This document shows, one piece after another, positions 1 through 64,000 of a stretch of DNA of 64,000 nucleotides. This DNA is from Pantanalinema sp. (lineage in GTDB: Bacteria; Cyanobacteriota; Sericytochromatia; S15B-MN24; UBA4093): positions 1-64,000 of the forward strand of contig DATNQI010000070.1 of the NCBI GenBank assembly GCA_036704125.1, written 5' to 3'. The position numbers were made by a program, and so were the translations under genes. How positions within the stretch are numbered: position 1 is the stretch's first letter; every line of letters begins with the position of its first letter. The notes beneath the pieces were generated by a model. It saw only the letters and a list, made by a program, of their open reading frames with translations. It was not told the origin of the DNA and searched no databases.

Positions 1-80
1 CTTACAAATCCGCCGAACACGCCATTCTACCATCGTTTGCCCTCTTTACGAATCGTTGCGCCGCGATCCGCGCCGGGAGC

Positions 81-86
81 TATAAT
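81..86 (+). promoter_or_regulatory. -10 box TATAAT upstream of the first gene
   Basis: A perfect TATAAT lies about 95 bases before the start at 183. The best -35 candidate, TTGCGC at 56-61, is 19 bases away, so the pair is not ideal. The leader in between holds no feature that I recognise. Confidence 0.4.
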
Positions 87-182
87 CCGTGTACCCCAGA
101 GCGGCAACACCAGTCGCGGCGCCCCGATCGATCCAACTTGCCAGGCGGTTCACAGCGCCAACGATCAGAAGGGAGGGCCTCC

Positions 183-638
183 ATGGACACCCGGGATCAC
201 AAGAACCAGCTCAAGTGCGTCGTGGACGAAGGCTTGCTCGTGAACCGTCGGGACATGGTCCGCGTCCTTCGCGATCTGGGCCCGGTCCGCTACCAGGACC
301 TGGTCGACGGCGCGATCGTCCACCAGGGCGAGGGGATCATCATGAACGTGGTCGCCAACGACCAGAACGCGACCGTCATCCTCAACAAGCGCCTCTACCT
401 CAACGTCAACGCCTTCGAGTACCTGAGCCTGGGCTCGGACGAGGCCGGGGGTGCCCACGTGGACCTGGTCGCCGAGCAACGGACGCTGCGCCTCATCCCG
501 ACCAGCGACCCCCTGCAGGAGCATGAGGAAGGCGTGATCGTCGAGGCCAGCGCCTCGCCCCGCGAGGCGCTCGATCGGATCTTCGGGGACACCTTCGCCG
601 AGGTCTACCTGGAGGACGACTCCGACGAGGACGACTAG
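183..638 (+). CDS. acidic hypothetical protein
   Basis: This encodes 151 residues of unknown function. I do not recognise the family. The N-terminal third looks helical, the middle has several short hydrophobic beta-like stretches, and the tail is strongly acidic (ends EDDSDEDD). There is no signal peptide or membrane segment, so a cytoplasmic protein is likely. The start at 183 is preferred over an in-frame ATG at 138 because GGGAGGG (171-177) sits at proper distance only for 183. Its stop codon shares the bases CTAG (635-638) with the stop of the convergent gene that follows. Codon use is like the high-GC neighbours. Confidence 0.75.
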   Translation: MDTRDHKNQLKCVVDEGLLVNRRDMVRVLRDLGPVRYQDLVDGAIVHQGEGIIMNVVANDQNATVILNKRLYLNVNAFEYLSLGSDEAGGAHVDLVAEQRTLRLIPTSDPLQEHEEGVIVEASASPREALDRIFGDTFAEVYLEDDSDEDD

Positions 639-1882
639 CTGCCTTCCTGGAGCTTGAGCTTCTCAAAGTAGAAGCGGGCCATGTAGCCGTCGCGGACGCG
701 CGCCGAGAGAGGCACGCCGACCAGGGCCACGCCCATGAGGGTCGCCGCGCGACGCCAGGCCAGGCGCCGGCCGAGCACCGCCTCCTTGGCCCCCACCTCC
801 CCCGAGAGCACCATCACGTGGCGCAGCCCCTTGAGCGGCTGCGCCACGGCCGTGTGGTAGATCACCCAGCGGTAGCGCTTCAACAGGTCGGCCGGAAGCG
901 GCGGGCGCATCCCGCCCACCGCCACCAGCCCGGTCAAGAGGTCGAGATCGGCGATCGAGGTGGCCCGCAGGGCCCCGTCCGACGCGAACTCGCCGGCGTC
1001 GTCCGTCTCCTCGAGCATGGCAGGCAGGTTGCTCGCCTCGCCCGCCAGATCGACCACCAGCACCCGCCCGCGATCGTGGGTCAGCGCGATCCCCAGAGCG
1101 GCGCTCACCCCGGCGCTCGCGTCCAGATCGCCGAGGGCGAAGACCCCCGCCTCGCGAAACGGCGGCTTGTGCAGGGCGGCGAAGCGGCGAAAGAAGACGC
1201 CGAGCGCCTGGCAGGCCGGGGCCTGCAGCTCCAGGAAGCGCCCCCCCATCCCGAGGCCCGCGGGCAGGATGCCGATCACGGGCAGGCCGAAGAAGGCCGG
1301 CAGCGACAGGAAGCTGCGCCGGCGCAGGGCGAAGTAGACGGCGAGGGCCGCAGCGGTCAACAAAGCGACCGCTGCGGCCCCCATCCCGAGCGCGCGGCGC
1401 GAGACCCCGAGGCGCAGCGGCACCCCGGGCGACGCCCCCGGGGTCGCGGGCTCGGCCGACGGGGGCGTGGTCGACAGGGAGATGCCCTCGCCCGACAGGC
1501 GGTAGGCGTAATGGACCGGGCTGGCGTCCGCGAGCTCCTTGAGGCGCTGCATGGCGATCGCGACCGCCCTGTCCCGCGTTCCGCCGCTGGCCTGCACGTC
1601 GAGGTGGAAGGCCACCCCGTTCGGGATGTTCTCGACCGAGATGAGGCCGATCTTGGGCTTGAGGTCGGCGGGAAAGGCGGTGTAGACCTCGCCGAGCCAG
1701 CGGCCCGCGGCGAGGCCCTGGACGGCGCGCACGTCGCGCGCCGGGGCGAGCGGCGAGTACTCGAGGCGCAGGACCGCCTCGGCGGCGAGCGCCCCCGGCC
1801 CGAGCGCGAGGCTGGCGAGCAGGGCGATCGCCGAGGCGAGAAGGACGAGAAGGGGCCGGAACCCGGGACGAGGTAATCGCAT
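635..1882 (-). CDS. membrane protein with degenerate BY-kinase/ParA-like cytoplasmic domain (Wzc-like)
   Basis: The 415-residue protein has an N-terminal signal or membrane segment, an external domain of about 120 residues, a Pro-rich stretch, a second membrane segment around residues 160-185 and a basic RRR turn. A cytoplasmic domain follows. In it the stretch ALGDLDASAGVSAALGIAL followed by VLVVDLAG has the spacing of a Walker A and Walker A' of tyrosine-kinase ATPases (CpsD/Wzc family), but the GK[ST] of Walker A is missing. The layout (membrane, external loop, membrane, ATPase-like domain) is that of polysaccharide chain-length regulators. It is probably catalytically dead. I chose the start at 1882 because it fits a leaderless promoter. 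In-frame ATGs at 1891 and 1927 lie in the -10 box and in the terminator hairpin. Confidence 0.6.
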   Translation of the reverse strand: MRLPRPGFRPLLVLLASAIALLASLALGPGALAAEAVLRLEYSPLAPARDVRAVQGLAAGRWLGEVYTAFPADLKPKIGLISVENIPNGVAFHLDVQASGGTRDRAVAIAMQRLKELADASPVHYAYRLSGEGISLSTTPPSAEPATPGASPGVPLRLGVSRRALGMGAAAVALLTAAALAVYFALRRRSFLSLPAFFGLPVIGILPAGLGMGGRFLELQAPACQALGVFFRRFAALHKPPFREAGVFALGDLDASAGVSAALGIALTHDRGRVLVVDLAGEASNLPAMLEETDDAGEFASDGALRATSIADLDLLTGLVAVGGMRPPLPADLLKRYRWVIYHTAVAQPLKGLRHVMVLSGEVGAKEAVLGRRLAWRRAATLMGVALVGVPLSARVRDGYMARFYFEKLKLQEGS

Positions 1883-1889
1883 GGGGTTC

Positions 1890-1918
1890 ATTATAGGGAC
1901 GCCCGGGGCCCCAAGCAA
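1890..1918 (-). promoter_or_regulatory. promoter TTGCTT-17-TATAAT, leaderless
   Basis: On the minus strand TTGCTT (1918-1913) is followed after exactly 17 bases by TATAAT (1895-1890). Only 7 bases separate this -10 from the ATG at 1882, so the predicted first base of the transcript is the A of the start codon. The -35 lies in one arm of the metK terminator hairpin. Confidence 0.65.
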
Positions 1919-1952
1919 GAAAGCCACCGGCTCGCCGGTGGCTTTCTTGCTT
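1913..1952. terminator. intrinsic terminator of metK
   Basis: Two perfect 19-base arms (1913-1931 and 1934-1952) form a long hairpin right after the metK stop. On the minus strand the downstream arm ends in GGCTTTCTTGCTT, so the T-rich part is inside the stem. Confidence 0.8.
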
Positions 1953-1965
1953 GAAGGAAGGGAAG

Positions 1966-3183
<1,218 letters not shown>

Positions 3184-3216
3184 GGGTGCTCCTTTTCGTA
3201 AGGGCGCGAACCGCGC

Positions 3217-3255
3217 AAAAAAATAGCCGCTTGCCAGTTATCAAGAGGCAAGGGC
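3217..3255 (-). terminator. riboswitch expression platform (terminator)
   Basis: On the minus strand GCCCTTGCC (3255-3247) pairs with GGCAAG-C-GGC (3235-3226, one bulged base) and is followed by TATTTTTTT. This is an intrinsic terminator between the SAM aptamer and metK. Confidence 0.85.
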
Positions 3256-3278
3256 ATCGTCCGGAGCTTTCGCCGCCG

Positions 3279-3386
3279 TTCGCTCATCTTCCGAGAGTCA
3301 CCTCTCGCAGGATTTGGCACCGCACGCATCATCGCCGGTTGCCGGGCATCATCGGGCCAGTCCCTCCGCCTTCTCTTGATAAGCAA
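3279..3386 (-). ncRNA. SAM-I (S-box) riboswitch
   Basis: Read on the minus strand, the conserved SAM-I core is present in order: CTTATCAAGAG, then GGAGGGACTGGCCC, GATGA, CCCGGCAACC, GGTGCCAAATCC and AAGATGAG. The outer arms GCTTATC and GATGAGC can pair as P1. It lies directly upstream of metK and is followed by a terminator with a T tract, so it is an off-switch that binds S-adenosylmethionine. The open frame across it (3180-3386) is not a gene. Confidence 0.95.
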
Positions 3387-3422
3387 GTATGCAGGCCTCT
3401 CGGCCGTTGTCTTTCTTGAATC

Positions 3423-3451
3423 TTCTTATCACGCCAACCAGGCGCCGTCAA
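3423..3451 (-). promoter_or_regulatory. probable metK promoter TTGACG-17-TAAGAA
   Basis: On the minus strand TTGACG (3451-3446) stands 17 bases before TAAGAA (3428-3423), which is followed by the riboswitch. The -10 is poor, but the -35 and spacing are good. The -35 and the whole spacer belong to a tandemly duplicated unit. Confidence 0.5.
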
Positions 3452-3522
3452 TGCTCGCCTGAGCGCGGCGACAAGTCACGCCAACCAGGCGCCGTCAATG
3501 CTCGCCTGAGCGCGGCGACAAG
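3429..3522. repeat. perfect tandem duplication, 2 x 47 bp
   Basis: Bases 3429-3475 and 3476-3522 are identical (unit begins TCACGCCAACCAGGCGCC, ends GACAAG), and two further bases match after the second copy. The unit carries the -35 and spacer of the metK promoter. It has no spacers and only two copies, so it is not a CRISPR. Confidence 0.95.
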
Positions 3523-3528
3523 TCCAAA

Positions 3529-3556
3529 GCGGCCCGAGGACGTTGCCTCGGGCCGC
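3529..3556 (-). terminator. terminator of the barrel gene
   Basis: Perfect 11-base arms GCGGCCCGAGG and CCTCGGGCCGC with a 6-base loop, 15 bases after the stop of the minus-strand gene. On the minus strand it is followed by TTTGGACTT, a weak T tract. Confidence 0.6.
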
Positions 3557-3570
3557 CGGCAAGCGCGTGA

Positions 3571-4443
3571 TCAGAAGCGCCAGCTGGAGCCGAGGCCGAG
3601 CGACCCCACCGCGCCGCCCAGGCCCAGGCTCGGCCCGGAGTTGAAGCCGACGAACAGGTCCGCCGTCGTGTCCCTGTTGAAGGCGTAGCGCAAGCCGAAT
3701 GCCGAGCGGGTGTTGAGGCCCGCCACCGGGAAGCCCAGGCTGGTGTCGGCCAGCAAGTGCAGGTTTGGCATCAGGCCGAGGTCCGCCCCGATACCCATGC
3801 CGAAGAAGTTGACCGGGCCGCTCGCCGCACCGACCATGGTCGCCGGCATGTTGAGGACCCCGAGGTTCCAGCTCGGCACGAGCGTGAGGCCCAGGGTGTT
3901 CACGCCGTTGAAGGCGAAGAGCTTCGAGATCGGCAGCCCCACCTGGAGACCCAGGTTGGGGGTGCCGTTGGCGTCCACCTCGAGGATGCCGCCCGCCAGG
4001 CCCGCGACGCCGGCGATCGCCTGACCCTCGGAGAGCAGGCCCCACTTGCCGCTGAGATCCAGCCGGCCGCGCCACGGGGCGGTGGCGAGCACGCCGATCC
4101 CGGTGCCCAGCTCGAAGTTGTTGCCCATCCCCATCTCGGCCCGCAGGTTGAAGGCGTTGCCGCTCACCGAGTTGATGCCGATCCCGACCGGCCCGGGCCC
4201 GATGCCCACCCCGCCGAGGAAGAGGTTCGCGCTGAGGAGGTTGGTGTTGGCGCTCAGGACGCTGGCCCGCGGCACCGCGTAGTACCGGGTCGGGCCTGCC
4301 TCCTGGGCGCTCACCACCGGCACCTGGACCATCGAGACCGAGGTCTTCATGGAAGTGCCGGGCGCAGCCCCCTGCGCGTTGGCAGCGCTCGCCAGGCACA
4401 GGGCCATCCCACCCGCCAGCGCGATCATGCTGTTGGTTCGCAT
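3571..4443 (-). CDS. secreted beta-barrel-like protein, probably outer membrane
   Basis: The 290-residue protein starts with a clear Sec signal peptide (MRTNSMIALAGGMALCLASAANA, cut after ANA). The rest is a run of alternating hydrophobic/Gly strands with amphipathic pattern, and it ends in SSWRF. A terminal aromatic residue is typical of outer-membrane barrels. I see no enzyme motif. Start at 4443 follows AAGGAGGG. It is a single gene with its own terminator (3529-3556). A shorter protein of the same style lies at 35128-35712. The function is unknown. Confidence 0.75.
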   Translation of the reverse strand: MRTNSMIALAGGMALCLASAANAQGAAPGTSMKTSVSMVQVPVVSAQEAGPTRYYAVPRASVLSANTNLLSANLFLGGVGIGPGPVGIGINSVSGNAFNLRAEMGMGNNFELGTGIGVLATAPWRGRLDLSGKWGLLSEGQAIAGVAGLAGGILEVDANGTPNLGLQVGLPISKLFAFNGVNTLGLTLVPSWNLGVLNMPATMVGAASGPVNFFGMGIGADLGLMPNLHLLADTSLGFPVAGLNTRSAFGLRYAFNRDTTADLFVGFNSGPSLGLGGAVGSLGLGSSWRF

Positions 4444-4558
4444 TGCCGTCCCTCCTTGGCATCGATCGTGAAGATTTGCAACGTAAGGTAGCACTCGCCC
4501 GGGACGCCTTACAACGCTGGCTGGGCCGCATGCCGTCCGGCCCCCCAGGTCGATCGCG

Positions 4559-4567
4559 TGGTACAAT
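4559..4567 (+). promoter_or_regulatory. extended -10 TGGTACAAT
   Basis: TGG-TACAAT about 40 bases before the dipeptidase start. No good -35 is seen, which is common for extended -10 promoters. Confidence 0.45.
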
Positions 4568-4604
4568 CCCTGCGCCCGTGCCGCATTGAAACCCGGAGGA
4601 CCCC

Positions 4605-5585
4605 GTGCCGCAGACCGCCACCGCCCTGAGAGAACACGCCCTCGCACTCCACCGTCGCTGCCTGATCGTCGACGGCCACGCCGACACCCTGGACCGCGTC
4701 CTGACCGAGGGCCACTCCTTCACCGAGGCGTCGCCGGACTTCCAGATCGACCTGCCGCGCCTCGTGGCCTCGGGGGTCAACGCCCAGGTGTTCTCGCTGT
4801 GGACCCCGCCCGAGTACCACGCGGAGCGCGCCCTGCACCGCGCCCTCAAGATGATCGCGGCCTTCCTCGACGCGCAGCGCGATCGTCCCGAGCTGCGCCA
4901 GATCACCGCGGTCTCGGACCTCGCCGCTGACCGGCCGGGCTTCATCTTCTCCTTCGAGGGCGCGGATCCCCTGGTGGACGACCTCTCCATGCTGGAGGTC
5001 TTCCACCGGCTCGGCCTGCGCATGATCGGGCTGACGTGGAACCATCGCAACGCCTTCGCCGACGGCCAGAAGGTGGGGCCGCGCCCGTCGGGCCTCACCG
5101 AGCTCGGGCGCGAGCTGGTCGAGCGCATGCAGGAGCTGGGCATCGTCCTCGATCTGGCCCACATCGCCGAGCCCGGCTTCTGGGACGCCCTCGAATGCTC
5201 GGAGGGGCCGGTGGTCGCCACCCACGCCAACGCCCACGCCCTCCATGCCCACCCCCGCAACCTGCGCGACGACCAGATCAAGGCCCTCGCCGAGCGCGGC
5301 GGCCTGGTGGGCGTCACCTTCGTGCCCGGCTTCCTGACGCGCGAGAAGGCCGATCTCGACCACGTGCTCGCGCACATCGACCACATCGTACGCCTGGTCG
5401 GCGACGACCACGTGGCGCTCGGCTCCGACTTCGACGGCATCACCGCCCCTCCGACCCGCCTCTCGCACGTGGGGCTTTTGCCCAACCTGACCGAGGGCAT
5501 GCTCGCGCGCGGCTACTCCGAGGAGCGCATCGAGAAGATCCTCGGGCGCAACTGGCTGCGCGTCTTCGCGGCGGTTTGGAAGTAG
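4605..5585 (+). CDS. membrane dipeptidase family (peptidase M19)
   Basis: The 326-residue protein belongs to the zinc dipeptidases that cleave dipeptides, including those with a C-terminal D-residue. Visible metal-site motifs in order: DGHADTL (residues 23-29), SFEGADPL, DLAH, THANAHALHAHPRN and GSDFDGI. There is no signal peptide, so a cytoplasmic location is likely. The start is GTG at 4605 with CCGGAGGA just upstream. Length fits the family. It is transcribed alone, followed 76 bases later by the sugar isomerase gene, which has its own -10. Confidence 0.9.
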   Translation: MPQTATALREHALALHRRCLIVDGHADTLDRVLTEGHSFTEASPDFQIDLPRLVASGVNAQVFSLWTPPEYHAERALHRALKMIAAFLDAQRDRPELRQITAVSDLAADRPGFIFSFEGADPLVDDLSMLEVFHRLGLRMIGLTWNHRNAFADGQKVGPRPSGLTELGRELVERMQELGIVLDLAHIAEPGFWDALECSEGPVVATHANAHALHAHPRNLRDDQIKALAERGGLVGVTFVPGFLTREKADLDHVLAHIDHIVRLVGDDHVALGSDFDGITAPPTRLSHVGLLPNLTEGMLARGYSEERIEKILGRNWLRVFAAVWK

Positions 5586-5596
5586 ATCCCGAGCCA

Positions 5597-5605
5597 TGCT
5601 ATGAT
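5597..5605 (+). promoter_or_regulatory. extended -10 TGCTATGAT
   Basis: TGC-TATGAT, 56 bases upstream of the isomerase TTG start. No convincing -35. Confidence 0.45.
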
Positions 5606-5661
5606 CGTGAGCGCGCAAGCGTTCGCGCGCCGGCCCGACCCCACACGACGGAGGGTTTTCC

Positions 5662-6723
5662 TTGCTTTCCTTGCTCGACGATCCCGCTCGCCTGACCACT
5701 TTCGATCCCTCGGACATGCTCGGCTACCTGCACCGGCTGCCCGAGGTCGCCGAGCCGGCCTTCCGGCGCGCCCGCGCGGTGGCCCTCCCGCTTTCGCGCC
5801 CCCGCCAGGTGGTGGTCTGCGGCATGGGCGGGTCGGCCATCAGCGGCGATCTGGCCCGCAACCTGGTCTTCGCGCACTCGGAGGTGCCGGTCGTCGTCTC
5901 GCGTCACAACGGCCTGGGCGCCTCGGTGAGCCCCGAGGACCTGGTGATCCTGCTCTCGTACTCGGGCAACACCGCCGAGACGCTCGGCTGCCTTGAGGAT
6001 GCCATCGCCCGCAAGATCCCCTGCGTGCTCGTCACCTCGGGCGGCAAGTTCGGCGCCCTCGCCGAGGAGCACGGCCTTGCGACCGTCCGGGTCGAGAGCG
6101 GCTGGATGCCCCGCGCGGCGCTCGGCGAGCTGTACTTCTCGCTGCTGGGCCTCATCAGCCAGCTGCCCGGCTGCGCCTGGATCTCGCCCGAGGCCGCCGT
6201 CCGGCAGCTTCGCTTGGAGCGCGAGACCTACGGCCTCGAGGTGCCCATCGAGAGCAATCCGGCCAAGCGCGTGGCGAGCAAGCTCGCGGGCAAGCGCCCC
6301 GTCATCTTCGGCGTCCATCCCAGCACCGAGGCCGTCGCCATGCGCTGGAAGGCCCAGATCAACGAGAACTCCAAGATGACGGCCCTGATGGGGGTCTTCC
6401 CCGAGCTGACCCACAACGAGATCGTGAACCTGGCCCATTCCCGGCACGAGGACCACGTCATGGTCGTGCTGCGCGACCCCTCGGACCACCCCTTCCTCCA
6501 GCGCCAGCTCGGCTTCGCCCGCGACATCATGGCCCCGATGCTCGACGAGGTCATCGAGCTCGCCGGCGCGGGCGAGGACCCGCTGAGCCGCCAGCTCTCC
6601 CTGGCATACCTGGGCGACTGGGTCAGCGTCTACCTGGCCCTGATGGCCGGGGTCGATCCCACCCCGGTCGAAGCCATCTTCGGCCTCAAGGATCGCATGG
6701 CCCTCACCCAGGAGGTCCGCTAG
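5662..6723 (+). CDS. bifunctional glucose/mannose-6-phosphate isomerase (SIS domain)
   Basis: The 353-residue protein has two SIS-type sugar-phosphate-binding halves. Signatures are CGMGGSAISGDL near residue 55 and LSYSGNTAET near residue 100, typical of the PGI/PMI family that interconverts fructose-6-P with glucose-6-P and mannose-6-P. A conserved ELTHNEI stretch in the second half matches the family catalytic region. The start is TTG at 5662 behind GGAGGG (5650-5655). Its stop TAG overlaps the GTG start of the next gene by one base, so the pair is translationally coupled. The next two genes act on the same sugar phosphates. Confidence 0.85.
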   Translation: MLSLLDDPARLTTFDPSDMLGYLHRLPEVAEPAFRRARAVALPLSRPRQVVVCGMGGSAISGDLARNLVFAHSEVPVVVSRHNGLGASVSPEDLVILLSYSGNTAETLGCLEDAIARKIPCVLVTSGGKFGALAEEHGLATVRVESGWMPRAALGELYFSLLGLISQLPGCAWISPEAAVRQLRLERETYGLEVPIESNPAKRVASKLAGKRPVIFGVHPSTEAVAMRWKAQINENSKMTALMGVFPELTHNEIVNLAHSRHEDHVMVVLRDPSDHPFLQRQLGFARDIMAPMLDEVIELAGAGEDPLSRQLSLAYLGDWVSVYLALMAGVDPTPVEAIFGLKDRMALTQEVR

Positions 6724-7793
6724 TGCGCGCCGTCATCATCGCGGGCGGATCGGGCACGCGGCTTCGCCCCCTGACCTACAACACGCCCAAGCCCATGGTG
6801 CCGCTGTTCGACAAGCCCTTCCTGCAGTACCAGATCGAGCTCTTGCGCGAGCACGGCATCAAGGAGATCATCATCAATCTCCACTACCTGTCGGACTCGA
6901 TCAGGAACGTGCTCGGCGACGGCAGCCAGCTGGGCGTCAAGCTCTTCTACTCGCTCGAGGACAAGGCCCTCGGCACCGCGGGCGCGGTCAAGCACGCCGA
7001 GGAGTTCTTCGACGACGAGCCCATGCTCGTCTTCAACGGCGACATCCTGACCGACGTGGACCTCTCGGCGGTGCTGCGTGCCCACAAGGAGACCCAGGCC
7101 CGCGCCACCCTGACCCTGATCCGGGTCGAGGACCCCACCGCCTACGGCCTGGTGATGATGGACGACACCCGCATCACCCGCTTCCTCGAGAAGCCCAGCA
7201 TGGACGAGGCCCGCGCCCTCAACGTGGACACGGTCAACGCCGGGATCTACGTGCTCGACCCCGACGTCTTCCGCTACGTTCCCAAGGGCGAGGCCTACTC
7301 CTTCGAGCGCGGCCTCTTCCCCCTCCTGCTGCAACTCGAGGAGCGCATCACGGGCCACGTGACCGACTCCTACTGGCTCGACATCGGCAGCCCCCTCAAG
7401 TACATGCAGGCCCACAGCGACGTGCTCCAGAAGCTGGTCAAGGTCCAGATGCCCGGCATCGAGATCAGGCCCAGCGTGTGGGTGGGCCCGGACGCCGACG
7501 TGGACGAAACGGCCGACCTGCGCGGCCCCATCTACGTGGGGGCCGGCGCAAAGATCCGCAAGAAGGCCAAGATCCACGAGTACAGCGTCATCGGCGCGGG
7601 GGTCACGGTCGATGACCGGGCGATCCTCGAGCGGGCCATGATCGGCGCGAACAGCACGGTCGGCGAGGAGGCGGTGCTCCAGCGCTGCATCGTCGGCCGC
7701 AACTGCGCCATCGGCGCCCACGCCCAGCTGGGCCACAACATGGTCCTTGCCGACGACTCGGTCGTCGGCAAGGGCACCCGCATCGCGAACTAG
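6723..7793 (+). CDS. NDP-sugar pyrophosphorylase (mannose-1-P guanylyltransferase-like)
   Basis: The 356-residue protein begins MRAVIIAGGSGTRLRPLT and has TPKPMVP, the nucleotidyltransferase signature. FNGDIL is the metal-binding Asp motif and FLEKP the sugar-binding loop. The C-terminal ~110 residues are a left-handed beta-helix of hexapeptide repeats (for example GPIYVGAGAKI, IHEYSVIGAG). Such proteins make GDP-mannose or another NDP-hexose from hexose-1-P. The nucleotide cannot be told from sequence. The GTG start overlaps the isomerase stop. With the flanking isomerase and mutase it completes a path from fructose-6-P to an activated hexose for glycans. Confidence 0.88.
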   Translation: MRAVIIAGGSGTRLRPLTYNTPKPMVPLFDKPFLQYQIELLREHGIKEIIINLHYLSDSIRNVLGDGSQLGVKLFYSLEDKALGTAGAVKHAEEFFDDEPMLVFNGDILTDVDLSAVLRAHKETQARATLTLIRVEDPTAYGLVMMDDTRITRFLEKPSMDEARALNVDTVNAGIYVLDPDVFRYVPKGEAYSFERGLFPLLLQLEERITGHVTDSYWLDIGSPLKYMQAHSDVLQKLVKVQMPGIEIRPSVWVGPDADVDETADLRGPIYVGAGAKIRKKAKIHEYSVIGAGVTVDDRAILERAMIGANSTVGEEAVLQRCIVGRNCAIGAHAQLGHNMVLADDSVVGKGTRIAN

Positions 7794-7804
7794 CGATATT
7801 CCCC

Positions 7805-7827
7805 CCCCGCCCCCCGGTGGGGCGGGG
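7805..7827. terminator. GC-rich hairpin, probable terminator; same as 55835-55857
   Basis: CCCCGCCCC, loop CCGGT, GGGGCGGGG, twelve bases after the stop of the pyrophosphorylase gene. No T tract. The same hairpin with one changed loop base occurs at 55835-55857. Confidence 0.55.
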
Positions 7828-7834
7828 TTGAGCG

Positions 7835-7901
7835 TCTAACAAAACTGTTCCTGCGAGCCGCTTACAGCGGCAATACTCAACACATGCCTGGTTTTGTTAG
7901 A
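7835..7901 (+). ncRNA. structured leader: 11-bp inverted repeat with inner hairpin
   Basis: TCTAACAAAAC (7835-7845) and GTTTTGTTAGA (7891-7901) are perfect inverted arms 45 bases apart. Inside, GCCGCT-TAC-AGCGGC forms a second hairpin. The whole lies 61 bases before the start of the phosphohexomutase gene. The AT-rich outer arms stand out from the GC-rich surroundings. I do not know this motif. It could be a regulatory leader, a processed RNA or a relic. Confidence 0.45.
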
Positions 7902-7962
7902 TGCGATGTCGGGGGTGGGGGGATCTCGATCGCTCCAAGCCCCCGTTCTTAGGAGAGAACAA

Positions 7963-9387
7963 GTGCTGACTGAACAGGCGAGCGCCCTCAAGTTCGGAAC
8001 CGACGGCTGGCGCGCGGTGATCGCCAAGGACTTCACCTTCGACAACGTGGCCCTGGTCGCCCAGGCCCTGGCCGAGACCTGGAAGGCCGAATCGGACAAT
8101 CGCCACGCCGTGGTCGGCTTCGACACCCGCTTTCTCTCCGACAAGTTCGCCCGCACCGCGGCCGAGGTCCTCGCCGCCAACGGCTTCGAGGTCGTCCTGG
8201 CCGACCGCCCCTGCTCCAGCCCCTCCATCTCGTGGGCGGTCAAGGAGCGCGGGGCCGTCGGCGCCGTGATGATCACGGCGAGCCACAACCCGCCCGAGTA
8301 CAACGGCTTCAAGATCAAGGCCCACTACGGCGGCTCGGCCTCGCCCGAGCTGACGGCCAAAGTCGAGGCCGTCCTGCGCAAGGGCGTACGCCCGGCCCCC
8401 TACCGGGGCGAGGCGATCGCCACCTTCGACCCGCGGACGGGCTACTTCGCCCAGCTCGCCAAGCTGGTGGACCTCGAGGCGATCGCCAAGGCAGGCCTCC
8501 AGGTCATCGCCGACCCCATGTACGGGGCCGGCTCGGGCTACCTGCGCACCATGCTCGAGGGAGCGGGAATGACCCTCACCGAGCTGCACGCCGAGGCCAA
8601 CCCCTCCTTCCACGGCACCAACCCCGAGCCCATCGCCCCCAACCTGGTCGAGCTCGCCGTCCGCACCCGCGAGGCGGCCAACGCCAACCCCCTGACCGTG
8701 GGGCTGGCCTTCGACGGGGACGCGGATCGCATCGGGGCGGTGGACGCCGACGGCACCTTCGTCAACTCCCACCGCATCCTGGCGCTGATGCTCCAGCACC
8801 TGGTCGAGGAGAAGGGCTGGAAGGGCGGCGTCATCCGCACCTTCTCAACCTCCCGGCTGATCGAGAAGCTCGCCCGGGCCCACGGCCTTCCCCTGTTCGA
8901 GACGCCCATCGGCTTCAAGTACATCTGCGACCTGATGGTGTCCGAGGACATCCTGATCGGCGGCGAGGAGTCGGGCGGGATCGGCATCAAGCATCACATC
9001 CCCGAGCGCGACGGCATCCTGTGCGGCCTGGTGCTGCTCGAGATCATGGCCAAGCACAAGGCGACGCTCGGCGAGCTGGTCTCGCGCCTCGAGGCCCAGT
9101 ACGGCTCGCACCAGTACGACCGCATCGACCTGCACCTCACGGACAACGCGGCCAAGGACCGGGTGCTCTCCGAGCTCAAGGCCAACCCGCCCGGCTCCTT
9201 CGCCGGCCAGGCGGTGACGGCCGTCGAGACCCTGGACGGGGTCAAGTTCACGCTCGACCACGGAGGCTGGCTGCTGTTCCGGGCCTCAGGCACCGAGCCC
9301 CTCCTGAGGATCTACGCCGAGGCCCCGAGCATGCCGCTCGTGCGCGAGCTGCTCGAGGCGGGGCGTTCGCTGGCGCAAGGAGCCTAG
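7963..9387 (+). CDS. phosphoglucomutase/phosphomannomutase family protein
   Basis: The 474-residue protein interconverts hexose-6-P and hexose-1-P. It shows all four alpha-D-phosphohexomutase landmarks: KFGTDGWRA at the start, the phosphoserine loop TASHNPPEYNGFK, the metal loop FDGDADR and the phosphate-binding RASGTEPLLRIY. GGEESGG is the sugar-binding loop. The start is GTG at 7963 behind AGGAG (7951-7955). An in-frame upstream start at 7894 would run through the inverted repeat and lacks a ribosome site. It serves the same pathway as the two genes upstream. Confidence 0.93.
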   Translation: MLTEQASALKFGTDGWRAVIAKDFTFDNVALVAQALAETWKAESDNRHAVVGFDTRFLSDKFARTAAEVLAANGFEVVLADRPCSSPSISWAVKERGAVGAVMITASHNPPEYNGFKIKAHYGGSASPELTAKVEAVLRKGVRPAPYRGEAIATFDPRTGYFAQLAKLVDLEAIAKAGLQVIADPMYGAGSGYLRTMLEGAGMTLTELHAEANPSFHGTNPEPIAPNLVELAVRTREAANANPLTVGLAFDGDADRIGAVDADGTFVNSHRILALMLQHLVEEKGWKGGVIRTFSTSRLIEKLARAHGLPLFETPIGFKYICDLMVSEDILIGGEESGGIGIKHHIPERDGILCGLVLLEIMAKHKATLGELVSRLEAQYGSHQYDRIDLHLTDNAAKDRVLSELKANPPGSFAGQAVTAVETLDGVKFTLDHGGWLLFRASGTEPLLRIYAEAPSMPLVRELLEAGRSLAQGA

Positions 9388-9390
9388 GCA

Positions 9391-10386
9391 ATGAGCAAGA
9401 AGACCCGGGTCACCGTCCTCTGGGGCGGCTTCTCCACCGAGCGCGAGGTATCGAGCTGGTCCTGCGAGATGGTCCGGCGCAACCTCGACCCCGAGGCCTA
9501 CGAGGTCTCGGTCCACGACCTCAACGCCTTCTTGCCGGGTGGCGACCGCACCTGGCACCAGCTCAAGGACGACGCTGACGTGGTCTTCATCGCCATCCAC
9601 GGCGCGGGCGGCGAGGACGGCACCCTCCAGGGGCTGCTCGAGCTCTACGGCATCCCCTACACGGGCTCGGGCGTCATGGCCAGCGCCCTTGCCATGAACA
9701 AGGCCCGCACCAAGCAGATCTACCAGCAGGCAGGCATCCCCACGGCCGACGCCGCCGCCTACGACCTGCGCCAGGCCCCCTCTCCCGACCCCGCCGCCGA
9801 GCGCGATCGCCTGGGCGCGGCCTTCGGCTACCCCATGGTCCTCAAGGCCGACAACCAGGGCTCCAGCTTCGGCGTCCACATCGTGCGCGCCCCCGAGGAC
9901 TTCGTCAGCGCCTGGGAAGAGGCCGCGAAGCTCTCGCCCGAGCTGCTCGTCGAGCGCTTCGTGCCCGGCCTCGAGGTCACATGCGGGGTCATCGGCGGCT
10001 CGGCGATCGAGGCCCTGCCCGTGGTCGAGATCGTGCCCAAGTCGTCCGGGTGGTTCGACTTCGAGGCCAAGTACGCCGCGGGCGCCTCGGACGAGATCGT
10101 CCCGGCGCGCCTCTCGCAGGAGCTGACCGAAAAGGTGCAGGACCTGGCCCTGCGCGCCCACCTGGCCCTCGGCTGCTGGGGGATGTCGCGCACCGACATG
10201 CGCATCACCTCCGAGGGCGAGATCTACGTCCTCGAGACCAACACCATCCCCGGCCTCACCGAGAACAGCCTCCTGCCCAAGGCCGCGCGCGCGGCGGGCA
10301 TCATGCTGCCCGAGCTTTTCGACCGCTTCATCGCCATGGCCTTCGAGCGGCAGTCCTTCCACCCGTCCGCCTCGCTGAAGCCGTAG
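9391..10386 (+). CDS. ddl: D-alanine--D-alanine ligase
   Basis: The 331-residue ATP-grasp enzyme makes D-Ala-D-Ala for peptidoglycan. Seen: the N-terminal VLWGGFSTEREVS, the HGAGGEDGTLQG motif (residues about 70-81), the ATP-grasp KADNQGSSFGV and the metal-binding ending LETNTIPGLTENSL. The start ATG at 9391 follows AAGGAG, three bases after the mutase stop, so the two are co-transcribed. That links envelope sugar supply and cell-wall synthesis. A small hairpin CCGGC-GCATT-GCCGG follows at 10393-10407. Confidence 0.95.
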   Translation: MSKKTRVTVLWGGFSTEREVSSWSCEMVRRNLDPEAYEVSVHDLNAFLPGGDRTWHQLKDDADVVFIAIHGAGGEDGTLQGLLELYGIPYTGSGVMASALAMNKARTKQIYQQAGIPTADAAAYDLRQAPSPDPAAERDRLGAAFGYPMVLKADNQGSSFGVHIVRAPEDFVSAWEEAAKLSPELLVERFVPGLEVTCGVIGGSAIEALPVVEIVPKSSGWFDFEAKYAAGASDEIVPARLSQELTEKVQDLALRAHLALGCWGMSRTDMRITSEGEIYVLETNTIPGLTENSLLPKAARAAGIMLPELFDRFIAMAFERQSFHPSASLKP

Positions 10387-10400
10387 GGCCATCCGGCGCA

Positions 10401-10429
10401 TTGCCGGGCGGACTCAAACAGCTTAGAAT
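10401..10429 (+). promoter_or_regulatory. promoter TTGCCG-17-TAGAAT
   Basis: TTGCCG (10401-10406) and TAGAAT (10424-10429) are exactly 17 bases apart, 37 bases before the membrane protein gene. Confidence 0.55.
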
Positions 10430-10466
10430 AACGGCCTAGCATGACCGCGTTCGTCGGAGGATTGTC

Positions 10467-11009
10467 GTGTCATCGTTGCCACTCACGTACCTGTATCCCG
10501 CCGCCCTCGTCCTGACGCTCGTCGGCCTGGTGCTCGCCATCCGCCGTCAGCTGCTGGGCTTCGCCCTGGTCGGGGTGACGGCCGTCGCCTACGCCCTCTG
10601 GCTCGCGTCGCTCCAGGCCTGGCACGTCTCCGGGCCCTGGGGCGCCAGGTACGCGATCCTGGTCGTGCTGGTCGCCCTGGGGCTCTCCCTCGAGACCATC
10701 AGCGAGCGCATGCGCTTCAGGATGGGCTGGGTCGGCCAGAACACGGTGTGGGGTGGCCTCATCGGCGGGATGATCGGGCTGTTCGTGTTCGGGGGGGCCT
10801 TCTGGATGCTCGTCGGCACCCTCGTCGGCACCGTCGGCGTCCAGTTCAGCGGCCATCGCGGGAAGCAGACCGTCGGGCGTGCCCTGGTCGACGGCCTCGA
10901 AGGCTTCTTCGGCATGTTCGGCTCCCCCGGGCTGCGGGTGCTCTTCGCGGTGGTCGTGATCGACCTCTTCCTGGACCTCGCGCGCACGGCGAGCCGCCTC
11001 ACCCTCTAG
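10467..11009 (+). CDS. multi-spanning membrane protein, DUF456-like
   Basis: The 180-residue protein has about five hydrophobic segments and a Gly-rich zipper (GGLIGGMIGLFVFGG, later VGTLVGTVG). The pattern and size resemble the DUF456 family, whose role is not known. The start GTG at 10467 has GGAGG (10456-10460) upstream. A CBS-domain gene follows 16 bases after its stop and is probably in the same operon, so the CBS protein may sense nucleotides for a membrane process. Confidence 0.7.
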   Translation: MSSLPLTYLYPAALVLTLVGLVLAIRRQLLGFALVGVTAVAYALWLASLQAWHVSGPWGARYAILVVLVALGLSLETISERMRFRMGWVGQNTVWGGLIGGMIGLFVFGGAFWMLVGTLVGTVGVQFSGHRGKQTVGRALVDGLEGFFGMFGSPGLRVLFAVVVIDLFLDLARTASRLTL

Positions 11010-11025
11010 TCCCTCAGGAGACACC

Positions 11026-11469
11026 ATGCAGATTCGCACCATCATGACTTCCCCGGCTCACGCCGTGACCCCCCAGACCTCGATCAAGGACCTGCTCGCC
11101 ACCTTCAAGGATCGCCAGGTCAGCGGCTTTCCCGTGGTCGAGGGCGACAAGGTCGTGGGCGTGGTGACCGAGAGCGACCTGGTCTACCGCGATCGCCCCC
11201 TCAAGCCGCCCGCCTTCCTCGCCCTCTTCGACATGGTCATCCCCCTCGAGACGCCCGAGCACCTGCGCGAGGAGATCATCAAGACCGTGGGGTCCCACGT
11301 GGGCGACGTCATGACCGCCCCGGCCGTCACCATCTCGCCCGACGCCGACGTCTCCGAGGCCGCGAGCCTCATGGTCGAGCGCCGCATCAACCGCCTGCCC
11401 GTCGTGGACGCCTCGGGGCGGCTCGTGGGCATCGTGAGCAGAGCCGACCTGGTCGCCTCCATGGCCTGA
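11026..11469 (+). CDS. CBS-domain pair protein
   Basis: The 147-residue cytoplasmic protein consists of two CBS motifs only: MTSPAHAVTPQTSIKDLL, then VSGFPVVEGDKVVGVVTESDL in the first; VMTAPAVTISPDADVSEAA, then RINRLPVVDASGRLVGIVSRADL in the second. CBS pairs bind adenosyl compounds and act as sensors. There is no attached enzyme domain. The start ATG at 11026 follows CAGGAGA. It shares an operon with the membrane protein just upstream. Confidence 0.93.
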   Translation: MQIRTIMTSPAHAVTPQTSIKDLLATFKDRQVSGFPVVEGDKVVGVVTESDLVYRDRPLKPPAFLALFDMVIPLETPEHLREEIIKTVGSHVGDVMTAPAVTISPDADVSEAASLMVERRINRLPVVDASGRLVGIVSRADLVASMA

Positions 11470-11550
11470 TCGCCAGGATGGCCTCGGGTGGCCGCTTTCA
11501 GCGATTCCGGGTAGAATGGTTCGGCGCCCCCCGATCGAGGAGGACCCCCC

Positions 11551-12102
11551 ATGCGCCCCATCCGCTGGTTCATCGCGGCCGCCATGCTCGGCCTCACGTT
11601 CGTCAGCGCCCCGAGCGCGGCGCTCGCCGCGGCGAGCGTCGCTACGGCCCCGGCGATCGCGCCGCCGCGCAACTTCCGCACGGTCGAAGAAGGCTTCTAC
11701 CGCGGCGGCAAGATCGAGTCGAAGGAGCAGCTCAGGATGCTGCGCGACACCTACGGGGTCAAGACCGTGGTGTGCCTCGCCAAGGACTCGCTGGGGCCCG
11801 AGGGCGACAACGAGTTCGCCTGGGGCCAGGAGCTCGGCGTCACGGTCATCAAGAGCTACATGACCGACGTGGCCCCCAAGCCCGAGCAGTGGGCGACGAT
11901 CAAGCAGGCCATGCAGGCCAGGAACGTCTACGTCCACTGCAAGTGGGGCGCCGACCGCACCGGCGCGGTGGTCGCCAAGTACCGGCAGGAGGTCCAGGGC
12001 TGGGACGCCCGTGCCGCTTTCGCCGAGGCGCGCAAGTACGGCTTCAAGTCCTGGCTCAAGGCCCTGAGGACCTGGATCGACGCCCCCGAGGACATGAAGT
12101 AA
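11551..12102 (+). CDS. secreted dual-specificity/tyrosine phosphatase-like protein
   Basis: The 183-residue protein starts with a Sec signal peptide (hydrophobic core to ALAAAS). The mature part carries FYRGGKI and the Cys-phosphatase loop HCKWGADRTG, which fits HCx5R[ST] with Cys, Arg and following Thr in place. A general-acid Asp may be the one in YMTDVAPKPEQW. So the enzyme should act outside the cytoplasm on phosphorylated residues, inositol phosphates or similar. The start ATG at 11551 follows GAGGAGG. A TAGAAT lies at 11512-11517. It stands alone. Confidence 0.8.
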   Translation: MRPIRWFIAAAMLGLTFVSAPSAALAAASVATAPAIAPPRNFRTVEEGFYRGGKIESKEQLRMLRDTYGVKTVVCLAKDSLGPEGDNEFAWGQELGVTVIKSYMTDVAPKPEQWATIKQAMQARNVYVHCKWGADRTGAVVAKYRQEVQGWDARAAFAEARKYGFKSWLKALRTWIDAPEDMK

Positions 12103-12104
12103 TC

Positions 12105-12134
12105 GGCCCCCGAGCTGCAAGCAGCTCAGGGGCC
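12105..12134. terminator. bidirectional terminator
   Basis: GGCCCC-CGAGCTG, loop CAAG, CAGCTCA-GGGGCC between two convergent genes. No T tract on either side. Confidence 0.6.
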
Positions 12135-12156
12135 TGCGCATCGACCGACGTTCGCG

Positions 12157-13305
12157 CTAGAGCTTGGTCCGATCGATCACCGAGGTCGAGTTCGAGGTGA
12201 TGTTGGTGATGAAGGCCTTCTTGCCATCGGCGCTGAAGGCCATCTTGTGGTGGCCCACCTGGGTCTCGACGCTGGCGTAGACGGTGTTGGCGTCCGCGTC
12301 GATCACCGAAGCGAACGAGGAGCCGTCATTCCCGATCCAGACCTGCTTGGCGGGGCCGCTGCCGCCCGCCGGGGCGACGAAGGCGTGGACGGGCTTCTTG
12401 CCGACCGAAAGCGTCGCGATCACCTTCTGCTCCTGGACGTCGATCACCGAGACGGTGTTCGAGCCCGCGTTCGTCAGGTAGACGCGCGCGCCCACCGCCA
12501 CCGCATCGGAGGGGGAGGTGCCCACTTCGAGCGTCTTGATGACGGCCTTGGTCGCGAGATCGATGAGCGAGGCCGTGCCCGCACCGCCGTTGCCGACGAC
12601 CAGGATGCGGCGGTCGCCGGCGGTGCCGACCGCGATCGCCCCGGGCTTGGTCCCGACCTCGACCGAGGTGACGGCGTCGGTGGCACCGTCGATCAAGGCC
12701 ACCGACTTCTCGTCCGAGTCGGGCGCGATGGCCATGTCGTGCAGGACGAGCAGCGAGCGGTGTTCGCCGGCCTTGCCGACCGGAATGGACTTGGTCGCGA
12801 TGGGGTCGGCCGTCAGATCCACCTTGACGACGGACTTGTTCTCCTTGCCGCAGGTGACGTAGAGGACCTTGTCGTCGTGGGTGGAGTGGACCTTGTCCGG
12901 GCTCGCCCCCACCGGCACGTGGGTGACGGCGTTGTCGTGGGCGAGGTCCACGATGCTGATGCTCCCGGCCCCGCCGTTGGTCACGAACAGCTTGTTGCCG
13001 TCGTGGCTCGCCGCGACGTAGCCGGGGCTCTGCTGGACGACGATCGCCGACTCGGTGGCGCCGGTCGATCCGTCGATGACGGTGAGCACGTTGGAGCCGA
13101 CGTTGCAGACGTAGGCACGGCCCTGGGCGAAGGCGACGCCGTGGGGAGACTTCACCGTGGCCACGTGCAGGTCGGCGGCCACGCTCTTGACCACCTGGTT
13201 GGTGGTGTCGCCGGGCCCGGTGACCGAGTTCGAGACCTGGGGCTGACAGGCGGCCGCGAGGGCGGCGGCGCCGAGGGTGAAAGCGACGATATTGAAAGTT
13301 TTCAC
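12157..13305 (-). CDS. YVTN-type beta-propeller lipoprotein
   Basis: The 382-residue protein starts with a lipoprotein signal (AALAAAC, Cys around residue 20). It then has about seven repeats with NAGSNTVSVIDV or FVTNGGAGSISIVDL, the pattern of YVTN/YncE propellers. Such proteins are exported and bind partners or metals; no catalytic residue can be named. The start at 13305 lies 12 bases after the stop of the barrel gene upstream (13318-14256), so the two are one operon. The role is unknown. Confidence 0.85.
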   Translation of the reverse strand: MKTFNIVAFTLGAAALAAACQPQVSNSVTGPGDTTNQVVKSVAADLHVATVKSPHGVAFAQGRAYVCNVGSNVLTVIDGSTGATESAIVVQQSPGYVAASHDGNKLFVTNGGAGSISIVDLAHDNAVTHVPVGASPDKVHSTHDDKVLYVTCGKENKSVVKVDLTADPIATKSIPVGKAGEHRSLLVLHDMAIAPDSDEKSVALIDGATDAVTSVEVGTKPGAIAVGTAGDRRILVVGNGGAGTASLIDLATKAVIKTLEVGTSPSDAVAVGARVYLTNAGSNTVSVIDVQEQKVIATLSVGKKPVHAFVAPAGGSGPAKQVWIGNDGSSFASVIDADANTVYASVETQVGHHKMAFSADGKKAFITNITSNSTSVIDRTKL

Positions 13306-13317
13306 TGTTGGCTTCTC

Positions 13318-14256
13318 CTAATCGATGTACTGGAAGAACGTGACGTAGCAGGAGAGATCGCTCAGTGCGTTGTAGGCGACGTAGCCGGGGGTGAAGCCCA
13401 CCCCCAGGCGAAGGGCGTGGTCGGGCGAGAAGGCGTACGTGAGGGCCGGGATCACCTTGAGGTTGCTCATGGTGATCGAGCTGCCCCCCGAGAGCGGCGC
13501 CAGCCCCCGGTACCCGCTCAGGGTGACTCCGGCCTTCCAGACCGGATCGAGCTGGTAACCTAGCGTTCCTTGGGCGACCACGGCATCTCCGATGAAGAAA
13601 TTGGTCGCAACTCCGCTGGGGGTGCCGAAGGGCCGCTGGTAGCCGAGGCTCGCCTCGTAGCTCAGGTCGCCGCTCGCCCCCGTGGCGGTGAAACCCGCCT
13701 GTCCGTTCCAGACGCCGGCGCCGGTCACCTCGGCATCCACGCCGGTCGCGCGCCCGCTCGGGGCCAGCACCCCGAGCCAGAGCCCGAGGGCCGGAATGGG
13801 ACCGTCGCCTGCGATGGCGCGGTAGGCCACCTGCAGCGCCAGGTCGCCGAGCCCGGCGGCCTGGCTGGTCGCCTCGCGGAGCTCCACCGTGCCGAAGGAG
13901 CTGGGCGCCGCGCCGCTGTATGCGTTGCCGACGACCGGAGCCTGTATGCCGAACAGCAGCTCCGGGGTCGCGTAGTACGCCAGACCGAAGGTCGCCTGGA
14001 GCGCCTGGACGGAGGAATCCACCGGGATCCCCCGCAGGGCGCCCCCGTCGTTGAACGAACCGTTGACGGAACGGTAGGCGACGTCCTGCTGAAGCAGGAA
14101 GCGGCTGGTTCGCTGGTAGAGGTTGGTCCCGGAACCCAGGGCTCCCACCTCGCTCAGGTTGACCGAACAGCCGCATGTGCCGCACGCCGATGCCGGCCCC
14201 GCCCACGCGACGCTCACCGCGCACGCGAGGGCCAGGCCCGAGACAAGTCGTCTCAT
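13318..14256 (-). CDS. outer-membrane barrel with N-terminal CGTCGC motif
   Basis: The 312-residue protein has a Sec signal ending ASA and then, right after the cleavage site, ACGTCGCSVNLSEVG. The three cysteines in this CxxCxC motif could hold a metal. The remainder is a strand-rich barrel-type sequence resembling the 'MetA pathway of phenol degradation'/TTHERM transporter-like outer-membrane family, ending YVTFFQYID. Start 14256 follows AGGAGAAG. It is the first gene of an operon with the propeller lipoprotein. A strong terminator lies just before its start (14280-14311). Confidence 0.75.
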   Translation of the reverse strand: MRRLVSGLALACAVSVAWAGPASACGTCGCSVNLSEVGALGSGTNLYQRTSRFLLQQDVAYRSVNGSFNDGGALRGIPVDSSVQALQATFGLAYYATPELLFGIQAPVVGNAYSGAAPSSFGTVELREATSQAAGLGDLALQVAYRAIAGDGPIPALGLWLGVLAPSGRATGVDAEVTGAGVWNGQAGFTATGASGDLSYEASLGYQRPFGTPSGVATNFFIGDAVVAQGTLGYQLDPVWKAGVTLSGYRGLAPLSGGSSITMSNLKVIPALTYAFSPDHALRLGVGFTPGYVAYNALSDLSCYVTFFQYID

Positions 14257-14279
14257 GACCGATCTTCTCCTATCGAGTT

Positions 14280-14311
14280 AAAAAAGGGGTCCGCAGGCGG
14301 ATCAGTCCCCC
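14280..14311 (-). terminator. terminator or attenuator before the barrel gene
   Basis: On the minus strand GGGG...TCCGC-CT-GCGGA...CCCC is followed by TTTTTT. It lies after the Cys-rich gene and only 24 bases before the barrel start. There is hardly space for a promoter after it, so read-through may be regulated. Confidence 0.65.
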
Positions 14312-14387
14312 GCGCGGGTTTCGGCCGCCCGAGATAGAGGCAAGGGCAAGCCGAAACCGCCGCGCGCAGCCGAGAGCGCCTGCACGC

Positions 14388-14795
14388 TCAGGCGAGGTTC
14401 GACCTGGGAGGAGGCTCGGCGATCGCGAGAAAAGGCGGGTGGTAGGTCGCGCCCACCGGAGGAGCCCATCGATCCGACCGGGGAGAGATCGTTCGGAAGA
14501 CGAATGGGCCGGCCAGGAGCGTCGGGGCCTGCACCCTGGGCAAGGTGGAGTGGGCCGGCCCGGCATCGTGGTCGGCCGGCATCCCCGCGGCCAAGTGGCA
14601 GGCCGCATGGGGGTCCTTGTGCTTGGCGGCCGCCTCGCAGGCGAACTTGCACGAGCAGCTCGCATCGCAGACGCACGACGTGACGGCGCAGGGATTGCCC
14701 TGGCCGTCGCCCACGCACGGGATCGGCAAGCGCGCCGCCCCCATGAGGAGCAGTACGACGAGCGCCATCGCGAGCCGGGCGAGCCGAGTAAGCAT
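14388..14795 (-). CDS. small Cys-rich secreted protein
   Basis: The 135-residue protein has an N-terminal signal peptide and then about nine cysteines within some 50 residues (CVGDGQGNPC, TSCVCDASCSCKFAC, HAACH), followed by a His/Asp stretch MPADHDAGPAHS. The C-terminal half is Pro-rich and low in structure. I do not recognise the family. The Cys and His content suggests metal binding or disulfide bonds in the periplasm. The neighbour downstream carries a CxxCxC motif too. The start at 14795 is the only reasonable ATG; no strong ribosome site. Confidence 0.65.
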   Translation of the reverse strand: MLTRLARLAMALVVLLLMGAARLPIPCVGDGQGNPCAVTSCVCDASCSCKFACEAAAKHKDPHAACHLAAGMPADHDAGPAHSTLPRVQAPTLLAGPFVFRTISPRSDRWAPPVGATYHPPFLAIAEPPPRSNLA

Positions 14796-14932
14796 GCCGC
14801 CATGATACGTGACTTACGACCGTGCGTCGAGGAGAGCAACGCCCCCTCCAGCCTCCCGGAAAAACCGCTTGCCCATTTGACCTGGGGCCTCGCTCTGCTT
14901 CACTGGGGCGCGCTCCGCGCAGGAGGCCCGAG

Positions 14933-15286
14933 ATGGAGGACCCTGTCCTGCTCTGGACCGATCGCCTCGCCGGCGGCATCGAGCTGTTCGCCGCCGTCAT
15001 CATCGGCATGGCGGCCGTCAAGGCGATCGTGCGGGGGCTCATCCGCATGCTGCTGCCGAGCCGCGCGCCCGTCAGCCCCGAGCAAGTTCGCCTGGACCTG
15101 GGGCGCTGGCTCGCGCTGGGACTCGAGTTCCTGCTCGGGGCCGACATCCTCCGGACGGCCGCGGCGCCCTCCTGGAACGACATCGGGCAGCTCGCCGCGA
15201 TCGCGGTGCTCCGGACCGCCCTCAACTACTTCCTGGAAAAGGAGATCGCCCAGGAGGAAGCGCGCGAGCGCAGCCCCGACGGATGA
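14933..15286 (+). CDS. DUF1622 family membrane protein
   Basis: The 117-residue protein has two or three membrane segments. It shows the DUF1622 core (RLDLGRWLALGLEFLLGADI, then AIAVLRTALNYFLEKEI). The function of the family is not known. The start at 14933 follows AGGAGG (14921-14926). It lies 85 bases upstream of cydA in the same direction and may be in that operon. Confidence 0.88.
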   Translation: MEDPVLLWTDRLAGGIELFAAVIIGMAAVKAIVRGLIRMLLPSRAPVSPEQVRLDLGRWLALGLEFLLGADILRTAAAPSWNDIGQLAAIAVLRTALNYFLEKEIAQEEARERSPDG

Positions 15287-15335
15287 AGGTCAAAAGCGCC
15301 AAGAAAGGTCCAGAGAACCGCCATGCGTCACGGCC

Positions 15336-15370
15336 GGCGCCCCTCCTATGGTGGGGGGAGGAGGAGCGCC
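15336..15370 (+). promoter_or_regulatory. hairpin that can cover the cydA ribosome site
   Basis: GGCGCCCCTCC (15336-15346) can pair with the segment GGAGGAGGAGCGCC that contains the Shine-Dalgarno site and ends just before the cydA ATG. One or two bulges are needed. It may limit translation. Confidence 0.35.
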
Positions 15371-15371
15371 G

Positions 15372-16730
15372 ATGGACGACCCGACCCTCGTGGCCCGCTG
15401 GCAATTCGGCTTCACCATCCTGTACCACTACCTCTTCCCCCAGCTCACCATGGGCCTTGCCCTGCTCATCCTGATCCTCAAGAGCATCTACCTGCGCAAG
15501 CGCGACGAGCGCTGGAACCGAAGCGCCCGCTTCTGGGGCAAGATCTTCGCCGTCAACTTCGTCATGGGGGTCGTCACCGGCATCCCGATGGAGTTCCAGT
15601 TCGGCACCAACTGGGCCAAGTTCTCCGTCTTCGCGGGCGGGATCATCGCCCAGACCCTCGCCATGGAGGGGGCCTTCGCCTTCTTCCTCGAGTCGGCCTT
15701 CCTGGGCCTCTTCCTCTTCGGGGAGCGCCGCTTCGGGCAGCGCCTCCACTGGTTCTCGGCCCTGATGGTCTGGCTGGGGACGTGGGCCTCGGGCTACTTC
15801 ATCATCGCCACCAATGCCTGGATGCAGCACCCGGTCGGGTACCGATCGACGCCCGGCGGCGGCGTCGCGCTGGCGGACTACTGGGCCGTGCTCCTGAACC
15901 CGTGGATTCCCGCCCAGTACATGCACGCCATGGGCGGGGCCCTATTGACCGGCGCCTGCGTCATGAGCGCGGTGGGGGCCTTCTACCTGCTTTCGCACAA
16001 GCACGAGGCCTACGGGCGCATCTTCGTGAAGGTCGGGGTGATCGCGGGCCTGGTGGCCTCGGTGTTCCAGCTCTACCCGAGCGGCGACTGGTCCGGCGTG
16101 CAGGTGAGCGCGAAGCAACCCATCAAGCTCGCCGCCATGGAGGGCCTGTTCCAGACCGAGCGCGGGGCCGGCATCGCGATCCTCGGTCAGCCGGACATGA
16201 AGGCCCAGAGGCTCGACAACCCCCTGGTGGTTCCCAACGCCCTGAGCTTCCTGACCTACCGCGCGTGGAGCGCCGAGATCAAGGGCCTGGACGCGTTCCC
16301 CCGCGACCAGTGGCCGAGCTCGGTGCCCATGCTGTACTACAGCTACCACATCATGGTGGGCCTGGGCACGATCATGATCGCCGTGATGGGGCTTTCGGGG
16401 CTGCTCTTGTGGCGGCGGAGGCTGTACCAGGCCCGCTGGCTGCTGTGGGGGCTCATGCTGATGGCGCCCTTCCCGTACATCGCGAACTCGGCCGGGTGGA
16501 TGACCGCCGAGCTCGGGCGGCAGCCCTGGCTCGTCTACGGGCTGCTGAGGACCGTGGACGGGGCCTCGCCCACCGTGTCGAGCGGCAGCATCTGGTTCAC
16601 CCTGCTGGGCTTCGCCGGCATGTACGCCGTGATGGGCATGCTCTTCGTGCTCCTGGTGCTGCGCGAGATCGCCCACGGCCCCGAGATCGGCCCCGCGGGT
16701 CCCGAGTCGGCGCTCGGCGTGAGCGCCTGA
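15372..16730 (+). CDS. cydA: cytochrome bd oxidase subunit I
   Basis: The 452-residue membrane subunit oxidises quinol and reduces oxygen. Seen: the heme b595 ligand His in FTILYHYLFPQLTMG (residue about 19), the second-heme His in QYMHAMGG, the quinol loop with KLAAMEGLFQTE and the conserved GWMTAELGRQPW that holds the Met ligand. Nine hydrophobic segments are visible. The short quinol loop is of the common short type. The start ATG at 15372 is preceded by GGAGGAGGAGC. cydB follows eleven bases after the stop, so both are one operon. This gives high-affinity aerobic respiration. Confidence 0.96.
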   Translation: MDDPTLVARWQFGFTILYHYLFPQLTMGLALLILILKSIYLRKRDERWNRSARFWGKIFAVNFVMGVVTGIPMEFQFGTNWAKFSVFAGGIIAQTLAMEGAFAFFLESAFLGLFLFGERRFGQRLHWFSALMVWLGTWASGYFIIATNAWMQHPVGYRSTPGGGVALADYWAVLLNPWIPAQYMHAMGGALLTGACVMSAVGAFYLLSHKHEAYGRIFVKVGVIAGLVASVFQLYPSGDWSGVQVSAKQPIKLAAMEGLFQTERGAGIAILGQPDMKAQRLDNPLVVPNALSFLTYRAWSAEIKGLDAFPRDQWPSSVPMLYYSYHIMVGLGTIMIAVMGLSGLLLWRRRLYQARWLLWGLMLMAPFPYIANSAGWMTAELGRQPWLVYGLLRTVDGASPTVSSGSIWFTLLGFAGMYAVMGMLFVLLVLREIAHGPEIGPAGPESALGVSA

Positions 16731-16741
16731 AAGGGGAGACC

Positions 16742-17782
16742 ATGGCCACGCTCTGGTTCGTCCTGGTCCTCTTCATGCTCGTCATGTACGTGCTCCTGGA
16801 CGGCTTCGATTTGGGGGCGGGGGCCATCCACGTCTTCGTCGCCAAGACCGACGCCGAGCGTCGCATGGTCCTCAAGGCCATCGGGCCGGTCTGGGACGGC
16901 AACGAGGTCTGGCTCATCGCGGCGGGAGGCACCCTTTTCTTCAGCTTCCCCGTCCTCTACGCGTCCAGCTTCAGCGGCTTCTACCTGCCCCTGATGATCG
17001 TGCTGTGGCTCCTGATGATCCGCGGGATTGCGATCGAGCTGCGATCGCACCTCAAGCACCCCATGTGGGCGACCTTCTGGGACGCGGCCTTCTTCGTCTC
17101 GAGCGCGCTGCTCGCGGTCTTCCTGGGGGCGGCGGCGGGCAACGTGATCCGCGGGGTGCCCCTCGATGCGAGCGGCTACTTCTTCGAGCCGCTCTGGACC
17201 ACCTTCGACCCCGCGAGCCCCACCCCGGGGATCCTGGACTGGTACACCGTGCTGGTGGGGCTCTTGGCCCTTGCGATCCTGGTGACCCACGGCGCCAACT
17301 ACCTCGCCCTCAAGACCGAAGGGGCGCTCAACGCGCGCGCCCGGCGCCTCGCGCTGGGCGGCTGGGGGGCGACCCTCGCCCTGACGGTACCGGTGACCCT
17401 GTCGACCTTCTGGCTGCGCCCGGAGATGTGGGGCAACTTCGCGCGCGCCCCGTGGGGCGCGATCTTCCCGCTGGCCGCCATCCTCGGCCTGATCGGCATG
17501 GGCGTCTGCCTGAGGCGTCGCCGCGAGCAGGGGGCCCTCGTGTCGTCGGGGGCCTACATGGCAGGGATGATGGCGAGCAGCGCCTTCGCCCTCTACCCCC
17601 GGGTGCTGCCCGCCGTCGACCCCGCGCACGACCTCACCATCCACAACGCCGCCACCTCCCCCTACGGCATGGCCGTGGGGCTCGTGTGGTGGAGCATCGG
17701 GATGGTGCTGGCGGCGATCTACTTCGTGTTCATCTACCGGCTGTTCCGGGGCAAGGTCTCCTCGGAGGACGGGCCCTACTGA
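16742..17782 (+). CDS. cydB: cytochrome bd oxidase subunit II
   Basis: The 346-residue membrane subunit partners with CydA. It begins MATLWFVLVLFMLVMYVLLD and shows the family's LDGFDLGAGAI, GPVWDGNEVWLI and FYLPLMIVLWLLMIRG. About eight membrane segments. The start follows AGGGGAGACC. A CydX-like small ORF is not visible behind it; the next gene runs the other way and stops six bases after cydB. Confidence 0.96.
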   Translation: MATLWFVLVLFMLVMYVLLDGFDLGAGAIHVFVAKTDAERRMVLKAIGPVWDGNEVWLIAAGGTLFFSFPVLYASSFSGFYLPLMIVLWLLMIRGIAIELRSHLKHPMWATFWDAAFFVSSALLAVFLGAAAGNVIRGVPLDASGYFFEPLWTTFDPASPTPGILDWYTVLVGLLALAILVTHGANYLALKTEGALNARARRLALGGWGATLALTVPVTLSTFWLRPEMWGNFARAPWGAIFPLAAILGLIGMGVCLRRRREQGALVSSGAYMAGMMASSAFALYPRVLPAVDPAHDLTIHNAATSPYGMAVGLVWWSIGMVLAAIYFVFIYRLFRGKVSSEDGPY

Positions 17783-17787
17783 TCCTT

Positions 17788-18750
17788 CTAGCGATCGCGC
17801 GTGGCGTCGATGGTGACCTTGGCGGGCAGGTGGTCCGAGGCCTGCTGGGCGTCGGGGGTGTCCAGGATCGTGGCCGAGTTCGGGACGTACTCCTGCTTGA
17901 TGCCCTGCGAGAGCAGGATGTAGTCGATCCGGCCGCGGTACTTGGCCGGGTGGTAGGTGAAGGCCGAGACGCCCAGCTCCGAGAGGGCGTCGTAGAGGCT
18001 GGGATCGCGATCGCGGCCCTCGAGGAAGACCTTCAGGGTCTCGGTGGTGGGCTGGTCGTTGAAGTCGCCCATCAGGGCGTAGTTGGCGCGCGGGTTCTGG
18101 CCCTCGAAGTCGCGCAGGATGCGGCGGATCTCCATGGCCTCGGCCTTGCGCTTGGCGTCGGCCTGCGCCCCGCCCGCGTGGGCCTTGAGGTGGGTCATGA
18201 AGACCGTGAACGAATAGCCCTTGCCCGGCTTGATCTGCACCTGCAGGAGGTCGCGGCTCAGCTGCTGCGGCGTCGGGGCGCCCGGCACGCCGAACTCGGC
18301 GTTCTTGTGGGACTTGATGTGGGTGATGGGGAAGCGGCTGAGCACCGCCACGTCGATGCCGCGACCGTCGTTGCCCTCGACCAGGGCCATGTGCTTGTAG
18401 CCCATGTCGGCCAGGTAGGCGTCGCGGAAGTTGCGCAGGGTCGCCTTGGACTCCACCTCGACCAGGCCCACCACGTCCGCGTTCAGCTCACGCATGGCGC
18501 TGGCGAGGGCCTGCTTGTCCTCGTGGCTCTTGGCCGGGCTGGTCTTGGGGTCGAGGACGGTGTTGGAGCCGTCGAAGAGGTTCTCGACGTTGTAGGTGGC
18601 GAGGGTGAACTTGCCCGCAGGCGCAAGGTCGGCGCTCTCGGCGGTCGCCTTTCCGCCGCCCTCGCCCCCCATGAAGCCGAGCGGATTGAGCCCGCAGCCG
18701 GAGAGGGTCATCGCGAGAAGCGCGGCCCAGAGGAAGCGATGGCGGTGCAT
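17788..18750 (-). CDS. secreted endonuclease/exonuclease/phosphatase-family lipoprotein
   Basis: The 320-residue protein has a lipobox LSGC about residue 20 and an EEP domain after it. Catalytic motifs in order: TYNVENLFD, GLVEVESK (metal Glu), MTHLKAHAG, GDFNDQPTT and SDHLPAKV. So it is a Mg-dependent nuclease or phosphodiesterase anchored outside the cytoplasm, possibly feeding phosphate or nucleotides. The start at 18750 has AAAGGAGC upstream. A start at 18789 would shift the signal peptide. Its upstream region holds a TTAA-type tandem motif and GATAAT (18792-18797, minus). Confidence 0.85.
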   Translation of the reverse strand: MHRHRFLWAALLAMTLSGCGLNPLGFMGGEGGGKATAESADLAPAGKFTLATYNVENLFDGSNTVLDPKTSPAKSHEDKQALASAMRELNADVVGLVEVESKATLRNFRDAYLADMGYKHMALVEGNDGRGIDVAVLSRFPITHIKSHKNAEFGVPGAPTPQQLSRDLLQVQIKPGKGYSFTVFMTHLKAHAGGAQADAKRKAEAMEIRRILRDFEGQNPRANYALMGDFNDQPTTETLKVFLEGRDRDPSLYDALSELGVSAFTYHPAKYRGRIDYILLSQGIKQEYVPNSATILDTPDAQQASDHLPAKVTIDATRDR

Positions 18751-18817
18751 GCGTCGAGCTCCTTTTGGAAGGAAGGCGGGTGCTTTCAAGGATTATCTCA
18801 AAATCCAGGCAAAACTT

Positions 18818-18836
18818 TCCTTAAGAATTGGTGAAG
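18818..18836 (-). promoter_or_regulatory. putative tandem half-sites CTTCACCA-ATT-CTTAAGGA
   Basis: Two half-sites 11 bases apart on the minus strand, 68 bases before the EEP lipoprotein start and 20 bases before GATAAT. The shape resembles cyanobacterial Pho boxes (CTTAACCT repeated with 3-base gap), but the match is partial. Confidence 0.3.
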
Positions 18837-18843
18837 AAAAGAC

Positions 18844-19953
18844 CTACTTCTCTCGCTCGGCGAGCAGGGCGTCGATCGCGCGCCAGAGGCGCCACGCGTC
18901 CCGGATCCCGAGGCCCGTGAGCTCCACGTGGCCCAGATCTCCGACCACCGTGAGGCGCGCCAGGCCGTGAGGCAAGGCCCGGGCCAGGGCCAGGCTCTCG
19001 GTGTAAGGGATGACGCTGTCGTTGGTGCCGTGAATGAGGTTGACCCTGGCCCTGAGGGCGCGAAGGTCCTTGTTCGCGAGGTCGAGGGCCGCCATGTCGT
19101 CGCGGATCGGCCTGGGGAGCTTCGCGATCAGCCCGGGCACGCGCTCGGGATCGGCGTTGGCCAGCAGGTCGTAGAGCGAGCGGCCCTCCGGTCTGAGGCC
19201 CTGCGCCAGCTGCTCGATGGGTGCGGCCGGATCGCTCAGCCTGCGCTCGGCCATGGCGCTCAGGGCCCTGCGATCGCCCGGATCTTCGAGCAGATCCGCG
19301 TTGCTGAGCACGAAGACCCACTTGCCGTAGGCGTTTGGGCGCAGGTAGCGCCACGCGCCCCTCTCGTCCCGGAAGAACCCCGTCGTGCAGTAGGTGACGA
19401 CGCGCGCCACGTCGTGATAGCCCCCGACCCCCAGCACGAAGCGCACCCTGTCCCGGATCGCGGGCTCGAGGGCCGCGAGCAGCGCCGGGCCGACCGCGTA
19501 GCTGAAGGCGCCGATCCCGGCCCGCCCCCCGGGCGCCAGGTCCGGCCGAGAGCCCAGGTAAGCGAACGCGTCGGCGACCTCGCGGGCGTCGCGGGCGCGG
19601 AGCCTCAGCGCGCGCAGGCTCGCGATCTCGGGCACCAGGACCGCGAAGCGCGCCCTGGCGAGGGTGTTGGCGAAAGCCACCAGGCGCGCGTCGTCCTTGC
19701 CGTCCCGCGTGGCCCCAGGCACCAGCACGATCCCGGCGCACGGCGCCTCGCCGGGCTGGTAGAGGTCCGCCGCGTGGGCGCGCCCCTCGATGGTGTAGCG
19801 CACGGCCGCACGGGCGGGGGCAGGGGTCCGCTCCTTGAGGACGCTCGGCTGATCCCCGGCGGCGACGTCGCGCAGGACCCAGAGCGCCTCGCGGCTCGGC
19901 AGGCAGCCCTGGATGAGGGCGATCGTCCCGACGAGGGCGAGCCAGCGCCTCAC
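18844..19953 (-). CDS. alpha/beta-hydrolase lipoprotein
   Basis: The 369-residue protein has a short lipoprotein signal (ALIQGC, Cys 17). The hydrolase landmarks are a nucleophile elbow GAFSYAV, an acid loop HGTNDSVIP and a final GDLGHVEL with the catalytic His. Residues 65-110 (IVLVPGATRDGKDD) fit the oxyanion region. The substrate is unknown. Its GTG start overlaps the TGA stop of the acyl-AMP ligase gene upstream (GTGA), so the two proteins are made together. An ester or lipid substrate is therefore plausible. Confidence 0.75.
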   Translation of the reverse strand: MRRWLALVGTIALIQGCLPSREALWVLRDVAAGDQPSVLKERTPAPARAAVRYTIEGRAHAADLYQPGEAPCAGIVLVPGATRDGKDDARLVAFANTLARARFAVLVPEIASLRALRLRARDAREVADAFAYLGSRPDLAPGGRAGIGAFSYAVGPALLAALEPAIRDRVRFVLGVGGYHDVARVVTYCTTGFFRDERGAWRYLRPNAYGKWVFVLSNADLLEDPGDRRALSAMAERRLSDPAAPIEQLAQGLRPEGRSLYDLLANADPERVPGLIAKLPRPIRDDMAALDLANKDLRALRARVNLIHGTNDSVIPYTESLALARALPHGLARLTVVGDLGHVELTGLGIRDAWRLWRAIDALLAEREK

Positions 19954-22754
19954 GCTCCGGGCTCCGGGATCGCGCTCTCGCCGCAGTCGCGCAGGATCTC
20001 GGCGTAAGCGGCGTCCCGCAGGGCGAGAGCAGCCGCCCAGCCCTGGCCCTTCGGGCGGATCGGCGGACCGATCGTCACGAGGATCCCCCCGCGCCGCAAA
20101 AAGCGCGAGTGGGCCCGCAGGATGTGCCGCGTCCCCCTAAGGGCGATCGGCACCACCGCGCAGCCCGTCTCGGCCGCGGCCGTGAACGCCCCCATCCGGA
20201 AGGGCTGGAGGCCCGGGGTTCGGATGAAGGTGCCCTCGGGGAAGAAGCAGACCGGCTCGCCAAGGCGCAGGGTGCGGGCCGCCTCCTCGGTCTCCTCGAG
20301 GCCGCGCGCCTGCCCCTTGGCCGCCACGAAGATCGCGCCGATGCGCTGCAGGAAGAGGCGCGCGAAGAAGCGCGCCCGGAAGCGCGCGTGCGCCACGTAG
20401 CGCGGCGCGACCGGCAGGCACGCTTCGAGCGCCAGGCCGTCGAGGTAGCTCGCGTGGTTCGCGACCAGCACGCAGGGACCGCACCCCTCCAGGTGCTCGA
20501 GGCCCCGCACCACCAGCGGGATCCCCGTCAGGCGCAGCAGCAGGCGCGAGGCCACGCGCAGGCAACGCCGGCTGCTGCCGGGCGCAAGGGCGATCATGAT
20601 CCAGGCCGGCACCGCGACCAGGCCGAAGACCCCCCAGGCGTAGAGGGAGTAGAGGCCAGAGGCGAAATCGCTCGAGGCGCGGCGGAGGCGCGGCACGAGC
20701 CCGGCCGCCTCCAGCCGCAGCCACTGGCGCCAGGGCGCCGGGGCGGCGGCTCCGAGATCGCCCTGCTCGTAGCGATCGCGGCAGGCCGCACGGCGGATCT
20801 TGCCGCTCGAGGTCTTCAGCACCGTGCGCGGCGGCACCAGGGCCACGTCGTCAGGCGGCATGGCGAGCAGATCCAGGGTCACGTCGACGATCCGGGCCTT
20901 GAGCGCCTCGTCGGGCGCGACGCGAGGCTCTCTCGTCTCGGCCATGACCACCAGGCGCTCGGTCCCCGACTCCGGATCGGCGCTGCCGAAGACCGCCACG
21001 CCGCCCCTGCGGATCCCCTCGATCTCCCCGATCGCCTCTTCGAGCTCGTAGGGCGGGATGTTGCGCCCGCCCCGGATGATCAGGTCCTTGACCCGGCTCG
21101 TCAGGTACACCTCGCCGAGCGCCGTGTAGGCCAGATCCCCCGACTCCAGCCACTCGCCCCGGAAGAGCCTCGCGGTCTGCTCGGGGTTGCGGAAGTAGCC
21201 CGCGGTCGCCGAGGGGCCCTTGAACTCCAGGCGCCCCACCTCGCGCTCGCCCAGCTCTCGCCCCCTGGCGTCCACGATGCGGATCCGGTGGCCGGGCAGC
21301 GGCCTCCCGCAGGCCACGAAGCGCAGGGCGCTCGGGTCGTCCTCCTTGGCGGGGGTCGCAAGCCCGTCTCGCAGCAGCGCCTCGCGCTGGACCCGGTCGA
21401 TGACGGCTCCGCGCCCGGGCGATGGAAAGGTGAGGCCGACCGACGACTCGGCGAGCCCGTAAACGGGCGTCATGGCCTCGCGCCGAAAGCCGTAGGGGGC
21501 GAAGCGATCGCAGAAGCGCGTGACGGTGGCCGGGCTGACGGGCTCCGCGCCGTTGACGGCCAGGCGCCACGCGCCGAGCTCGAGGCCCGCGAGATCCTCA
21601 TCAGCGAGCTTGCGGACGCAGAGCTCGTAAGCGAAGTTCGGGGCGGCCGAGAGGGTCCCTCGGTAGCGGTGGATGGCGCGCAGCCAGCGCTCCGGGCGCG
21701 CCAAAAACGCCAGGGGGGACATGAGCACGAGCGGCATGGCGAAGTACAGGCTTCCGAGCCAGGCCCCGATCAGGCCCATGTCGTGGTACAGCGGCAGCCA
21801 GCTGACGAACACGTCCTCGGATCGGACCGCCGCCGCCTGCCCCAGGGCCCGGATGTTCGCCAGCAGGTTGGCATGCGTCAGCATGACCCCCTTGGGCTGG
21901 CCGGTGCTGCCCGAGGTGTACTGCAAGAGCGCCAGCTCATCCGAGCGCGAGAAGAGGGGCAGGGCGATGCCGCCCACCCCCGAGAGCTGCTGCGGCGTCG
22001 CCACCTCTCGCAGGCCGGGCACCAGGCCCCGCAACAGCCGCGCGAGCGGCATGACCTCGGGGGTCGTGATCATGAAGGCGGCGAGCGCGTTCGAGAGGAT
22101 CCCCGCCTGGCGCCTGAGGTGGTCCTCGAGCTGCGAGGGCCGGAAGGGCGGGTAAACCGGCACGGGCACCCCGCCCGCGAGCAGGATGCCCATGAAGCAG
22201 TGGAAGTACGCCTGGCCGGTCGGCAGCATGAGGGCGACCGACTGCCCCGGAGCCAGGCCTCGCTCCTTGAGCCCCAGCGCCACCTTCGAGGCCCCGACCA
22301 GCAGCCCCGCGTAGGTGAGCGGCTCCTCGCCGTCCTCGCAGAAGACCACGTGTCGCCGCTCGGGGTGGGCCTCGACGTGCCACTCCAGCACCTCGAGCAG
22401 GGTCCTGGCGCGCTCGGGGGGCCCCACGGCTGCCCCTGTTAGAAGCACGGGCGCTTGCGCCTCCTGGGGCGCCTGGCGAGAAGCCGCCAGCAGGGGGCCC
22501 AGGAGGTCGCGCGGCGTCTCGGCCGCGTAGAGGACGCCGTCGGGCAGGCGTGCGTCGAACTCTCGCTCGATTCTCAGGAGCAGCTCCGTGCGGTCCAGGC
22601 TGTCCAGGCCGAAGTCCCGGTCGAGGGCGCTGTCCAGGGTCAGGCCCTGCGCGCCTCGGCGAGGATGCAGCTCGGTCGCGAGCTGCCGCACCGTCGCGAG
22701 CAGCTCGTCGGCGACGGCGGCGGGGGTGGTGGCGAGGTGTCCGCGCGCTGCCAT
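19950..22754 (-). CDS. three-domain ACP - acyl-AMP ligase - acyltransferase (PlsC) fusion
   Basis: The 934-residue protein has three parts. Residues about 10-85 are an acyl carrier domain with the pantetheine Ser in DFGLDSLD (Ser52). Residues about 110-650 are a fatty-acyl-AMP ligase with YTSGSTGQPKGVM, VYGLAESSVGLTF, the ESGDLAYT motif and the catalytic Lys in KTSSGKIRR. Residues about 690-934 are a membrane-associated PlsC-type acyltransferase with NHASYLDG and FFPEGTF. So it may activate a fatty acid, load it on its own ACP and pass it to a lysolipid or glycan. The start at 22754 has GGGAGGGG upstream; an ATG at 22781 does not. Coupled to the lipoprotein hydrolase by overlap. Confidence 0.88.
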   Translation of the reverse strand: MAARGHLATTPAAVADELLATVRQLATELHPRRGAQGLTLDSALDRDFGLDSLDRTELLLRIEREFDARLPDGVLYAAETPRDLLGPLLAASRQAPQEAQAPVLLTGAAVGPPERARTLLEVLEWHVEAHPERRHVVFCEDGEEPLTYAGLLVGASKVALGLKERGLAPGQSVALMLPTGQAYFHCFMGILLAGGVPVPVYPPFRPSQLEDHLRRQAGILSNALAAFMITTPEVMPLARLLRGLVPGLREVATPQQLSGVGGIALPLFSRSDELALLQYTSGSTGQPKGVMLTHANLLANIRALGQAAAVRSEDVFVSWLPLYHDMGLIGAWLGSLYFAMPLVLMSPLAFLARPERWLRAIHRYRGTLSAAPNFAYELCVRKLADEDLAGLELGAWRLAVNGAEPVSPATVTRFCDRFAPYGFRREAMTPVYGLAESSVGLTFPSPGRGAVIDRVQREALLRDGLATPAKEDDPSALRFVACGRPLPGHRIRIVDARGRELGEREVGRLEFKGPSATAGYFRNPEQTARLFRGEWLESGDLAYTALGEVYLTSRVKDLIIRGGRNIPPYELEEAIGEIEGIRRGGVAVFGSADPESGTERLVVMAETREPRVAPDEALKARIVDVTLDLLAMPPDDVALVPPRTVLKTSSGKIRRAACRDRYEQGDLGAAAPAPWRQWLRLEAAGLVPRLRRASSDFASGLYSLYAWGVFGLVAVPAWIMIALAPGSSRRCLRVASRLLLRLTGIPLVVRGLEHLEGCGPCVLVANHASYLDGLALEACLPVAPRYVAHARFRARFFARLFLQRIGAIFVAAKGQARGLEETEEAARTLRLGEPVCFFPEGTFIRTPGLQPFRMGAFTAAAETGCAVVPIALRGTRHILRAHSRFLRRGGILVTIGPPIRPKGQGWAAALALRDAAYAEILRDCGESAIPEPGA

Positions 22755-22838
22755 GGCCCCTCCCGGATGAATCGGGGCCATGGTACCGGAAGACCCGCGT
22801 CCTCCGCTTGGCTGCTATTTTGGCCGCAAGGGCGCAGG

Positions 22839-22861
22839 GGCGGGCGCTTTTTTCGCCCGCC
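22839..22861. terminator. hairpin after yqhD
   Basis: GGCGGGCG, loop CTTTTTT, CGCCCGCC just after the yqhD stop. The T/A run is in the loop, so strength is uncertain. Confidence 0.4.
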
Positions 22862-22866
22862 ACCCG

Positions 22867-24024
22867 CTACCGGCAGCAGACCTCCAGGATCTCCCTGACC
22901 GTCGAGGGCCCGATGTCCTCGCGCTCGCCGAGGGCCACCTCGCCGCGACGCTCCATGCGATCCACGATCGTGGGGATCGTCTCGGCGCTGACCCCGTAGT
23001 CAGCCAGGCGCGTTGGAACCCCGAGCGACTCGAAGAAGGCGCGGGTCTTCGCGATCGCCTCGCGCATGCGCGTCTCGTCGTCGCCCTCGCGGATCCCCCA
23101 GACGCGCTCGGCGTACTGGATGAGCTTCCCGGACTTCTGCTCGCGCTTGACCTCGAGGATGGCGGGCAGCACCACCGCGAGCGTCTGGCCGTGGTCCAGG
23201 CCGTGCAGGGCCGTCAGCTCGTGGCCGATGGAGTGGGTGGCCCAGTCCTGCGGCACGCCGACCCCGATGATCCCGTTGAGGGCCATGGTGGCGCTCCACA
23301 TGAAGGTGGCGCGCGCCTGGTAGTCGGTGGGGTTCGAAAGGGTCCTGGGGCCGACCTCGACCAGGGTCGAGAGGATCGCCTCGGCCATGCGGTCCTGCAG
23401 GGGCGCATCGGCCGGGTAGGTCAGGTACTGCTCGGTGGTGTGGACGAAGGCGTCCACGATGCCGTTGCCGACCTGGCGCGGCGGCAGCGAGAAGGTCGTC
23501 TCGGGGTCGAGGATCGAGAAGCGGGGATAGACGTGGCGGCTCGAGAAGGCGAGCTTCTCGCGGGTCTCCCGCCTGGTGATGACCGAGCTGCCGTTCATCT
23601 CCGAGCCGGTCGCAGGCAGGGTCAGGACCGCGCCGAGGGGCAGCGCCGAGGCGACGCGGGCACCCTTGGCGAGGATGTCCCAGGGGTCGCCCTCGAAGTT
23701 CACGGCCGCGGCGATGAACTTGGTGCCGTCGAGGACCGAGCCGCCGCCCACGGCGAGGAGGAAGTCGATCCCCTCCTTGCGCACCAGCTCGACCGCGGGC
23801 ATCAGGGTCTCGAAGCTCGGGTTCGGCTCGATGCCGCCGTACTCCATGACCTCGCGACCGGCGAGCGCCTTCATGACCTGGTCGTACACGCCGTTGGCCT
23901 TGATGCTGCCGCCGCCGTAGGTCAGGAGCACCTTGGTGCCGGCCGGGATCTCGCCCGTCAGCTTCGCGATCTGTCCTTTGCCGAAGTGGACCCGGACCGG
24001 GTTCTGAAACGTGAAGTTCTCCAT
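22867..24024 (-). CDS. yqhD: YqhD-like NADPH-dependent aldehyde reductase (iron-type alcohol dehydrogenase)
   Basis: The 385-residue protein starts MENFTFQNPVRVHFGKGQI and shows the group III alcohol dehydrogenase pattern. It has a dinucleotide-binding GGGSVLDGTK, and metal ligands in DAFVHTTEQY and HSIGHELTALHGLDHGQ. YqhD proteins reduce reactive short aldehydes with NADPH. Start 24024 follows GAAGGGAGC. GATAAT lies at 24061-24066 on the minus strand as a probable -10. It stands alone and is divergent from a lipoprotein gene. Confidence 0.93.
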   Translation of the reverse strand: MENFTFQNPVRVHFGKGQIAKLTGEIPAGTKVLLTYGGGSIKANGVYDQVMKALAGREVMEYGGIEPNPSFETLMPAVELVRKEGIDFLLAVGGGSVLDGTKFIAAAVNFEGDPWDILAKGARVASALPLGAVLTLPATGSEMNGSSVITRRETREKLAFSSRHVYPRFSILDPETTFSLPPRQVGNGIVDAFVHTTEQYLTYPADAPLQDRMAEAILSTLVEVGPRTLSNPTDYQARATFMWSATMALNGIIGVGVPQDWATHSIGHELTALHGLDHGQTLAVVLPAILEVKREQKSGKLIQYAERVWGIREGDDETRMREAIAKTRAFFESLGVPTRLADYGVSAETIPTIVDRMERRGEVALGEREDIGPSTVREILEVCCR

Positions 24025-24209
24025 GGGCTCGCTGCTCCCTTCGTGCTCTTGCAAAGTCCCATTATCCCACGAACCGTTCGCGCATGCCGAAGGATCGGTC
24101 CAAGACTGGCCATCTTGCTGGACAAGGAAGCGACGCGACTTGCCCGCGCTCCGGCCCCGTCGGGTTTTCGGGAGCTCGGCAGGCCGCCACCCTAGCCAGA
24201 GAGCGCGCG

Positions 24210-24239
24210 TTGTGCGCCGCCGCGAGCCCCCCTTAGCAT
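24210..24239 (+). promoter_or_regulatory. promoter TTGTGC-18-TAGCAT
   Basis: TTGTGC (24210-24215), 18 bases, TAGCAT (24234-24239), 57 bases before the Tyr-rich lipoprotein gene. Confidence 0.4.
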
Positions 24240-24296
24240 CGGGGCCGCCCGAACGGGGTTGGAGTTGACGGCCGCCAGGCCGGAAGGGAGCACAGG

Positions 24297-24890
24297 ATGA
24301 CTCGCAGAACCATGGGGACGTATCTCGCGCTGGCCTGCGGCATCGCCGCGGCGGGTTGCCAGGCGGCACCGCCGAGCGGGACGCCCGGAGGCGCGTCACG
24401 GGCGCCGGCTCCTGTGCTCAGCGCCGAGCGCAGCGTGCAGGGCCTGGATCGTGCCGGCTTCGAGCGCATGATGCAGGCGCTCCCCAAGCAAATCAGCAAC
24501 GAACAGGCCGAGCGGATGCTCGTGAAGCTACCTGCCGAGAAGCTGCGGGCCCCGCTGCTCGCGGACGTGCGCCACGCGGGCTATCGCGTCAGTGCGGGTG
24601 AGGGCCAGGCGATGAGCTGGGGCCACGGGGACGCGAGCGCCATGGCCGGATCCAACCTGGATTACCGCTTCATGAGCGTCGGTGACGCCTCGCTGCCCTA
24701 TATCAGCTATTACCCCTACGTCTACAACCAGAGCAACAGCTACTGGGCCCCGTACGCCGCCTACTGGAGCGGGCGCTACTACTACCCGTACTACCAGGGC
24801 TACGGCAGCCTCTACGCCCCCTACTCCTACAGCATGACCGTCCCCTACGCCGGCGTCTACGCGCTCAGGACCGGGACCATCCTGCGGTAA
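24297..24890 (+). CDS. Tyr-rich hypothetical lipoprotein
   Basis: The 197-residue protein has a lipobox AAGC (Cys 21), a Pro/Ser linker and a helical stretch around residues 45-90. The C-terminal 80 residues are very rich in Tyr (YISYYPYVYNQSNSYW, YYYPYYQGYG). I do not recognise the family. Such Tyr-rich tails occur in surface or matrix proteins, but nothing here proves that. The start ATG at 24297 follows GGAAGGGAGC. Confidence 0.7.
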   Translation: MTRRTMGTYLALACGIAAAGCQAAPPSGTPGGASRAPAPVLSAERSVQGLDRAGFERMMQALPKQISNEQAERMLVKLPAEKLRAPLLADVRHAGYRVSAGEGQAMSWGHGDASAMAGSNLDYRFMSVGDASLPYISYYPYVYNQSNSYWAPYAAYWSGRYYYPYYQGYGSLYAPYSYSMTVPYAGVYALRTGTILR

Positions 24891-24903
24891 GCGACCCCGT
24901 GGA

Positions 24904-24929
24904 GGCGGTCGGGCGTGTGCCCGGCCGCC
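24904..24929 (+). terminator. terminator
   Basis: GGCGG-T-CGGGC, loop GTGT, GCCCG-G-CCGCC followed by TTCTTC on the plus strand, 14 bases after the lipoprotein stop. It also lies just before the stop of the convergent yjbQ gene. Confidence 0.65.
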
Positions 24930-24933
24930 TTCT

Positions 24934-25332
24934 TCACGACGCCACGACCTTGACGAGCACCTCGCGCGTGCGCGGCCCGTCGAACTCGGCCAGGAAGATC
25001 CCTTGCCATCGCCCGAGCATCAGGCGACCCTGGTGGACGACCACCGTCTGGGAGACGCCGAACAGGCTCGTCTTGAGGTGGGCGTCGGAGTTGCCCTCCG
25101 CGTGAACGAACTCCCCGTGCTGGGGGATCCGCTGGCGCAGCCAGTGGAGCATGTCTCGGGGCACGTCCGGATCGGCGTTCTCGTTGAGGGTGATCGCGGC
25201 GGTGGTATGGGTGCTGTAGACCACCACCAGGCCCTCGCGCGCGCCGGATCGCGCGAGCACCGCGCGCACCTCGGCCGAAAGGTCGAGCAGCTGCTCGCGG
25301 GCATGGGTCTTCACGACCAGGGTTTCAAGCAT
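24934..25332 (-). CDS. yjbQ: YjbQ/UPF0047 family protein
   Basis: The 132-residue protein shows the UPF0047 signature: VVYSTHTTAAITLNENADPDV (shown here as family landmark), HGEFVHAEGNSDAHLK with conserved His, and GRWQGIFLAEFDGPR. Family members have weak thiamine-phosphate synthase activity in vitro; the real role is not settled. The start ATG at 25332. It follows the NagZ-like gene by 26 bases on the same strand. Confidence 0.93.
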   Translation of the reverse strand: MLETLVVKTHAREQLLDLSAEVRAVLARSGAREGLVVVYSTHTTAAITLNENADPDVPRDMLHWLRQRIPQHGEFVHAEGNSDAHLKTSLFGVSQTVVVHQGRLMLGRWQGIFLAEFDGPRTREVLVKVVAS

Positions 25333-25358
25333 CGTTCGATCCTTGCGATCGCGCGGCC

Positions 25359-26966
25359 TCAGGCGAAGGCGGGGCCGCTCGGGGGGCGCTCGTCGAAGGC
25401 CCGAGCGGCCGGTGTCGGCACCTCGAGCGGCAGGGTGACGGGGAGGGTGCCAGGCAGCGGCAGGCCCCGGCCGAGGGCGTCGATCGCCGCCTCGATCTGC
25501 TCGGGCTCCGCGCCGTAGGCGAGCACCCAGCGCTGCGCCTCGGGGAGCTGCGCGACCAGAAAGGGGCTCGAGAAGGAGACCACGGTCGTGCTCGCCCGAC
25601 CGGCGATCGCCCGCAAGGGGGAGACCAGGTCCTCGGTGAGCAGGCTGCGGTCCTTGCTGACCCGGATGGGCGAGAAGACGCCGACGAGCACACCCGGCGC
25701 CGATTCGGCCTCCTGGATCAAGGCCTCCCACTGGCTGGGCGTGGTGTCACGCGAGACGATCGTGTGGCGCGCAAGGCCGTGGGCATCGAGGGCACGGCGC
25801 CACGCCGAAAGGCGCGAGGGATCGGCGCCGTCGTCCACCCCGACGCAGAGCGTCCCCTTGGCGAGGGGCGCGCCCTGCTCACCCTTGGCGAGAGTCAGGG
25901 CCTCGCGGGCCACGCGCAGCGAAAGGTCCCTGGCGGCGCCCCGGGGCGCGGGGGCGCCCGGGACGGCCAGGCGGCGCTTGGCCGAAAGGACGCGCTCGGC
26001 CGCCTCGTAGACGCGCGCCTCGCCGAGCGTACCGTCCTCGACCGCCGACACCAGCGCCGCGTGGGCCGCGCAGGGATCCGGCGGCATCAGGAGCACGTCG
26101 CAGCCGGCGAGCACCGCCTGGACCGCGGCCTCGGCCGGGGTCGCCAGGGTGGTGATGCCACCCATGAGCAGCGCGTCGCTCACGATGAGGCCCGTAAAGC
26201 CCAGCTCCTCGCGCAACAGGCCCGTCATCGCCGCGCGGCTGAGGGTGGCGGGGCCGTCGATCCCGAGCCCCGGCAGGGCCAGGTGCGCCGACATGATCGA
26301 GGCGACGCCGCTTGCGATCGCCGCGCGGAAGGGCGGCCACTCGACGGCCTCGAGGCGCGCGCGAGGCGCCATCACCGCCGCAAGGCGGGTGTGCGAGTCG
26401 GTGCCGGTGTCGCCGTGGCCCGGGAAGTGCTTTGCGCAGGCGAGGGCCCCCTGGTCCTGGCAGCCCCGGACGAAGGCCGCGACCATCTCGGCCACGCGCG
26501 CGGGATCCCCCCCGAAGCTGCGGATGCCGATGATCGGGTTGAGGGGGTCGACGGTCACGTCCGCGACCGGGGCGAGGACCCAGTTGACCCCGACCGAGAG
26601 GGCCTCGCGCGCGGTCCAGGCGCCCAGGCGGTAGGCGAGCTCGGGGGCACCGGCGGCCCCGAAGGCCATCGCGGGCGCAAAGGCGCTCAGCCCCTCGATC
26701 TGCTGGCCCGCTCCGTGCTCCATGTCGGCAGCGACCAAAAGAGGCAGGCGACTCGCGGCCCTCAGCGCGGCGAGTCGCTCGCGCGTCTGGGCCTGCCCCG
26801 CGTGGAAGAGGATGTAGCCGCCCCAGCCGTAGCGCTCGAGCTCGAGGGCCACGGCCTCGGCGTGGTAGGGCCGATCCCCCAGCTGGGCGCCGAAGAGGGT
26901 CGGACAGACGAGCTGTCCCACCGCCGCGTCGAGGCTCAGGTCCTTCGCCGTCCATCGCTCGCTCAT
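25359..26966 (-). CDS. nagZ: NagZ-like glycoside hydrolase family 3
   Basis: The 535-residue protein has the GH3 beta-N-acetylhexosaminidase core (residues about 10-340) with KHFPGHGDTGTDSH, the NagZ hallmark whose His/Asp pair replaces the usual acid, and VSDALLMGGI carrying the catalytic Asp. A second alpha/beta domain of about 190 residues follows. No signal peptide, so it is cytoplasmic and probably recycles peptidoglycan sugars. Start 26966 has GAGGAGGG upstream. It leads a two-gene operon with yjbQ. Confidence 0.88.
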   Translation of the reverse strand: MSERWTAKDLSLDAAVGQLVCPTLFGAQLGDRPYHAEAVALELERYGWGGYILFHAGQAQTRERLAALRAASRLPLLVAADMEHGAGQQIEGLSAFAPAMAFGAAGAPELAYRLGAWTAREALSVGVNWVLAPVADVTVDPLNPIIGIRSFGGDPARVAEMVAAFVRGCQDQGALACAKHFPGHGDTGTDSHTRLAAVMAPRARLEAVEWPPFRAAIASGVASIMSAHLALPGLGIDGPATLSRAAMTGLLREELGFTGLIVSDALLMGGITTLATPAEAAVQAVLAGCDVLLMPPDPCAAHAALVSAVEDGTLGEARVYEAAERVLSAKRRLAVPGAPAPRGAARDLSLRVAREALTLAKGEQGAPLAKGTLCVGVDDGADPSRLSAWRRALDAHGLARHTIVSRDTTPSQWEALIQEAESAPGVLVGVFSPIRVSKDRSLLTEDLVSPLRAIAGRASTTVVSFSSPFLVAQLPEAQRWVLAYGAEPEQIEAAIDALGRGLPLPGTLPVTLPLEVPTPAARAFDERPPSGPAFA

Positions 26967-27037
26967 GCGCCCTCCTCTCGCCAGGCGATCTTCGCAAAAA
27001 AAAGCGCCCCACACAAGCGGGAACAACCCCTCGTCTC

Positions 27038-27066
27038 TTGTTCGTACCGGCTCGGGTCCGTACGAT
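27038..27066 (+). promoter_or_regulatory. promoter TTGTTC-17-TACGAT
   Basis: TTGTTC (27038-27043) and TACGAT (27061-27066) at 17-base spacing, 21 bases before the histidine kinase gene. Confidence 0.5.
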
Positions 27067-27087
27067 CCCGTGGAGGGGGAATGACTC

Positions 27088-28839
27088 ATGGTCCCGTCGC
27101 CGAGCCCGCCAGACGACCTTCAGCGCCCGCTCCTCGACGGTGAGCAGGACGTGTCGCTGGAGCGGCTCTGGTTCCTGGTGCACGCCGGCGGGATCCTCTC
27201 GTCCTCGCTCGACACCATGACCACCCTGCGGAGCGTCGCCCGGCTCGCGGTCCCTAGCCTGGCCGACTGTTGCCTGATCGACCTCTTCGAGGAAGGCGGC
27301 CTCCGGCGGATCGTGGCGGTCCACTCCGACCCCGGCCTCGAGGGCCTCACCGAGGAGCTGCGCCGCTTCCCCCCCGATCTCTCGAAAGAGGAGGGCGTCT
27401 CCGTCGTCCTGCGCACGGGCAAGCCTCTCTTCATTCCCGAGCTTCTCCCCTCCTTCCTCGACGGCATCGCCCTCGACGAGGATCACCTCGCCCTGCTGCG
27501 GCGCCTCTCGCCCCGCTCCTTGATCTCGGTGGCCATGAGCGCCCGGGGGGATCTGTTCGGGGCCATCAGCCTCTTTCGCTCGAAGGGCGATCATCCCTAC
27601 ACCTCGGAGGACCTGCTCGTCGCCGAGATCCTCGCCCAGCGCGCCGCCGACGCGCTCGACAACGCGCGGCTCTACCTTCAGGCCGCGCGCGCGCGCGATC
27701 GCTACCACTCGCTGCTCGACGACGTGGACGGCATCGTCTGGGAAGGGGAGCCGGGCACCCTGGCCTTCACCTTCGTCAGCAAGCAGGCCGAGGCGATCCT
27801 CGGTTACCCGCGCGAGGCGTGGCTTTTGCCCGGGTTCTGGCAGAGCCACCTCCACCCCGACGATCGCGCAGCGGTGGTCAAGCAGTGCCAGGAGAGCACC
27901 GATGCGGGCCGGGACCACCGGCTGAGCTACCGGATGATCGGCGCTGACGGTCGCACGCTCTGGATCAACGACCACGTCCGGGTCCTCACGGACCAGAGCG
28001 GCCGCCCCACCCAGCTGCGGGGGATCATGCTCGACGTCACCCAGCAGCACGCCCTGGAGGCGGAGCGCGCGCGGCTCCAGGGCGAAGAGCAGGCGAGTCG
28101 CGCCGAGGCGGCCGCAGCCAAGAAGCTCGATCGGCTCAAGGACGAGCTGCTCCAGTCGGTCTCCCACGAGCTGCGCACTCCCCTGACCAGCATCTTCGGC
28201 TACAGCGAGTTCCTGGAGGAGGGCACCGCTGGCGCGCTCAACGCGCAGCAGGGCGAGTACGTCCAGCAGATCCGGGCCGCGAGCCTCCAGCTGGAGCGCC
28301 TGGTGGACGACCTTCTGGACAACGCCCGGATCAGCGCGGGCACCTTCCGCCTCAACCTCGCACCCTCGGATCTCGGCCGGCAGATCCGCGAGGCGGTGCG
28401 CGCCCTCAGGCTCAGGGCCGCCGAGGCGGGAGTCCGGCTCGAGGTGGAGCTCGCGCCGGGGGACCTGACGCTCGCGATGGACCCGCAGCGCATCCAGCAG
28501 GTCCTGACCAACCTGATCGCCAACGCCCTGAAGTTCACCCCCCGAGAAGGCCGCATCACCGTCCGGGCCCGCCGCGAGGGGCAGCGGCTCCACTGCGAGG
28601 TCCAGGACACCGGCATCGGGATCGCCCCCGAGGACCTGCCCAAGCTGTTCCAGCGCTTCGCCCAGCTCGAGGCGGGCAGGCGCGAGCGGGGCACCGGCCT
28701 CGGGCTGAGCATCAGCAAGGCCCTGGTGGAGGCCCACGGCGGCACCATCGGGGTGTTCAGCCAAAAGGGCAAGGGCACGACCTTCTGGTTCACCTTGCCC
28801 ACCACCGCCCGACGGTCGCAGGCTGCCACCCTCTCATGA
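27088..28839 (+). CDS. GAF-PAS sensor histidine kinase
   Basis: The 583-residue cytoplasmic kinase has a GAF domain (about 25-195), a PAS domain (about 205-330), a short coiled coil, the dimerisation domain with phospho-acceptor SVSHELRTPL (His360) and an ATPase domain with NLIANALKF, DTGIGI and GTGLGLSI. There is no membrane segment and no response regulator gene next to it, so it is an orphan kinase. Its stop overlaps the next region (ATGA at 28836), and the gamma-glutamyltranspeptidase gene follows directly. Confidence 0.94.
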   Translation: MVPSPSPPDDLQRPLLDGEQDVSLERLWFLVHAGGILSSSLDTMTTLRSVARLAVPSLADCCLIDLFEEGGLRRIVAVHSDPGLEGLTEELRRFPPDLSKEEGVSVVLRTGKPLFIPELLPSFLDGIALDEDHLALLRRLSPRSLISVAMSARGDLFGAISLFRSKGDHPYTSEDLLVAEILAQRAADALDNARLYLQAARARDRYHSLLDDVDGIVWEGEPGTLAFTFVSKQAEAILGYPREAWLLPGFWQSHLHPDDRAAVVKQCQESTDAGRDHRLSYRMIGADGRTLWINDHVRVLTDQSGRPTQLRGIMLDVTQQHALEAERARLQGEEQASRAEAAAAKKLDRLKDELLQSVSHELRTPLTSIFGYSEFLEEGTAGALNAQQGEYVQQIRAASLQLERLVDDLLDNARISAGTFRLNLAPSDLGRQIREAVRALRLRAAEAGVRLEVELAPGDLTLAMDPQRIQQVLTNLIANALKFTPREGRITVRARREGQRLHCEVQDTGIGIAPEDLPKLFQRFAQLEAGRRERGTGLGLSISKALVEAHGGTIGVFSQKGKGTTFWFTLPTTARRSQAATLS

Positions 28840-28850
28840 GGAGCGAGACC

Positions 28851-30572
28851 ATGCGTCGAATCACCCTTTTCGCCTCGGCTGCGCTCCTGGCCTGCGGCAT
28901 TTCCGCTCAGGCGGCAGACCTCGGCACGCCGAATGAGTGGCCCTATCCCATGGAGGGCGAGCCCGCGCGCTCGGCCCATGCCATGGTCAGCACCGTGTCT
29001 CCCCTGGCCAGCAAGATCGGGGTCGACATCCTGAAGCGCGGCGGGAACGCCGTCGATGCCGCGGTTGCCATCGGCTTCGTCCTGGCGGTCACGTGGCCCG
29101 AAGCCGGCAACATCGGTGGCGGCGGCCTGATGATGATCCGTGACCCCGAAGGCGGCCTCGAGGGCCTCGACTACCGCGAAACGGCGCCCGCCGAGGCCCG
29201 GCACGACATGTTCATGGGCCCGCAGGCCGACGGAGAGGAGCGCAGCCTGCACGGTCACCTGGCGGTCGGCACGCCGGGAACGGTCCGCGGCTTTTGGATA
29301 GCCCACCGTCAAAAGGGCAAGCTGCCCTGGGCCGAGCTGCTCAAACCGGCGATCGCCTTGGCCCGAGAAGGCTTCGTGGTGGATGCCGCCCTGGCCCGTT
29401 CCTTCGAGGATCGCGCCGCCCTGCTCCGGAAAAACCCCGAAGCGGCGCGGATCTTCCTGGACCGGGGCAAACCCCGCCGGGCCGGATCCCGGCTCGTCCA
29501 GACCGAGCTCGCCCATACCCTACGCCTGATCGCCGAGCGAGGTCCCGACGGTTTTTACAAGGGGCCGGTGGCCGAGGCGATCGCCTCGGACATGGCGCGC
29601 AGCGGCGGCATCCTGAGCGAAGGCGACCTCGCCGCATACCGGACCCGGTGGCGGCCTCCCCTCAGTATCCGCTACCACGGGTACACCGTCGCCACCATGC
29701 CTCCGCCGAGCGCGGGCGGCTTCGTGCTCCTCGCCGCGCTCCAGATGGTCGAGCACGACGATTTCAAGCGGATCGGCTTTCACTCCGTCTCGATGATCCA
29801 CCTTCTCGCCGAGGTGGAGCGCCGCGTCTACGCCGATCGCAACACCTACATCGGCGACCCCGATTTCTCCGCGGTCCCGATCGGCGAGCTGCTGGACAGC
29901 GCCTACCTGGCCCGGCGCCGCGCAAGCATCGATCCCCGGCGCGCGACTCCGGAGAATTCCCTGCGACCGGGCCAGCTGGCTGAGCCGCCCCAGACGACCA
30001 GCTACGTGGTCGTCGATCGACACGGCGGCGCCGTGAGCAACACCACCTCCCTCAACGACGCTTTCGGCTCGGGGGTCGTCGCTCCGGGCACGGGGGTCCT
30101 GCTCAACGGCGTGATGAACAACTTCGCCATAAGACCGGGTACCCCCAATTTCTATGGCCTGGCCCAGGGCGAACCGAACGCGATCGCTCCCGGCAAGCGA
30201 ATGATCACGTCCAAGGCCCCGACCGTGGTCCTCGACCCGAAGGGGCGCCTGTTCATGGTCCTCGGAACGCCAGGTGGGGCAAGCATCCCCGCCACCCTCC
30301 TCCAGGTGCTGATCAACGTGATCGACTACGGCATGAACCTCAAGGAGGCCATCAACGCGCCCCGCTTCCGCCACCAGGCCCTTCCCGAGCGCATCGAGGT
30401 CGAGGCCGGCGGCTTTGTTCCCGGCACCCTCAAGGCCCTCGAGGAAATGGGGCACCACGTTCACATCGCGTCGAGTTCGATCGGCGACGTCAAGGCCGTC
30501 GCCGTGACGCCGGGCGCAGAGCGCGAGGGCTACGCCGATCCGCGCCGCGGCGGGACGTCCATGGGGTACTAG
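28851..30572 (+). CDS. ggt: gamma-glutamyltranspeptidase
   Basis: The 573-residue protein has a Sec signal peptide (to AQAAD) and is exported. It breaks gamma-glutamyl bonds of glutathione or transfers the group. The self-cleavage and catalytic Thr is in QTTSYVVVD (Thr382), followed by NTTSLNDAFGSG. The oxyanion pair is in GTPGGASIP. The large-subunit Arg motif is RETAPAEA. The start at 28851 is preferred to 28836 because GAGGAGCG lies at the right distance. It may be co-transcribed with the histidine kinase. A weak hairpin GAACC...GGTTC follows at 30584-30601. Confidence 0.93.
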   Translation: MRRITLFASAALLACGISAQAADLGTPNEWPYPMEGEPARSAHAMVSTVSPLASKIGVDILKRGGNAVDAAVAIGFVLAVTWPEAGNIGGGGLMMIRDPEGGLEGLDYRETAPAEARHDMFMGPQADGEERSLHGHLAVGTPGTVRGFWIAHRQKGKLPWAELLKPAIALAREGFVVDAALARSFEDRAALLRKNPEAARIFLDRGKPRRAGSRLVQTELAHTLRLIAERGPDGFYKGPVAEAIASDMARSGGILSEGDLAAYRTRWRPPLSIRYHGYTVATMPPPSAGGFVLLAALQMVEHDDFKRIGFHSVSMIHLLAEVERRVYADRNTYIGDPDFSAVPIGELLDSAYLARRRASIDPRRATPENSLRPGQLAEPPQTTSYVVVDRHGGAVSNTTSLNDAFGSGVVAPGTGVLLNGVMNNFAIRPGTPNFYGLAQGEPNAIAPGKRMITSKAPTVVLDPKGRLFMVLGTPGGASIPATLLQVLINVIDYGMNLKEAINAPRFRHQALPERIEVEAGGFVPGTLKALEEMGHHVHIASSSIGDVKAVAVTPGAEREGYADPRRGGTSMGY

Positions 30573-30804
30573 CAAGGAGGCAGGAACCGGTGTCCTGGTT
30601 CACAAGTAGATCAAGCCCCGAATGACCGCTTCAACACGACGTAGCCCCACCCAATTATTTTGTGGGTTCAAGCATCGTCCCGAGGATCACGAGAGCGTAC
30701 CGTAGCAAATCGCAAGCGATCGCCATGGCCAACTCCTGATTCCAAGGATGGCGATCATTTTGTTCTTTATCGTGTTTTTTGGCGAGATGGAGGCCATTAA
30801 TTGC
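30573..30804. other. intergenic boundary of the low-GC block
   Basis: No gene seen. Holds a weak hairpin (30584-30601), one HIP1 octamer (30716-30723) and the first AT-rich stretch. Composition changes here from about 70% GC to about half. Confidence 0.5.
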
Positions 30805-31572
30805 ATGAAGATTCTCAAGCTAGGCAGCGTTTTGCTGGTTCTTCTGACGATGGCAGTTGCTGTCGGCCCTCAAATAAAAAACGGTGAGGCGGCCTCTCTA
30901 CTGAGCACGCAACTTAATTCCCCTCAGGGAAACCTCGTCGAGCCTCTTTCTAACGGCCTTCTTCTCTCCATGACAAAGAGTGACATCATAGAACGTTTCG
31001 GTCCACCAACGTACGTCACGTGGGACGATGGAACCTTCGGCTATCGAGACTTCACCGTCATTTGCGGAGGCAAGAACAAGTCAATCTGGCACCTCACCCT
31101 GAAAGAAAACATCAAGCTCAATTCCGGCATTGGAATCGGCAGCGGAATGAACGAGGTCATGAAAACATTCAACCACAAATACGACTTCATCTACGATCAA
31201 TACCATCTCATCTTTTCTTACGCAGGAGATCAGGTCAGCGGAATCAAGATCGACCCTGTAAATGACGGTTTTGCACCCTATTCTGGAAAGGGATCTGCTG
31301 CGGCGCAAGCCACTGTCGGTCGTTCCGCCTTCGTTGGGCTGTGGTATGGCACCGCATCGACCGTAGGAACCATCGACATTCGTCCGGATGGCACCTACGT
31401 ATACAACGGCAATGGTAACGGTACTTATGCGGTGAACGGAAACATCATTACCTTTACGGGACCTCTCTCTGCTTGGGATGGGGGGCGCGCGACCCTCGAC
31501 GGGGGGAACCTGGTCTTTTACTGGCGGAACAAAAACGGCTCGAAAAATTGGTTTACATTCGCCAAGGAATAA
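30805..31572 (+). CDS. secreted hypothetical protein with SmpA-like and beta-rich parts
   Basis: The 255-residue protein starts with a signal peptide (MKILKLGSVLLVLLTMAVAV). Residues about 45-140 contain SMTKSDIIERFGPPTYVTWD, which looks like the BamE/SmpA-type fold start (GMT...V...GxP). The C-terminal 75 residues form an independent beta-rich unit with WYGTASTVGTIDIRPDGTY. No enzyme motif. An ATG at 30748 is in frame, but the signal peptide favours 30805, with TGGAGG eleven bases upstream. Codon use and GC are below those of the core genes. A hairpin CCCCCG...CGGGGG follows at 31573-31594. Confidence 0.65.
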   Translation: MKILKLGSVLLVLLTMAVAVGPQIKNGEAASLLSTQLNSPQGNLVEPLSNGLLLSMTKSDIIERFGPPTYVTWDDGTFGYRDFTVICGGKNKSIWHLTLKENIKLNSGIGIGSGMNEVMKTFNHKYDFIYDQYHLIFSYAGDQVSGIKIDPVNDGFAPYSGKGSAAAQATVGRSAFVGLWYGTASTVGTIDIRPDGTYVYNGNGNGTYAVNGNIITFTGPLSAWDGGRATLDGGNLVFYWRNKNGSKNWFTFAKE

Positions 31573-31594
31573 CCCCCGATGCTTGTTCCGGGGG
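31573..31594 (+). terminator. weak terminator hairpin
   Basis: CCCCCG, ten-base loop, CGGGGG directly after the stop codon, without T tract. Confidence 0.35.
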
Positions 31595-31873
31595 CGCGGA
31601 CCCCGTGCAACGCGAGGTCGAGCCGCCGAGGATCCCGGCCTTCCTCGTCTTGCCTCGTCGCTCGGCCGTTGTGCGCACCATCGCTCGGCTCGAACGCCAC
31701 CCATTTCCGGCCGACAGCCACGGCGAGCTCCCGGCGGAAGGCGTCGAGCCGCAGCATCCCTCACTATTCTGCGCTCTTGAGTGCTGCGAAGTCTTGATTG
31801 AGGCTTGAATCCCGGATTCAAGAATGATGGGATGGTTTCACTACAGAACGGCTTCAGTTGATGTGAGGGGGCC
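31573..31873. other. intergenic stretch without a credible gene
   Basis: Bases 31595-31770 are GC-rich with short open frames on both strands that lack ribosome sites and recognisable products; they may be a gene remnant. A perfect inverted repeat CTTGAATCC-C-GGATTCAAG lies at 31804-31822, 52 bases before the next gene, and could be an operator or short hairpin. Confidence 0.5.
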
Positions 31874-32557
31874 ATGGCAATCGATCAAAAGGTCGCCCTT
31901 TATACCTTGCTCTTTGTGGTGCCAGGTTTCATCTTGTCCTGGATCATCTCGCTCTTTGTCTCGAACCGCACCAAGGATGTCTCCCAGCTGCTGATCCAGT
32001 ATCTGAGCTTGACGTCATTGAACTACGCCGTGTGGTCGTGGTTATTGGTTTTACTGGCAAACAAACCCACCATCTGGCTTTGGGGCCATGGATCCGTCAT
32101 TGCGCTCAGCGTGTTTTTCATCATGTTCGTTAGTCCGGTCGCTATTGGGCTATTGATCGGGAACCTGATCGTTCGCAATCGAAAAGGTCCTCTCTGGCGC
32201 GCGATCGGTTTCAATCCCAACATCCTGTTCCCGGTGGGTTGGGACTACAAGTTCAATCAACTGGCCCAGGACAACCAAGCCGCTTTCCTGAAGGTCATCT
32301 TGACCGATGGTGGGGTGGTGGGCGGTGCTTTCTCGGGCCGCTCCTTCGCCTCTACCGACCCGGCGGAACGGGATCTCGTGCTCGAAGAAGCTTATCGCTA
32401 TGACGGTGAGCGCTGGCATCCGGTTCCAAACAGTGCCGGCATGTGGGTTCGGGGAGACCGAATCGCGGCTGTCGAGTTCGTCTTCGACAGCAAGGAGGAG
32501 CCTCATGTCCAAGAAACCGCTCATCCAGATCGAAAACCGCCGGTACTCAATCAGTAG
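31874..32557 (+). CDS. DUF6338 family membrane protein
   Basis: The 227-residue protein has three or four membrane segments in the first 100 residues (VVPGFILSWIISLF, NYAVWSWLLVLL, LSVFFIMFVSPVAIGLLIG). A soluble domain with WDYKFNQL, TDGGVVGGAFSGRSFAS and DLVLEEAYRYDGERWHPV follows. This layout and these motifs match DUF6338 as I know it. The role is unknown; the family often sits in accessory regions. The start ATG at 31874 follows GTGAGGGGGCC. Its 3' end overlaps the small gene at 32505. A decayed second copy lies at 33440-33705. Confidence 0.75.
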   Translation: MAIDQKVALYTLLFVVPGFILSWIISLFVSNRTKDVSQLLIQYLSLTSLNYAVWSWLLVLLANKPTIWLWGHGSVIALSVFFIMFVSPVAIGLLIGNLIVRNRKGPLWRAIGFNPNILFPVGWDYKFNQLAQDNQAAFLKVILTDGGVVGGAFSGRSFASTDPAERDLVLEEAYRYDGERWHPVPNSAGMWVRGDRIAAVEFVFDSKEEPHVQETAHPDRKPPVLNQ

Positions 32558-32741
32558 GTCTCCCGGTTTCAAGGGCGGGAGCCTCATGACGCATGCCACC
32601 CTTCCTGAACGAGATCTCTCTGCAACAAACGAGTGTCTTCAGCGTCAACTGGGTATCCAGCCTGATAACAATCACCCCTTCAATGGCACGCCAGAAGGCG
32701 GACCCAGCATCTATTACGACGGTCCCAAGCGAAAGCCGTAG
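32505..32741 (+). CDS. small protein overlapping the DUF6338 gene
   Basis: A 78-residue protein beginning MSKKPLIQIENRRYSISRSP and ending GPSIYYDGPKRKP. It overlaps the end of the DUF6338 gene by 53 bases in another frame and has a perfect ribosome site (AAGGAGGAG, 32491-32499). Basic, no membrane segment. The tight overlap suggests that it works with the DUF6338 protein. I do not recognise the family. Confidence 0.65.
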   Translation: MSKKPLIQIENRRYSISRSPGFKGGSLMTHATLPERDLSATNECLQRQLGIQPDNNHPFNGTPEGGPSIYYDGPKRKP

Positions 32742-32883
32742 CAAGGGATGGGCCAGGCGGCGATTCCTCACACCGCTCCTGCTTGGCGTATGACACGAGA
32801 AAAATCACTCAAATAAACCTCAGTCAGCGTGCACCAATTTGGTTGGATCGCCATGCGCTTGATTGGCGAGAAAGGGGGAAATG

Positions 32884-33438
32884 ATGCGAACGAGGGATGC
32901 ACTTCTCGGCCTATCGCTCAGCTTGCTTGTCGTCGGCTGTCCCCAGCAGTCGACGGTCCCCTCGCAGGCCGATAACGCCGGAGGCGCCACGGCACACAGC
33001 AACTCTTCTCGAAGCGCCAGCTTCATCAACACGACCAGGCAATCGCTGCTTCGCCTCTGGAACGAGCCGGACCCAGAGGGCGAAGTGAAATCCATCCGGT
33101 TTGGCATCGACGATGCGCGCGACCAGAACGCCACGCCCTTCGACCAAGCGCTTGCGGGCACCTGGGAGCTCTATCAGCTCGGCGACAGCGAGACGCGCCC
33201 TTTCGGCATTCTGCGCATCACCTCGGACGGCGCGTTCAACTACAGCTCCTACGAGGGCAAGATGATGTACGCCGTCCCTCGCAGGTACCGTGACGACCGA
33301 TCCACCTACTGGCACTTCGGCGGCGGACTCCTGGACAACTTCTACGCGCGTTCGGGCTACAACACCAACGGCGTTCCCATCCTCCGTATCTACTCCGCGA
33401 ACAAGAATAGAATGTCCGGTTTCGGAGTTCCCCGTTAG
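32884..33438 (+). CDS. hypothetical lipoprotein
   Basis: The 184-residue protein has a lipobox VVGC (Cys about residue 17) and a Ser/Ala-rich linker. Its beta-rich C-terminal domain contains LAGTWELYQLGDSE and ILRITSDGAFNYSSYEGK. This resembles the beta unit of the protein at 30805-31572. No enzyme motif. ATGs at 32863, 32881 and 32884 are in frame; AAGGGGGA (32872-32879) favours 32884. GC is mixed, rising within the gene. Confidence 0.6.
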   Translation: MRTRDALLGLSLSLLVVGCPQQSTVPSQADNAGGATAHSNSSRSASFINTTRQSLLRLWNEPDPEGEVKSIRFGIDDARDQNATPFDQALAGTWELYQLGDSETRPFGILRITSDGAFNYSSYEGKMMYAVPRRYRDDRSTYWHFGGGLLDNFYARSGYNTNGVPILRIYSANKNRMSGFGVPR

Positions 33439-33439
33439 C

Positions 33440-33705
33440 GCTTCAAGGTGGTGTGGTATTCGCGCTTCATCTTCTTGGCCCCTCAAAGGGCGGCGAGACC
33501 TACGACCGTCGAAAAAATGTCTCCCTGCTTCTGAAGCAATACCTGTGCATGGGCTCCCATAACAACGCCTCATGGTCGTGGTTGCTGGTCTTGCTTGCCT
33601 ATTAACCCGCCGTCTACTCCTAGGGTCGGATCTGCTGTGGCAATCTGCGCATTTTTCACGTTAGGCTGCCCAGATCTGGCCTATTGATTGGATGACCGTG
33701 TCCCG
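33440..33705 (+). pseudogene. decayed copy of the DUF6338 gene
   Basis: This stretch aligns with the start of the intact DUF6338 gene (about 31910-32180). In one frame, AAA AAT GTC at 33514 onwards reads KNVSLLLKQYLCMGSHNNAS and continues WSWLLVLLAY then stop. The intact gene reads KDVSQLLIQYLSLTSLNYAVWSWLLVLLANKP. Further along, CCTATTGATTGG matches the intact GGCTATTGATCGG. Stops, small deletions and a lost 3' part show it is dead. It lies after a lipoprotein gene, just as the intact copy lies after a secreted protein gene. Confidence 0.75.
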
Positions 33706-34118
33706 CCTATCACCGTAGTGCTGCGTGGTTCAAGGCTCACGTCATGCTGAAGCGCTTCGACCGGATGCGGGCTCACCGGGTCCGTATCGGGATGCGCGAG
33801 TATTGGGTCATGTTTGCCTGAGCGTTGGATCCGCTCGGGAGACCAGGGCACGAACCAGGCAATCCCGCCGATTCTTGGTCTACCCCTACCCGATATGCCG
33901 AACTGTCAACGACCCGCCAAACCTCGAATCAATTCTTGAAATCAGGCCCATGAACGCTCTCAGGGCCCAATCGGAAAGGTCGCTAACGGATCGACCGTCA
34001 CCTTTCCAAGTCGATTCTGACTAATCGATCTATTGGGCAGTCACTTTACAAAAATCCGTCGCCTGATGGCATATTTTGATTGAGTGAATCCCTATTGATG
34101 GAGATGAGGGGGTAGTTC
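33706..34118. other. intergenic, no credible gene
   Basis: The frame from about 33720 to 33821 (ends REYWVMFA) has no start with ribosome site and is likely debris. The region from 33870 on is AT-richer and contains TTTACA (34044-34049) and other A/T runs that may hold the promoter of the next gene; no clear -10 pairs with it. Confidence 0.5.
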
Positions 34119-34529
34119 ATGCTGAGCAGCATTGTCCTGGCTGCCGGACTTCTCGCGAAAACCATTGATATCCCACTTCCCACCAAAAACGACGTCTTTC
34201 AAGAACTGGTTGGAGACGGCAAAAAAGTTTGGCATCACGTGGGGAGTAGAGTCTTTTGGGGACCAGGTGGTAATTGCAACAAATCAATACAATTTCGCCG
34301 TGATGGCACGTGTGAAATGCAAGCCTGCCTGGATGGCAAGCCGATAAAAACCCAGGGAAAGTGGATAATCGGAGCGAAGGGAGCTCTTGACTGGACCGTG
34401 CTGATAGATGGCAACCCCTACCTTGTTCAAGCTCGAAAGGACAGCAGAAGCGAATATTTGATCATCTCTAAACCAGCTCCAGCCGGGGGAAAGAATGTTG
34501 ACGAATTCTATAAGCACGAATCCCAATAG
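34119..34529 (+). CDS. small secreted hypothetical protein
   Basis: The 136-residue protein has a short signal peptide (MLSSIVLAAGLLA). The mature part is beta-rich with two Cys and the motif KSIQFRRDGTCEMQ, similar in style to the DGT hairpins of the two other secreted proteins of this block. It ends DEFYKHESQ. A start site AGGGGG lies eight bases upstream of the ATG. Low GC. Function unknown. Confidence 0.6.
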   Translation: MLSSIVLAAGLLAKTIDIPLPTKNDVFQELVGDGKKVWHHVGSRVFWGPGGNCNKSIQFRRDGTCEMQACLDGKPIKTQGKWIIGAKGALDWTVLIDGNPYLVQARKDSRSEYLIISKPAPAGGKNVDEFYKHESQ

Positions 34530-34543
34530 CTTTCACAAGAAAA

Positions 34544-35044
34544 ATGTGTATCGCCATGAGGAATGACCAACCAGATCCCCCGAAAATCGCTGATCCAGAC
34601 ATCATCAAGACCATCACCAGCCTCCTACCATCGTGTATCACGGTGCTTGGCATCCTCGTAGGGGTCTGGCAGTTCAACACTGCAAATCGCATCGCCGACG
34701 CTACCGAATTCAAGCGAAGATTTTGGCAAGAAAAGCTCGAAGTCTATCGTCATGCTGACACCATTGTCGGGGAAATAGCCGAAGCCTCATCGAATGGACT
34801 GAAGAAAAGCACGATTCGAAAGAAAGCCAAAGAGTTCGATACGCTCTACTTTGGTTTGATTCCATTCATCCAAACCAGAGAAGACCAGAAGGTACGAGAG
34901 GCAGGCGAGGCACTTCACCGGGAACTCAAACACTACCTCCTCTTTAGCGGAAGTAGTACCGAAAGGATAGAAACGCTCGCGATAAATTTTGTGAAAGCCA
35001 CCCATGAGTCATTGATGACAACCTGGAAGGAGGTAAAGGACTAA
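34544..35044 (+). CDS. single-span membrane protein, hypothetical
   Basis: The 166-residue protein has one membrane segment around residues 26-45 (LPSCITVLGILVGVWQF). Before it is a short Pro/Asp-rich N-terminus, after it a helical cytoplasmic domain with FKRRFWQEKLEVYRHADTI. This arrangement resembles small sensor-type proteins of accessory regions that I cannot name. It lies 14 bases after the previous gene. An alternative start at 34556 is possible. GC about 50% (30 of 60 bases in 34561-34620). Confidence 0.6.
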   Translation: MCIAMRNDQPDPPKIADPDIIKTITSLLPSCITVLGILVGVWQFNTANRIADATEFKRRFWQEKLEVYRHADTIVGEIAEASSNGLKKSTIRKKAKEFDTLYFGLIPFIQTREDQKVREAGEALHRELKHYLLFSGSSTERIETLAINFVKATHESLMTTWKEVKD

Positions 35045-35127
35045 TCTCAGTCTTGAAGCGACTAAACCATGACGGTGCTTTGCGCAGCCTTCTCGGCTCT
35101 ACCTCCCGTGGGCGTATCCGGCGCCCC

Positions 35128-35712
35128 TTAGAGCCGGAAACGCACCCCGATGATCGTGCCGCCGCCGAGGGTCAGCTCCGCCTCCGGGGTGAACCGGGCG
35201 GAGACCTCGAGGCTGGTGTGCGGCCCGAACTTCACCATTCCCTTGTCGTCGGCCATGAAGGTGACGGTGGGCGAGAAGGTGATGGGCAGGGCGCGGCCGA
35301 AGAAGTGCGGAAAGTCGTAGCGGTAGCTGAGCGCGAGGCCCGCCTCGCCCACCGGGATGACCAGAGGCTCGCTCGCGGTGCCGTCGAGCTTGGGGGGGCC
35401 GTAGGTCTGCACCGCCGTGTAGGCCCCGACCAGGCCGAAGGCGATCGCTCCGGTGTCGCGCACCGTGTAGACCAGGTGCGCCGAGGGAGTCAGCGCGGTA
35501 CCGACGCTGCCGTAGTAGACCGAGGCGCTGGTCACCGAGCCGCCGAGCGTGACCGGGCCGGCCGACACGTTGAGGCCGGCGCCGGTCATGCCGAGCCCCA
35601 GGTTGAGACCCTGCTCCAGGCCGGCGCGGGCCTGGACCGAGGCCTGGGCGGGCAGCGCGAGGACGCCTGTGGCGAGAAACGCGAGGGTGAGAATGAAGGG
35701 TGCTGCTTTCAA
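35128..35712 (-). CDS. small secreted beta-barrel-like protein
   Basis: The 194-residue protein has a signal peptide (cut after AQA) and Gly-rich alternating strands, ending TIIGVRFRL, so probably an eight- to ten-strand outer-membrane barrel. No conserved enzyme motif. The start is TTG at 35712, eight bases after GGGAG. The high GC shows the core genome is reached again. It is similar in style to the barrel at 3571-4443. Single gene. Confidence 0.7.
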   Translation of the reverse strand: MKAAPFILTLAFLATGVLALPAQASVQARAGLEQGLNLGLGMTGAGLNVSAGPVTLGGSVTSASVYYGSVGTALTPSAHLVYTVRDTGAIAFGLVGAYTAVQTYGPPKLDGTASEPLVIPVGEAGLALSYRYDFPHFFGRALPITFSPTVTFMADDKGMVKFGPHTSLEVSARFTPEAELTLGGGTIIGVRFRL

Positions 35713-35930
35713 CGGGTACGCTCCCTGGCAAAGATGGGGAAAGGCGGAGCAATCAAGAAAAGCCCTGCGCTTCCCAGCGAGAATACGACAGGATAATTAC
35801 ATACCCGATCGCGCCGGATCTTTTTCGGCCGCCTCGCCCGGCCGGGCCGCGGCAAGACCCCTCGGTTGATTGGAAGCAGCGCTCGGGTGGTAAATTGCGA
35901 AGGGATCACCCTCGAGCAAGGAGGCGAAGC

Positions 35931-36305
35931 GTGGACGTCGACGGAAAATTCAGCCGCTACCTGATCGCCTCTGGCCTCGTCGAAGAAGCGATCGTGCAAA
36001 GGGCTCGCGCCTTCCAGGCGGATCATGCCTTCCTGCGGATCGGGGAGATCCTGACGCAGACGCAGGCCCTGAGCTTTCCGGAGCTGCTTGCTGCCCTCCA
36101 GGGCTACCGAGCCCAGTGCAAGCTGGGCCAGCTCCTGGTGCTCGAAGGGATCATCACCCATTCCCAGCTTGAAATGGCCCTCGCACGCCAGGGGAAAGTC
36201 GGCGGTCTGCTGGGTGAGATCCTGGTGCAGCTGGGGAGTTGTACCGACGAGCAAGTGACCGAAGCCCTGGCCATCCAGAAGAAGCCCCTGCAGGCCGGTG
36301 CTTGA
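35931..36305 (+). CDS. stand-alone MshEN-like (GspE N-terminal) protein
   Basis: The 124-residue protein consists of helical repeats like the N-terminal domain of type II secretion/type IV pilus ATPases. KLGQLLVLEGIITHSQLEMA then LARQ fits the MshEN pattern RLGxxLLxxGxxxxxxLxxxLxxQ except Lys for Arg. LLGEILVQLGSCTDEQVTEA is a second, and RIGEILTQTQALSFPELLAA a weaker third. MshEN domains bind c-di-GMP, but here no ATPase follows. The start GTG at 35931 follows AAGGAGG. A 15-bp hairpin terminator lies after it. Confidence 0.7.
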   Translation: MDVDGKFSRYLIASGLVEEAIVQRARAFQADHAFLRIGEILTQTQALSFPELLAALQGYRAQCKLGQLLVLEGIITHSQLEMALARQGKVGGLLGEILVQLGSCTDEQVTEALAIQKKPLQAGA

Positions 36306-36358
36306 GGGTCTTCCTGGCCCCGCCGGGCGATCCCGTCAACCGGCCTTCGCTGAAGCCG

Positions 36359-36394
36359 CGCCCATCCCCGCCATGAACGTGGCGGGGATGGGCG
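36359..36394 (+). terminator. strong hairpin terminator
   Basis: Perfect 15-base arms CGCCCATCCCCGCCA and TGGCGGGGATGGGCG with a 6-base loop, 53 bases after the stop. No T tract. Confidence 0.6.
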
Positions 36395-36533
36395 TCAGAC
36401 CGTGGCGACCTTCTTGGAAAGTAGCACGTCCTTCGCGCGACTGGTACGCTGCTACGGAGCTGAAACTTTTCTCGCTCCGCGAGCGTAGTAGAGGTGAGCC
36501 GTTCCTCTTGGTCCCCCTTCAGCAGAAAGCGCC

Positions 36534-37799
36534 ATGAAGCAACTCTTGAAAGCGACCCTCCTCTGGTCCGCCCTCGCCTGGGGCGCGAGCGCCGCGCCCG
36601 TCTCGCTCGACGCCCTCGTCCGGCAGGCGCTCGATCAGCACCCCGGCCTGCAGTCGGCCCGCCAGAGCGCCGCCGCCCAGGCCGAGCGGGTGGGAATCGC
36701 CCAGGCCCCCAACCTGCCCCAGGTCAACCTCAACTCCAGCCTGCAGTACAGCACCAACCTCTCCAACGCCCAGACGAGCGCCCAGCCCTTCGCCCTCTCC
36801 ACGGCGGGGCTCTCGCTCAGGCAGCAGCTCTTCGACTTCGGCAAGACCGACGCCGAGGTCGCGATCGCCCGCGCCAACGCCGACATCGGCGCGCTCTCGG
36901 CCGAGAGCCAGGCCGTCGACATCGCCTACGGCGTCCGGCAGGCCTACCTCCAGTGGGTGCGCGCCTCGAAGATCGAGCTTCAGGCCCGCACCCGCCTCGA
37001 CTCCGCCTCGCGGCTGCAAGCCCAGGCCGAGGCCTTCTGGAAGGCGGGCAAGCGATCCAGGATCGACGCGACCCGCGCCGCGGCGAGCCTCGCCCAGGCC
37101 CGCGCCGAGCTGATCGCGGCCCACACCGGCACCGAGCAGGCCCAGCGCGCCCTGAGCGCCGCGGTCGGGCAGGATGCCCCCGTCTCGGTGGCGAGCGCCT
37201 TCCCGCCCCTTCCCGCCGAGGCGACGCAGCCCCTTTCGGCCCTCGAGCAGGCGGCCCTCGACCGGCACCCCGCCCTCCAGTCGAGCGCCGTGCGCCGGCT
37301 GCGCGCGGACGCCACCCTGCGCTCGGCCGAGAAGGCCAACCTGCCCGACGTCAACCTCGACGTCAACTACGGCGTGCGCGCCCGCGACCTGACGCCGGGC
37401 CAGAACTGGACGGCGGGGGTCGGCTTCACCATGCCCCTCTTCAACGGCTTCTCGAGCGATCGCCAGCGCGCGGCGGCGGGCTCCGAGCTCGCCGGGGCCG
37501 AGGCCGCCGGCCGCGACCAGGCCCTCCAGGTCCGCGCGGCCCTTCAGCGGGCCTACCTCGCCCTTTCCGGCACGCGCGATCGCCTGCCCGCCTCCGAGGC
37601 GTCGCTCCGAAGCGCCAGGGAGAACCTTGCCCTTGCCGAGGGCCGCTACCAGGCGGGCGTCGGCTCGATCATCGAGGTGAGCGACGCCCAGGCCCTCCTG
37701 GCGAGCGCCGAAAGCGAGCTCGTCCGCGCCCAGACCGACTACCACCTGGCCGCCGCAGACCTCCTGCGCGCCGCCGGCCTCACGGGGATTTCGAAATGA
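36534..37799 (+). CDS. TolC-family outer-membrane efflux protein
   Basis: The 421-residue protein has a signal peptide (to GASA) and the TolC/OEP pattern: two long helical halves with repeated AQAxR/LxxA heptads and strand segments such as LNSSLQYSTNLSN and VNLDVNYGVRARDLTPGQNW followed by GVGFTMPLFNGF. It forms the exit duct of a tripartite pump. It is the first gene of the pump operon; its stop overlaps the ATG of the adaptor gene (ATGA). The ribosome site is weak (AGAAAG). Confidence 0.92.
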   Translation: MKQLLKATLLWSALAWGASAAPVSLDALVRQALDQHPGLQSARQSAAAQAERVGIAQAPNLPQVNLNSSLQYSTNLSNAQTSAQPFALSTAGLSLRQQLFDFGKTDAEVAIARANADIGALSAESQAVDIAYGVRQAYLQWVRASKIELQARTRLDSASRLQAQAEAFWKAGKRSRIDATRAAASLAQARAELIAAHTGTEQAQRALSAAVGQDAPVSVASAFPPLPAEATQPLSALEQAALDRHPALQSSAVRRLRADATLRSAEKANLPDVNLDVNYGVRARDLTPGQNWTAGVGFTMPLFNGFSSDRQRAAAGSELAGAEAAGRDQALQVRAALQRAYLALSGTRDRLPASEASLRSARENLALAEGRYQAGVGSIIEVSDAQALLASAESELVRAQTDYHLAAADLLRAAGLTGISK

Positions 37800-39029
37800 G
37801 CCAACACCGCACGCTGCTTGTGACCCATGACTGCAACCGGTCGGTGAGGCTGCGACGCACGCTGGTGACAATCGCCTGCACCCTCTTCCTCATCGCCGGC
37901 TGCTCGGGCGAGAAGGCCCCTGCCAAGCAGGGCGGAATGGGCGGCAAGAAGGGACCCGGCGGCGCGGTCACCGTCTCGCTCGAGAAGGTGGGACCGAACG
38001 ACCTCAAGGAGACCCTCTCGCTGACCGGCACCCTCGCCGCCGACCGCCAGGTGGCGATCGCCCCGCGCGTCTCGGGCCGCCTCACCGAGGTGCTCGTCGC
38101 GATGGGGGACCCCGTAAAGAAGGGCCAGCCCCTCGCCCGGCTCGACGACGCCGAGCTGCAAGCGGCACTCCAGCAGGCCCAGGCCGCGGTCGAGAGCGCC
38201 CGCGCCACCAAGCGCCAGCGCGAGATCGACCACGCCAACCTCGCGCGAGCGGCCACGCGCAACCGCGAGCTGCTCGCCAAGGACTTCATCTCCCGCCAGG
38301 AGTACGAGGACGCCCAGGCCAAGGCCGACGGCTCCCAGGCCACGGTGGCCCTCGCCGCCTCCGAGGTGACCCGGCAGGAAGCCGCCCTGCGCGAGAAGCG
38401 CGAGGCCCTCTCCCAGGCCGTCGTCGTCGCCCCCATGAGCGGGGTGGTCGGAGCGCGGCTGCTCGAGCCGGGCGCCATCGCGGGCCCCGGCCAGACCGTG
38501 CTGACCCTGGTCGACGCGAGCCGGCTCAAGACGGTCGTCCAGGTGTCCGAGGCGGCGCTGACGCGCCTCAAGGTCGGTTCGCCGGCCACCGCCCAGGTGG
38601 ACGCCTGGCCGGACCGCACCTTCGCGGCCAGGGTCGCGCGCGTCGCGCCGATCGTTGCGACCGACACCCACACCGCCCAGGTGGAGCTCTCGCTCGCCGA
38701 CCCGACCGGCGCCCTGCGGCCCGGGATGTTCACCCGCATCTCCTTGACCCTCCAGGAGCGCAAGGGGGCCCCCACCGTGCCCATCCAGGCGCTGATCAAG
38801 CTCCAGGACCGGGACGGGGTATTCGTCGCCGAAGAGGGCAAGGCTCGCTTCGTGCCGGTGCGCACCGGGATCGTGACCGAGACCCGGGCCGAGGTCGTCG
38901 AGGGCCCGGCCCTGGGCGCCTCGGTCGTCACCATGGGCAACCACCTGCTGCGCGACGGCGCCTCGATCCGCCTCGAGGGCGAGCGCCGCGGCGGGGGCAA
39001 GGGCCGCGGCCAGGGGAAGGGAAAGCCGA

Positions 39030-39043
<14 letters not shown>
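37796..39043 (+). CDS. RND efflux periplasmic adaptor lipoprotein
   Basis: The 415-residue protein has a lipobox IAGC (Cys about residue 36). It shows the membrane-fusion layout: a barrel/lipoyl part (LTGTLAADRQVAIAPRVSG, VKKGQPLARLDDAEL), a helical hairpin of about 100 residues, the second lipoyl half (VVAPMSGVVGARLLEPGAI) and a C-terminal beta domain. The tail is Gly/Lys-rich. It overlaps tolC upstream by 4 bases and the RND gene downstream by 14 bases. Confidence 0.93.
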
Positions 39044-42125
<3,082 letters not shown>

Positions 42126-42130
42126 TGGAA

Positions 42131-42185
42131 GCAAACTTGCCTTCCAAGCAAGCTGTTGCGCGTTCGAGTCGCGTCGCCCGCTCCA
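42131..42185 (+). pseudogene. 3' fragment of tRNA-Gly(TCC)
   Basis: Anticodon arm CTTGC-CTTCCAA-GCAAG (42136-42152, anticodon TCC), variable loop CTGTT, T arm GCGCG-TTCGAGT-CGCGT (42158-42174), acceptor 3' strand CGCCCGC, then T and encoded CCA (42183-42185). Each matches tRNA-Gly. The 5' acceptor strand GCGGGCG and a regular D arm are missing: the upstream bases are the end of the RND gene, whose stop is 42123-42125. So this is a 3' half only, as left at the far end of an element that integrated into a tRNA gene. It should not be functional. Confidence 0.8.
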
Positions 42186-42191
42186 TCACAA

Positions 42192-42220
42192 AGCCCTCGG
42201 CCTGGTGGCCGAGGGCTTTT
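42192..42220 (+). terminator. strong intrinsic terminator
   Basis: Perfect 11-base arms AGCCCTCGGCC and GGCCGAGGGCT, loop TGGT, followed by TTT. It probably ended the original tRNA transcript and now ends the pump operon. Confidence 0.85.
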
Positions 42221-42405
42221 GCCATACGCCACTACACGCTTCAAAACGTGAAACCAATGAAACAGATGAAACGAGTTTTGTTTCATCGGGCTGGCAACAG
42301 GTAGGTGTAGCGTTCCCGGACATGGGTGAGAGTCACCCCCCATTTCGGCCTTTGCTCGGTGCTCTCAACATTTCAACTTTTCAACTTCAGACTCGCCCGC
42401 ACCGC
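42221..42405. other. intergenic with small repeats
   Basis: No gene seen. TGAAAC occurs three times with a 9-base period (42249-42272), and GATGAAAC-GAGTTTT-GTTTCATC (42265-42287) is an 8-bp hairpin. The rest is featureless. Confidence 0.5.
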
Positions 42406-42434
42406 TTGACAAGCGTAAGGCCTCCCCTTAGGAT
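42406..42434 (+). promoter_or_regulatory. promoter TTGACA-17-TAGGAT
   Basis: Perfect -35 TTGACA (42406-42411), 17 bases, TAGGAT (42429-42434). The expected start of the transcript is near 42441, just before the Fur-type box. Confidence 0.75.
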
Positions 42435-42444
42435 TGCATCATCA

Positions 42445-42459
42445 TGAGAATGATTCTCA
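42445..42459. promoter_or_regulatory. Fur-type operator TGAGAATGATTCTCA
   Basis: A perfect 7-1-7 inverted repeat, close to the Fur consensus TGATAATNATTATCA. It lies directly after the predicted transcription start, so a bound repressor would block the methyltransferase gene. PerR or Zur boxes have the same shape and cannot be excluded. Confidence 0.75.
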
Positions 42460-42492
42460 TTTGCAGACACTTCCAGTGAGGAGGCTTGCCCC

Positions 42493-43296
42493 ATGTCCAC
42501 GTTCGACTTGCCGTTTCCCGCCGAGGGGCTCGACCCCGCCAAGATGCCCGGGCACTGGCTCCTGGCCCGCCTCGGCAAGCGCGTGCTTCGCCCCGGCGGC
42601 ATCGAGCTGACCCGGGAGATGCTGAGGGGGCTTGCGATCTATACCGACGACGACGTGGTCGAGTTCGCCCCCGGCCTGGGCACGACCGCCCGGCTGACGC
42701 TGCAGCTCTCCCCGCGCAGCTACACGGCGATCGACCGGGACGAGGGGGCCGTCGCCCAGGTGCAATCAATCCTGAAGGGGCCCCTGCAGCGCTGCCGGAT
42801 CGGACTGGCCCATGAGACCGGCCTTCCCTCTTCGTCGGCCACGGTCGTGTACGGCGAGGCGATGCTCACGATGCTGACGCCGCAGATGAAGCGCCAGACG
42901 GTGCGTGAGGCGTTCCGCTGCTTGAGTTCCGGTGGGCGCTACGGCCTTCACGAGATGACCCTCGTGCCCGACGACCTGAGCGACGAGCAGAAGGACGAGA
43001 TCCAGCGAGAGCTTTCCGCGGTCATCCGCGTGGGGGCGCGCCCCCTGACCCAGCAGGAGTGGCGCGAGCTTCTCGAATCCGAGGGTTTCATCATCGAGCG
43101 GTGCGCCACGGCCCCCATGCACCTGCTCAAGACCGTTCGGCTCATTCAGGACGAGGGGCTCGGGGGGGCCCTGCGGATCGCCTGGAACACGCTCAAGGAT
43201 CCCGTGGCCCTCAAGCGGGTCCTCGACATGCGCAAGGTGTTCCTCAAGTACGAGGCGCAGCTCGGCGCGATGGCCCTCGTCGCCAGGAAGCCCTGA
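42493..43296 (+). CDS. class I SAM-dependent methyltransferase, metal-regulated
   Basis: The 267-residue protein has the Rossmann methyltransferase motif VVEFAPGLGTTARLTLQL (residues about 55-72), the acidic motif II AIDRDEGA and a later LSSGGRYGLHEMTL. The N-terminal MPGHWLLARLGKRVLRPGG is a family mark. The substrate is not known. The start ATG at 42493 follows GAGGAGG (42478-42484). It is a single gene under a strong promoter with a Fur-type box, so it should be made when iron (or the cognate metal) is low. Confidence 0.85.
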   Translation: MSTFDLPFPAEGLDPAKMPGHWLLARLGKRVLRPGGIELTREMLRGLAIYTDDDVVEFAPGLGTTARLTLQLSPRSYTAIDRDEGAVAQVQSILKGPLQRCRIGLAHETGLPSSSATVVYGEAMLTMLTPQMKRQTVREAFRCLSSGGRYGLHEMTLVPDDLSDEQKDEIQRELSAVIRVGARPLTQQEWRELLESEGFIIERCATAPMHLLKTVRLIQDEGLGGALRIAWNTLKDPVALKRVLDMRKVFLKYEAQLGAMALVARKP

Positions 43297-44211
43297 TTAG
43301 CCCTGGCTCCCCCGGGCCTTGCCCGTGTAGGTCCAGTGCCAGTCCTCCCAAGACATGGGCTGGTAGAAGCCGAACCTGGCGGCGTTCCGGCTGAGCCAGT
43401 CGTGGACCCCGCCCGAGAGCTCGAGGTCGAGGGCGCGGCCGCTGCGGTGCTGGCTGTTGCCGGGCGGCGCCACCCACTTGCGGGCGGCCGCTTCCGAGCC
43501 GTACTTGGCCACGGCATCCTTGAAGAGGCCCGCCTGGTAAGCGTCGCTGCGGTAGGCCGAGGTGATCCCGAGATCGACCCCGTCGGCCCGGGCGGCCGCC
43601 TGCATGGCGTCGAAGGCCTCGGCAGTTCCCTTCAGCATCTGGAAGCCCTGAAGGCTGACGAGATCCGCCGGGTTCGCGGCCTCCTTGAAGGTGCCCGCGG
43701 AAGGCTTGCTGTCGGCCACCGGTTCCGGGGCCGCCACGTGGATGCCGAGCTTGCCCCAGGTCTCGGGCCCGACCACCCCGTCGACCGTGATCCCCTGCTG
43801 CTGCTGGAAGGCCTTCACCGCCACCTGCGTCATGGGCCCGAAGACTCCGTCGACGGAGCCCGGATCGATGCCCATTTCCTTGAGGCGCTGCTGCATGGCC
43901 GCGACCGCCGGTCCCGAGTGCCCGACGCCGAGCACCGGCCCGCTGCCGCCCCCGCTCGAGACGGCCGGGGCGGGTTCCGCTGCGGGATCGGTGAGTTGCT
44001 GCACGAGACCATGAAGCTGATCGAAGAGGCCCTGGATCGGCACGCCGCCGCCAGCAGCAACCGTAGGCTCGGCGGGCGAGGCGGCCGGGGTCGAGAGGGC
44101 GAGCGTATCCTGGGCGATCGCGCTGGCCTTGGGCTGCGGCGCGATCACCGGATCGCGCTCGAAGCGCGGTGTGACGGCCGGGGCGAAACGCCCGGAAATT
44201 GGCATGCTCAT
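43297..44211 (-). CDS. peptidoglycan-binding M15 (VanY-type) peptidase
   Basis: The 304-residue protein has an unstructured Pro/Ala-rich N-terminus, a peptidoglycan-binding type 1 domain (about 92-150: VAAMQQRLKEMGI, VDGVFGPMT, VDGVVGPETW) and a D,D-carboxypeptidase domain (about 190-300) with zinc motifs SQHRSGRALDLE and EDWHWTY. So it trims peptide stems of the wall. No Sec signal peptide or lipobox is seen at the start MSMPISGRFAPAV, so its export route is unclear. Start 44211 follows GAGGAGT. Confidence 0.88.
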   Translation of the reverse strand: MSMPISGRFAPAVTPRFERDPVIAPQPKASAIAQDTLALSTPAASPAEPTVAAGGGVPIQGLFDQLHGLVQQLTDPAAEPAPAVSSGGGSGPVLGVGHSGPAVAAMQQRLKEMGIDPGSVDGVFGPMTQVAVKAFQQQQGITVDGVVGPETWGKLGIHVAAPEPVADSKPSAGTFKEAANPADLVSLQGFQMLKGTAEAFDAMQAAARADGVDLGITSAYRSDAYQAGLFKDAVAKYGSEAAARKWVAPPGNSQHRSGRALDLELSGGVHDWLSRNAARFGFYQPMSWEDWHWTYTGKARGSQG

Positions 44212-44284
44212 CTCGGACTCCTCGACGATCCGGGGGACCCCCTTGAATCCTATCGCCCCATTCCCTGGTAACTGAGTAAAACTT

Positions 44285-44303
44285 TTCCTAAACCTGCATT
44301 AAG
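44285..44303 (-). promoter_or_regulatory. putative tandem half-sites CTTAATGC-AGG-TTTAGGAA
   Basis: Two TTAA/TTAG-type half-sites with 11-base period on the minus strand, 74 bases before the M15 gene and 32 bases before TAGGAT (44247-44252, minus). Similar motifs stand before three other exported-protein genes. Confidence 0.3.
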
Positions 44304-44331
44304 CCCGGCGCGGCTAACACCCAGCCGAGTT

Positions 44332-44345
44332 TTCCCGCTCGGGAA
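44332..44345. promoter_or_regulatory. operator 1 TTCCCG-CT-CGGGAA
   Basis: Perfect palindromic site, first of three, 49 bases before the second. Confidence 0.7.
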
Positions 44346-44380
44346 CATGGCGTCACACGCCGCCCGGATTCGATCTCTAA

Positions 44381-44394
44381 TTCCCGAGCGGGAA
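44381..44394. promoter_or_regulatory. operator 2 TTCCCG-AG-CGGGAA
   Basis: Perfect site ending seven bases before the -35 of the hipBA promoter. Confidence 0.75.
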
Positions 44395-44401
44395 TTTTTA
44401 C

Positions 44402-44430
44402 TTGAAGGGACGTCGAGATCGCGCTAGAAT
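44402..44430 (+). promoter_or_regulatory. hipBA promoter TTGAAG-17-TAGAAT
   Basis: TTGAAG (44402-44407), 17 bases, TAGAAT (44425-44430). The last base of the -10 is the first of operator 3, so a bound repressor would exclude RNA polymerase. Confidence 0.7.
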
Positions 44431-44443
44431 TCCCGTACAGGAA
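44430..44443. promoter_or_regulatory. operator 3 TTCCCG-TA-CAGGAA
   Basis: Same palindrome with one changed base, overlapping the -10 and the transcription start, 49 bases after operator 2. Confidence 0.7.
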
Positions 44444-44449
44444 AAAAAC

Positions 44450-44656
44450 ATGCAAATCACGACCGCTCAGGAACTAGGAAGCCTCATTCGACGGACCCGC
44501 AAGGCGCAGGGCCTCACCCAGGCCGAGCTTGCGGGCGCCTGCGGGGTTGGCGTACGCTTCATCGTCGACCTGGAAAACGGCAAGCCCACCTGCGAGCTCG
44601 ACAAGGCGCTCAAAGTCGCGCGACTGCTGGGAATTCGCCTGGCAGCAGAACACTGA
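44450..44656 (+). CDS. hipB: HipB-like HTH antitoxin/regulator
   Basis: The 68-residue protein is a single Cro/C1-type helix-turn-helix: LIRRTRKAQGLTQAELAGAC then GVGVRFIVDLENGKPTCELDKALKV. This is the HipB core and size. HipB binds its own operators and neutralises HipA. The start ATG at 44450 is the only one that gives a complete HTH; the ribosome site is weak (AGGAAAA). Three palindromes upstream are its likely targets. The hipA-like gene begins ten bases after its stop. Confidence 0.88.
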   Translation: MQITTAQELGSLIRRTRKAQGLTQAELAGACGVGVRFIVDLENGKPTCELDKALKVARLLGIRLAAEH

Positions 44657-44666
44657 GGACGCGCTC

Positions 44667-45914
44667 ATGCTTTCTCGATGCCTATCCGTTCGGCTAAACG
44701 GCATTCCCCAAGCCATCCTGGAACAGGATGAGCACGGCAAGCTGCGCCTGACTTACCTGCCGGAGGCCACGAGGGCGCTCTCGCTCAACCTGCCCCTTCG
44801 CGAAGCCCCCTACGAATCCGACGCCTGCGAGGCCTTCTTCGGCGGCCTCTTGCCCGAAAGCGAGCAAGCTCGAAAGGCCATCGCCAGACGCTACGGCATC
44901 AATGCCAACAACAGCTTCAGTCTCCTGCGCGCCATCGGCTACGACTGCGCGGGCGCCGTGTCCTTGCACGCCCCAGATGAGCCGATTCGCTCGGCAGAGA
45001 GCTTCCTGCTGGACGGCCGGGTGCTCTCGCAGGCGGAGCTGGCTCGGCATATTCGGGAATTACCCGAAAAACCGCTGTTCACCGGGATCGATGGTCTGAG
45101 ACTCTCGCTGGCGGGCACCCAGGACAAGGCGGCGGTGTGCATCATCGACGGGGAAGTGGCCCTGCCCCATCACGGCACGCCCACCACCCACATCCTGAAG
45201 CCCGCGGTCTCCGCGAGCGTGGACTCGGTGCGCAACGAATTCATCTGCATGAAGCTCGCCGCGCTGATCGGCCTCGAAGCCCCGTCGGTCGAGATCCGCA
45301 GCGCCGAGGAAATCCCCTACCTGCTCATCGCGCGTTACGATCGAACTTTCCTGCCGAACGGCCACATCGCCCGCATTCACCAGGAAGACTTCTGCCAGGC
45401 ACTGGGGAGGTCCTCCCTGCGCAAGTACCAGGCAGAAGGTGGCCCTGGGTTGAAGGACTGCTTCGCCTTGATGCAGCGCACCAGCCAGCCCGCGTTGTCG
45501 ATCACGCGCTTGCTTCGCCACCTCATCTTCAACGTGCTCATCGGAAACTGGGATGCCCACGCGAAGAACTACTCCTTGCTTCACCAACCCAATGGACGCA
45601 TCGCGCTGGCCCCGGTTTATGACGTGCTTTGTACGCGGATTTATCCCGACTTCATCGATCGCATGGCCATGAAGATCGGCGGCTACTACGAGGTCGATCA
45701 ACTGATCGAGCGCCGTTGGCGGTCCTTCTGCGACGAAGTGGGAATCGGGTTCAACCTGCTGAGCAAGACCCTGATGGACACCCACGCCGCGCTTCAACAA
45801 GCGATCCAGCATGGCTTTCCCGACCTCGACGATCCGCGCTCGCGCCAGATTCTCGCTTTCATCGGCCGGCATGCCACGGACGTCTTGAGGCGGTTTCACC
45901 CCCCCGCCGCCTGA
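44667..45914 (+). CDS. hipA: HipA-like serine/threonine kinase toxin
   Basis: The 415-residue protein starts with the HipA N-terminal domain (MLSRCLSVRLNGIPQ, FFGGLLPES, LLRAIGYDCAGAV) and has the ATP loop LAGTQDKAAVCI, the catalytic NWDAHAKNYSLL (Asp and Asn in place) and the metal-binding APVYDVLCT. E. coli HipA phosphorylates glutamyl-tRNA synthetase and causes dormancy; the target here is not known. All kinase residues are kept, so it should be active. Start 44667 follows GAGGA. It forms a toxin-antitoxin pair with the HipB-like gene. Confidence 0.9.
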   Translation: MLSRCLSVRLNGIPQAILEQDEHGKLRLTYLPEATRALSLNLPLREAPYESDACEAFFGGLLPESEQARKAIARRYGINANNSFSLLRAIGYDCAGAVSLHAPDEPIRSAESFLLDGRVLSQAELARHIRELPEKPLFTGIDGLRLSLAGTQDKAAVCIIDGEVALPHHGTPTTHILKPAVSASVDSVRNEFICMKLAALIGLEAPSVEIRSAEEIPYLLIARYDRTFLPNGHIARIHQEDFCQALGRSSLRKYQAEGGPGLKDCFALMQRTSQPALSITRLLRHLIFNVLIGNWDAHAKNYSLLHQPNGRIALAPVYDVLCTRIYPDFIDRMAMKIGGYYEVDQLIERRWRSFCDEVGIGFNLLSKTLMDTHAALQQAIQHGFPDLDDPRSRQILAFIGRHATDVLRRFHPPAA

Positions 45915-45920
45915 TCCTCG

Positions 45921-47321
45921 CTACTGCCTCCGAGCGATCGTCAGCAGCTGCGGCGGCGTGGCGTCGGCCGGGTAGCTGAGCGTCACCTTCACCTCGTAGT
46001 GCGTGCGGGGCGGGACCTCGACCGTCTCGAAGGGCGGCAGCAGCTGGCCGTGCCGCAGCACCAGGTGGGTGTAGCGGACCTCGGGGAAGCCCCTGGCGTC
46101 TTGCCACTCCAGCTTCACGGGCCCCCGGAAGGTCACCGGCCGGTTGGGCGGATCCAGGTAGACGGCCGTGCGATCGCCCTCGGCCCTCACCGGGTGAGTC
46201 AGGGCGAAGGTGTAGGCCCGCGGGGTGGGATCGGGGTTGTCCAGGGGCACCCTCAGCGCGTAGGTCACACCGTAGTTGCCGTGCGCCTGGTAGGCGGTGT
46301 CCGGGTAGCGCCGCACCAGCGGCGCGCTCTGGTTCTGGCCGGTGCCGAGGCGGTTGAGGTAGGTGGTGGCGATGGGGAAGGAGACCTGCTCGCCCACGCC
46401 CAGCGAGGCCCGCTCCTCGAGCAGCGTGCCGTCCCAGCGATCGCCCTGGCTCACCCCCGCCACGCGCCCGAAGCGAAACGCCCCCTTGGGAGGCGGCAGG
46501 GCGGGATCGAAGGGGGTCGGCGCCGCCTCGCGCGGCCCCGCCATGAGCGGGGTCCCAAGCAGGAGGGCGTAGTCGCCCTCGGAAGGGGCGATCCAGCTGC
46601 CGTCCGGGGCCTTGACGGCGAAGCGCGCCACCTGCGAGAGGTAAACCATGCCATCGCTCTTCAGGCGAAGGACGGTGGTGCGGCCGTTGACCGCGGGCGG
46701 GATCGGCACGCTGGTCGGAATGCTCCAGCTGCGCACGAGCTTGGTCGCGCCGGGCAAGAGGGTCTGGGCGATGCTCGGGACCGATGACCGACCGTGCAAG
46801 AGGTCGGTGGCGACCCGATCCCCGGGCCCCGCGTACACCACGCCCTGCGGGTCAAAGACGAGGGGGTCCAGCGGCTTGAAGACGGCGTCCGGCTGGCTCA
46901 GGTAGCTGGCGCCGCCGACCAGGTCCAGGTTGACGGGGCGATCGCCGAGGTTGGTCGCGAGCAGGCCCACGTACAGCTGCCGCGCCCCCGGGGCCTCGTC
47001 CTTGGCGATATGGTGCGAGAAGACCGAGAAGGCCCCGGAGAACGGAAGGTCCAGATGCGCGGAGGGGGTGGCTGCGCTCGCCGCCGGCAGGGTCGAGAGC
47101 AAGATCCCCTCGCTCTGCACCACCTCGGGGCTGTTGCTGTTGAACACGAGCCCAGCGTCCAGGCCGCCCGGCAAGGCCCGGATCGCGCCCGGAACCTTGA
47201 CCTCGACCTGAGAAGGCGGGCTTGCTCCGGGTGCCGGCTGCGCCTGCTGCTGGGCGGCGCATGCCGAAAGCAGCAGCGAGGCCGCGAGCGGCGAAAGGAT
47301 GCGATGCGTGGTGCGGGCCAT
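45921..47321 (-). CDS. DUF3370 family lipoprotein
   Basis: The 466-residue protein has a lipobox LLSAC (Cys about 20) and a Pro-rich linker. A long domain follows with the DUF3370 landmarks VFNSNSPEVVQSEGILLST, GGASYLSQPDAVFKPL, YAGPGDRVATDLLHG, RYPDTAYQAHGNYGV and YPADATPPQLLTI. I know this family chiefly from cyanobacteria; its function is unknown. The start at 47321 has AGGAGGA upstream. It ends six bases from the convergent hipA stop. Confidence 0.88.
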   Translation of the reverse strand: MARTTHRILSPLAASLLLSACAAQQQAQPAPGASPPSQVEVKVPGAIRALPGGLDAGLVFNSNSPEVVQSEGILLSTLPAASAATPSAHLDLPFSGAFSVFSHHIAKDEAPGARQLYVGLLATNLGDRPVNLDLVGGASYLSQPDAVFKPLDPLVFDPQGVVYAGPGDRVATDLLHGRSSVPSIAQTLLPGATKLVRSWSIPTSVPIPPAVNGRTTVLRLKSDGMVYLSQVARFAVKAPDGSWIAPSEGDYALLLGTPLMAGPREAAPTPFDPALPPPKGAFRFGRVAGVSQGDRWDGTLLEERASLGVGEQVSFPIATTYLNRLGTGQNQSAPLVRRYPDTAYQAHGNYGVTYALRVPLDNPDPTPRAYTFALTHPVRAEGDRTAVYLDPPNRPVTFRGPVKLEWQDARGFPEVRYTHLVLRHGQLLPPFETVEVPPRTHYEVKVTLSYPADATPPQLLTIARRQ

Positions 47322-47361
47322 GTCCTGTCCTCCTGCTTCAGGATAGCAGGCGGATAGGGGC

Positions 47362-47634
47362 CTATGCGAGCAGGCGGTGCCAGCGATCCTGGTCGCTTTC
47401 GATGTCGCGGGCGTGGCCGTCGAGCATCTCGAGCGCTTGGCGCAGCTCGGCAACCTGGGGCTGCAGCTCCAGGATGTCCTTCTGGTACTGGGCGATGATC
47501 TTGTGGGCGCCCTCGATCTCGGCGAGCAGCAGCTGCAACTTGTTGTGCAGGCGGCTCTGCTCGGCGTGGACGGTGCGAAGCAGGGCTTCGTCGAGCTCGG
47601 CGTGACGCGCGGCTTGGATGCGCTTGTAATCCAT
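47362..47634 (-). CDS. small coiled-coil protein
   Basis: The 90-residue protein is almost wholly helical with heptad-like leucines (LHNKLQLLLAEIEGAHKII, LELQPQVAELRQALEML). There is no signal or membrane segment. It resembles short coiled-coil adaptor proteins in general, and I cannot name a family. The start ATG at 47634. It lies 40 bases before the DUF3370 gene on the same strand. Confidence 0.6.
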   Translation of the reverse strand: MDYKRIQAARHAELDEALLRTVHAEQSRLHNKLQLLLAEIEGAHKIIAQYQKDILELQPQVAELRQALEMLDGHARDIESDQDRWHRLLA

Positions 47635-47843
47635 GGCCTACAACCCCCTCGTGCTCGGGCATCGTCGCCCGATTTGCGGTTCCACGGAGCCTTTATCTTG
47701 ACGGGGTTTTCCCCCGGAGAGGTCGCCGACGCGCCTCGGCGTTATGTCGCCCTCCTTATACCCGCCAAGTAGACGATCCTAGCGATCGCATGGTTCCTTG
47801 GCCCGCGTCACCAGCGGGTGACAGCCGATCGAGGGACTTCGGC

Positions 47844-49541
47844 TCAGGCCAGGTTGCGGCGCATCACGGCGAGAAGGTCGTCGAGGAAGCTCTCGCCGAG
47901 CGAGGGCGCCTCGCCGTCGATGGCCTGGGCGACCACCCCGAGCTTCTGGGCCAGGAGGCGCTCGATCTCCTCGTCGAGGGTCCCCACCGCCGAGAGGTAG
48001 GTGACGGTGACCGCGTTGCGCTGGCCGATCCGGTAGGGGCGATCCTCGGCTTGCAGGTGCTCGGCCGGGACGAACGAGTAGTCCACGAACACGACCTGGG
48101 TCGCCGCCGTCAGCGAGAGGCCGATGCCCGCCGCCTGGAGGTTTCCCGCGAAGACCCGGATCCCCGGGTCATTCTGGAAATCATCAACGGCTTGCTGTCG
48201 TTGACTTGCTGACTCGGCACCCGTCACTCTCACGCAGGACGCCGCGAAATGCGACACGACGGCATCGATCACCACCTGATGACATGCAAAGATGATGACC
48301 TTCTCCCCCGCCTCCAGGATCGATTCGGCCAGCGCGATCGCCGCGGGGATCTTGGCGATCGCCGCCGCATGGCGCAGCTTGGCCACCTCGGCGAGCAGGG
48401 TCTTGCGGGGCACGCGCTTGCGCTTGGCGAGCCGCGCGACGTAGTCGAGCCAGACCTTGCGGTAGGCCGCGAGGTCCACCTCGACCGGCATGTAGGTCCG
48501 CAGCTTGGGGGGGAGATCGAGCACGGCGGCCTTCTTGCGGCGCAGCAGCACGCCTTCGAGCTTCTCGTGCAGCTCGTCGAGGTTGGAGGCCCCGTTCATG
48601 TCCCAGCCGAAGGCCCCCTGGAAGGCGGCGCAGTAGCGCAGGGCGAAGGCGAGCTGATCGTCGCCCAGGGGGTGGCGGATGGCCCGCAAGAGAGCAAAGA
48701 GGTCGAGCGGTCGGTTGGTGATGGGGGTGCCCGTCAGCAGGTAGACCCGCTCGGCGCGATCCGCGATGCCCCGGATGCGGCCGTTCGGCAGCGATCGCGC
48801 CGTCTTGCGCCGGGCCTTGCGATCGCCGCCGAGCACCAGGAGCGATCGCTGCGAGCGCAGGTTCTTGATGTAGTGCGCCTCGTCGAGAATGAGGCAGGCC
48901 CACTCCTTGGCGAGCAGGGCCGAGCGGTGCTTGCGCAGGACGTCGTAGTTGACGATGGTCCAGCGCGCGCGGGCAAAGGCGCGCCCCACCACGCTCACCT
49001 CAGCCTCGTGGCCCAGGGCCAGGCGGATCTCGCGCTCCCAGTTCAGCTTGAGGCCCGCCGGGCAGACCACCAGGATCTCGCCGGTCGGATGGGCCTCGTG
49101 GGCCGCGATGATGGCCTGGCGCGTCTTGCCGAGGCCCATGTCGTCGGCCAGGAGGGCCCCTCTCACCTCGCGCGGGCGCATGAGGAAGTCGATCCCCGAG
49201 ACCTGGTGAGGGAAGAGCCCGGGATACCGGCTCGAAAGGTTGGGAACGGCGCGCTCGTAAGCCTCGAGCAGTCTCGCGTTCATGGCCGCGGTCTCGGCCA
49301 GGGCCTCGCCCGAGATCCGGCGAAGCTCGGCGAGGGCCTCCTCGGGGGCTTCCGCTCGCGCCAGGCGCTCGGCGAGGTCGGGGGCGAGCCAGGCGGGGAC
49401 GTGCCAGCGCCTGGTCTCGGGATCGAAGCTGCGGAAGCGCATGCGCTTGATCGCGGCCACCCAGGTGGGCTGGAAGGGAAATTCGAGGACGAGCTCGCCG
49501 TCCAATAGCGAGACATGGAGGCGGGAGTGTTCCGGAGTCAA
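47844..49541 (-). CDS. SNF2-family helicase (SMARCAL1/HARP-like)
   Basis: The 565-residue protein has an N-terminal ~50-residue HARP-like part (FPFQPTWVAAIKRMRFRSFD, RRWHVPAW) followed by two RecA-like domains. It shows Walker A DDMGLGKT, DEAH box LDEAHYIKN, motif III LLTGTPITNRP, motif V region AAGIGLSLTAATQVVFVD and motif VI EDRPYRIGQR. So it is a DNA translocase, perhaps for annealing or repair of forks. The start is TTG at 49541, overlapping the stop of the phosphatase gene upstream (TTGA). A weak hairpin GTCACC-AGCG-GGTGAC (47807-47822) follows. Confidence 0.9.
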   Translation of the reverse strand: MTPEHSRLHVSLLDGELVLEFPFQPTWVAAIKRMRFRSFDPETRRWHVPAWLAPDLAERLARAEAPEEALAELRRISGEALAETAAMNARLLEAYERAVPNLSSRYPGLFPHQVSGIDFLMRPREVRGALLADDMGLGKTRQAIIAAHEAHPTGEILVVCPAGLKLNWEREIRLALGHEAEVSVVGRAFARARWTIVNYDVLRKHRSALLAKEWACLILDEAHYIKNLRSQRSLLVLGGDRKARRKTARSLPNGRIRGIADRAERVYLLTGTPITNRPLDLFALLRAIRHPLGDDQLAFALRYCAAFQGAFGWDMNGASNLDELHEKLEGVLLRRKKAAVLDLPPKLRTYMPVEVDLAAYRKVWLDYVARLAKRKRVPRKTLLAEVAKLRHAAAIAKIPAAIALAESILEAGEKVIIFACHQVVIDAVVSHFAASCVRVTGAESASQRQQAVDDFQNDPGIRVFAGNLQAAGIGLSLTAATQVVFVDYSFVPAEHLQAEDRPYRIGQRNAVTVTYLSAVGTLDEEIERLLAQKLGVVAQAIDGEAPSLGESFLDDLLAVMRRNLA

Positions 49542-50170
49542 ATCAGCGATCGCGTCGGGGCGGTCGCGACGGCGACCTGCGGGACCCGGTTCAGGTAGAG
49601 GAGGCTGGGGCCCTTGGCCGTCAGGTGGATCTCGGTGGTCGAGGTGTTGTGCAGCTCGAAGAAGATCCCGCTCGGGAAGGGGATCGCGAGCAGGACATGG
49701 ATCAGCCGGCGCAGGATGGCCCCGTGCGCCACGACGGCCACCCGGCCACCGGGATGCCGCTCCTGGATCTCGCCCATGAACGAGTCGAGGCGCGCGCGGG
49801 TGTCCTCCTCGGTCTCGGCTTGGGGCACCTGGGCCCAGTCGCCGGAGTCGACGAAGCGGCGGTGCTCCTCGGGGTAGCGCTCGGCGATGCTCGCCCAGCT
49901 GAGCCCTGAGAAGATCCCCACGTCGATCTCGCGGATGCGCGCATCGACCCTCAGGCTCAAGCCCAGGCGATCGGCCAACGCGCGGCCCGTCTGGTGGGCG
50001 CGCTTCAGGTCGCTCGCGTAGATGGCGTCGAAGCGCTCGTGGGAAAGCCCCTCGGCGAGAGCCTGGGCCTGGGCGAGCCCCTGCGGGTTGAGCGGGGAGT
50101 CGAAATGGCCCTGGACGACTCCCATTTGGTTGGCGACGGATTCGCCGTGGCGAATTAGGATGAGCTGCAT
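49538..50170 (-). CDS. histidine phosphatase family protein
   Basis: The 210-residue protein begins [15 protein letters not shown] with the RHG phosphohistidine motif (His8). The second catalytic His is in [13 protein letters not shown]. Family members are phosphoglycerate mutase-like or small-molecule phosphatases (for example CobC-like); the substrate is not clear. It is coupled by overlap to the SNF2 helicase gene. The start ATG is at 50170. Confidence 0.9.
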
Positions 50171-50217
50171 GGTGATCTAACGCTACGGCGCCGGGCCCGG
50201 CGGCGTCAAGCAGGCAG

Positions 50218-50226
50218 TGATAGAAT
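50218..50226 (+). promoter_or_regulatory. extended -10 TGATAGAAT
   Basis: TGA-TAGAAT, 22 bases before the DUF255 gene. No clear -35. Confidence 0.45.
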
Positions 50227-50248
50227 CCAGAGGCGAGAGGGGACGACC

Positions 50249-52291
<2,043 letters not shown>

Positions 52292-52316
52292 GGAGGGGTG
52301 CGTCGCCCGCGCGCCT

Positions 52317-53123
52317 TCACCTGCCGGCCGAGAAGTCCTGAAAGAGGCATCCCCCTTCGCCCGCCATCCCCGAGTCCCACTGGTAGCCCCAGAGGTAGCG
52401 ACCCGAGCCCAGGGCGGCCACGCTCTGGGCGCCCTGGCTACCCTGGTTGCTCGCCCCGTCGAAGGTGAAGGTCCGCAGGCCCTTGGCCGGGATCAGCTCG
52501 GAGATGAACAGCGCCTGCCCTCCCGGGCCGCCGCGGTCGTGGATGCGGAAGCGGTAGGTGATCGCGAGCGGATAGGGCTCGAAGCGCGCCGTGAAGGGGA
52601 AGCTCACCGACTGCCCCTGGCCGGGCGAGTTGCGCATGCCGACCAGGTACACGTCCCATGCGGGGAAGACCCCCCCGTGCGAGGCCGTGACCTGGACGGT
52701 GCGGGTTCGCCAGAAGCCGACCCGGTTGTTGTCGCTGTCGTTGTAGAAGTGGGCGTAGTACTGGCCGTCGGGCACGTCCTTGACCCGGTAGATCCCGCTG
52801 GCGTCGGTGGTGAGCCGATAAGTCCGGCCGGTGCGGTTGTTGATCACGGTCAGGGGGATGCCGCTCGCGGGCTCTCCCCGGGTCAGGACGGTGCCCGCCA
52901 CCTCGCGCGCGCCCACCTCGGGCGGGGCGGGCGTGGCGTAGGGGTAGGGCGGCGTCGGGCCCGTGACCGGCGGCGGTGAGGTCACGGGCACGGGGGGAGG
53001 GGGCAACTCCACCGCGGGAGGGGAGGTAGGGGCGGCGGGAGGAGCGGGAGGGGGGCTCTTCGCCCCGCATCCCGCCCCGATGGCGGCCATCGTCAGCCCG
53101 CAAACCAGGTGAATCCTGCGCAC
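52317..53123 (-). CDS. lipoprotein with Pro-rich linker and carboxypeptidase-regulatory-like domain
   Basis: The 268-residue protein has a lipobox GAGC, a Pro-rich linker of about 60 residues, and a transthyretin-like beta sandwich (VAGTVLTRGEPASGIPLTVI, YRLTTDASGIYRVKDVPDGQ). A further beta region of about 100 residues follows. No catalytic motif; probably a surface-anchored binding protein. The start is GTG at 53123 with GGAGGT upstream, since it places the signal peptide at the N-terminus; a start at 53171 does not. Confidence 0.65.
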   Translation of the reverse strand: MRRIHLVCGLTMAAIGAGCGAKSPPPAPPAAPTSPPAVELPPPPVPVTSPPPVTGPTPPYPYATPAPPEVGAREVAGTVLTRGEPASGIPLTVINNRTGRTYRLTTDASGIYRVKDVPDGQYYAHFYNDSDNNRVGFWRTRTVQVTASHGGVFPAWDVYLVGMRNSPGQGQSVSFPFTARFEPYPLAITYRFRIHDRGGPGGQALFISELIPAKGLRTFTFDGASNQGSQGAQSVAALGSGRYLWGYQWDSGMAGEGGCLFQDFSAGR

Positions 53124-53263
53124 CAAGGTCGGCACCTCCGCTTGTTCGGCCAAGGAGGCGTCACGCCTCAAGGCTCGATCGCTAGAAACGGTTCCGTCCC
53201 AACCCTAGCGACCCCACGCCCCTTGGGCCACGGGCAAAGCGGCCGAAAGATCTCGGCAGAGGA

Positions 53264-54031
53264 TCAGAAGGCGCGCAGCATCTCGCCAGGGGCATTGGCG
53301 CCGAAGGCGTCCACCCCCAAGGCCGCCATGCGGCGGGCCTCGTCGGGGGTCCGCACCGTCCAGGCGAAGAGCGAGAGTTCCGCCGCGTGCGCGAGCCGGA
53401 CCTGATCGGCGTCGACGGTCTCCACGCTCGGCCCGACGGCATCGGCCCCGGCCGCGCGGGCCATGGCCGCCGGATCGACGGGCAGGGCGTGATAGAGGAC
53501 CCCGGCGCAGCAATCCGGCGCAAGACGCTTGAGCGCCTGAATCGCGAAGTGGTCGAAGGAGATGAAGAGGGCCCGGTGCGAAAGCCCCGCCTTGCGCACC
53601 TCGGCGACGACGGCCGCCTCGATGCCGGGATAGCGGCGCGAACCGGCCTTCAGCTCGATCACCACGACGGGCAGGGCGCCGCGCCGCTCGCCCTCCTCGT
53701 TCACCAGCGCCAGGAGCTCCGAGAGCAGGGGGATGGGCTCGCCCGAAAAGCGCGGCTCGTACCACCCCCCCGCGTCCAGCTCGCGCAGCGCGTGGTAGGG
53801 GTGATCGGCGAGTAGCCCCTGGCCGCTGGTGGTGCGCTCGAGGGTGAAGTCGTGCATCACGACCACCTGGCCGTCGGCGCTCAGGTGCACGTCGCACTCC
53901 ACGCCGTCCGCCCCCTGGGCGAAGGCCTCGCGGAAGCTCGCGAGCGTGTTCTCGGGCGCGCAGGCCATCGCCCCCCGGTGACCGATCACCAGGGGGCGCG
54001 AAAGCGGGGTCTCGAGCGGGCGGGACGCCAC
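53264..54031 (-). CDS. glycerophosphodiester phosphodiesterase
   Basis: The 255-residue protein has the GDPD motifs VIGHRGAMACAPENTLASF, GVECDVHLSADGQVVVMHD and VVVIELKAG, plus FAWTVRTPDEA at the end. It cleaves glycerophosphodiesters to glycerol-3-phosphate and an alcohol. No signal peptide. It starts four bases after the phospholipase D-like gene, so both are one operon: one enzyme attacks phospholipids, the other the deacylated headgroups. Confidence 0.93.
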   Translation of the reverse strand: MASRPLETPLSRPLVIGHRGAMACAPENTLASFREAFAQGADGVECDVHLSADGQVVVMHDFTLERTTSGQGLLADHPYHALRELDAGGWYEPRFSGEPIPLLSELLALVNEEGERRGALPVVVIELKAGSRRYPGIEAAVVAEVRKAGLSHRALFISFDHFAIQALKRLAPDCCAGVLYHALPVDPAAMARAAGADAVGPSVETVDADQVRLAHAAELSLFAWTVRTPDEARRMAALGVDAFGANAPGEMLRAF

Positions 54032-54035
54032 GGGC

Positions 54036-55121
54036 CTAGTTGGAGGCCCAGTCCTTGGCGGCGACCTGGGCGAGCCTCGCGACGATCGCCTTGTCGTCGA
54101 TGATGACGCCCATCTCGCGGTTCTTGGTCAGCGAGTTGGTGGTCAGGTTCTCCGAGCCGATGTAGGCCTTGGCGCCGTCGGCGATGACCAGCTTGGCGTG
54201 CAGGCCGACCGTCTTGATGAACTTGACGTCGGTGATGCCGGCATCCGCGAGCTGCTTGCGCTGCTTCTCGTTGCCGTCGTAGCCCGAGTCCTTCTCCGGG
54301 GCGTGGTAGGAGAGCTGGACGGTCACGTTGGCGCCGGCCTTCTTGCGAGCGGCCATGTGGGCGACCACGTCCACGTCGTCCATGAACTCCACCTGGACCG
54401 TGAGGTCCTTCTTGGCCGAGTCGATCAGCTTGAGGATGCGCTCCTTCGAGTTGGTCGGGCTGACGACCAGGTCCTCGTCCTTGGGCACGATGGGGCGCTC
54501 GTCCCAGTCGGCCTCGAAGATCTCGGTCAGCTCCTTGACGTCGGAGGGCGAGGTGTCAAAGACCAGGTACTCGCGGTTCTTCTGGAAGGCGGCGGCCGAG
54601 AAGTTCATCGTCATGATGAAGGCGCCCTTGCCGTCGATGATCATGGACTTCTGGTGGGTGAAGACGAACTGCGGGCTGGAGCGCTTGACCCGCACGCCGT
54701 TCGCGGTCAGCACCTCGAGGGCGGCGCGGTTGACGTTGATGGAGGGCTTGGGCAGCTCGCCGGGCTTGGGCATGACGGGCATCACGAAGGGCTGGTTCTC
54801 GAGGATGATCCGCACGTCGAGGCCGGCCTTGGACTTGGCGATCAGCGCGTCGGTGATCTCCTTGGTCACGCCCGAGTAGGTCAAAAGGTACATCTCGAGG
54901 AGGATCGACTTCTTGGCGCCGTTGATCGCGTCGAGGATGGGCTGGTGGCCGGACTCGGGCATCACCATCAGGGACAGCTCGCCGGGCTTGTGCGCCTTGG
55001 CCGTCAGCTTGGTCTGATCGACGGAGCCCGCGGAGAGCATGGGCACGCCGCACCCCGTCAGCAGGCTGAGGCCGGCGGCGGCGGTGACCAGGAGGTGCTT
55101 GAGCGGGCGGCGATTGTGCAT
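54036..55121 (-). CDS. phospholipase D-like lipoprotein
   Basis: The 361-residue protein has a lipobox LLTGC and two PLD halves, each with its HKD motif: FTHQKSMIIDGKGAFI (about residue 175) and GLHAKLVIADGAKAYIGSEN (about 315). It should cleave phosphodiester bonds outside the cytoplasm. The start at 55121 has AAAGGAC upstream; the frame is open to 55268 but without signal. It is the first gene of an operon with the glycerophosphodiesterase. A TTAA-type tandem motif lies upstream. Confidence 0.9.
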   Translation of the reverse strand: MHNRRPLKHLLVTAAAGLSLLTGCGVPMLSAGSVDQTKLTAKAHKPGELSLMVMPESGHQPILDAINGAKKSILLEMYLLTYSGVTKEITDALIAKSKAGLDVRIILENQPFVMPVMPKPGELPKPSINVNRAALEVLTANGVRVKRSSPQFVFTHQKSMIIDGKGAFIMTMNFSAAAFQKNREYLVFDTSPSDVKELTEIFEADWDERPIVPKDEDLVVSPTNSKERILKLIDSAKKDLTVQVEFMDDVDVVAHMAARKKAGANVTVQLSYHAPEKDSGYDGNEKQRKQLADAGITDVKFIKTVGLHAKLVIADGAKAYIGSENLTTNSLTKNREMGVIIDDKAIVARLAQVAAKDWASN

Positions 55122-55158
55122 CGTGCGGTCCTTTCCCTTGAAGGAAATCTCAACGCGG

Positions 55159-55177
55159 CTTAACTGTTCGTTAATGC
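55159..55177. promoter_or_regulatory. putative Pho-box-like site CTTAACTG-TTC-GTTAATGC
   Basis: Two 8-base TTAA half-sites with a 3-base gap, 38 bases before the phospholipase D-like gene. It matches the shape of cyanobacterial Pho boxes best of the four sites seen. Confidence 0.4.
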
Positions 55178-55246
55178 CTATTGGGGTTATCGCCCGTTGA
55201 ACGAAAAAGTTGCGTGTGAATTTTCCAGGACTCGCGCCCTGACGTC

Positions 55247-55275
55247 TTGTCCGGCATGCGCTTTTCACCTAGCAT
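55247..55275 (+). promoter_or_regulatory. promoter TTGTCC-17-TAGCAT, near-leaderless
   Basis: TTGTCC (55247-55252), 17 bases, TAGCAT (55270-55275). The ATG follows nine bases later, so the mRNA leader would have only a few bases. Confidence 0.55.
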
Positions 55276-55284
55276 GAGGGGGTC

Positions 55285-55800
55285 ATGTTTCAGCAAACGC
55301 TTGATGCCACGCCCTTCATCTCCTCGGCACTCGCGCCCGCGGTCGCGATCTCGGCGTGCGCGATCCTGGCCTCCAACGCGCAGAGCAAGTACTCGTCGCT
55401 GGTGGACCGCATCCGCACCCTGAACGCCGAGCGGCGCGAGTTCCAGCACCTGGATCCGATCTCGGTGGCCGATTCGCTGCGGATCAAGAGCCTGGATCGG
55501 CAGATCGCCCTGATCTTTCGGCGCGCCCGGCACATGCGCGACGCGATCTTCCTGCTCTACGCGGCGATCGCCTGCATCATCTCGACGTCGTTCCTGATCG
55601 CGGCCATCCAGTACTTCCAGATCAAGACCCTGGGCCACGCCCCCAAGGTCACCTTCCTGAGCGGGCTGGTGCTGGTGCTCGCGGCACTCGTCAAGGAGCT
55701 CCTGGAGGTGCGCCTCACCTTCCGGGTGGTGCGCTACGAGCTGGGGCTGTTCGACCCGGACGCGGCCAAAGAGGCCGAGCGCAGTTTCCGCGGCGTCTGA
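55285..55800 (+). CDS. DUF2721 family membrane protein
   Basis: The 171-residue protein has the DUF2721 mark ALAPAVAISACAILASNAQS then KYSSLVDRIRTLNAER. Three membrane segments: one near the start, two after residue 90 (LLYAAIACIISTSFLIAAI, FLSGLVLVLAALV). The role is unknown. GAGGGGG lies just before the ATG but would be cut short if the mRNA starts at the predicted base. Confidence 0.85.
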   Translation: MFQQTLDATPFISSALAPAVAISACAILASNAQSKYSSLVDRIRTLNAERREFQHLDPISVADSLRIKSLDRQIALIFRRARHMRDAIFLLYAAIACIISTSFLIAAIQYFQIKTLGHAPKVTFLSGLVLVLAALVKELLEVRLTFRVVRYELGLFDPDAAKEAERSFRGV

Positions 55801-55834
55801 GCAAACCGTGGCGAAAAAAACCAGCCTGAAGCCT

Positions 55835-55857
55835 CCCCGCCCCTCGGTGGGGCGGGG
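55835..55857. terminator. GC hairpin, second copy of the element at 7805
   Basis: CCCCGCCCC, TCGGT, GGGGCGGGG. Arms identical to 7805-7827. It separates two convergent genes. Confidence 0.6.
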
Positions 55858-55891
55858 GATCAAGCGAGCGCCAATCTCAAGTCTGACCTGA

Positions 55892-57136
55892 TTACCCCTC
55901 GACGGGCGTCGCGTTGAGCCGGGCCACGGGGCCCAGGAGGGTGTAGGCCGCCGCCACGGCGAAGCAGCCCGAGGCCAGGCCCAGGGCCAGCCGAAGCCCG
56001 ATGAAGTCCGAGAGGCTCGTCAGCACCAGCCCCGCGACCGGCATCAGGCCGAAGGTGGCAAGGCCTGCGATCGAGGAGACCCGCCCGCGCAGGTGGTCCG
56101 GCGCCCGCTCCAGCATGGTGGTGTTGGCCAGCCCGAAGAAGGTCGAGCTCGACACGGCCAGCAGGGCGATCAAGGGGGCCGCCATCGCGAAGTTGGCCGC
56201 CGCCGAGAGGCCCAACAGCGCGAGCACCATCCCCGTGCAGGCGAGCCCGATGCGCCCGAGGCGCTTCTCGCGCGCGACGTTGAGCAGGCCCAGCGCGCCG
56301 CCGAGCGAGCCCGCCCCCGTGATCGCCATCAACAGGCCCATCCCGTCGGGACCGAGGCCCAGGGTCCTGGTCGCGTACAGCGGCATCAGGATGGCGGTCA
56401 GGGGAAAGACGAAGACCGTGTTCGCCGCCATCAGGCCGATCATCGCGAGGGTCATGCGATCGGATCGCACGTAGGCGATGCCCTCCTTCATCCCGCTCGA
56501 TCGCGCGGCCTCCTCGGCCTCGGTCCCCACCGCGCGCGGCTTGAGGGTGGTCAGGGACGTGATGAGCGCGAGGAAGCTCGCGGCGTTGACGAAGTAGGCG
56601 ATCGCCGCCCCGAAGGCCCCGATCACCCAGCCCGCCACGGCGGGCCCCACCAGGCGCGTCGCGTGGAACACCGTCCGGTCCATGGCGATCGCGTCACCGA
56701 TCTCGTCCTTCTCGACCAGCTCAGGCACCAGCGCCGAGACCGCGGGCATCTCGAAGGCCTGCACGACGCCCAGCACGACCGCGATCGCCATCACGTGCCA
56801 CATGGCGACCTTGCCGGTCAAGAGCAGCCAGCCCATGGCCAGGGCGGTGGCGATCTGCACCAGCTGGGCGACGATCAGGATCGCGCGCTTGTCGTGACGG
56901 TCGGCGAAGACCCCGCCGGTCATGGTGAGCAGCAGCATGGGCACGCCCGAGGCGAAGTTGACCAGCCCCAGCATGAAGGCCGAGTGGGTGAGCTGGGCCA
57001 TGACCCAGCCCTGGGCCATGTTCTGCATCCAGGTGCCCGCGACCGAGATGCCCTCGCCGATCATGTAGCGCCGGAAGGGGCCGGGGCGAAGAACGCTCAC
57101 GGCCTTTCTGAATCCGGCGGGCTTTTCGGTGGTCAC
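55892..57136 (-). CDS. MFS transporter, EntS-like exporter type
   Basis: The 414-residue protein has twelve membrane segments and MFS motifs GGVFADRHDKR (motif A, after TM2) and GPAVAGWVIG (TM5). The pattern MIGEGISVAGTWMQNMAQGWV at the start is typical of the DHA3/enterobactin-exporter-like (MFS_3) branch. The cargo is unknown. The start is GTG at 57136. A 16-base direct repeat covers the start region. Confidence 0.9.
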   Translation of the reverse strand: MTTEKPAGFRKAVSVLRPGPFRRYMIGEGISVAGTWMQNMAQGWVMAQLTHSAFMLGLVNFASGVPMLLLTMTGGVFADRHDKRAILIVAQLVQIATALAMGWLLLTGKVAMWHVMAIAVVLGVVQAFEMPAVSALVPELVEKDEIGDAIAMDRTVFHATRLVGPAVAGWVIGAFGAAIAYFVNAASFLALITSLTTLKPRAVGTEAEEAARSSGMKEGIAYVRSDRMTLAMIGLMAANTVFVFPLTAILMPLYATRTLGLGPDGMGLLMAITGAGSLGGALGLLNVAREKRLGRIGLACTGMVLALLGLSAAANFAMAAPLIALLAVSSSTFFGLANTTMLERAPDHLRGRVSSIAGLATFGLMPVAGLVLTSLSDFIGLRLALGLASGCFAVAAAYTLLGPVARLNATPVEG

Positions 57137-57163
57137 AGGGGCTCTCTTTCAGTGGTCACAAGG
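57125..57163. repeat. direct repeat TTC-GTGGTCACA-GG around the MFS gene start
   Basis: Bases 57125-57140 and 57148-57163 match in 14 of 16 positions with a 23-base period. The second copy is in the leader, the first covers the start codon. Possible operator pair. Confidence 0.4.
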
Positions 57164-57211
57164 CTTTGAGGAAACTACCAGGGTAGCACGACCCATGCCC
57201 ATCCTGCCACC

Positions 57212-57220
57212 TGATATGAT
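57212..57220 (+). promoter_or_regulatory. extended -10 TGATATGAT
   Basis: TGA-TATGAT, 37 bases before the STN-domain gene. Confidence 0.45.
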
Positions 57221-57257
57221 GAGGAAAAGCCCGCTTGTTTGGATGAAGGAGGCGGCG

Positions 57258-57599
57258 ATGCGCACGCTCGCGGCGACCCTGGCCATCGGCACCCTCGGCC
57301 TGGCGCTGTGCGCCCCGGCGGCCTCGGCCAACACCCTCACGCCCGACGGGGGCCTCTTCCCCAAGCGCGACAGCCTGTTCATCCAGGCCACCGACCTGCC
57401 CCTTCGCGAGGCCCTCATGCTGATCTGCGACAAGGGCGGCTACAACGTGGCCCTCTCGAGCGAGATCGGGCGCACCAAGGTGGACCTGAACCTGCGCGGG
57501 GTCACCCTCGACGAGGCGTTCACCAGCCTGCTTCTGGCCAACGGCCTCTCCTACAAGAAGAGCGGCAAGACCCTCGTCATCCGCCCCGGCGAGGAGTGA
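57258..57599 (+). CDS. small secreted STN-domain protein
   Basis: The 113-residue protein has a Sec signal peptide (to ASANT). It then has one unit like the secretin/TonB short N-terminal domain: IQATDLPLREALMLICDKGG, VDLNLRGVTLDEAFTSLLLA, YKKSGKTLVIRP. In known proteins this domain precedes a secretin or a TonB receptor; here it stands alone. Start 57258 has AAGGAGG (57246-57252) upstream; ATG 57243 would lack the signal. The TatD-like gene follows 42 bases later. Confidence 0.8.
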   Translation: MRTLAATLAIGTLGLALCAPAASANTLTPDGGLFPKRDSLFIQATDLPLREALMLICDKGGYNVALSSEIGRTKVDLNLRGVTLDEAFTSLLLANGLSYKKSGKTLVIRPGEE

Positions 57600-57626
57600 G
57601 CAGGTGACGGCGAGGGGCGCATTCGG

Positions 57627-57632
57627 TACGAT
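57627..57632 (+). promoter_or_regulatory. -10 TACGAT nine bases before the TatD gene
   Basis: TACGAT followed by nine bases and the ATG, with a weak GTGACG at 57604-57609 as -35 (17-base spacing). Predicts a nearly leaderless mRNA. Confidence 0.4.
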
Positions 57633-57641
57633 AGAAGGCCC

Positions 57642-58403
57642 ATGGGCCACCTGGACTCGCACTGCCACCTCGACTCAAGCGCCTTCGAGCCCGATCGGCT
57701 CGAGGTCGCTTCGCGCGCGATAGAGCAGGGCCTCTCGGATCTGATCGTGCCGGGGGTGACGGTTGCGGGCTTCGAGCGAAAGCCGCTCGCGGTCCCGGGG
57801 CTGCGGCTCCACTACGCCGCGGGCCTGCACCCCGCCTTCGACCACCCCCCAGACGGTCTCGATCGGCTGGAGGCCGCCCTGAAGACCGGGCGCTTCGTCG
57901 CCGTGGGGGAGACCGGGCTCGACAAGCGCTTCATGAGGCCCGAGAGCGAGGCCCTCTGCGCGGCCCAACTCGATCTCGCGTGCGCCTTCGAGCTGCCGGT
58001 GATCCTGCACGTGGTCCACACCCACGAGGCCGTGCTTTCCCTTCTCAAGGAGCGGCCAGGCCTCCGGGGGGTGGTGCACGCCTTTGCGGGCTCGCGCGAG
58101 GTGGCCGGGCGCTACCTGGGCCTCGGCTTCAAGCTGGGGCTGGGCGGGATCGGCACCTGGGAGAGCGCGCAGAAGCTGCGCAAGGCGATCGCAGGCTGTC
58201 CCTCGGACGGCTACGTGCTCGAGACGGACGCCCCGGATCTCTCGCCCGAGACGTGGCGCGGGCGCCGCAACGAGCCCTGCGCGCTCCTGGACGTGGCCGA
58301 GGCGGTGGCGCGGCTGCGCGGAGAAACCACGGAAGAAGTCCTGACCTGCTCGGACGCCAACGGGCGGGAGTTGTTCGGCATCAGTCAGAAAGAGGAGTCA
58401 TGA
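57642..58403 (+). CDS. TatD-family metal-dependent hydrolase
   Basis: The 253-residue protein is a TIM-barrel hydrolase with the family metal sites DSHCHLD, VGETGLD, a His in VILHVVHTH and ETDAPDLSP. TatD proteins act as 3'-5' DNases or on D-aminoacyl-tRNA in different organisms. No ribosome site is obvious, which fits a leaderless message. Its stop overlaps the tcdA start (ATGA). Confidence 0.92.
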   Translation: MGHLDSHCHLDSSAFEPDRLEVASRAIEQGLSDLIVPGVTVAGFERKPLAVPGLRLHYAAGLHPAFDHPPDGLDRLEAALKTGRFVAVGETGLDKRFMRPESEALCAAQLDLACAFELPVILHVVHTHEAVLSLLKERPGLRGVVHAFAGSREVAGRYLGLGFKLGLGGIGTWESAQKLRKAIAGCPSDGYVLETDAPDLSPETWRGRRNEPCALLDVAEAVARLRGETTEEVLTCSDANGRELFGISQKEES

Positions 58404-59182
58404 GGCAGGAACTAGCGGAACGCACCCACATCCTGGTGGGCGAGACCGGGCTGGATCGCCTGCGCTCCGCCCACGTCCTGGTCGCGGGCGTCGGCGGGGT
58501 GGGCGGCGCGTGCGTGGAGGCCCTGGGCCGCGCGGGCGTCGGCACCCTGACCCTGATCGACATGGACGTGGTCGCCGCTTCCAACTGCAACCGCCAGGTG
58601 GTCGCCCTCACCTCCAGCGTCGGTCGCCCCAAGGTCGAGGTGATGGCCGAGCGCCTGCGCGACATCAACCCGGACATCAAGCTGAACCTCGTGCAGGAGC
58701 GCCTCTCGCCGGGCGAGGCCGCGAGCTTCCTTCCCGACGACGTGGACGTGGTGCTCGACTGCATCGACGCCCTCACCTCCAAGGTGGGGCTCATCAAGGC
58801 CGCCCAGGAGCGCGGCGTGTTCGTGGTGTCGAGCATGGGCGCCGGCGCGCGGGTGGACCCGACCCGGGTGAGGGTCGCCGACCTCCTCGAGACCTACGGC
58901 TGTCCCATGGCCACCGCCATGCGCAAGCTCAGCCGCCGGAACGGCATCCTGCCGGGGGTGCGGGCGGTCTTCTCGGACGAGCCCGCCCTTCCGCACGTCG
59001 CGCGCGAGTGGGTGCCCGGCGCCGGCCCCCAGAAGACCGTGAACGGCACCATCAGCTACATGCCGGGGACCTTCGGCTTCTTCGTGGCCTCGGAGGGGAT
59101 CCGCCACCTCCTGGGCGACCTCATCCCGCCCCGCGCGGTGGTGGGGGCGCCGCCCCTGCGCCGCAAGACCAAGCAGGGCTAG
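58400..59182 (+). CDS. tcdA: tRNA threonylcarbamoyladenosine dehydratase
   Basis: The 260-residue E1-like protein has LVAGVGGVGGACVEALGRAG, the ATP site with NCNRQVVALTSSVGR and DCIDALTSK, matching TcdA/CsdL, which cyclises t6A37 of tRNA to ct6A with ATP. No rhodanese domain. Start 58400 follows AGAGGAG and overlaps the TatD stop, so both are coupled. The t6A-forming tsaD gene is in the same window, 4.3 kb further on. Confidence 0.92.
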   Translation: MRQELAERTHILVGETGLDRLRSAHVLVAGVGGVGGACVEALGRAGVGTLTLIDMDVVAASNCNRQVVALTSSVGRPKVEVMAERLRDINPDIKLNLVQERLSPGEAASFLPDDVDVVLDCIDALTSKVGLIKAAQERGVFVVSSMGAGARVDPTRVRVADLLETYGCPMATAMRKLSRRNGILPGVRAVFSDEPALPHVAREWVPGAGPQKTVNGTISYMPGTFGFFVASEGIRHLLGDLIPPRAVVGAPPLRRKTKQG

Positions 59183-59185
59183 GCA

Positions 59186-59222
59186 AGACAGGCCCCGGCG
59201 CGAGTCGCGCCGGGGCCTGTCT
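59186..59222. terminator. bidirectional terminator
   Basis: Perfect 17-base arms starting AGACAGGCCCCGG with a 3-base loop between two convergent genes. Confidence 0.8.
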
Positions 59223-59231
59223 GCAAGAAGG

Positions 59232-60182
59232 CTAGGCCAGGTTGTAGGTGTTCATGATCGAGATCAGCTTGTCGTCGTAGCTGGGGTCCGTGGCGTAGAT
59301 CCCGGTGATGTTGGTGGCGAACGCCTTGGGGTCCTTGTCCTTCTCGTACTGATCCATGGCCTTGGTGTAGTAGGACTTCAGCAAGACCTTGGCGTGCTCC
59401 TCGATCGCCTGGTCGAAGTTCTCGTACTTGGCGAAGTTGGCGTCGATCCGGATCCACTGGCCGTTCTCGTACTCCGAGGTGTTGACCGAGGTGGTGCCGG
59501 CGGGGCCCGAGCCCTTGATGCCGAAGACGTTGTAGCCGCCGATGGCGGACTTGCCCCAGCCCGACTCGAGGGCCGCCTGGGCGAGGGTGACCGCGGCCGG
59601 CACGCCGTACTTCTCTTCGGCGGCCTCGGCGGCGGGGCGCAGGACATCGAAGAACGCTTCCTTGTCGTTCGCCCCCAGCTGCTTGAGCTGCTCGGTGGTG
59701 ACCGAGGCGAGGTTGGAGGCGGGCTTGGCTTCAGGCTTCGGCTCGGGCTTGGGGGCGTAGAGCCACGCGACCATGTCGTGAAGCGAGGAGATCATGGCGG
59801 TGAAGGCCCCGTAGACGGCCTTGGGACCAGCGACGGCGGGCTTGGCGGGCTCGGGGGCCTGGGCGGGCTCGGCGGCCTTGCCGGGGATGGTCAGGACCAT
59901 GCCGGGGTAGATGACGTTCGGGTCCTTGATGACGCCCTTGTTGGCGGCGAAGAGTTCGGGCCAGCGATTGCCGTTGCCAAGCGTCTTCTGGGCGATCTTC
60001 GAGAGGCTGTCGCCCCCCTGGACGGTGTAGGTGCCGCCGCCCGCGCGGACGAAGGTGTCCTGGCCCAGGCTCGGCTCGGCGGCGGGGGGGGCGCCCGCGG
60101 GGGCAGCCACGGCCTGGTGCATCCGACCGAGCAGGGCGCGGTACGTGTTCGTCTGGTTCGTATCGGCTCCCTGGATGGCCAT
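59232..60182 (-). CDS. LysM-glucosaminidase (FlgJ-like wall hydrolase)
   Basis: The 316-residue protein has an unstructured N-terminus, a LysM domain (about 52-98: YTVQGGDSLSKIAQKTLGN, PGMVLTIP), a Pro/Lys linker and a C-terminal glucosaminidase domain (about 170-316) with VTLAQAALESGWGKSAIGGY, whose Glu is the catalytic acid, and NVFGIKG. It cuts wall glycan. Like the M15 peptidase, it has no Sec signal. The start at 60182 fits the domain; the ribosome site is CAGGGAG. Confidence 0.88.
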   Translation of the reverse strand: MAIQGADTNQTNTYRALLGRMHQAVAAPAGAPPAAEPSLGQDTFVRAGGGTYTVQGGDSLSKIAQKTLGNGNRWPELFAANKGVIKDPNVIYPGMVLTIPGKAAEPAQAPEPAKPAVAGPKAVYGAFTAMISSLHDMVAWLYAPKPEPKPEAKPASNLASVTTEQLKQLGANDKEAFFDVLRPAAEAAEEKYGVPAAVTLAQAALESGWGKSAIGGYNVFGIKGSGPAGTTSVNTSEYENGQWIRIDANFAKYENFDQAIEEHAKVLLKSYYTKAMDQYEKDKDPKAFATNITGIYATDPSYDDKLISIMNTYNLA

Positions 60183-60281
60183 TTCCCGACCCCTTTCGCT
60201 AGACGCCCGACCCGGCTGGGTCATTAGCTTTCATATCGCCTGGCGGCTCCCGAGATCCGGTAAAGGCGGCTTGAAGTATTA

Positions 60282-60299
60282 GTTAACCCTTCACTAAGC
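60282..60299. promoter_or_regulatory. putative tandem half-sites GTTAACCC-TTC-ACTAAGC
   Basis: TTAA/TAA half-sites with 11-base period in the gap between the LysM gene and the divergent 60346 gene. 32 bases separate it from TAGGAT (60332-60337). Confidence 0.3.
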
Positions 60300-60331
60300 A
60301 AGCAATCTGTCGGCAGGCCAGGCAGGCATGC

Positions 60332-60337
60332 TAGGAT
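60332..60337 (+). promoter_or_regulatory. -10 TAGGAT eight bases before the start at 60346
   Basis: TAGGAT, eight bases, ATG. Predicts a leaderless message. No good -35. Confidence 0.4.
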
Positions 60338-60345
60338 AAAAGGCC

Positions 60346-60813
60346 ATGAAGACGAAGAAGCAGGCGGCACGTCGTGCCCAGATCCGCAGACGACGCATCT
60401 TCCTCGGGCTATGCCTGGCGGGAATCCTCTCGCTCGGCGCCTGGAGCGTCAAGCGTGCCATTCCCCCCGCGCGCCCCCGCCCCCCGCAGGCCGCCGTCGA
60501 GCGCAACGCCCAGGTGATCCGCCACGCCGCGGCCCTTCAGCAGGCGCTGGACACTTACGCCCGGGCGAACGGCGGCAAGGTCCCCCGCAGCGCCAAGGCC
60601 CTCAGGCGCGAGGTCCTCGAGGGCGACGCCTTCCCCAAGGACGCGGTCCCCATCCGCCTCCTGGACGATGCGAGCGGCGAGCCGCGCGAGGCCGACGTGG
60701 GCGGGCTCGGCTATTCGAGCACCGACGCTCGCCGCTACCGGCTGTACGGGGTCGGCCACGACAGGCTGGGCAAGCCCGCGATCATCATCCAGCTGGGCGA
60801 GCCCCTGCGCTGA
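60346..60813 (+). CDS. membrane-anchored hypothetical protein
   Basis: The 155-residue protein has a very basic N-terminus (MKTKKQAARRAQIRRRR), one membrane segment (FLGLCLAGILSLGAW) and an external domain with LQQALDTYARANGGKVPRSA then KALRREV. That helix-and-loop pattern recalls pseudopilin-like proteins (helix, YaxxNGxxP), but no prepilin cleavage site is present. I cannot name the family. It is followed by a strong terminator. Confidence 0.65.
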   Translation: MKTKKQAARRAQIRRRRIFLGLCLAGILSLGAWSVKRAIPPARPRPPQAAVERNAQVIRHAAALQQALDTYARANGGKVPRSAKALRREVLEGDAFPKDAVPIRLLDDASGEPREADVGGLGYSSTDARRYRLYGVGHDRLGKPAIIIQLGEPLR

Positions 60814-60819
60814 GCAAGA

Positions 60820-60855
60820 CGAATCCCCCGTCCCGGGCCCGGGACGGGGGATTCG
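60820..60855. terminator. strong bidirectional terminator
   Basis: CGAATCCCCCGTCCCGGG and its inverted copy, 18 bases each, between two convergent genes. Confidence 0.8.
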
Positions 60856-60868
60856 TCGTACTTCGGGG

Positions 60869-62350
60869 TCAGTTGGCGACGCGGATCCGGCCGGTGGCGG
60901 GGGGAACGACCGTGGGGTGCGCCTTGATGGCCTCGAGGGCCACGTCGCGCAGCACCACGCCGGTGGGCCGGTAGTTCTTGCCCGTGGCGAAGGCCTCGTA
61001 GCCGTCGTTGCCCTGGGCCAGGTAATCGATGGTGGCGACCTTGTAGTAGCGCTTGGGGTCGAGGGGGACGCCGTTGACGCGGATGTCCGAGGCCTTGCCT
61101 TCCTCGACCGCGAAGGTGACGCCCGAGTACTGGAGCTGGGCCGCGCGCCCCGGGATGCCGGCCGCCTTGTCGATGAAGCCCTTCAGGACGGCGCCGTCCA
61201 CGTCGAGGGTCACCAGGGCGTTGTCGAAGGGGAAGATGGTGAAGACGTCGCCGACCTTGATGGGGCCGGGCTGCAGGGCCGCGCGCAGGCCGCCCGCGTT
61301 CATGATGCCGATCTCGGCCTTGGCCCTCTCGCGCATGATGTCCGCGGTCCAGTTGCCCAGCTCGCAGTCCTTCTTGTACTTGCCGTCGGCCGAGAGGCCC
61401 TTGGGCGCGTCGCCGATGACGACCGCCATCCGCTCCTCGATCTTGTCGTTGTAGGCCTTGACGGTCTCGGCCACCTTCCGGTCGTCGGCGATGTCCTTGG
61501 TGACGGGCAAGAGCTTGCCCTCGTAGGAAACGACCTTGCCGCCGTCGACCTTGAGGTCGAGCTTGCCCACGTACTCGCCCCACTGGAAGCCCTGGACCAC
61601 CAGCGTCCGCCAGTCGCCGTTCACGACCTCCTTCGGCTGATCCAGCTTGGTGTGCGAGTGGCCGCCGACGATCACGTCGATGCCCTTGACCTTGCCCGCG
61701 AGCGCCATGTCCTCGTCCAGGCCGCTGTGCGAGAGCATCACGACCAGATCCGAGCGCTTGCGCAGCTCGGCGGCGGTCTCTTGGGCGACCTTGAGGGGCG
61801 AGACGAAGGTGAAGCCCTTCTGGTTCTGCTTGGCGACCGCGCCCAGGGCGTCGAGGCCGAGCACCCCGAACACGCCGACCTTGAGGCCCCCGCGCTCGAA
61901 GACGTGGGTGCCCACGAAGATGGGCTTGCCGGTCCTGGGGTCGAGCAGGTTGGTCGAGATGAGCTTGAAGTTGCGGTTGGCCGCCTGCTTCTTGAGGTTG
62001 TCCAGCCCGTTGTCCAGGTCGTGGTTGCCCACGGTGGTCGCGTCGTAACCCGCCTGATCCATGGTGAGGTAGTCGGGCTCGCCGGCGAAGAAGTTGAAGA
62101 GCGGGGTGCCCTGGAAGGTGTCCCCGGCGTCCAGGACGAGCACCCGATCGAGGGAGCCCTTGAGCTGGGAGATGAGGGTGGCGCGGCGCGCGATGCCGCC
62201 CAGGTCCTTGCCCTGGCGGGTCTCGTAGGGCAGCAGGTGGTCGTGGGTGTCGTTGGTGTGCAGGATGGTCAGATCGACCGGAGCCGCCCAGGCCGGGACG
62301 GTCGCCGCCGTCCACGCGAGCACCATGCCGATTACGCCGAGTTTACGCAC
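60869..62350 (-). CDS. secreted 5'-nucleotidase/metallophosphatase (UshA-like)
   Basis: The 493-residue protein has a signal peptide (to PAWAAP), a metallophosphatase domain (about 25-260) with ILHTNDTHDHL, LDAGDTFQG, VGNHDLD and VGGHSHT, and a C-terminal 5'-nucleotidase domain (about 300-480) with NAGGLRAALQPG, FPFDNALVTLDV and YLAQGNDGYEAF. It frees phosphate from nucleotides outside the cytoplasm. The start is GTG at 62350 with GAGGAG upstream. A half-site CTTAAG is near 62414, but no second half is clear. Confidence 0.92.
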   Translation of the reverse strand: MRKLGVIGMVLAWTAATVPAWAAPVDLTILHTNDTHDHLLPYETRQGKDLGGIARRATLISQLKGSLDRVLVLDAGDTFQGTPLFNFFAGEPDYLTMDQAGYDATTVGNHDLDNGLDNLKKQAANRNFKLISTNLLDPRTGKPIFVGTHVFERGGLKVGVFGVLGLDALGAVAKQNQKGFTFVSPLKVAQETAAELRKRSDLVVMLSHSGLDEDMALAGKVKGIDVIVGGHSHTKLDQPKEVVNGDWRTLVVQGFQWGEYVGKLDLKVDGGKVVSYEGKLLPVTKDIADDRKVAETVKAYNDKIEERMAVVIGDAPKGLSADGKYKKDCELGNWTADIMRERAKAEIGIMNAGGLRAALQPGPIKVGDVFTIFPFDNALVTLDVDGAVLKGFIDKAAGIPGRAAQLQYSGVTFAVEEGKASDIRVNGVPLDPKRYYKVATIDYLAQGNDGYEAFATGKNYRPTGVVLRDVALEAIKAHPTVVPPATGRIRVAN

Positions 62351-62503
62351 GCGGATCTCCTCATCGTCGGGGATAGACGGGCCAAGCGTCTCTTTTCCAG
62401 CCTGGGACGACACCATCTTAAGCCCGCGCCCCCATGGCTTGCAACCGGCGCGCGTCCCCAGGCGGCGGCGTGGCGGGGTTCGAGCGGGCATTCAGGCCCT
62501 CCG

Positions 62504-62512
62504 TGCTATAAT
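62504..62512 (+). promoter_or_regulatory. extended -10 TGCTATAAT
   Basis: TGC-TATAAT (perfect hexamer), 53 bases before the DUF697 gene. Confidence 0.6.
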
Positions 62513-62565
62513 ACCGGGACCCCGGCTAGCAAGGGGAACCCGGCTTGCAAGAGGAGGACTCGCCC

Positions 62566-63465
62566 ATGGTGTCGCTACCCGCACCCGTTCAAGAGCTCTG
62601 GAATGTCTGGCGGGAGATCGAGGGCAAGGCCGGCCAGCCCATGACCCTGGGCCTCGTGGCCGCCCCGGGCCCCGAGCGCGATCACTGGCGCGACGCCCTG
62701 CTCATCGGCAGCAGCAACGCCGAGCGACTCCATGCGATCGACCCCGACGAAGCGCACCCCGCCGTGGCCGACCTGTACCTGGTGCTGGTGACCAGCAGCA
62801 GCAGCGCGATCGCCCGCGAGATGCCGGCGCTCACGCACCTGGACCGCTCGAAGCTCGCGATCGCCCTGGTCGGCATCCCCGATCACCTGGCGGCCACCCG
62901 GGAGCGCGAGCTGATCCACGCCCTTTCGCTCGACGCCGATCAGGTCGTGCCCGTCGCCTCGCTCAAGGAGCTCGCGGGTCCCTTCGCCCGGGTGCTCTTC
63001 GATCGCTTCCCCGAGCTGGTAATCCCGCTGTCGCGCCAGTTCCCCATCTTCCGCCACGAGGCCGCGTGGCAGGAGGTGCAGGCCACCGCCAAGCAGAACG
63101 GCGTGGTGGGGGTGATCCCCATCCCGGGCGCCGACATGCCCCTGATGACCGCCAACCAGATCAAGATGATCCTTCGCATGGCGGCCATGTTCGACATGCC
63201 CCTCGGCGTCGATCGGGCCCGCGAGCTGCTCGCGGTGGTCGGCGGGGGGTTCGGGCTGCGCACCGCCGCGCGCCAGATCGCCAAGTTCGTCCCGGGGCCC
63301 GGCTGGATCCTGGGGGGCGCCATCGGCTACTCGGGCACGCTCGCCATGGGCAAGGCCGCCCTCGAGTACTTCCGCCACAGCGCCCCCTCGCACCAGGTGA
63401 CGGTCACGACGACCGCCATCCCCGTGACCGACCAGCGCATGAGCGGCACCGAGGGCCCGGTCTAG
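62566..63465 (+). CDS. DUF697-like protein
   Basis: The 299-residue protein has an N-terminal ~130-residue part with a nucleotide-binding-like fold ([24 protein letters not shown]) but no P loop. The second half contains [20 protein letters not shown] and [10 protein letters not shown] with two Gly-rich membrane-like segments ([20 protein letters not shown]), the DUF697 pattern. These proteins often sit with small GTPases; none is here. Start 62566 follows GAGGAGG. Five bases separate it from tsaD, so they are co-transcribed. Confidence 0.8.
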
Positions 63466-63469
63466 CCCC

Positions 63470-64000
63470 ATGGCCACCATCCTCGCCATCGAGACCTCCT
63501 GCGACGAGACCTCGGTCGCCGTCGTGAAGGACGGGACCGAGATCCTCTCCAACGTCATCGCCTCGCAGATCGACCTTCACCAGCGCTACGGGGGCGTCGT
63601 GCCCGAGGTCGCCTCGCGCGCCCACATGGAGGCGATCGGGGCGACCCTCGAGACGGCGCTCGGCGAGGCGGGAATCGCCTGGGGCGACGTGGACGCGGTG
63701 GCCACCACCTTCGGGCCGGGCCTCCAGGGCGCGCTCCTGGTCGGGCTGATGGCCGCCAAGGGTGCGGCGTGGGCGCGCGGCATCCCCTTGATCGGCGTGC
63801 ATCACCTGGCCGCTCACATCTGGGCCAACAAGATGGCCCACCCCGACCTGCCCCTGCCCTTCCTGTGCCTGCTGGTCTCGGGCGGCCACACCTCCCTGGT
63901 GCGGGTGGACGGCCCCGAGCAGTTCACGACCCTGGGCGAGACCCGCGACGACGCCGCGGGCGAGGCCTACGACAAGACGGCGCGCCTCCTGGGCCTCGGC
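63470..64000 (+). CDS. tsaD: tRNA N6-adenosine threonylcarbamoyltransferase (partial, runs off the window)
   Basis: 177 codons are present, open to the last base. It starts [19 protein letters not shown], the TsaD hallmark, and has [16 protein letters not shown], the iron-binding HHLAAH and LVSGGHTSL. TsaD transfers the threonylcarbamoyl group to A37 of tRNAs reading ANN codons, working with TsaB/TsaE/TsaC. The product is the substrate of TcdA encoded at 58400. The ribosome site is inside the DUF697 end. Confidence 0.96.

What the first reader, a model, noticed from the sequence alone, without database searches (positions are those of the whole stretch)
33440..33705. Dead second copy of the DUF6338 gene and duplicated cassette structure
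A stretch after the lipoprotein gene aligns with the N-terminal coding part of the intact DUF6338 gene 1.6 kb upstream (NVSLLLKQYL..., WSWLLVLLAY then stop). Both copies follow a gene for a small exported beta-rich protein. So a cassette of exported protein plus DUF6338 was probably duplicated or acquired twice and one copy decayed. This suggests that DUF6338 works with such exported proteins.
Basis: seen in the sequence. Interest (0 to 1): 0.55.

Follow-up and report, generated by a model that had tools for sequence, protein, structure and literature searches.

The report
Dead DUF6338 copy; conserved peptide partner
The dead second copy of a membrane-protein gene is real but ordinary; comparing relatives shows that the intact gene is usually followed by an overlooked gene for a tiny proline-rich protein, and this pair turns up across very different bacteria, plasmids and prophages.

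Summary
33504-33692 is a broken relative of the intact DUF6338 gene at 31874-32557 (45% identity over residues 31-96, E 1.5e-8; three stops inside). The adjacent copy is its nearest relative (45.8 bits against at most 24.6 for 38 others). The cassette reading fails: the two upstream exported proteins do not match each other (E 0.91) and have no relatives beside DUF6338 elsewhere.

The real partner is the overlapping 78-aa ORF (32505-32741). Of 65 non-redundant intact DUF6338 genes, 47 are directly followed by a small ORF with a GYQP-type motif and 9 more by a looser form; of 375 control genes, 2 and 33. DUF6338 is predicted to be three membrane helices plus a cytosolic Sm-like domain (Z 9.2). 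The pair is mobile, often but not always near defence genes. A 2023 proteomics paper called three Pro-rich proteins behind a DUF6338 gene unconserved, possibly de novo; that now looks wrong. Function is inferred: probably a membrane Sm-like protein controlled by its disordered partner.

The parts
31874..32557 (+). intact DUF6338 gene, 227 aa: three predicted membrane helices (residues about 5-26, 36-62, 73-104) and a C-terminal Sm-like domain (about 120-205)
   Evidence: PF19865 E 8.1e-29; model mean pLDDT 84.5; Sm fold Z 9.2, rmsd 2.5 over 72 residues
32505..32741 (+). 78-aa overlapping partner ORF, degenerate member of the GYQP/Pro-rich partner family (GIQP ... TPEGGPS ... PKRKP)
   Evidence: overlaps the DUF6338 gene by 53 nt; one of only 2 of 496 window ORFs with the two-part motif (the motif was written after seeing this ORF)
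32492..32500 (+). Shine-Dalgarno-like AAGGAGGAG, 4 nt before the partner ATG, inside the DUF6338 gene
   Evidence: sequence
33504..33701 (+). DUF6338 pseudogene fragment (residues about 31-99) with three in-frame stops
33451..33492 (+). possible N-terminal remnant of the pseudogene in another frame
   Evidence: 6 of 14 residues to L017 at the matching position, E 0.2; weak
30805..31572 (+). exported orphan protein upstream of copy 1 (not part of the module)
   Evidence: no Pfam family over cut-off; own genome only among 20 searched
32884..33438 (+). orphan lipoprotein-like protein upstream of copy 2 (not part of the module)
   Evidence: no Pfam match; own genome only among 20 searched; no plasmid match
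30600..35050 (.). low-G+C island that holds both copies
   Evidence: G+C mostly 0.48-0.61 inside against 0.62-0.76 on either side

Best explanation
The stretch is the decayed N-terminal half of a second DUF6338 gene, in a small acquired island. The working unit beside it is a two-gene module: DUF6338 and a tiny downstream gene whose start overlaps or nearly touches the DUF6338 stop. DUF6338 is most likely an inner-membrane protein with the N-terminus outside, three membrane helices and a cytosolic Sm-like domain that probably forms a ring. The partner is a disordered, proline-rich peptide made in close coupling with it; its repeated Gly-aromatic-Gln-Pro motifs and basic Pro-rich tail most likely bind the Sm-like domain and set its activity, as a gate, an inhibitor or a bait. 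The module moves between genomes and probably acts on its own as a stress or anti-phage membrane effector. Shown: the dead copy, the gene pairing, the patchy and mobile distribution. Predicted: fold and topology. Inferred: partner binding (about 0.6) and an effector or defence role (about 0.35).
For: Pairing: strict GYQP-type ORF behind 47 of 65 non-redundant intact DUF6338 genes, looser form behind 9, none behind 9; controls 2, 33 and 340 of 375 (Fisher 1e-45 for the strict form). A sample picked only by the Pfam profile (398 genomes, 20 over cut-off) gives strict 4, looser 6, none 2 of 12 intact (p 8e-6 for strict, 1e-8 for strict plus looser). In 34 of 47 the partner ORF can start before the DUF6338 stop (the earliest start codon in range was used). 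Partner: 15% Pro, 11% Gly, one to four motifs each. Fold: Sm/LSm matches fill the top rows for two models from different subgroups (Z 9.2 and 8.7); weak SM-ATX hits in 3 of 39 members. Topology: mean K+R 1.6 in loop 1-2, 0.7 in loop 2-3, 3.9 after helix 3. Mobility: over cut-off in 4 of 292 genomes of the phylum, own included, and in 1 of 59 relatives, the own genome; matches in 14 and 21 plasmid records and 16 viral contigs. Defence-type neighbours in 9 of 17 annotated plasmid or phage stretches and 7 of 19 hand-picked loci (L010 and L012 are in both counts).
Against: In the Pfam-picked sample only 1 of 9 upstream co-directional genes is a defence gene (PglW); the rest are GrpE twice, GMP synthase, EPSP synthase, a relaxase and others. 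PADLOC has no model for any of six window proteins. 9 of 65 intact genes failed even the looser motif, some with Pro-rich or later-starting ORFs, some with nothing. The window's own partner has GIQP, not GYQP. No binding was shown: in the read-through model the partner is mostly under pLDDT 50, only its last ten residues reach a mean of 72. Foldseek alone gives the Sm match at E 0.012.
Confidence: 0.5

Rival explanations
1. One reading: a cassette of exported protein plus DUF6338 was duplicated or acquired twice, and DUF6338 works with exported proteins.
For: Both copies do follow a gene with an export signal (rule; sequence).
Against: The two exported proteins are not similar (E 0.91), nor is the flanking DNA. 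No relatives beside DUF6338 elsewhere. Only 3 of 50 other loci have a small exported-like ORF upstream.
Confidence: 0.05
2. DUF6338 and its peptide are a general membrane or RNA-binding accessory (an Sm-like ring tethered to the membrane, with the peptide as assembly factor) that has no role in defence; it lies in defence islands only because both travel on mobile DNA.
For: 1 of 9 defence neighbours in the Pfam-picked sample; places beside grpE and guaA; Sm-like proteins often bind RNA (established knowledge).
Against: Patchy distribution: 5 of 292 genomes of the phylum at E <= 0.001, 26 of 398 of another. Repeated direct adjacency to IIG restriction enzymes, caspase, CD-NTase and E2/ThiF/JAB genes.
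Confidence: 0.35
3. Toxin-antitoxin-like pair: DUF6338 is a pore-forming or depolarising membrane toxin held off by the peptide.
For: Two small overlapping genes, mobile, stand-alone; three helices before an Sm-like domain recall the MscS channel core (recalled, not tested).
Against: No test of toxicity. Gene order (partner after the membrane protein) and tandem copies of the peptide (L012, L076, L083) are unusual for an antitoxin. Truncated copies L047, L049 and L050 have no partner, but three frameshifted copies keep one (L006, L079, L108).
Confidence: 0.2
4. The second copy is not a decayed duplicate but a separately acquired DUF6338 of the same clade that broke after arrival.
For: Identity is only 45% in protein and 70% in DNA over the best stretch, low for a recent tandem duplication; surrounding genes differ.
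Against: Closest relative among 39 compared is the adjacent copy; sampling of that clade is thin.
Confidence: 0.4

Closest known systems
Pfam PF19865 (DUF6338)
   Same: The intact gene is a full-length member, 101 bits against a cut-off of 26.5.
   Different: The family has no assigned function; neither the Sm-like fold nor a conserved peptide partner was found described in the paper library searched.
Three proline-rich small proteins behind Pstu14405_12030 of Pseudomonas stutzeri (PMC10433244, passages read)
   Same: Short Pro-rich proteins predicted in one operon with a DUF6338 gene, detected by mass spectrometry.
   Different: The paper calls them not conserved beyond P. stutzeri and possible de novo genes; its homology rule was tBlastN with at least 60% coverage and 40% identity. 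Their sequences were not seen here.
Sm/LSm/Hfq proteins
   Same: The C-terminal domain matches the fold (best 1i8f_B, Z 9.2).
   Different: Tethered to three membrane helices; ring formation and RNA binding untested.
MscS mechanosensitive channel core (recalled)
   Same: Three membrane helices followed by an Sm-like beta domain, N-terminus outside.
   Different: Recalled resemblance only; no sequence or structural test against MscS was made, and the protein ends after the barrel.
Nuclease-protease gene pairs recurrently acquired by unrelated immune systems (PMC12799240, abstract and introduction read)
   Same: A two-gene module found next to several unrelated defence systems.
   Different: Different proteins; DUF6338 pairs also occur away from defence genes.

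Membership tests
DUF6338 (PF19865) | profile match over the curated cut-off along the full length | tested here: met
   101.1 bits, cut-off 26.5, profile 9-204 of 205
DUF6338 (PF19865), second copy | intact full-length reading frame | tested here: not met
   three stops, residues 31-99 only
GYQP partner family (described here) | small ORF starting within -80 to +60 nt of the DUF6338 stop | tested here: met
   window ORF starts at -53, 78 aa
GYQP partner family (described here) | strict motif G[YFWH][QKRIVTSE]P | tested here: not met
   GIQP instead; only the looser form is met
Sm/LSm fold | N-terminal helix and five-stranded barrel | tested here: met
   predicted model, Z 9.2, rmsd 2.5 over 72 residues; a prediction, not a solved structure
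Sm/LSm proteins | ring assembly and RNA binding | not testable with these tools
   none
MscS-like channel | sequence or structural match to MscS | not tested
   architecture resemblance is recalled only
Known anti-phage defence system (PADLOC) | a model matched by a module protein | tested here: not met
   0 families at E <= 1 for six window proteins

The most novel reading that the evidence does not exclude
DUF6338 and its GYQP peptide are an undescribed stand-alone anti-phage or stress effector: a membrane-tethered Sm-like ring gated by a disordered peptide, which trades between mobile elements and has been repeatedly added to restriction, CBASS-like, TIR-caspase and E1-E2-JAB loci.
Probability: 0.3. 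Interest if true: 0.75.

Novelty: new variant of a known kind. Interest (0 to 1): 0.45.

Why it matters
The dead copy itself is ordinary. What matters is that a widespread family of unknown function turns out to be one half of a pair whose other half is so short and repetitive that annotation and similarity searches miss it. It turns a claim of species-specific de novo genes into a testable conserved partnership, gives the family a predicted fold, and supplies a simple two-gene unit to test for membrane or anti-phage activity.

Tried and rejected
Integron cassette array: an attC-like pattern search on both strands of 30001-35500 found nothing, and Rfam found nothing there. Duplicated flanks: no blastn match upstream; downstream only a 9-nt hit. 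Empty-site test: the related genome G001 has the left-flank gene but no match to the right-flank genes in the 19-kb stretch read, so no empty site could be read. A tRNA: none in the window. Remnant of a peptide partner behind the dead copy: none recognised by eye in the ORFs.

Defence enrichment by PADLOC tally: 107 families among 134 neighbours of 25 loci, but 46 ordinary window genes also hit 49 families, so the tally is not evidence and was not used. An early impression that most neighbours are defence genes came from loci picked by hand; the Pfam-picked sample cut it to 1 of 9.

Claim that broken DUF6338 copies always lack the partner: wrong. L006, L079 and L108 are frameshifted but keep one; L047, L049 and L050 lack it. 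Partner docking: the second structure job gave only a weak hint at the C-terminal tail. E. coli: no DNA match in 20,395 records. GYQP as a text search returned unrelated peptide papers in the 15 listed of 183. MscS does not appear among the 50 rows shown; that neither supports nor excludes it.

Rows dropped before the count: L001-L003 (own genome), L008 (duplicate of L006), L068-L075, L085-L095, L115-L122 (own, flank, repeat, or weak and partial loci); 92 loci entered, 73 remained after removal at 80% identity. The relaxed motif is loose (33 of 375 controls), and the two-part motif was written after seeing the window ORF.

Full report
What was asked.

The dead copy is real. The intact gene (31874-32557, 227 aa) is a full-length PF19865 member (E 8.1e-29). 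Its protein finds one second place in the window, 33504-33692, 45% identical over residues 31-96 at E 1.5e-8, with the next match at E 2.3; in DNA 70% over 99 nt, E 1.6e-6. The genome holds no other copy; the second has a TGA, a TAG and a TAA inside. A 14-residue piece in another frame may be the preceding part, which would mean a frameshift (E 0.2, weak). The C-terminal domain is gone. Of 39 DUF6338 proteins compared the adjacent copy is the best match, 45.8 bits against 24.6 for the next. Duplication and acquisition from one pool both fit.

The cassette reading is not supported. The exported proteins upstream of the two copies show no significant similarity (E 0.91) and the DNA around the copies does not match. 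Each is found only in the own genome among 20 searched. None of the four other island proteins has a match under E 0.1 in 132 other loci. A rough signal rule finds a small exported-like ORF upstream in 3 of 50 other loci with an upstream co-directional ORF. Both copies lie in a low-G+C island of about 4.5 kb. DUF6338 is present in 1 of 59 relatives, the own genome, and in 5 of 292 genomes of the phylum at E <= 0.001, 4 over the cut-off.

The conserved partner is downstream. In the window a 78-aa ORF (32505-32741) starts inside DUF6338 behind AAGGAGGAG. In relatives from plasmids, a phage, 35 named genome contigs and 16 viral contigs the gene is mostly followed by a 40-80 aa ORF with GYQP repeats and a Pro-rich, often basic tail. 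Counted on 73 non-redundant loci of 92: 65 have an intact DUF6338, of which 47 have a strict motif, 9 a looser one, 9 neither; 8 are broken or partial (0 strict, 3 looser, 5 neither). Control genes from the same loci: 2 strict, 33 looser, 340 neither of 375. The first loci were found by patterns from two subgroups, so I took a sample by Pfam profile alone: 398 genomes of another phylum, 26 with a match at E <= 0.001, 20 over cut-off. Of its 17 non-redundant loci 12 are intact: 4 strict, 6 looser, 2 neither (p 8e-6 and 1e-8). There the motif drifts to SYQP, GVQP or plain Pro-rich tails. The window's GIQP ... TPEGGPS ... PKRKP fits this drift; a two-part motif finds it and one other among 496 window ORFs, but I wrote that motif after seeing it.

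Fold and topology. The model of the window protein (mean pLDDT 84.5, 39 sequences) has three long helices and a C-terminal barrel. VIA-align places residues 120-205 in the Sm/LSm fold (1i8f_B, Z 9.2, rmsd 2.5, 72 residues); a second model from another subgroup agrees (1i5l_B, Z 8.7). Foldseek by itself is weaker (best E 0.012), and 3 of 39 members show weak SM-ATX hits. Charges put the Sm-like domain in the cytosol. A read-through fold of DUF6338 and its partner left most of the peptide under pLDDT 50, with the last ten residues at 72: a hint, not a result.

Context. Nine of 17 annotated plasmid or phage stretches show defence-type genes nearby (CD-NTase with SLATT, E2/ThiF/JAB, TIR, caspase, type I restriction, CHAT). 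Of 19 loci whose upstream genes I picked by hand, 7 are defence type, 4 of them MmeI/Eco57I-like restriction enzymes; L010 and L012 are in both counts. In the Pfam-picked sample it is 1 of 9, a PglW; the others are housekeeping or mobility genes or unknown. So the pair is mobile and self-standing and often shares islands with defence systems, but a defence role is inferred.

Literature. DUF6338 occurs in one paper of the library, PF19865 in none. That paper (PMC10433244, passages read) detected three Pro-rich small proteins behind a DUF6338 gene in P. stutzeri and called them unconserved and possibly de novo. The pairing found here argues against that, though their sequences were not seen.

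Verdict. Observation confirmed; exported-protein interpretation rejected; the conserved partnership was not found in print in the searches named. Mechanism proposed: a membrane-tethered Sm-like protein, probably a ring, controlled by a disordered peptide translated in coupling with it.

Noticed in passing
L031, L015, L080 (and L035 by its like arrangement): Caspase-family gene beside DUF6338, in L015 and L080 with annotated TIR genes; L031 and L035 have a 133-aa ORF before a 318-aa ORF (caspase by Pfam in L031) that may be a TIR protein, not checked one by one. The arrangement recalls TIR-caspase defence (recalled).
   Followed up: partly
L012, L076, L078, L083 and L009, L043, L051: Two or three GYQP-type peptide genes in tandem behind one DUF6338 gene, as in the P. 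stutzeri paper.
   Followed up: partly
L123 and L127: DUF6338 and its partner lie directly behind grpE; in L123 the next gene is dnaK (Hsp70). The far side of L127 was not checked.
   Followed up: no
window 34544-35044: 166-aa ORF with one likely membrane helix, no family over cut-off, in the same low-G+C island.
   Followed up: no
L078 5508-6458: DUF4062 gene next to DUF6338 and its peptides on an Acinetobacter plasmid; a 2026 preprint (PMC13174449, search listing only) describes DUF4062 as an anti-phage TIR-like NADase.
   Followed up: no

Follow-up and report, generated by a model that had tools for sequence, protein, structure and literature searches.

Does a piece of a tRNA gene lying directly behind an efflux pump operon identify that operon as part of an integrated element? 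This question is raised by a stretch of 64,000 nucleotides from Pantanalinema sp. (the whole stretch analyzed is referred to here as the window), in which the gene for an RND efflux transporter of the AcrB family (39030..42125, plus strand; 1031 aa) ends 0–10 nt before a 3'-terminal piece of a tRNA-Gly(TCC) gene (42136..42185, plus strand). The fragment, recognizable from its paired stems, comprises the anticodon arm, the T arm, the acceptor 3' strand and CCA, and lies between the efflux pump and a SAM-dependent methyltransferase gene of native composition on its right (42493..43296, plus strand). A preliminary description had placed it at 42131-42185 and interpreted it as the scar at the far end of an element that had integrated into tRNA-Gly, with the DNA to the left, pump included, possibly belonging to that element. 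The fragment is real and its start was right within about 5 nt; as detailed below, the reading of the DNA on its left is not supported.

The identity of the fragment as a genuine tRNA-Gly(TCC) 3' part is clear from the sequence: the anticodon stem CTTGC/GCAAG carries the loop CTTCCAA, the T stem GCGCG/CGCGT carries the loop TTCGAGT, and the acceptor strand CGCCCGC is followed by TCCA. A covariance model, proposed earlier as a check on completeness, gives a nominally end-to-end match (Rfam RF00005, 42116-42182) whose 31.1 bits barely exceed the gathering score of 29; it is the weakest of the 41 tRNA matches in this genome, most of which score 47-74 bits. Yet the nominal 5' half of this match is indistinguishable from chance when compared with random DNA (p = 0.06 for 40-mers of the window, 0.16 for shuffles): it is mostly RND coding DNA through the TAA at 42123-42125, two of its acceptor pairs are mismatched, and the D stem is absent. 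ARAGORN called no tRNA over the window, and a complete cloverleaf was not obtained here with the tRNA finders; on this and the chance-level 5' half we reject a complete tRNA at this place. An ungapped match to the D loop (TGGAAGCAAA, 42126-42135; 6 of 10 positions identical, p about 0.02) is weaker than that of the fragment itself, and judged by this similarity the start of the relic may shift to 42126, right behind the RND stop codon.

An intact tRNA-Gly(TCC) is encoded elsewhere in the same genome, behind tRNA-Pro(TGG) on contig C35 (C35:14252-14323, minus strand), as the preliminary description had expected. The two copies align as a block (42138..42297, plus strand, with C35:14138-14296, minus strand) of 161 columns at 82% identity; with E = 5.7e-37 against an intact locus of the same genome, the match of the fragment is not due to chance. 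The homology passes the CCA by about 110 bp, an extension to about 42297 that was missed when only the tRNA half was recognized. It crosses an intrinsic terminator (42190..42219, plus strand) with a 13-bp stem and a T run (folding energy -27.4 kcal/mol, z -5.8), homologous to the one behind the intact tRNA-Gly, and the stems of the two terminators differ by compensating changes. Beyond the terminator the homology covers TGAAAC boxes repeated every 9 bp (42248..42287, plus strand), an array that ends in the 8-7-8 inverted repeat GATGAAAC-GAGTTTT-GTTTCATC; over 27 bp of this array (GAAACAGATGAAACGAGTTTTGTTTCA) the window and C35 copies show no difference.

An identical 3' end, the second part of that expectation, was not found. 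Changes at 28:42, 50:64 and 52:62 are two-sided and preserve pairing, indicating that the 3' half diverged inside a working tRNA and that the 5' part was lost later; this source may have been a paralogue or, alternatively, an element whose integration restores tRNA-Gly. At 28:42 and 52:62 the fragment is unlike every tRNA-Gly(TCC) of the relatives seen, and these pairs look derived in the fragment. Its T stem GCGCG/CGCGT is that of tRNA-Gly(CCC) of the same genome (C25:3070-3142) and was not seen in the tRNA-Gly(TCC) of relatives. A difference of 18% between the copies makes a recent common origin unlikely.

To which side of an attachment region such a fragment belongs can be read from the DNA behind it. 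In the one genome of the same family that was compared (G001), the tRNA genes are arranged as Pro(TGG)-Gly(TCC)-Arg(TCT)-His(GTG)-Arg(CCG), and tRNA-Arg(TCT) follows tRNA-Gly(TCC) at about 3-30 nt in G001, in G003 (same order as Pantanalinema sp.; the Arg sequence is seen at a contig end) and in G012, G013, G015, G016, and G017 (same class). In a further relative, G002, Arg(TCT)-His-Arg is retained and adjoins a Gly-type match, and several others have Gly alone; the arm of terminator and boxes is absent behind tRNA-Gly in the relatives. On C35 the genes beside tRNA-Pro are syntenic with G001 and Pro-Gly is present. Behind Gly stand the terminator and the boxes, then genes of low GC (0.46-0.47 vs about 0.67; DUF6228) and a transposase of the IS3 type. 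Beside this low-GC region, C35:9688-11211 encodes a 507-aa protein with a match to a PARP-type catalytic domain. In this draft assembly of 102 contigs, the only copy of Arg(TCT)-His found is at the extreme end of C49, a contig whose sequence stops within tRNA-Arg. The ancestral Pro-Gly-Arg-His operon has therefore been split right after Gly, and the Gly-Arg order in the relatives shows that DNA was inserted precisely downstream of tRNA-Gly in this lineage. Relatives at the level of family, order, and class thus supply the uninterrupted target for the intact C35 copy: in this lineage tRNA-Gly(TCC) was a site of insertion, and the terminator-plus-box segment is acquired, not ancestral. We infer that the acquired arm came with an integrating element.

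After integration into a tRNA gene, an arm of the element follows the restored tRNA, whereas the former chromosomal neighbor comes after the displaced 3' fragment (PMC4383910). Behind the window fragment lies the arm, not tRNA-Arg(TCT), which is on C49, so that the fragment is of the tRNA-side type; an element would be expected on its right rather than its left, and the C35 insertion did not leave it as its far-end scar. The attachment-site reading of the preliminary description therefore stands with respect to the target, tRNA-Gly(TCC), given the split between Gly and Arg-His, and is not supported with respect to the side. No element genes were seen right of 42297, and a search for the displaced 5' half of tRNA-Gly in the window gave no convincing match. 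The window had been described as free of integrases, which we can extend: neither C35 nor the contig of the window (C70) encodes a tyrosine recombinase, the three PF00589 genes of the genome being on C29, C40, and C54. Those on C29 and C40 resemble Xer proteins in sequence. Synteny with G001 around the window, the methyltransferase, and the tRNA-Thr locus described below is too eroded to reveal an empty site.

The DNA left of the fragment has the composition of the host. Its GC content is about 0.70, and the GC3 of the pump, 0.97, is native. Besides the transporter, the operon encodes an outer-membrane efflux protein (36534..37799, plus strand) and a membrane-fusion-type protein (frame ending at 39043), and no direct repeats of a family resembling an attachment repeat were found bounding it. 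Within 42 kb left of the fragment are, among other housekeeping genes, those that we take from their sequence to be metK (1966-3183) and a D-Ala-D-Ala ligase-like gene (ddl), with a SAM riboswitch of 84 bits upstream of the former (3281-3385, minus strand). A low-GC block (30573-35044; GC 0.48-0.60 vs about 0.70) encodes small unknown proteins, one of them with DUF6338, and sits between a gamma-glutamyltranspeptidase gene and the pump operon; a search for phage-like genes in this block gave zero PHROG matches. Relatives of the RND protein, from Riflebacteria, Acidobacteria, Bacteroidales, and others, share mostly 30-47% identity; within the class the best reach 45% (G011 and G012) and the nearest relative, G001, only 35%. 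These patchy identities point to patchy inheritance of the pump, yet are uninformative on insertion. Given native composition, housekeeping genes, and the arm on the right-hand side of the fragment, the proposal that the left-hand DNA with its pump is an element is not supported; the tRNA fragment is no evidence for a foreign pump.

On the right, a Fur-box-like palindrome (ATGAGAATGATTCTCAT, 42444..42461, plus strand) precedes the methyltransferase gene, and a similar site precedes the orthologue in G001 (C14 near 529000), although the two loci are not syntenic. The TGAAAC array is absent upstream of this orthologue, which led us to reject a role for it in the methyltransferase promoter.

To trace the array, its 21-bp core was searched allowing up to three mismatches, giving two sites in this genome (both tRNA-Gly copies), one in G001, and one in the small, distant genome G019, the last with three mismatches. 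The G001 array (C1:214268-214288) is 100 bp downstream of tRNA-Thr(CGT), and the low-GC genes after it lack Pfam matches; low-GC genes thus stand behind the boxes both there and on C35. In a scan of 18 genomes of the class at up to two mismatches, with the reversed sequence as control, close matches occurred only behind the two tRNA-Gly copies and this tRNA-Thr; the remaining matches all had two mismatches, and the reversed control gave one match. Neither the array nor the tRNA fragment matched viral contigs, phages, or plasmids.

The attP and attL arms of tyrosine integrases carry arm-type direct repeats beside the core. The window resembles them in its short, regularly spaced direct repeats, which lie some 60-100 bp away from the 3' end of the tDNA, and differs in that no integrase is attached to the candidate arm. 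An integrase-bearing example is provided by the same genome: at C54:9762-10538, a tyrosine integrase gene (428-aa frame) lies about 160 bp behind tRNA-Met(CAT), separated from it by a terminator and CTGACTG direct repeats, with a serine-recombinase-like gene beyond; this locus is likely a tRNA-Met element, and its arm has the same layout as that in the window. By analogy with it, the integrase-arm-like TGAAAC array would be a set of putative arm sites. Known attP sites are about 250 bp long and include a tDNA fragment (PMC4383910). More tentatively, and rather against the balance of probability, the array and inverted repeat could mark a family of tRNA-targeting elements, as yet undescribed, within this bacterial family, with tRNA-Gly as target in Pantanalinema sp. 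and tRNA-Thr in G001, whose arms persist or move as orphans after the element is lost.

The reading to which we would give an even chance is that tRNA-Gly and element arm had a second copy in the window, now a truncated relic, which derived from another integration or from duplication of the C35 locus. Against it speak the lack of an integrase close to either copy and of element genes beyond 42297, the 18% divergence of the two copies, and the eroded synteny with G001. The relic is then probably what is left of the tRNA-side, element-proximal half of an attachment region whose element has been lost. Under this scheme an element would have integrated at tRNA-Gly, bringing the terminator and a box arm to which its integrase would bind; a second copy of tRNA-Gly and arm would have arisen by one of the two routes and lost its 5' part as the pump operon came to abut it; and the element would have disappeared, its relic terminator now serving the pump operon, which most likely ends at 42190..42219. 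It is possible, if somewhat doubtful, that no mobile element was involved: the fragment could be a plain decayed paralogue, a second tRNA-Gly(TCC) with a homologous terminator and downstream sites, from which a deletion next to the pump operon removed the 5' third, the boxes being some other conserved site. Divergence within a working tRNA, as seen from the pairing-preserving stem differences, would be expected of such a paralogue, and the T stem shared with tRNA-Gly(CCC) and the possible D-loop remnant at 42126 also speak for it, but the relatives have tRNA-Arg behind tRNA-Gly(TCC) in place of terminator and boxes, and the operon of this genome is broken exactly there, an order and a break that call for insertion.

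We consider it improbable that the fragment is a far-end (attR) scar of an element on the left that includes the pump, with the tRNA-Gly of C35 as the other end. With its beginning close to the anticodon stem, the 3' fragment fits the commonest class of tDNA crossovers (PMC4383910), an intact cognate tRNA with foreign-looking DNA behind it is present, and the low-GC block at 30573-35044 could be taken as part of such an element; against these stand the element-type arm in place of tRNA-Arg(TCT), the lack of an integrase, and the native metK, ddl, and pump genes. Very improbable is an unusual functional tRNA without a D stem, for which the Rfam score just above gathering and the fully paired anticodon and T arms could be cited: besides the mismatched acceptor pairs, the missing D stem and the overlap with the RND stop codon, its 5' half scores at chance level, ARAGORN does not call it, and an intact tRNA-Gly(TCC) is available.

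Among known systems, the relic of an element arm that we favor shares with Islander-type islands (PMC4383910) a 3' tDNA fragment truncated near the anticodon region, a cognate intact tRNA, and an insertion behind that intact tRNA. The definition of such islands includes a fragment and tRNA 2-200 kb apart in the same orientation, with a tyrosine integrase gene between them; here the copies are on different contigs with housekeeping genes on both sides, there is no integrase, and the downstream flank is of element type instead of ancestral. Like tRNA pseudogenes that are decayed duplicates, the relic is a partial, nonfunctional copy diverged from the intact gene, but unlike them it bears an acquired downstream arm that is missing from the tRNA-Gly loci of relatives. 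The locus is thus a case where a tRNA fragment could be misread as proof that the adjoining efflux pump is an island, and where comparison of the DNA downstream of the tRNA in relatives tells the attachment side and reverses the inference. For this poorly known lineage, the box array is a candidate handle for its mobile elements.
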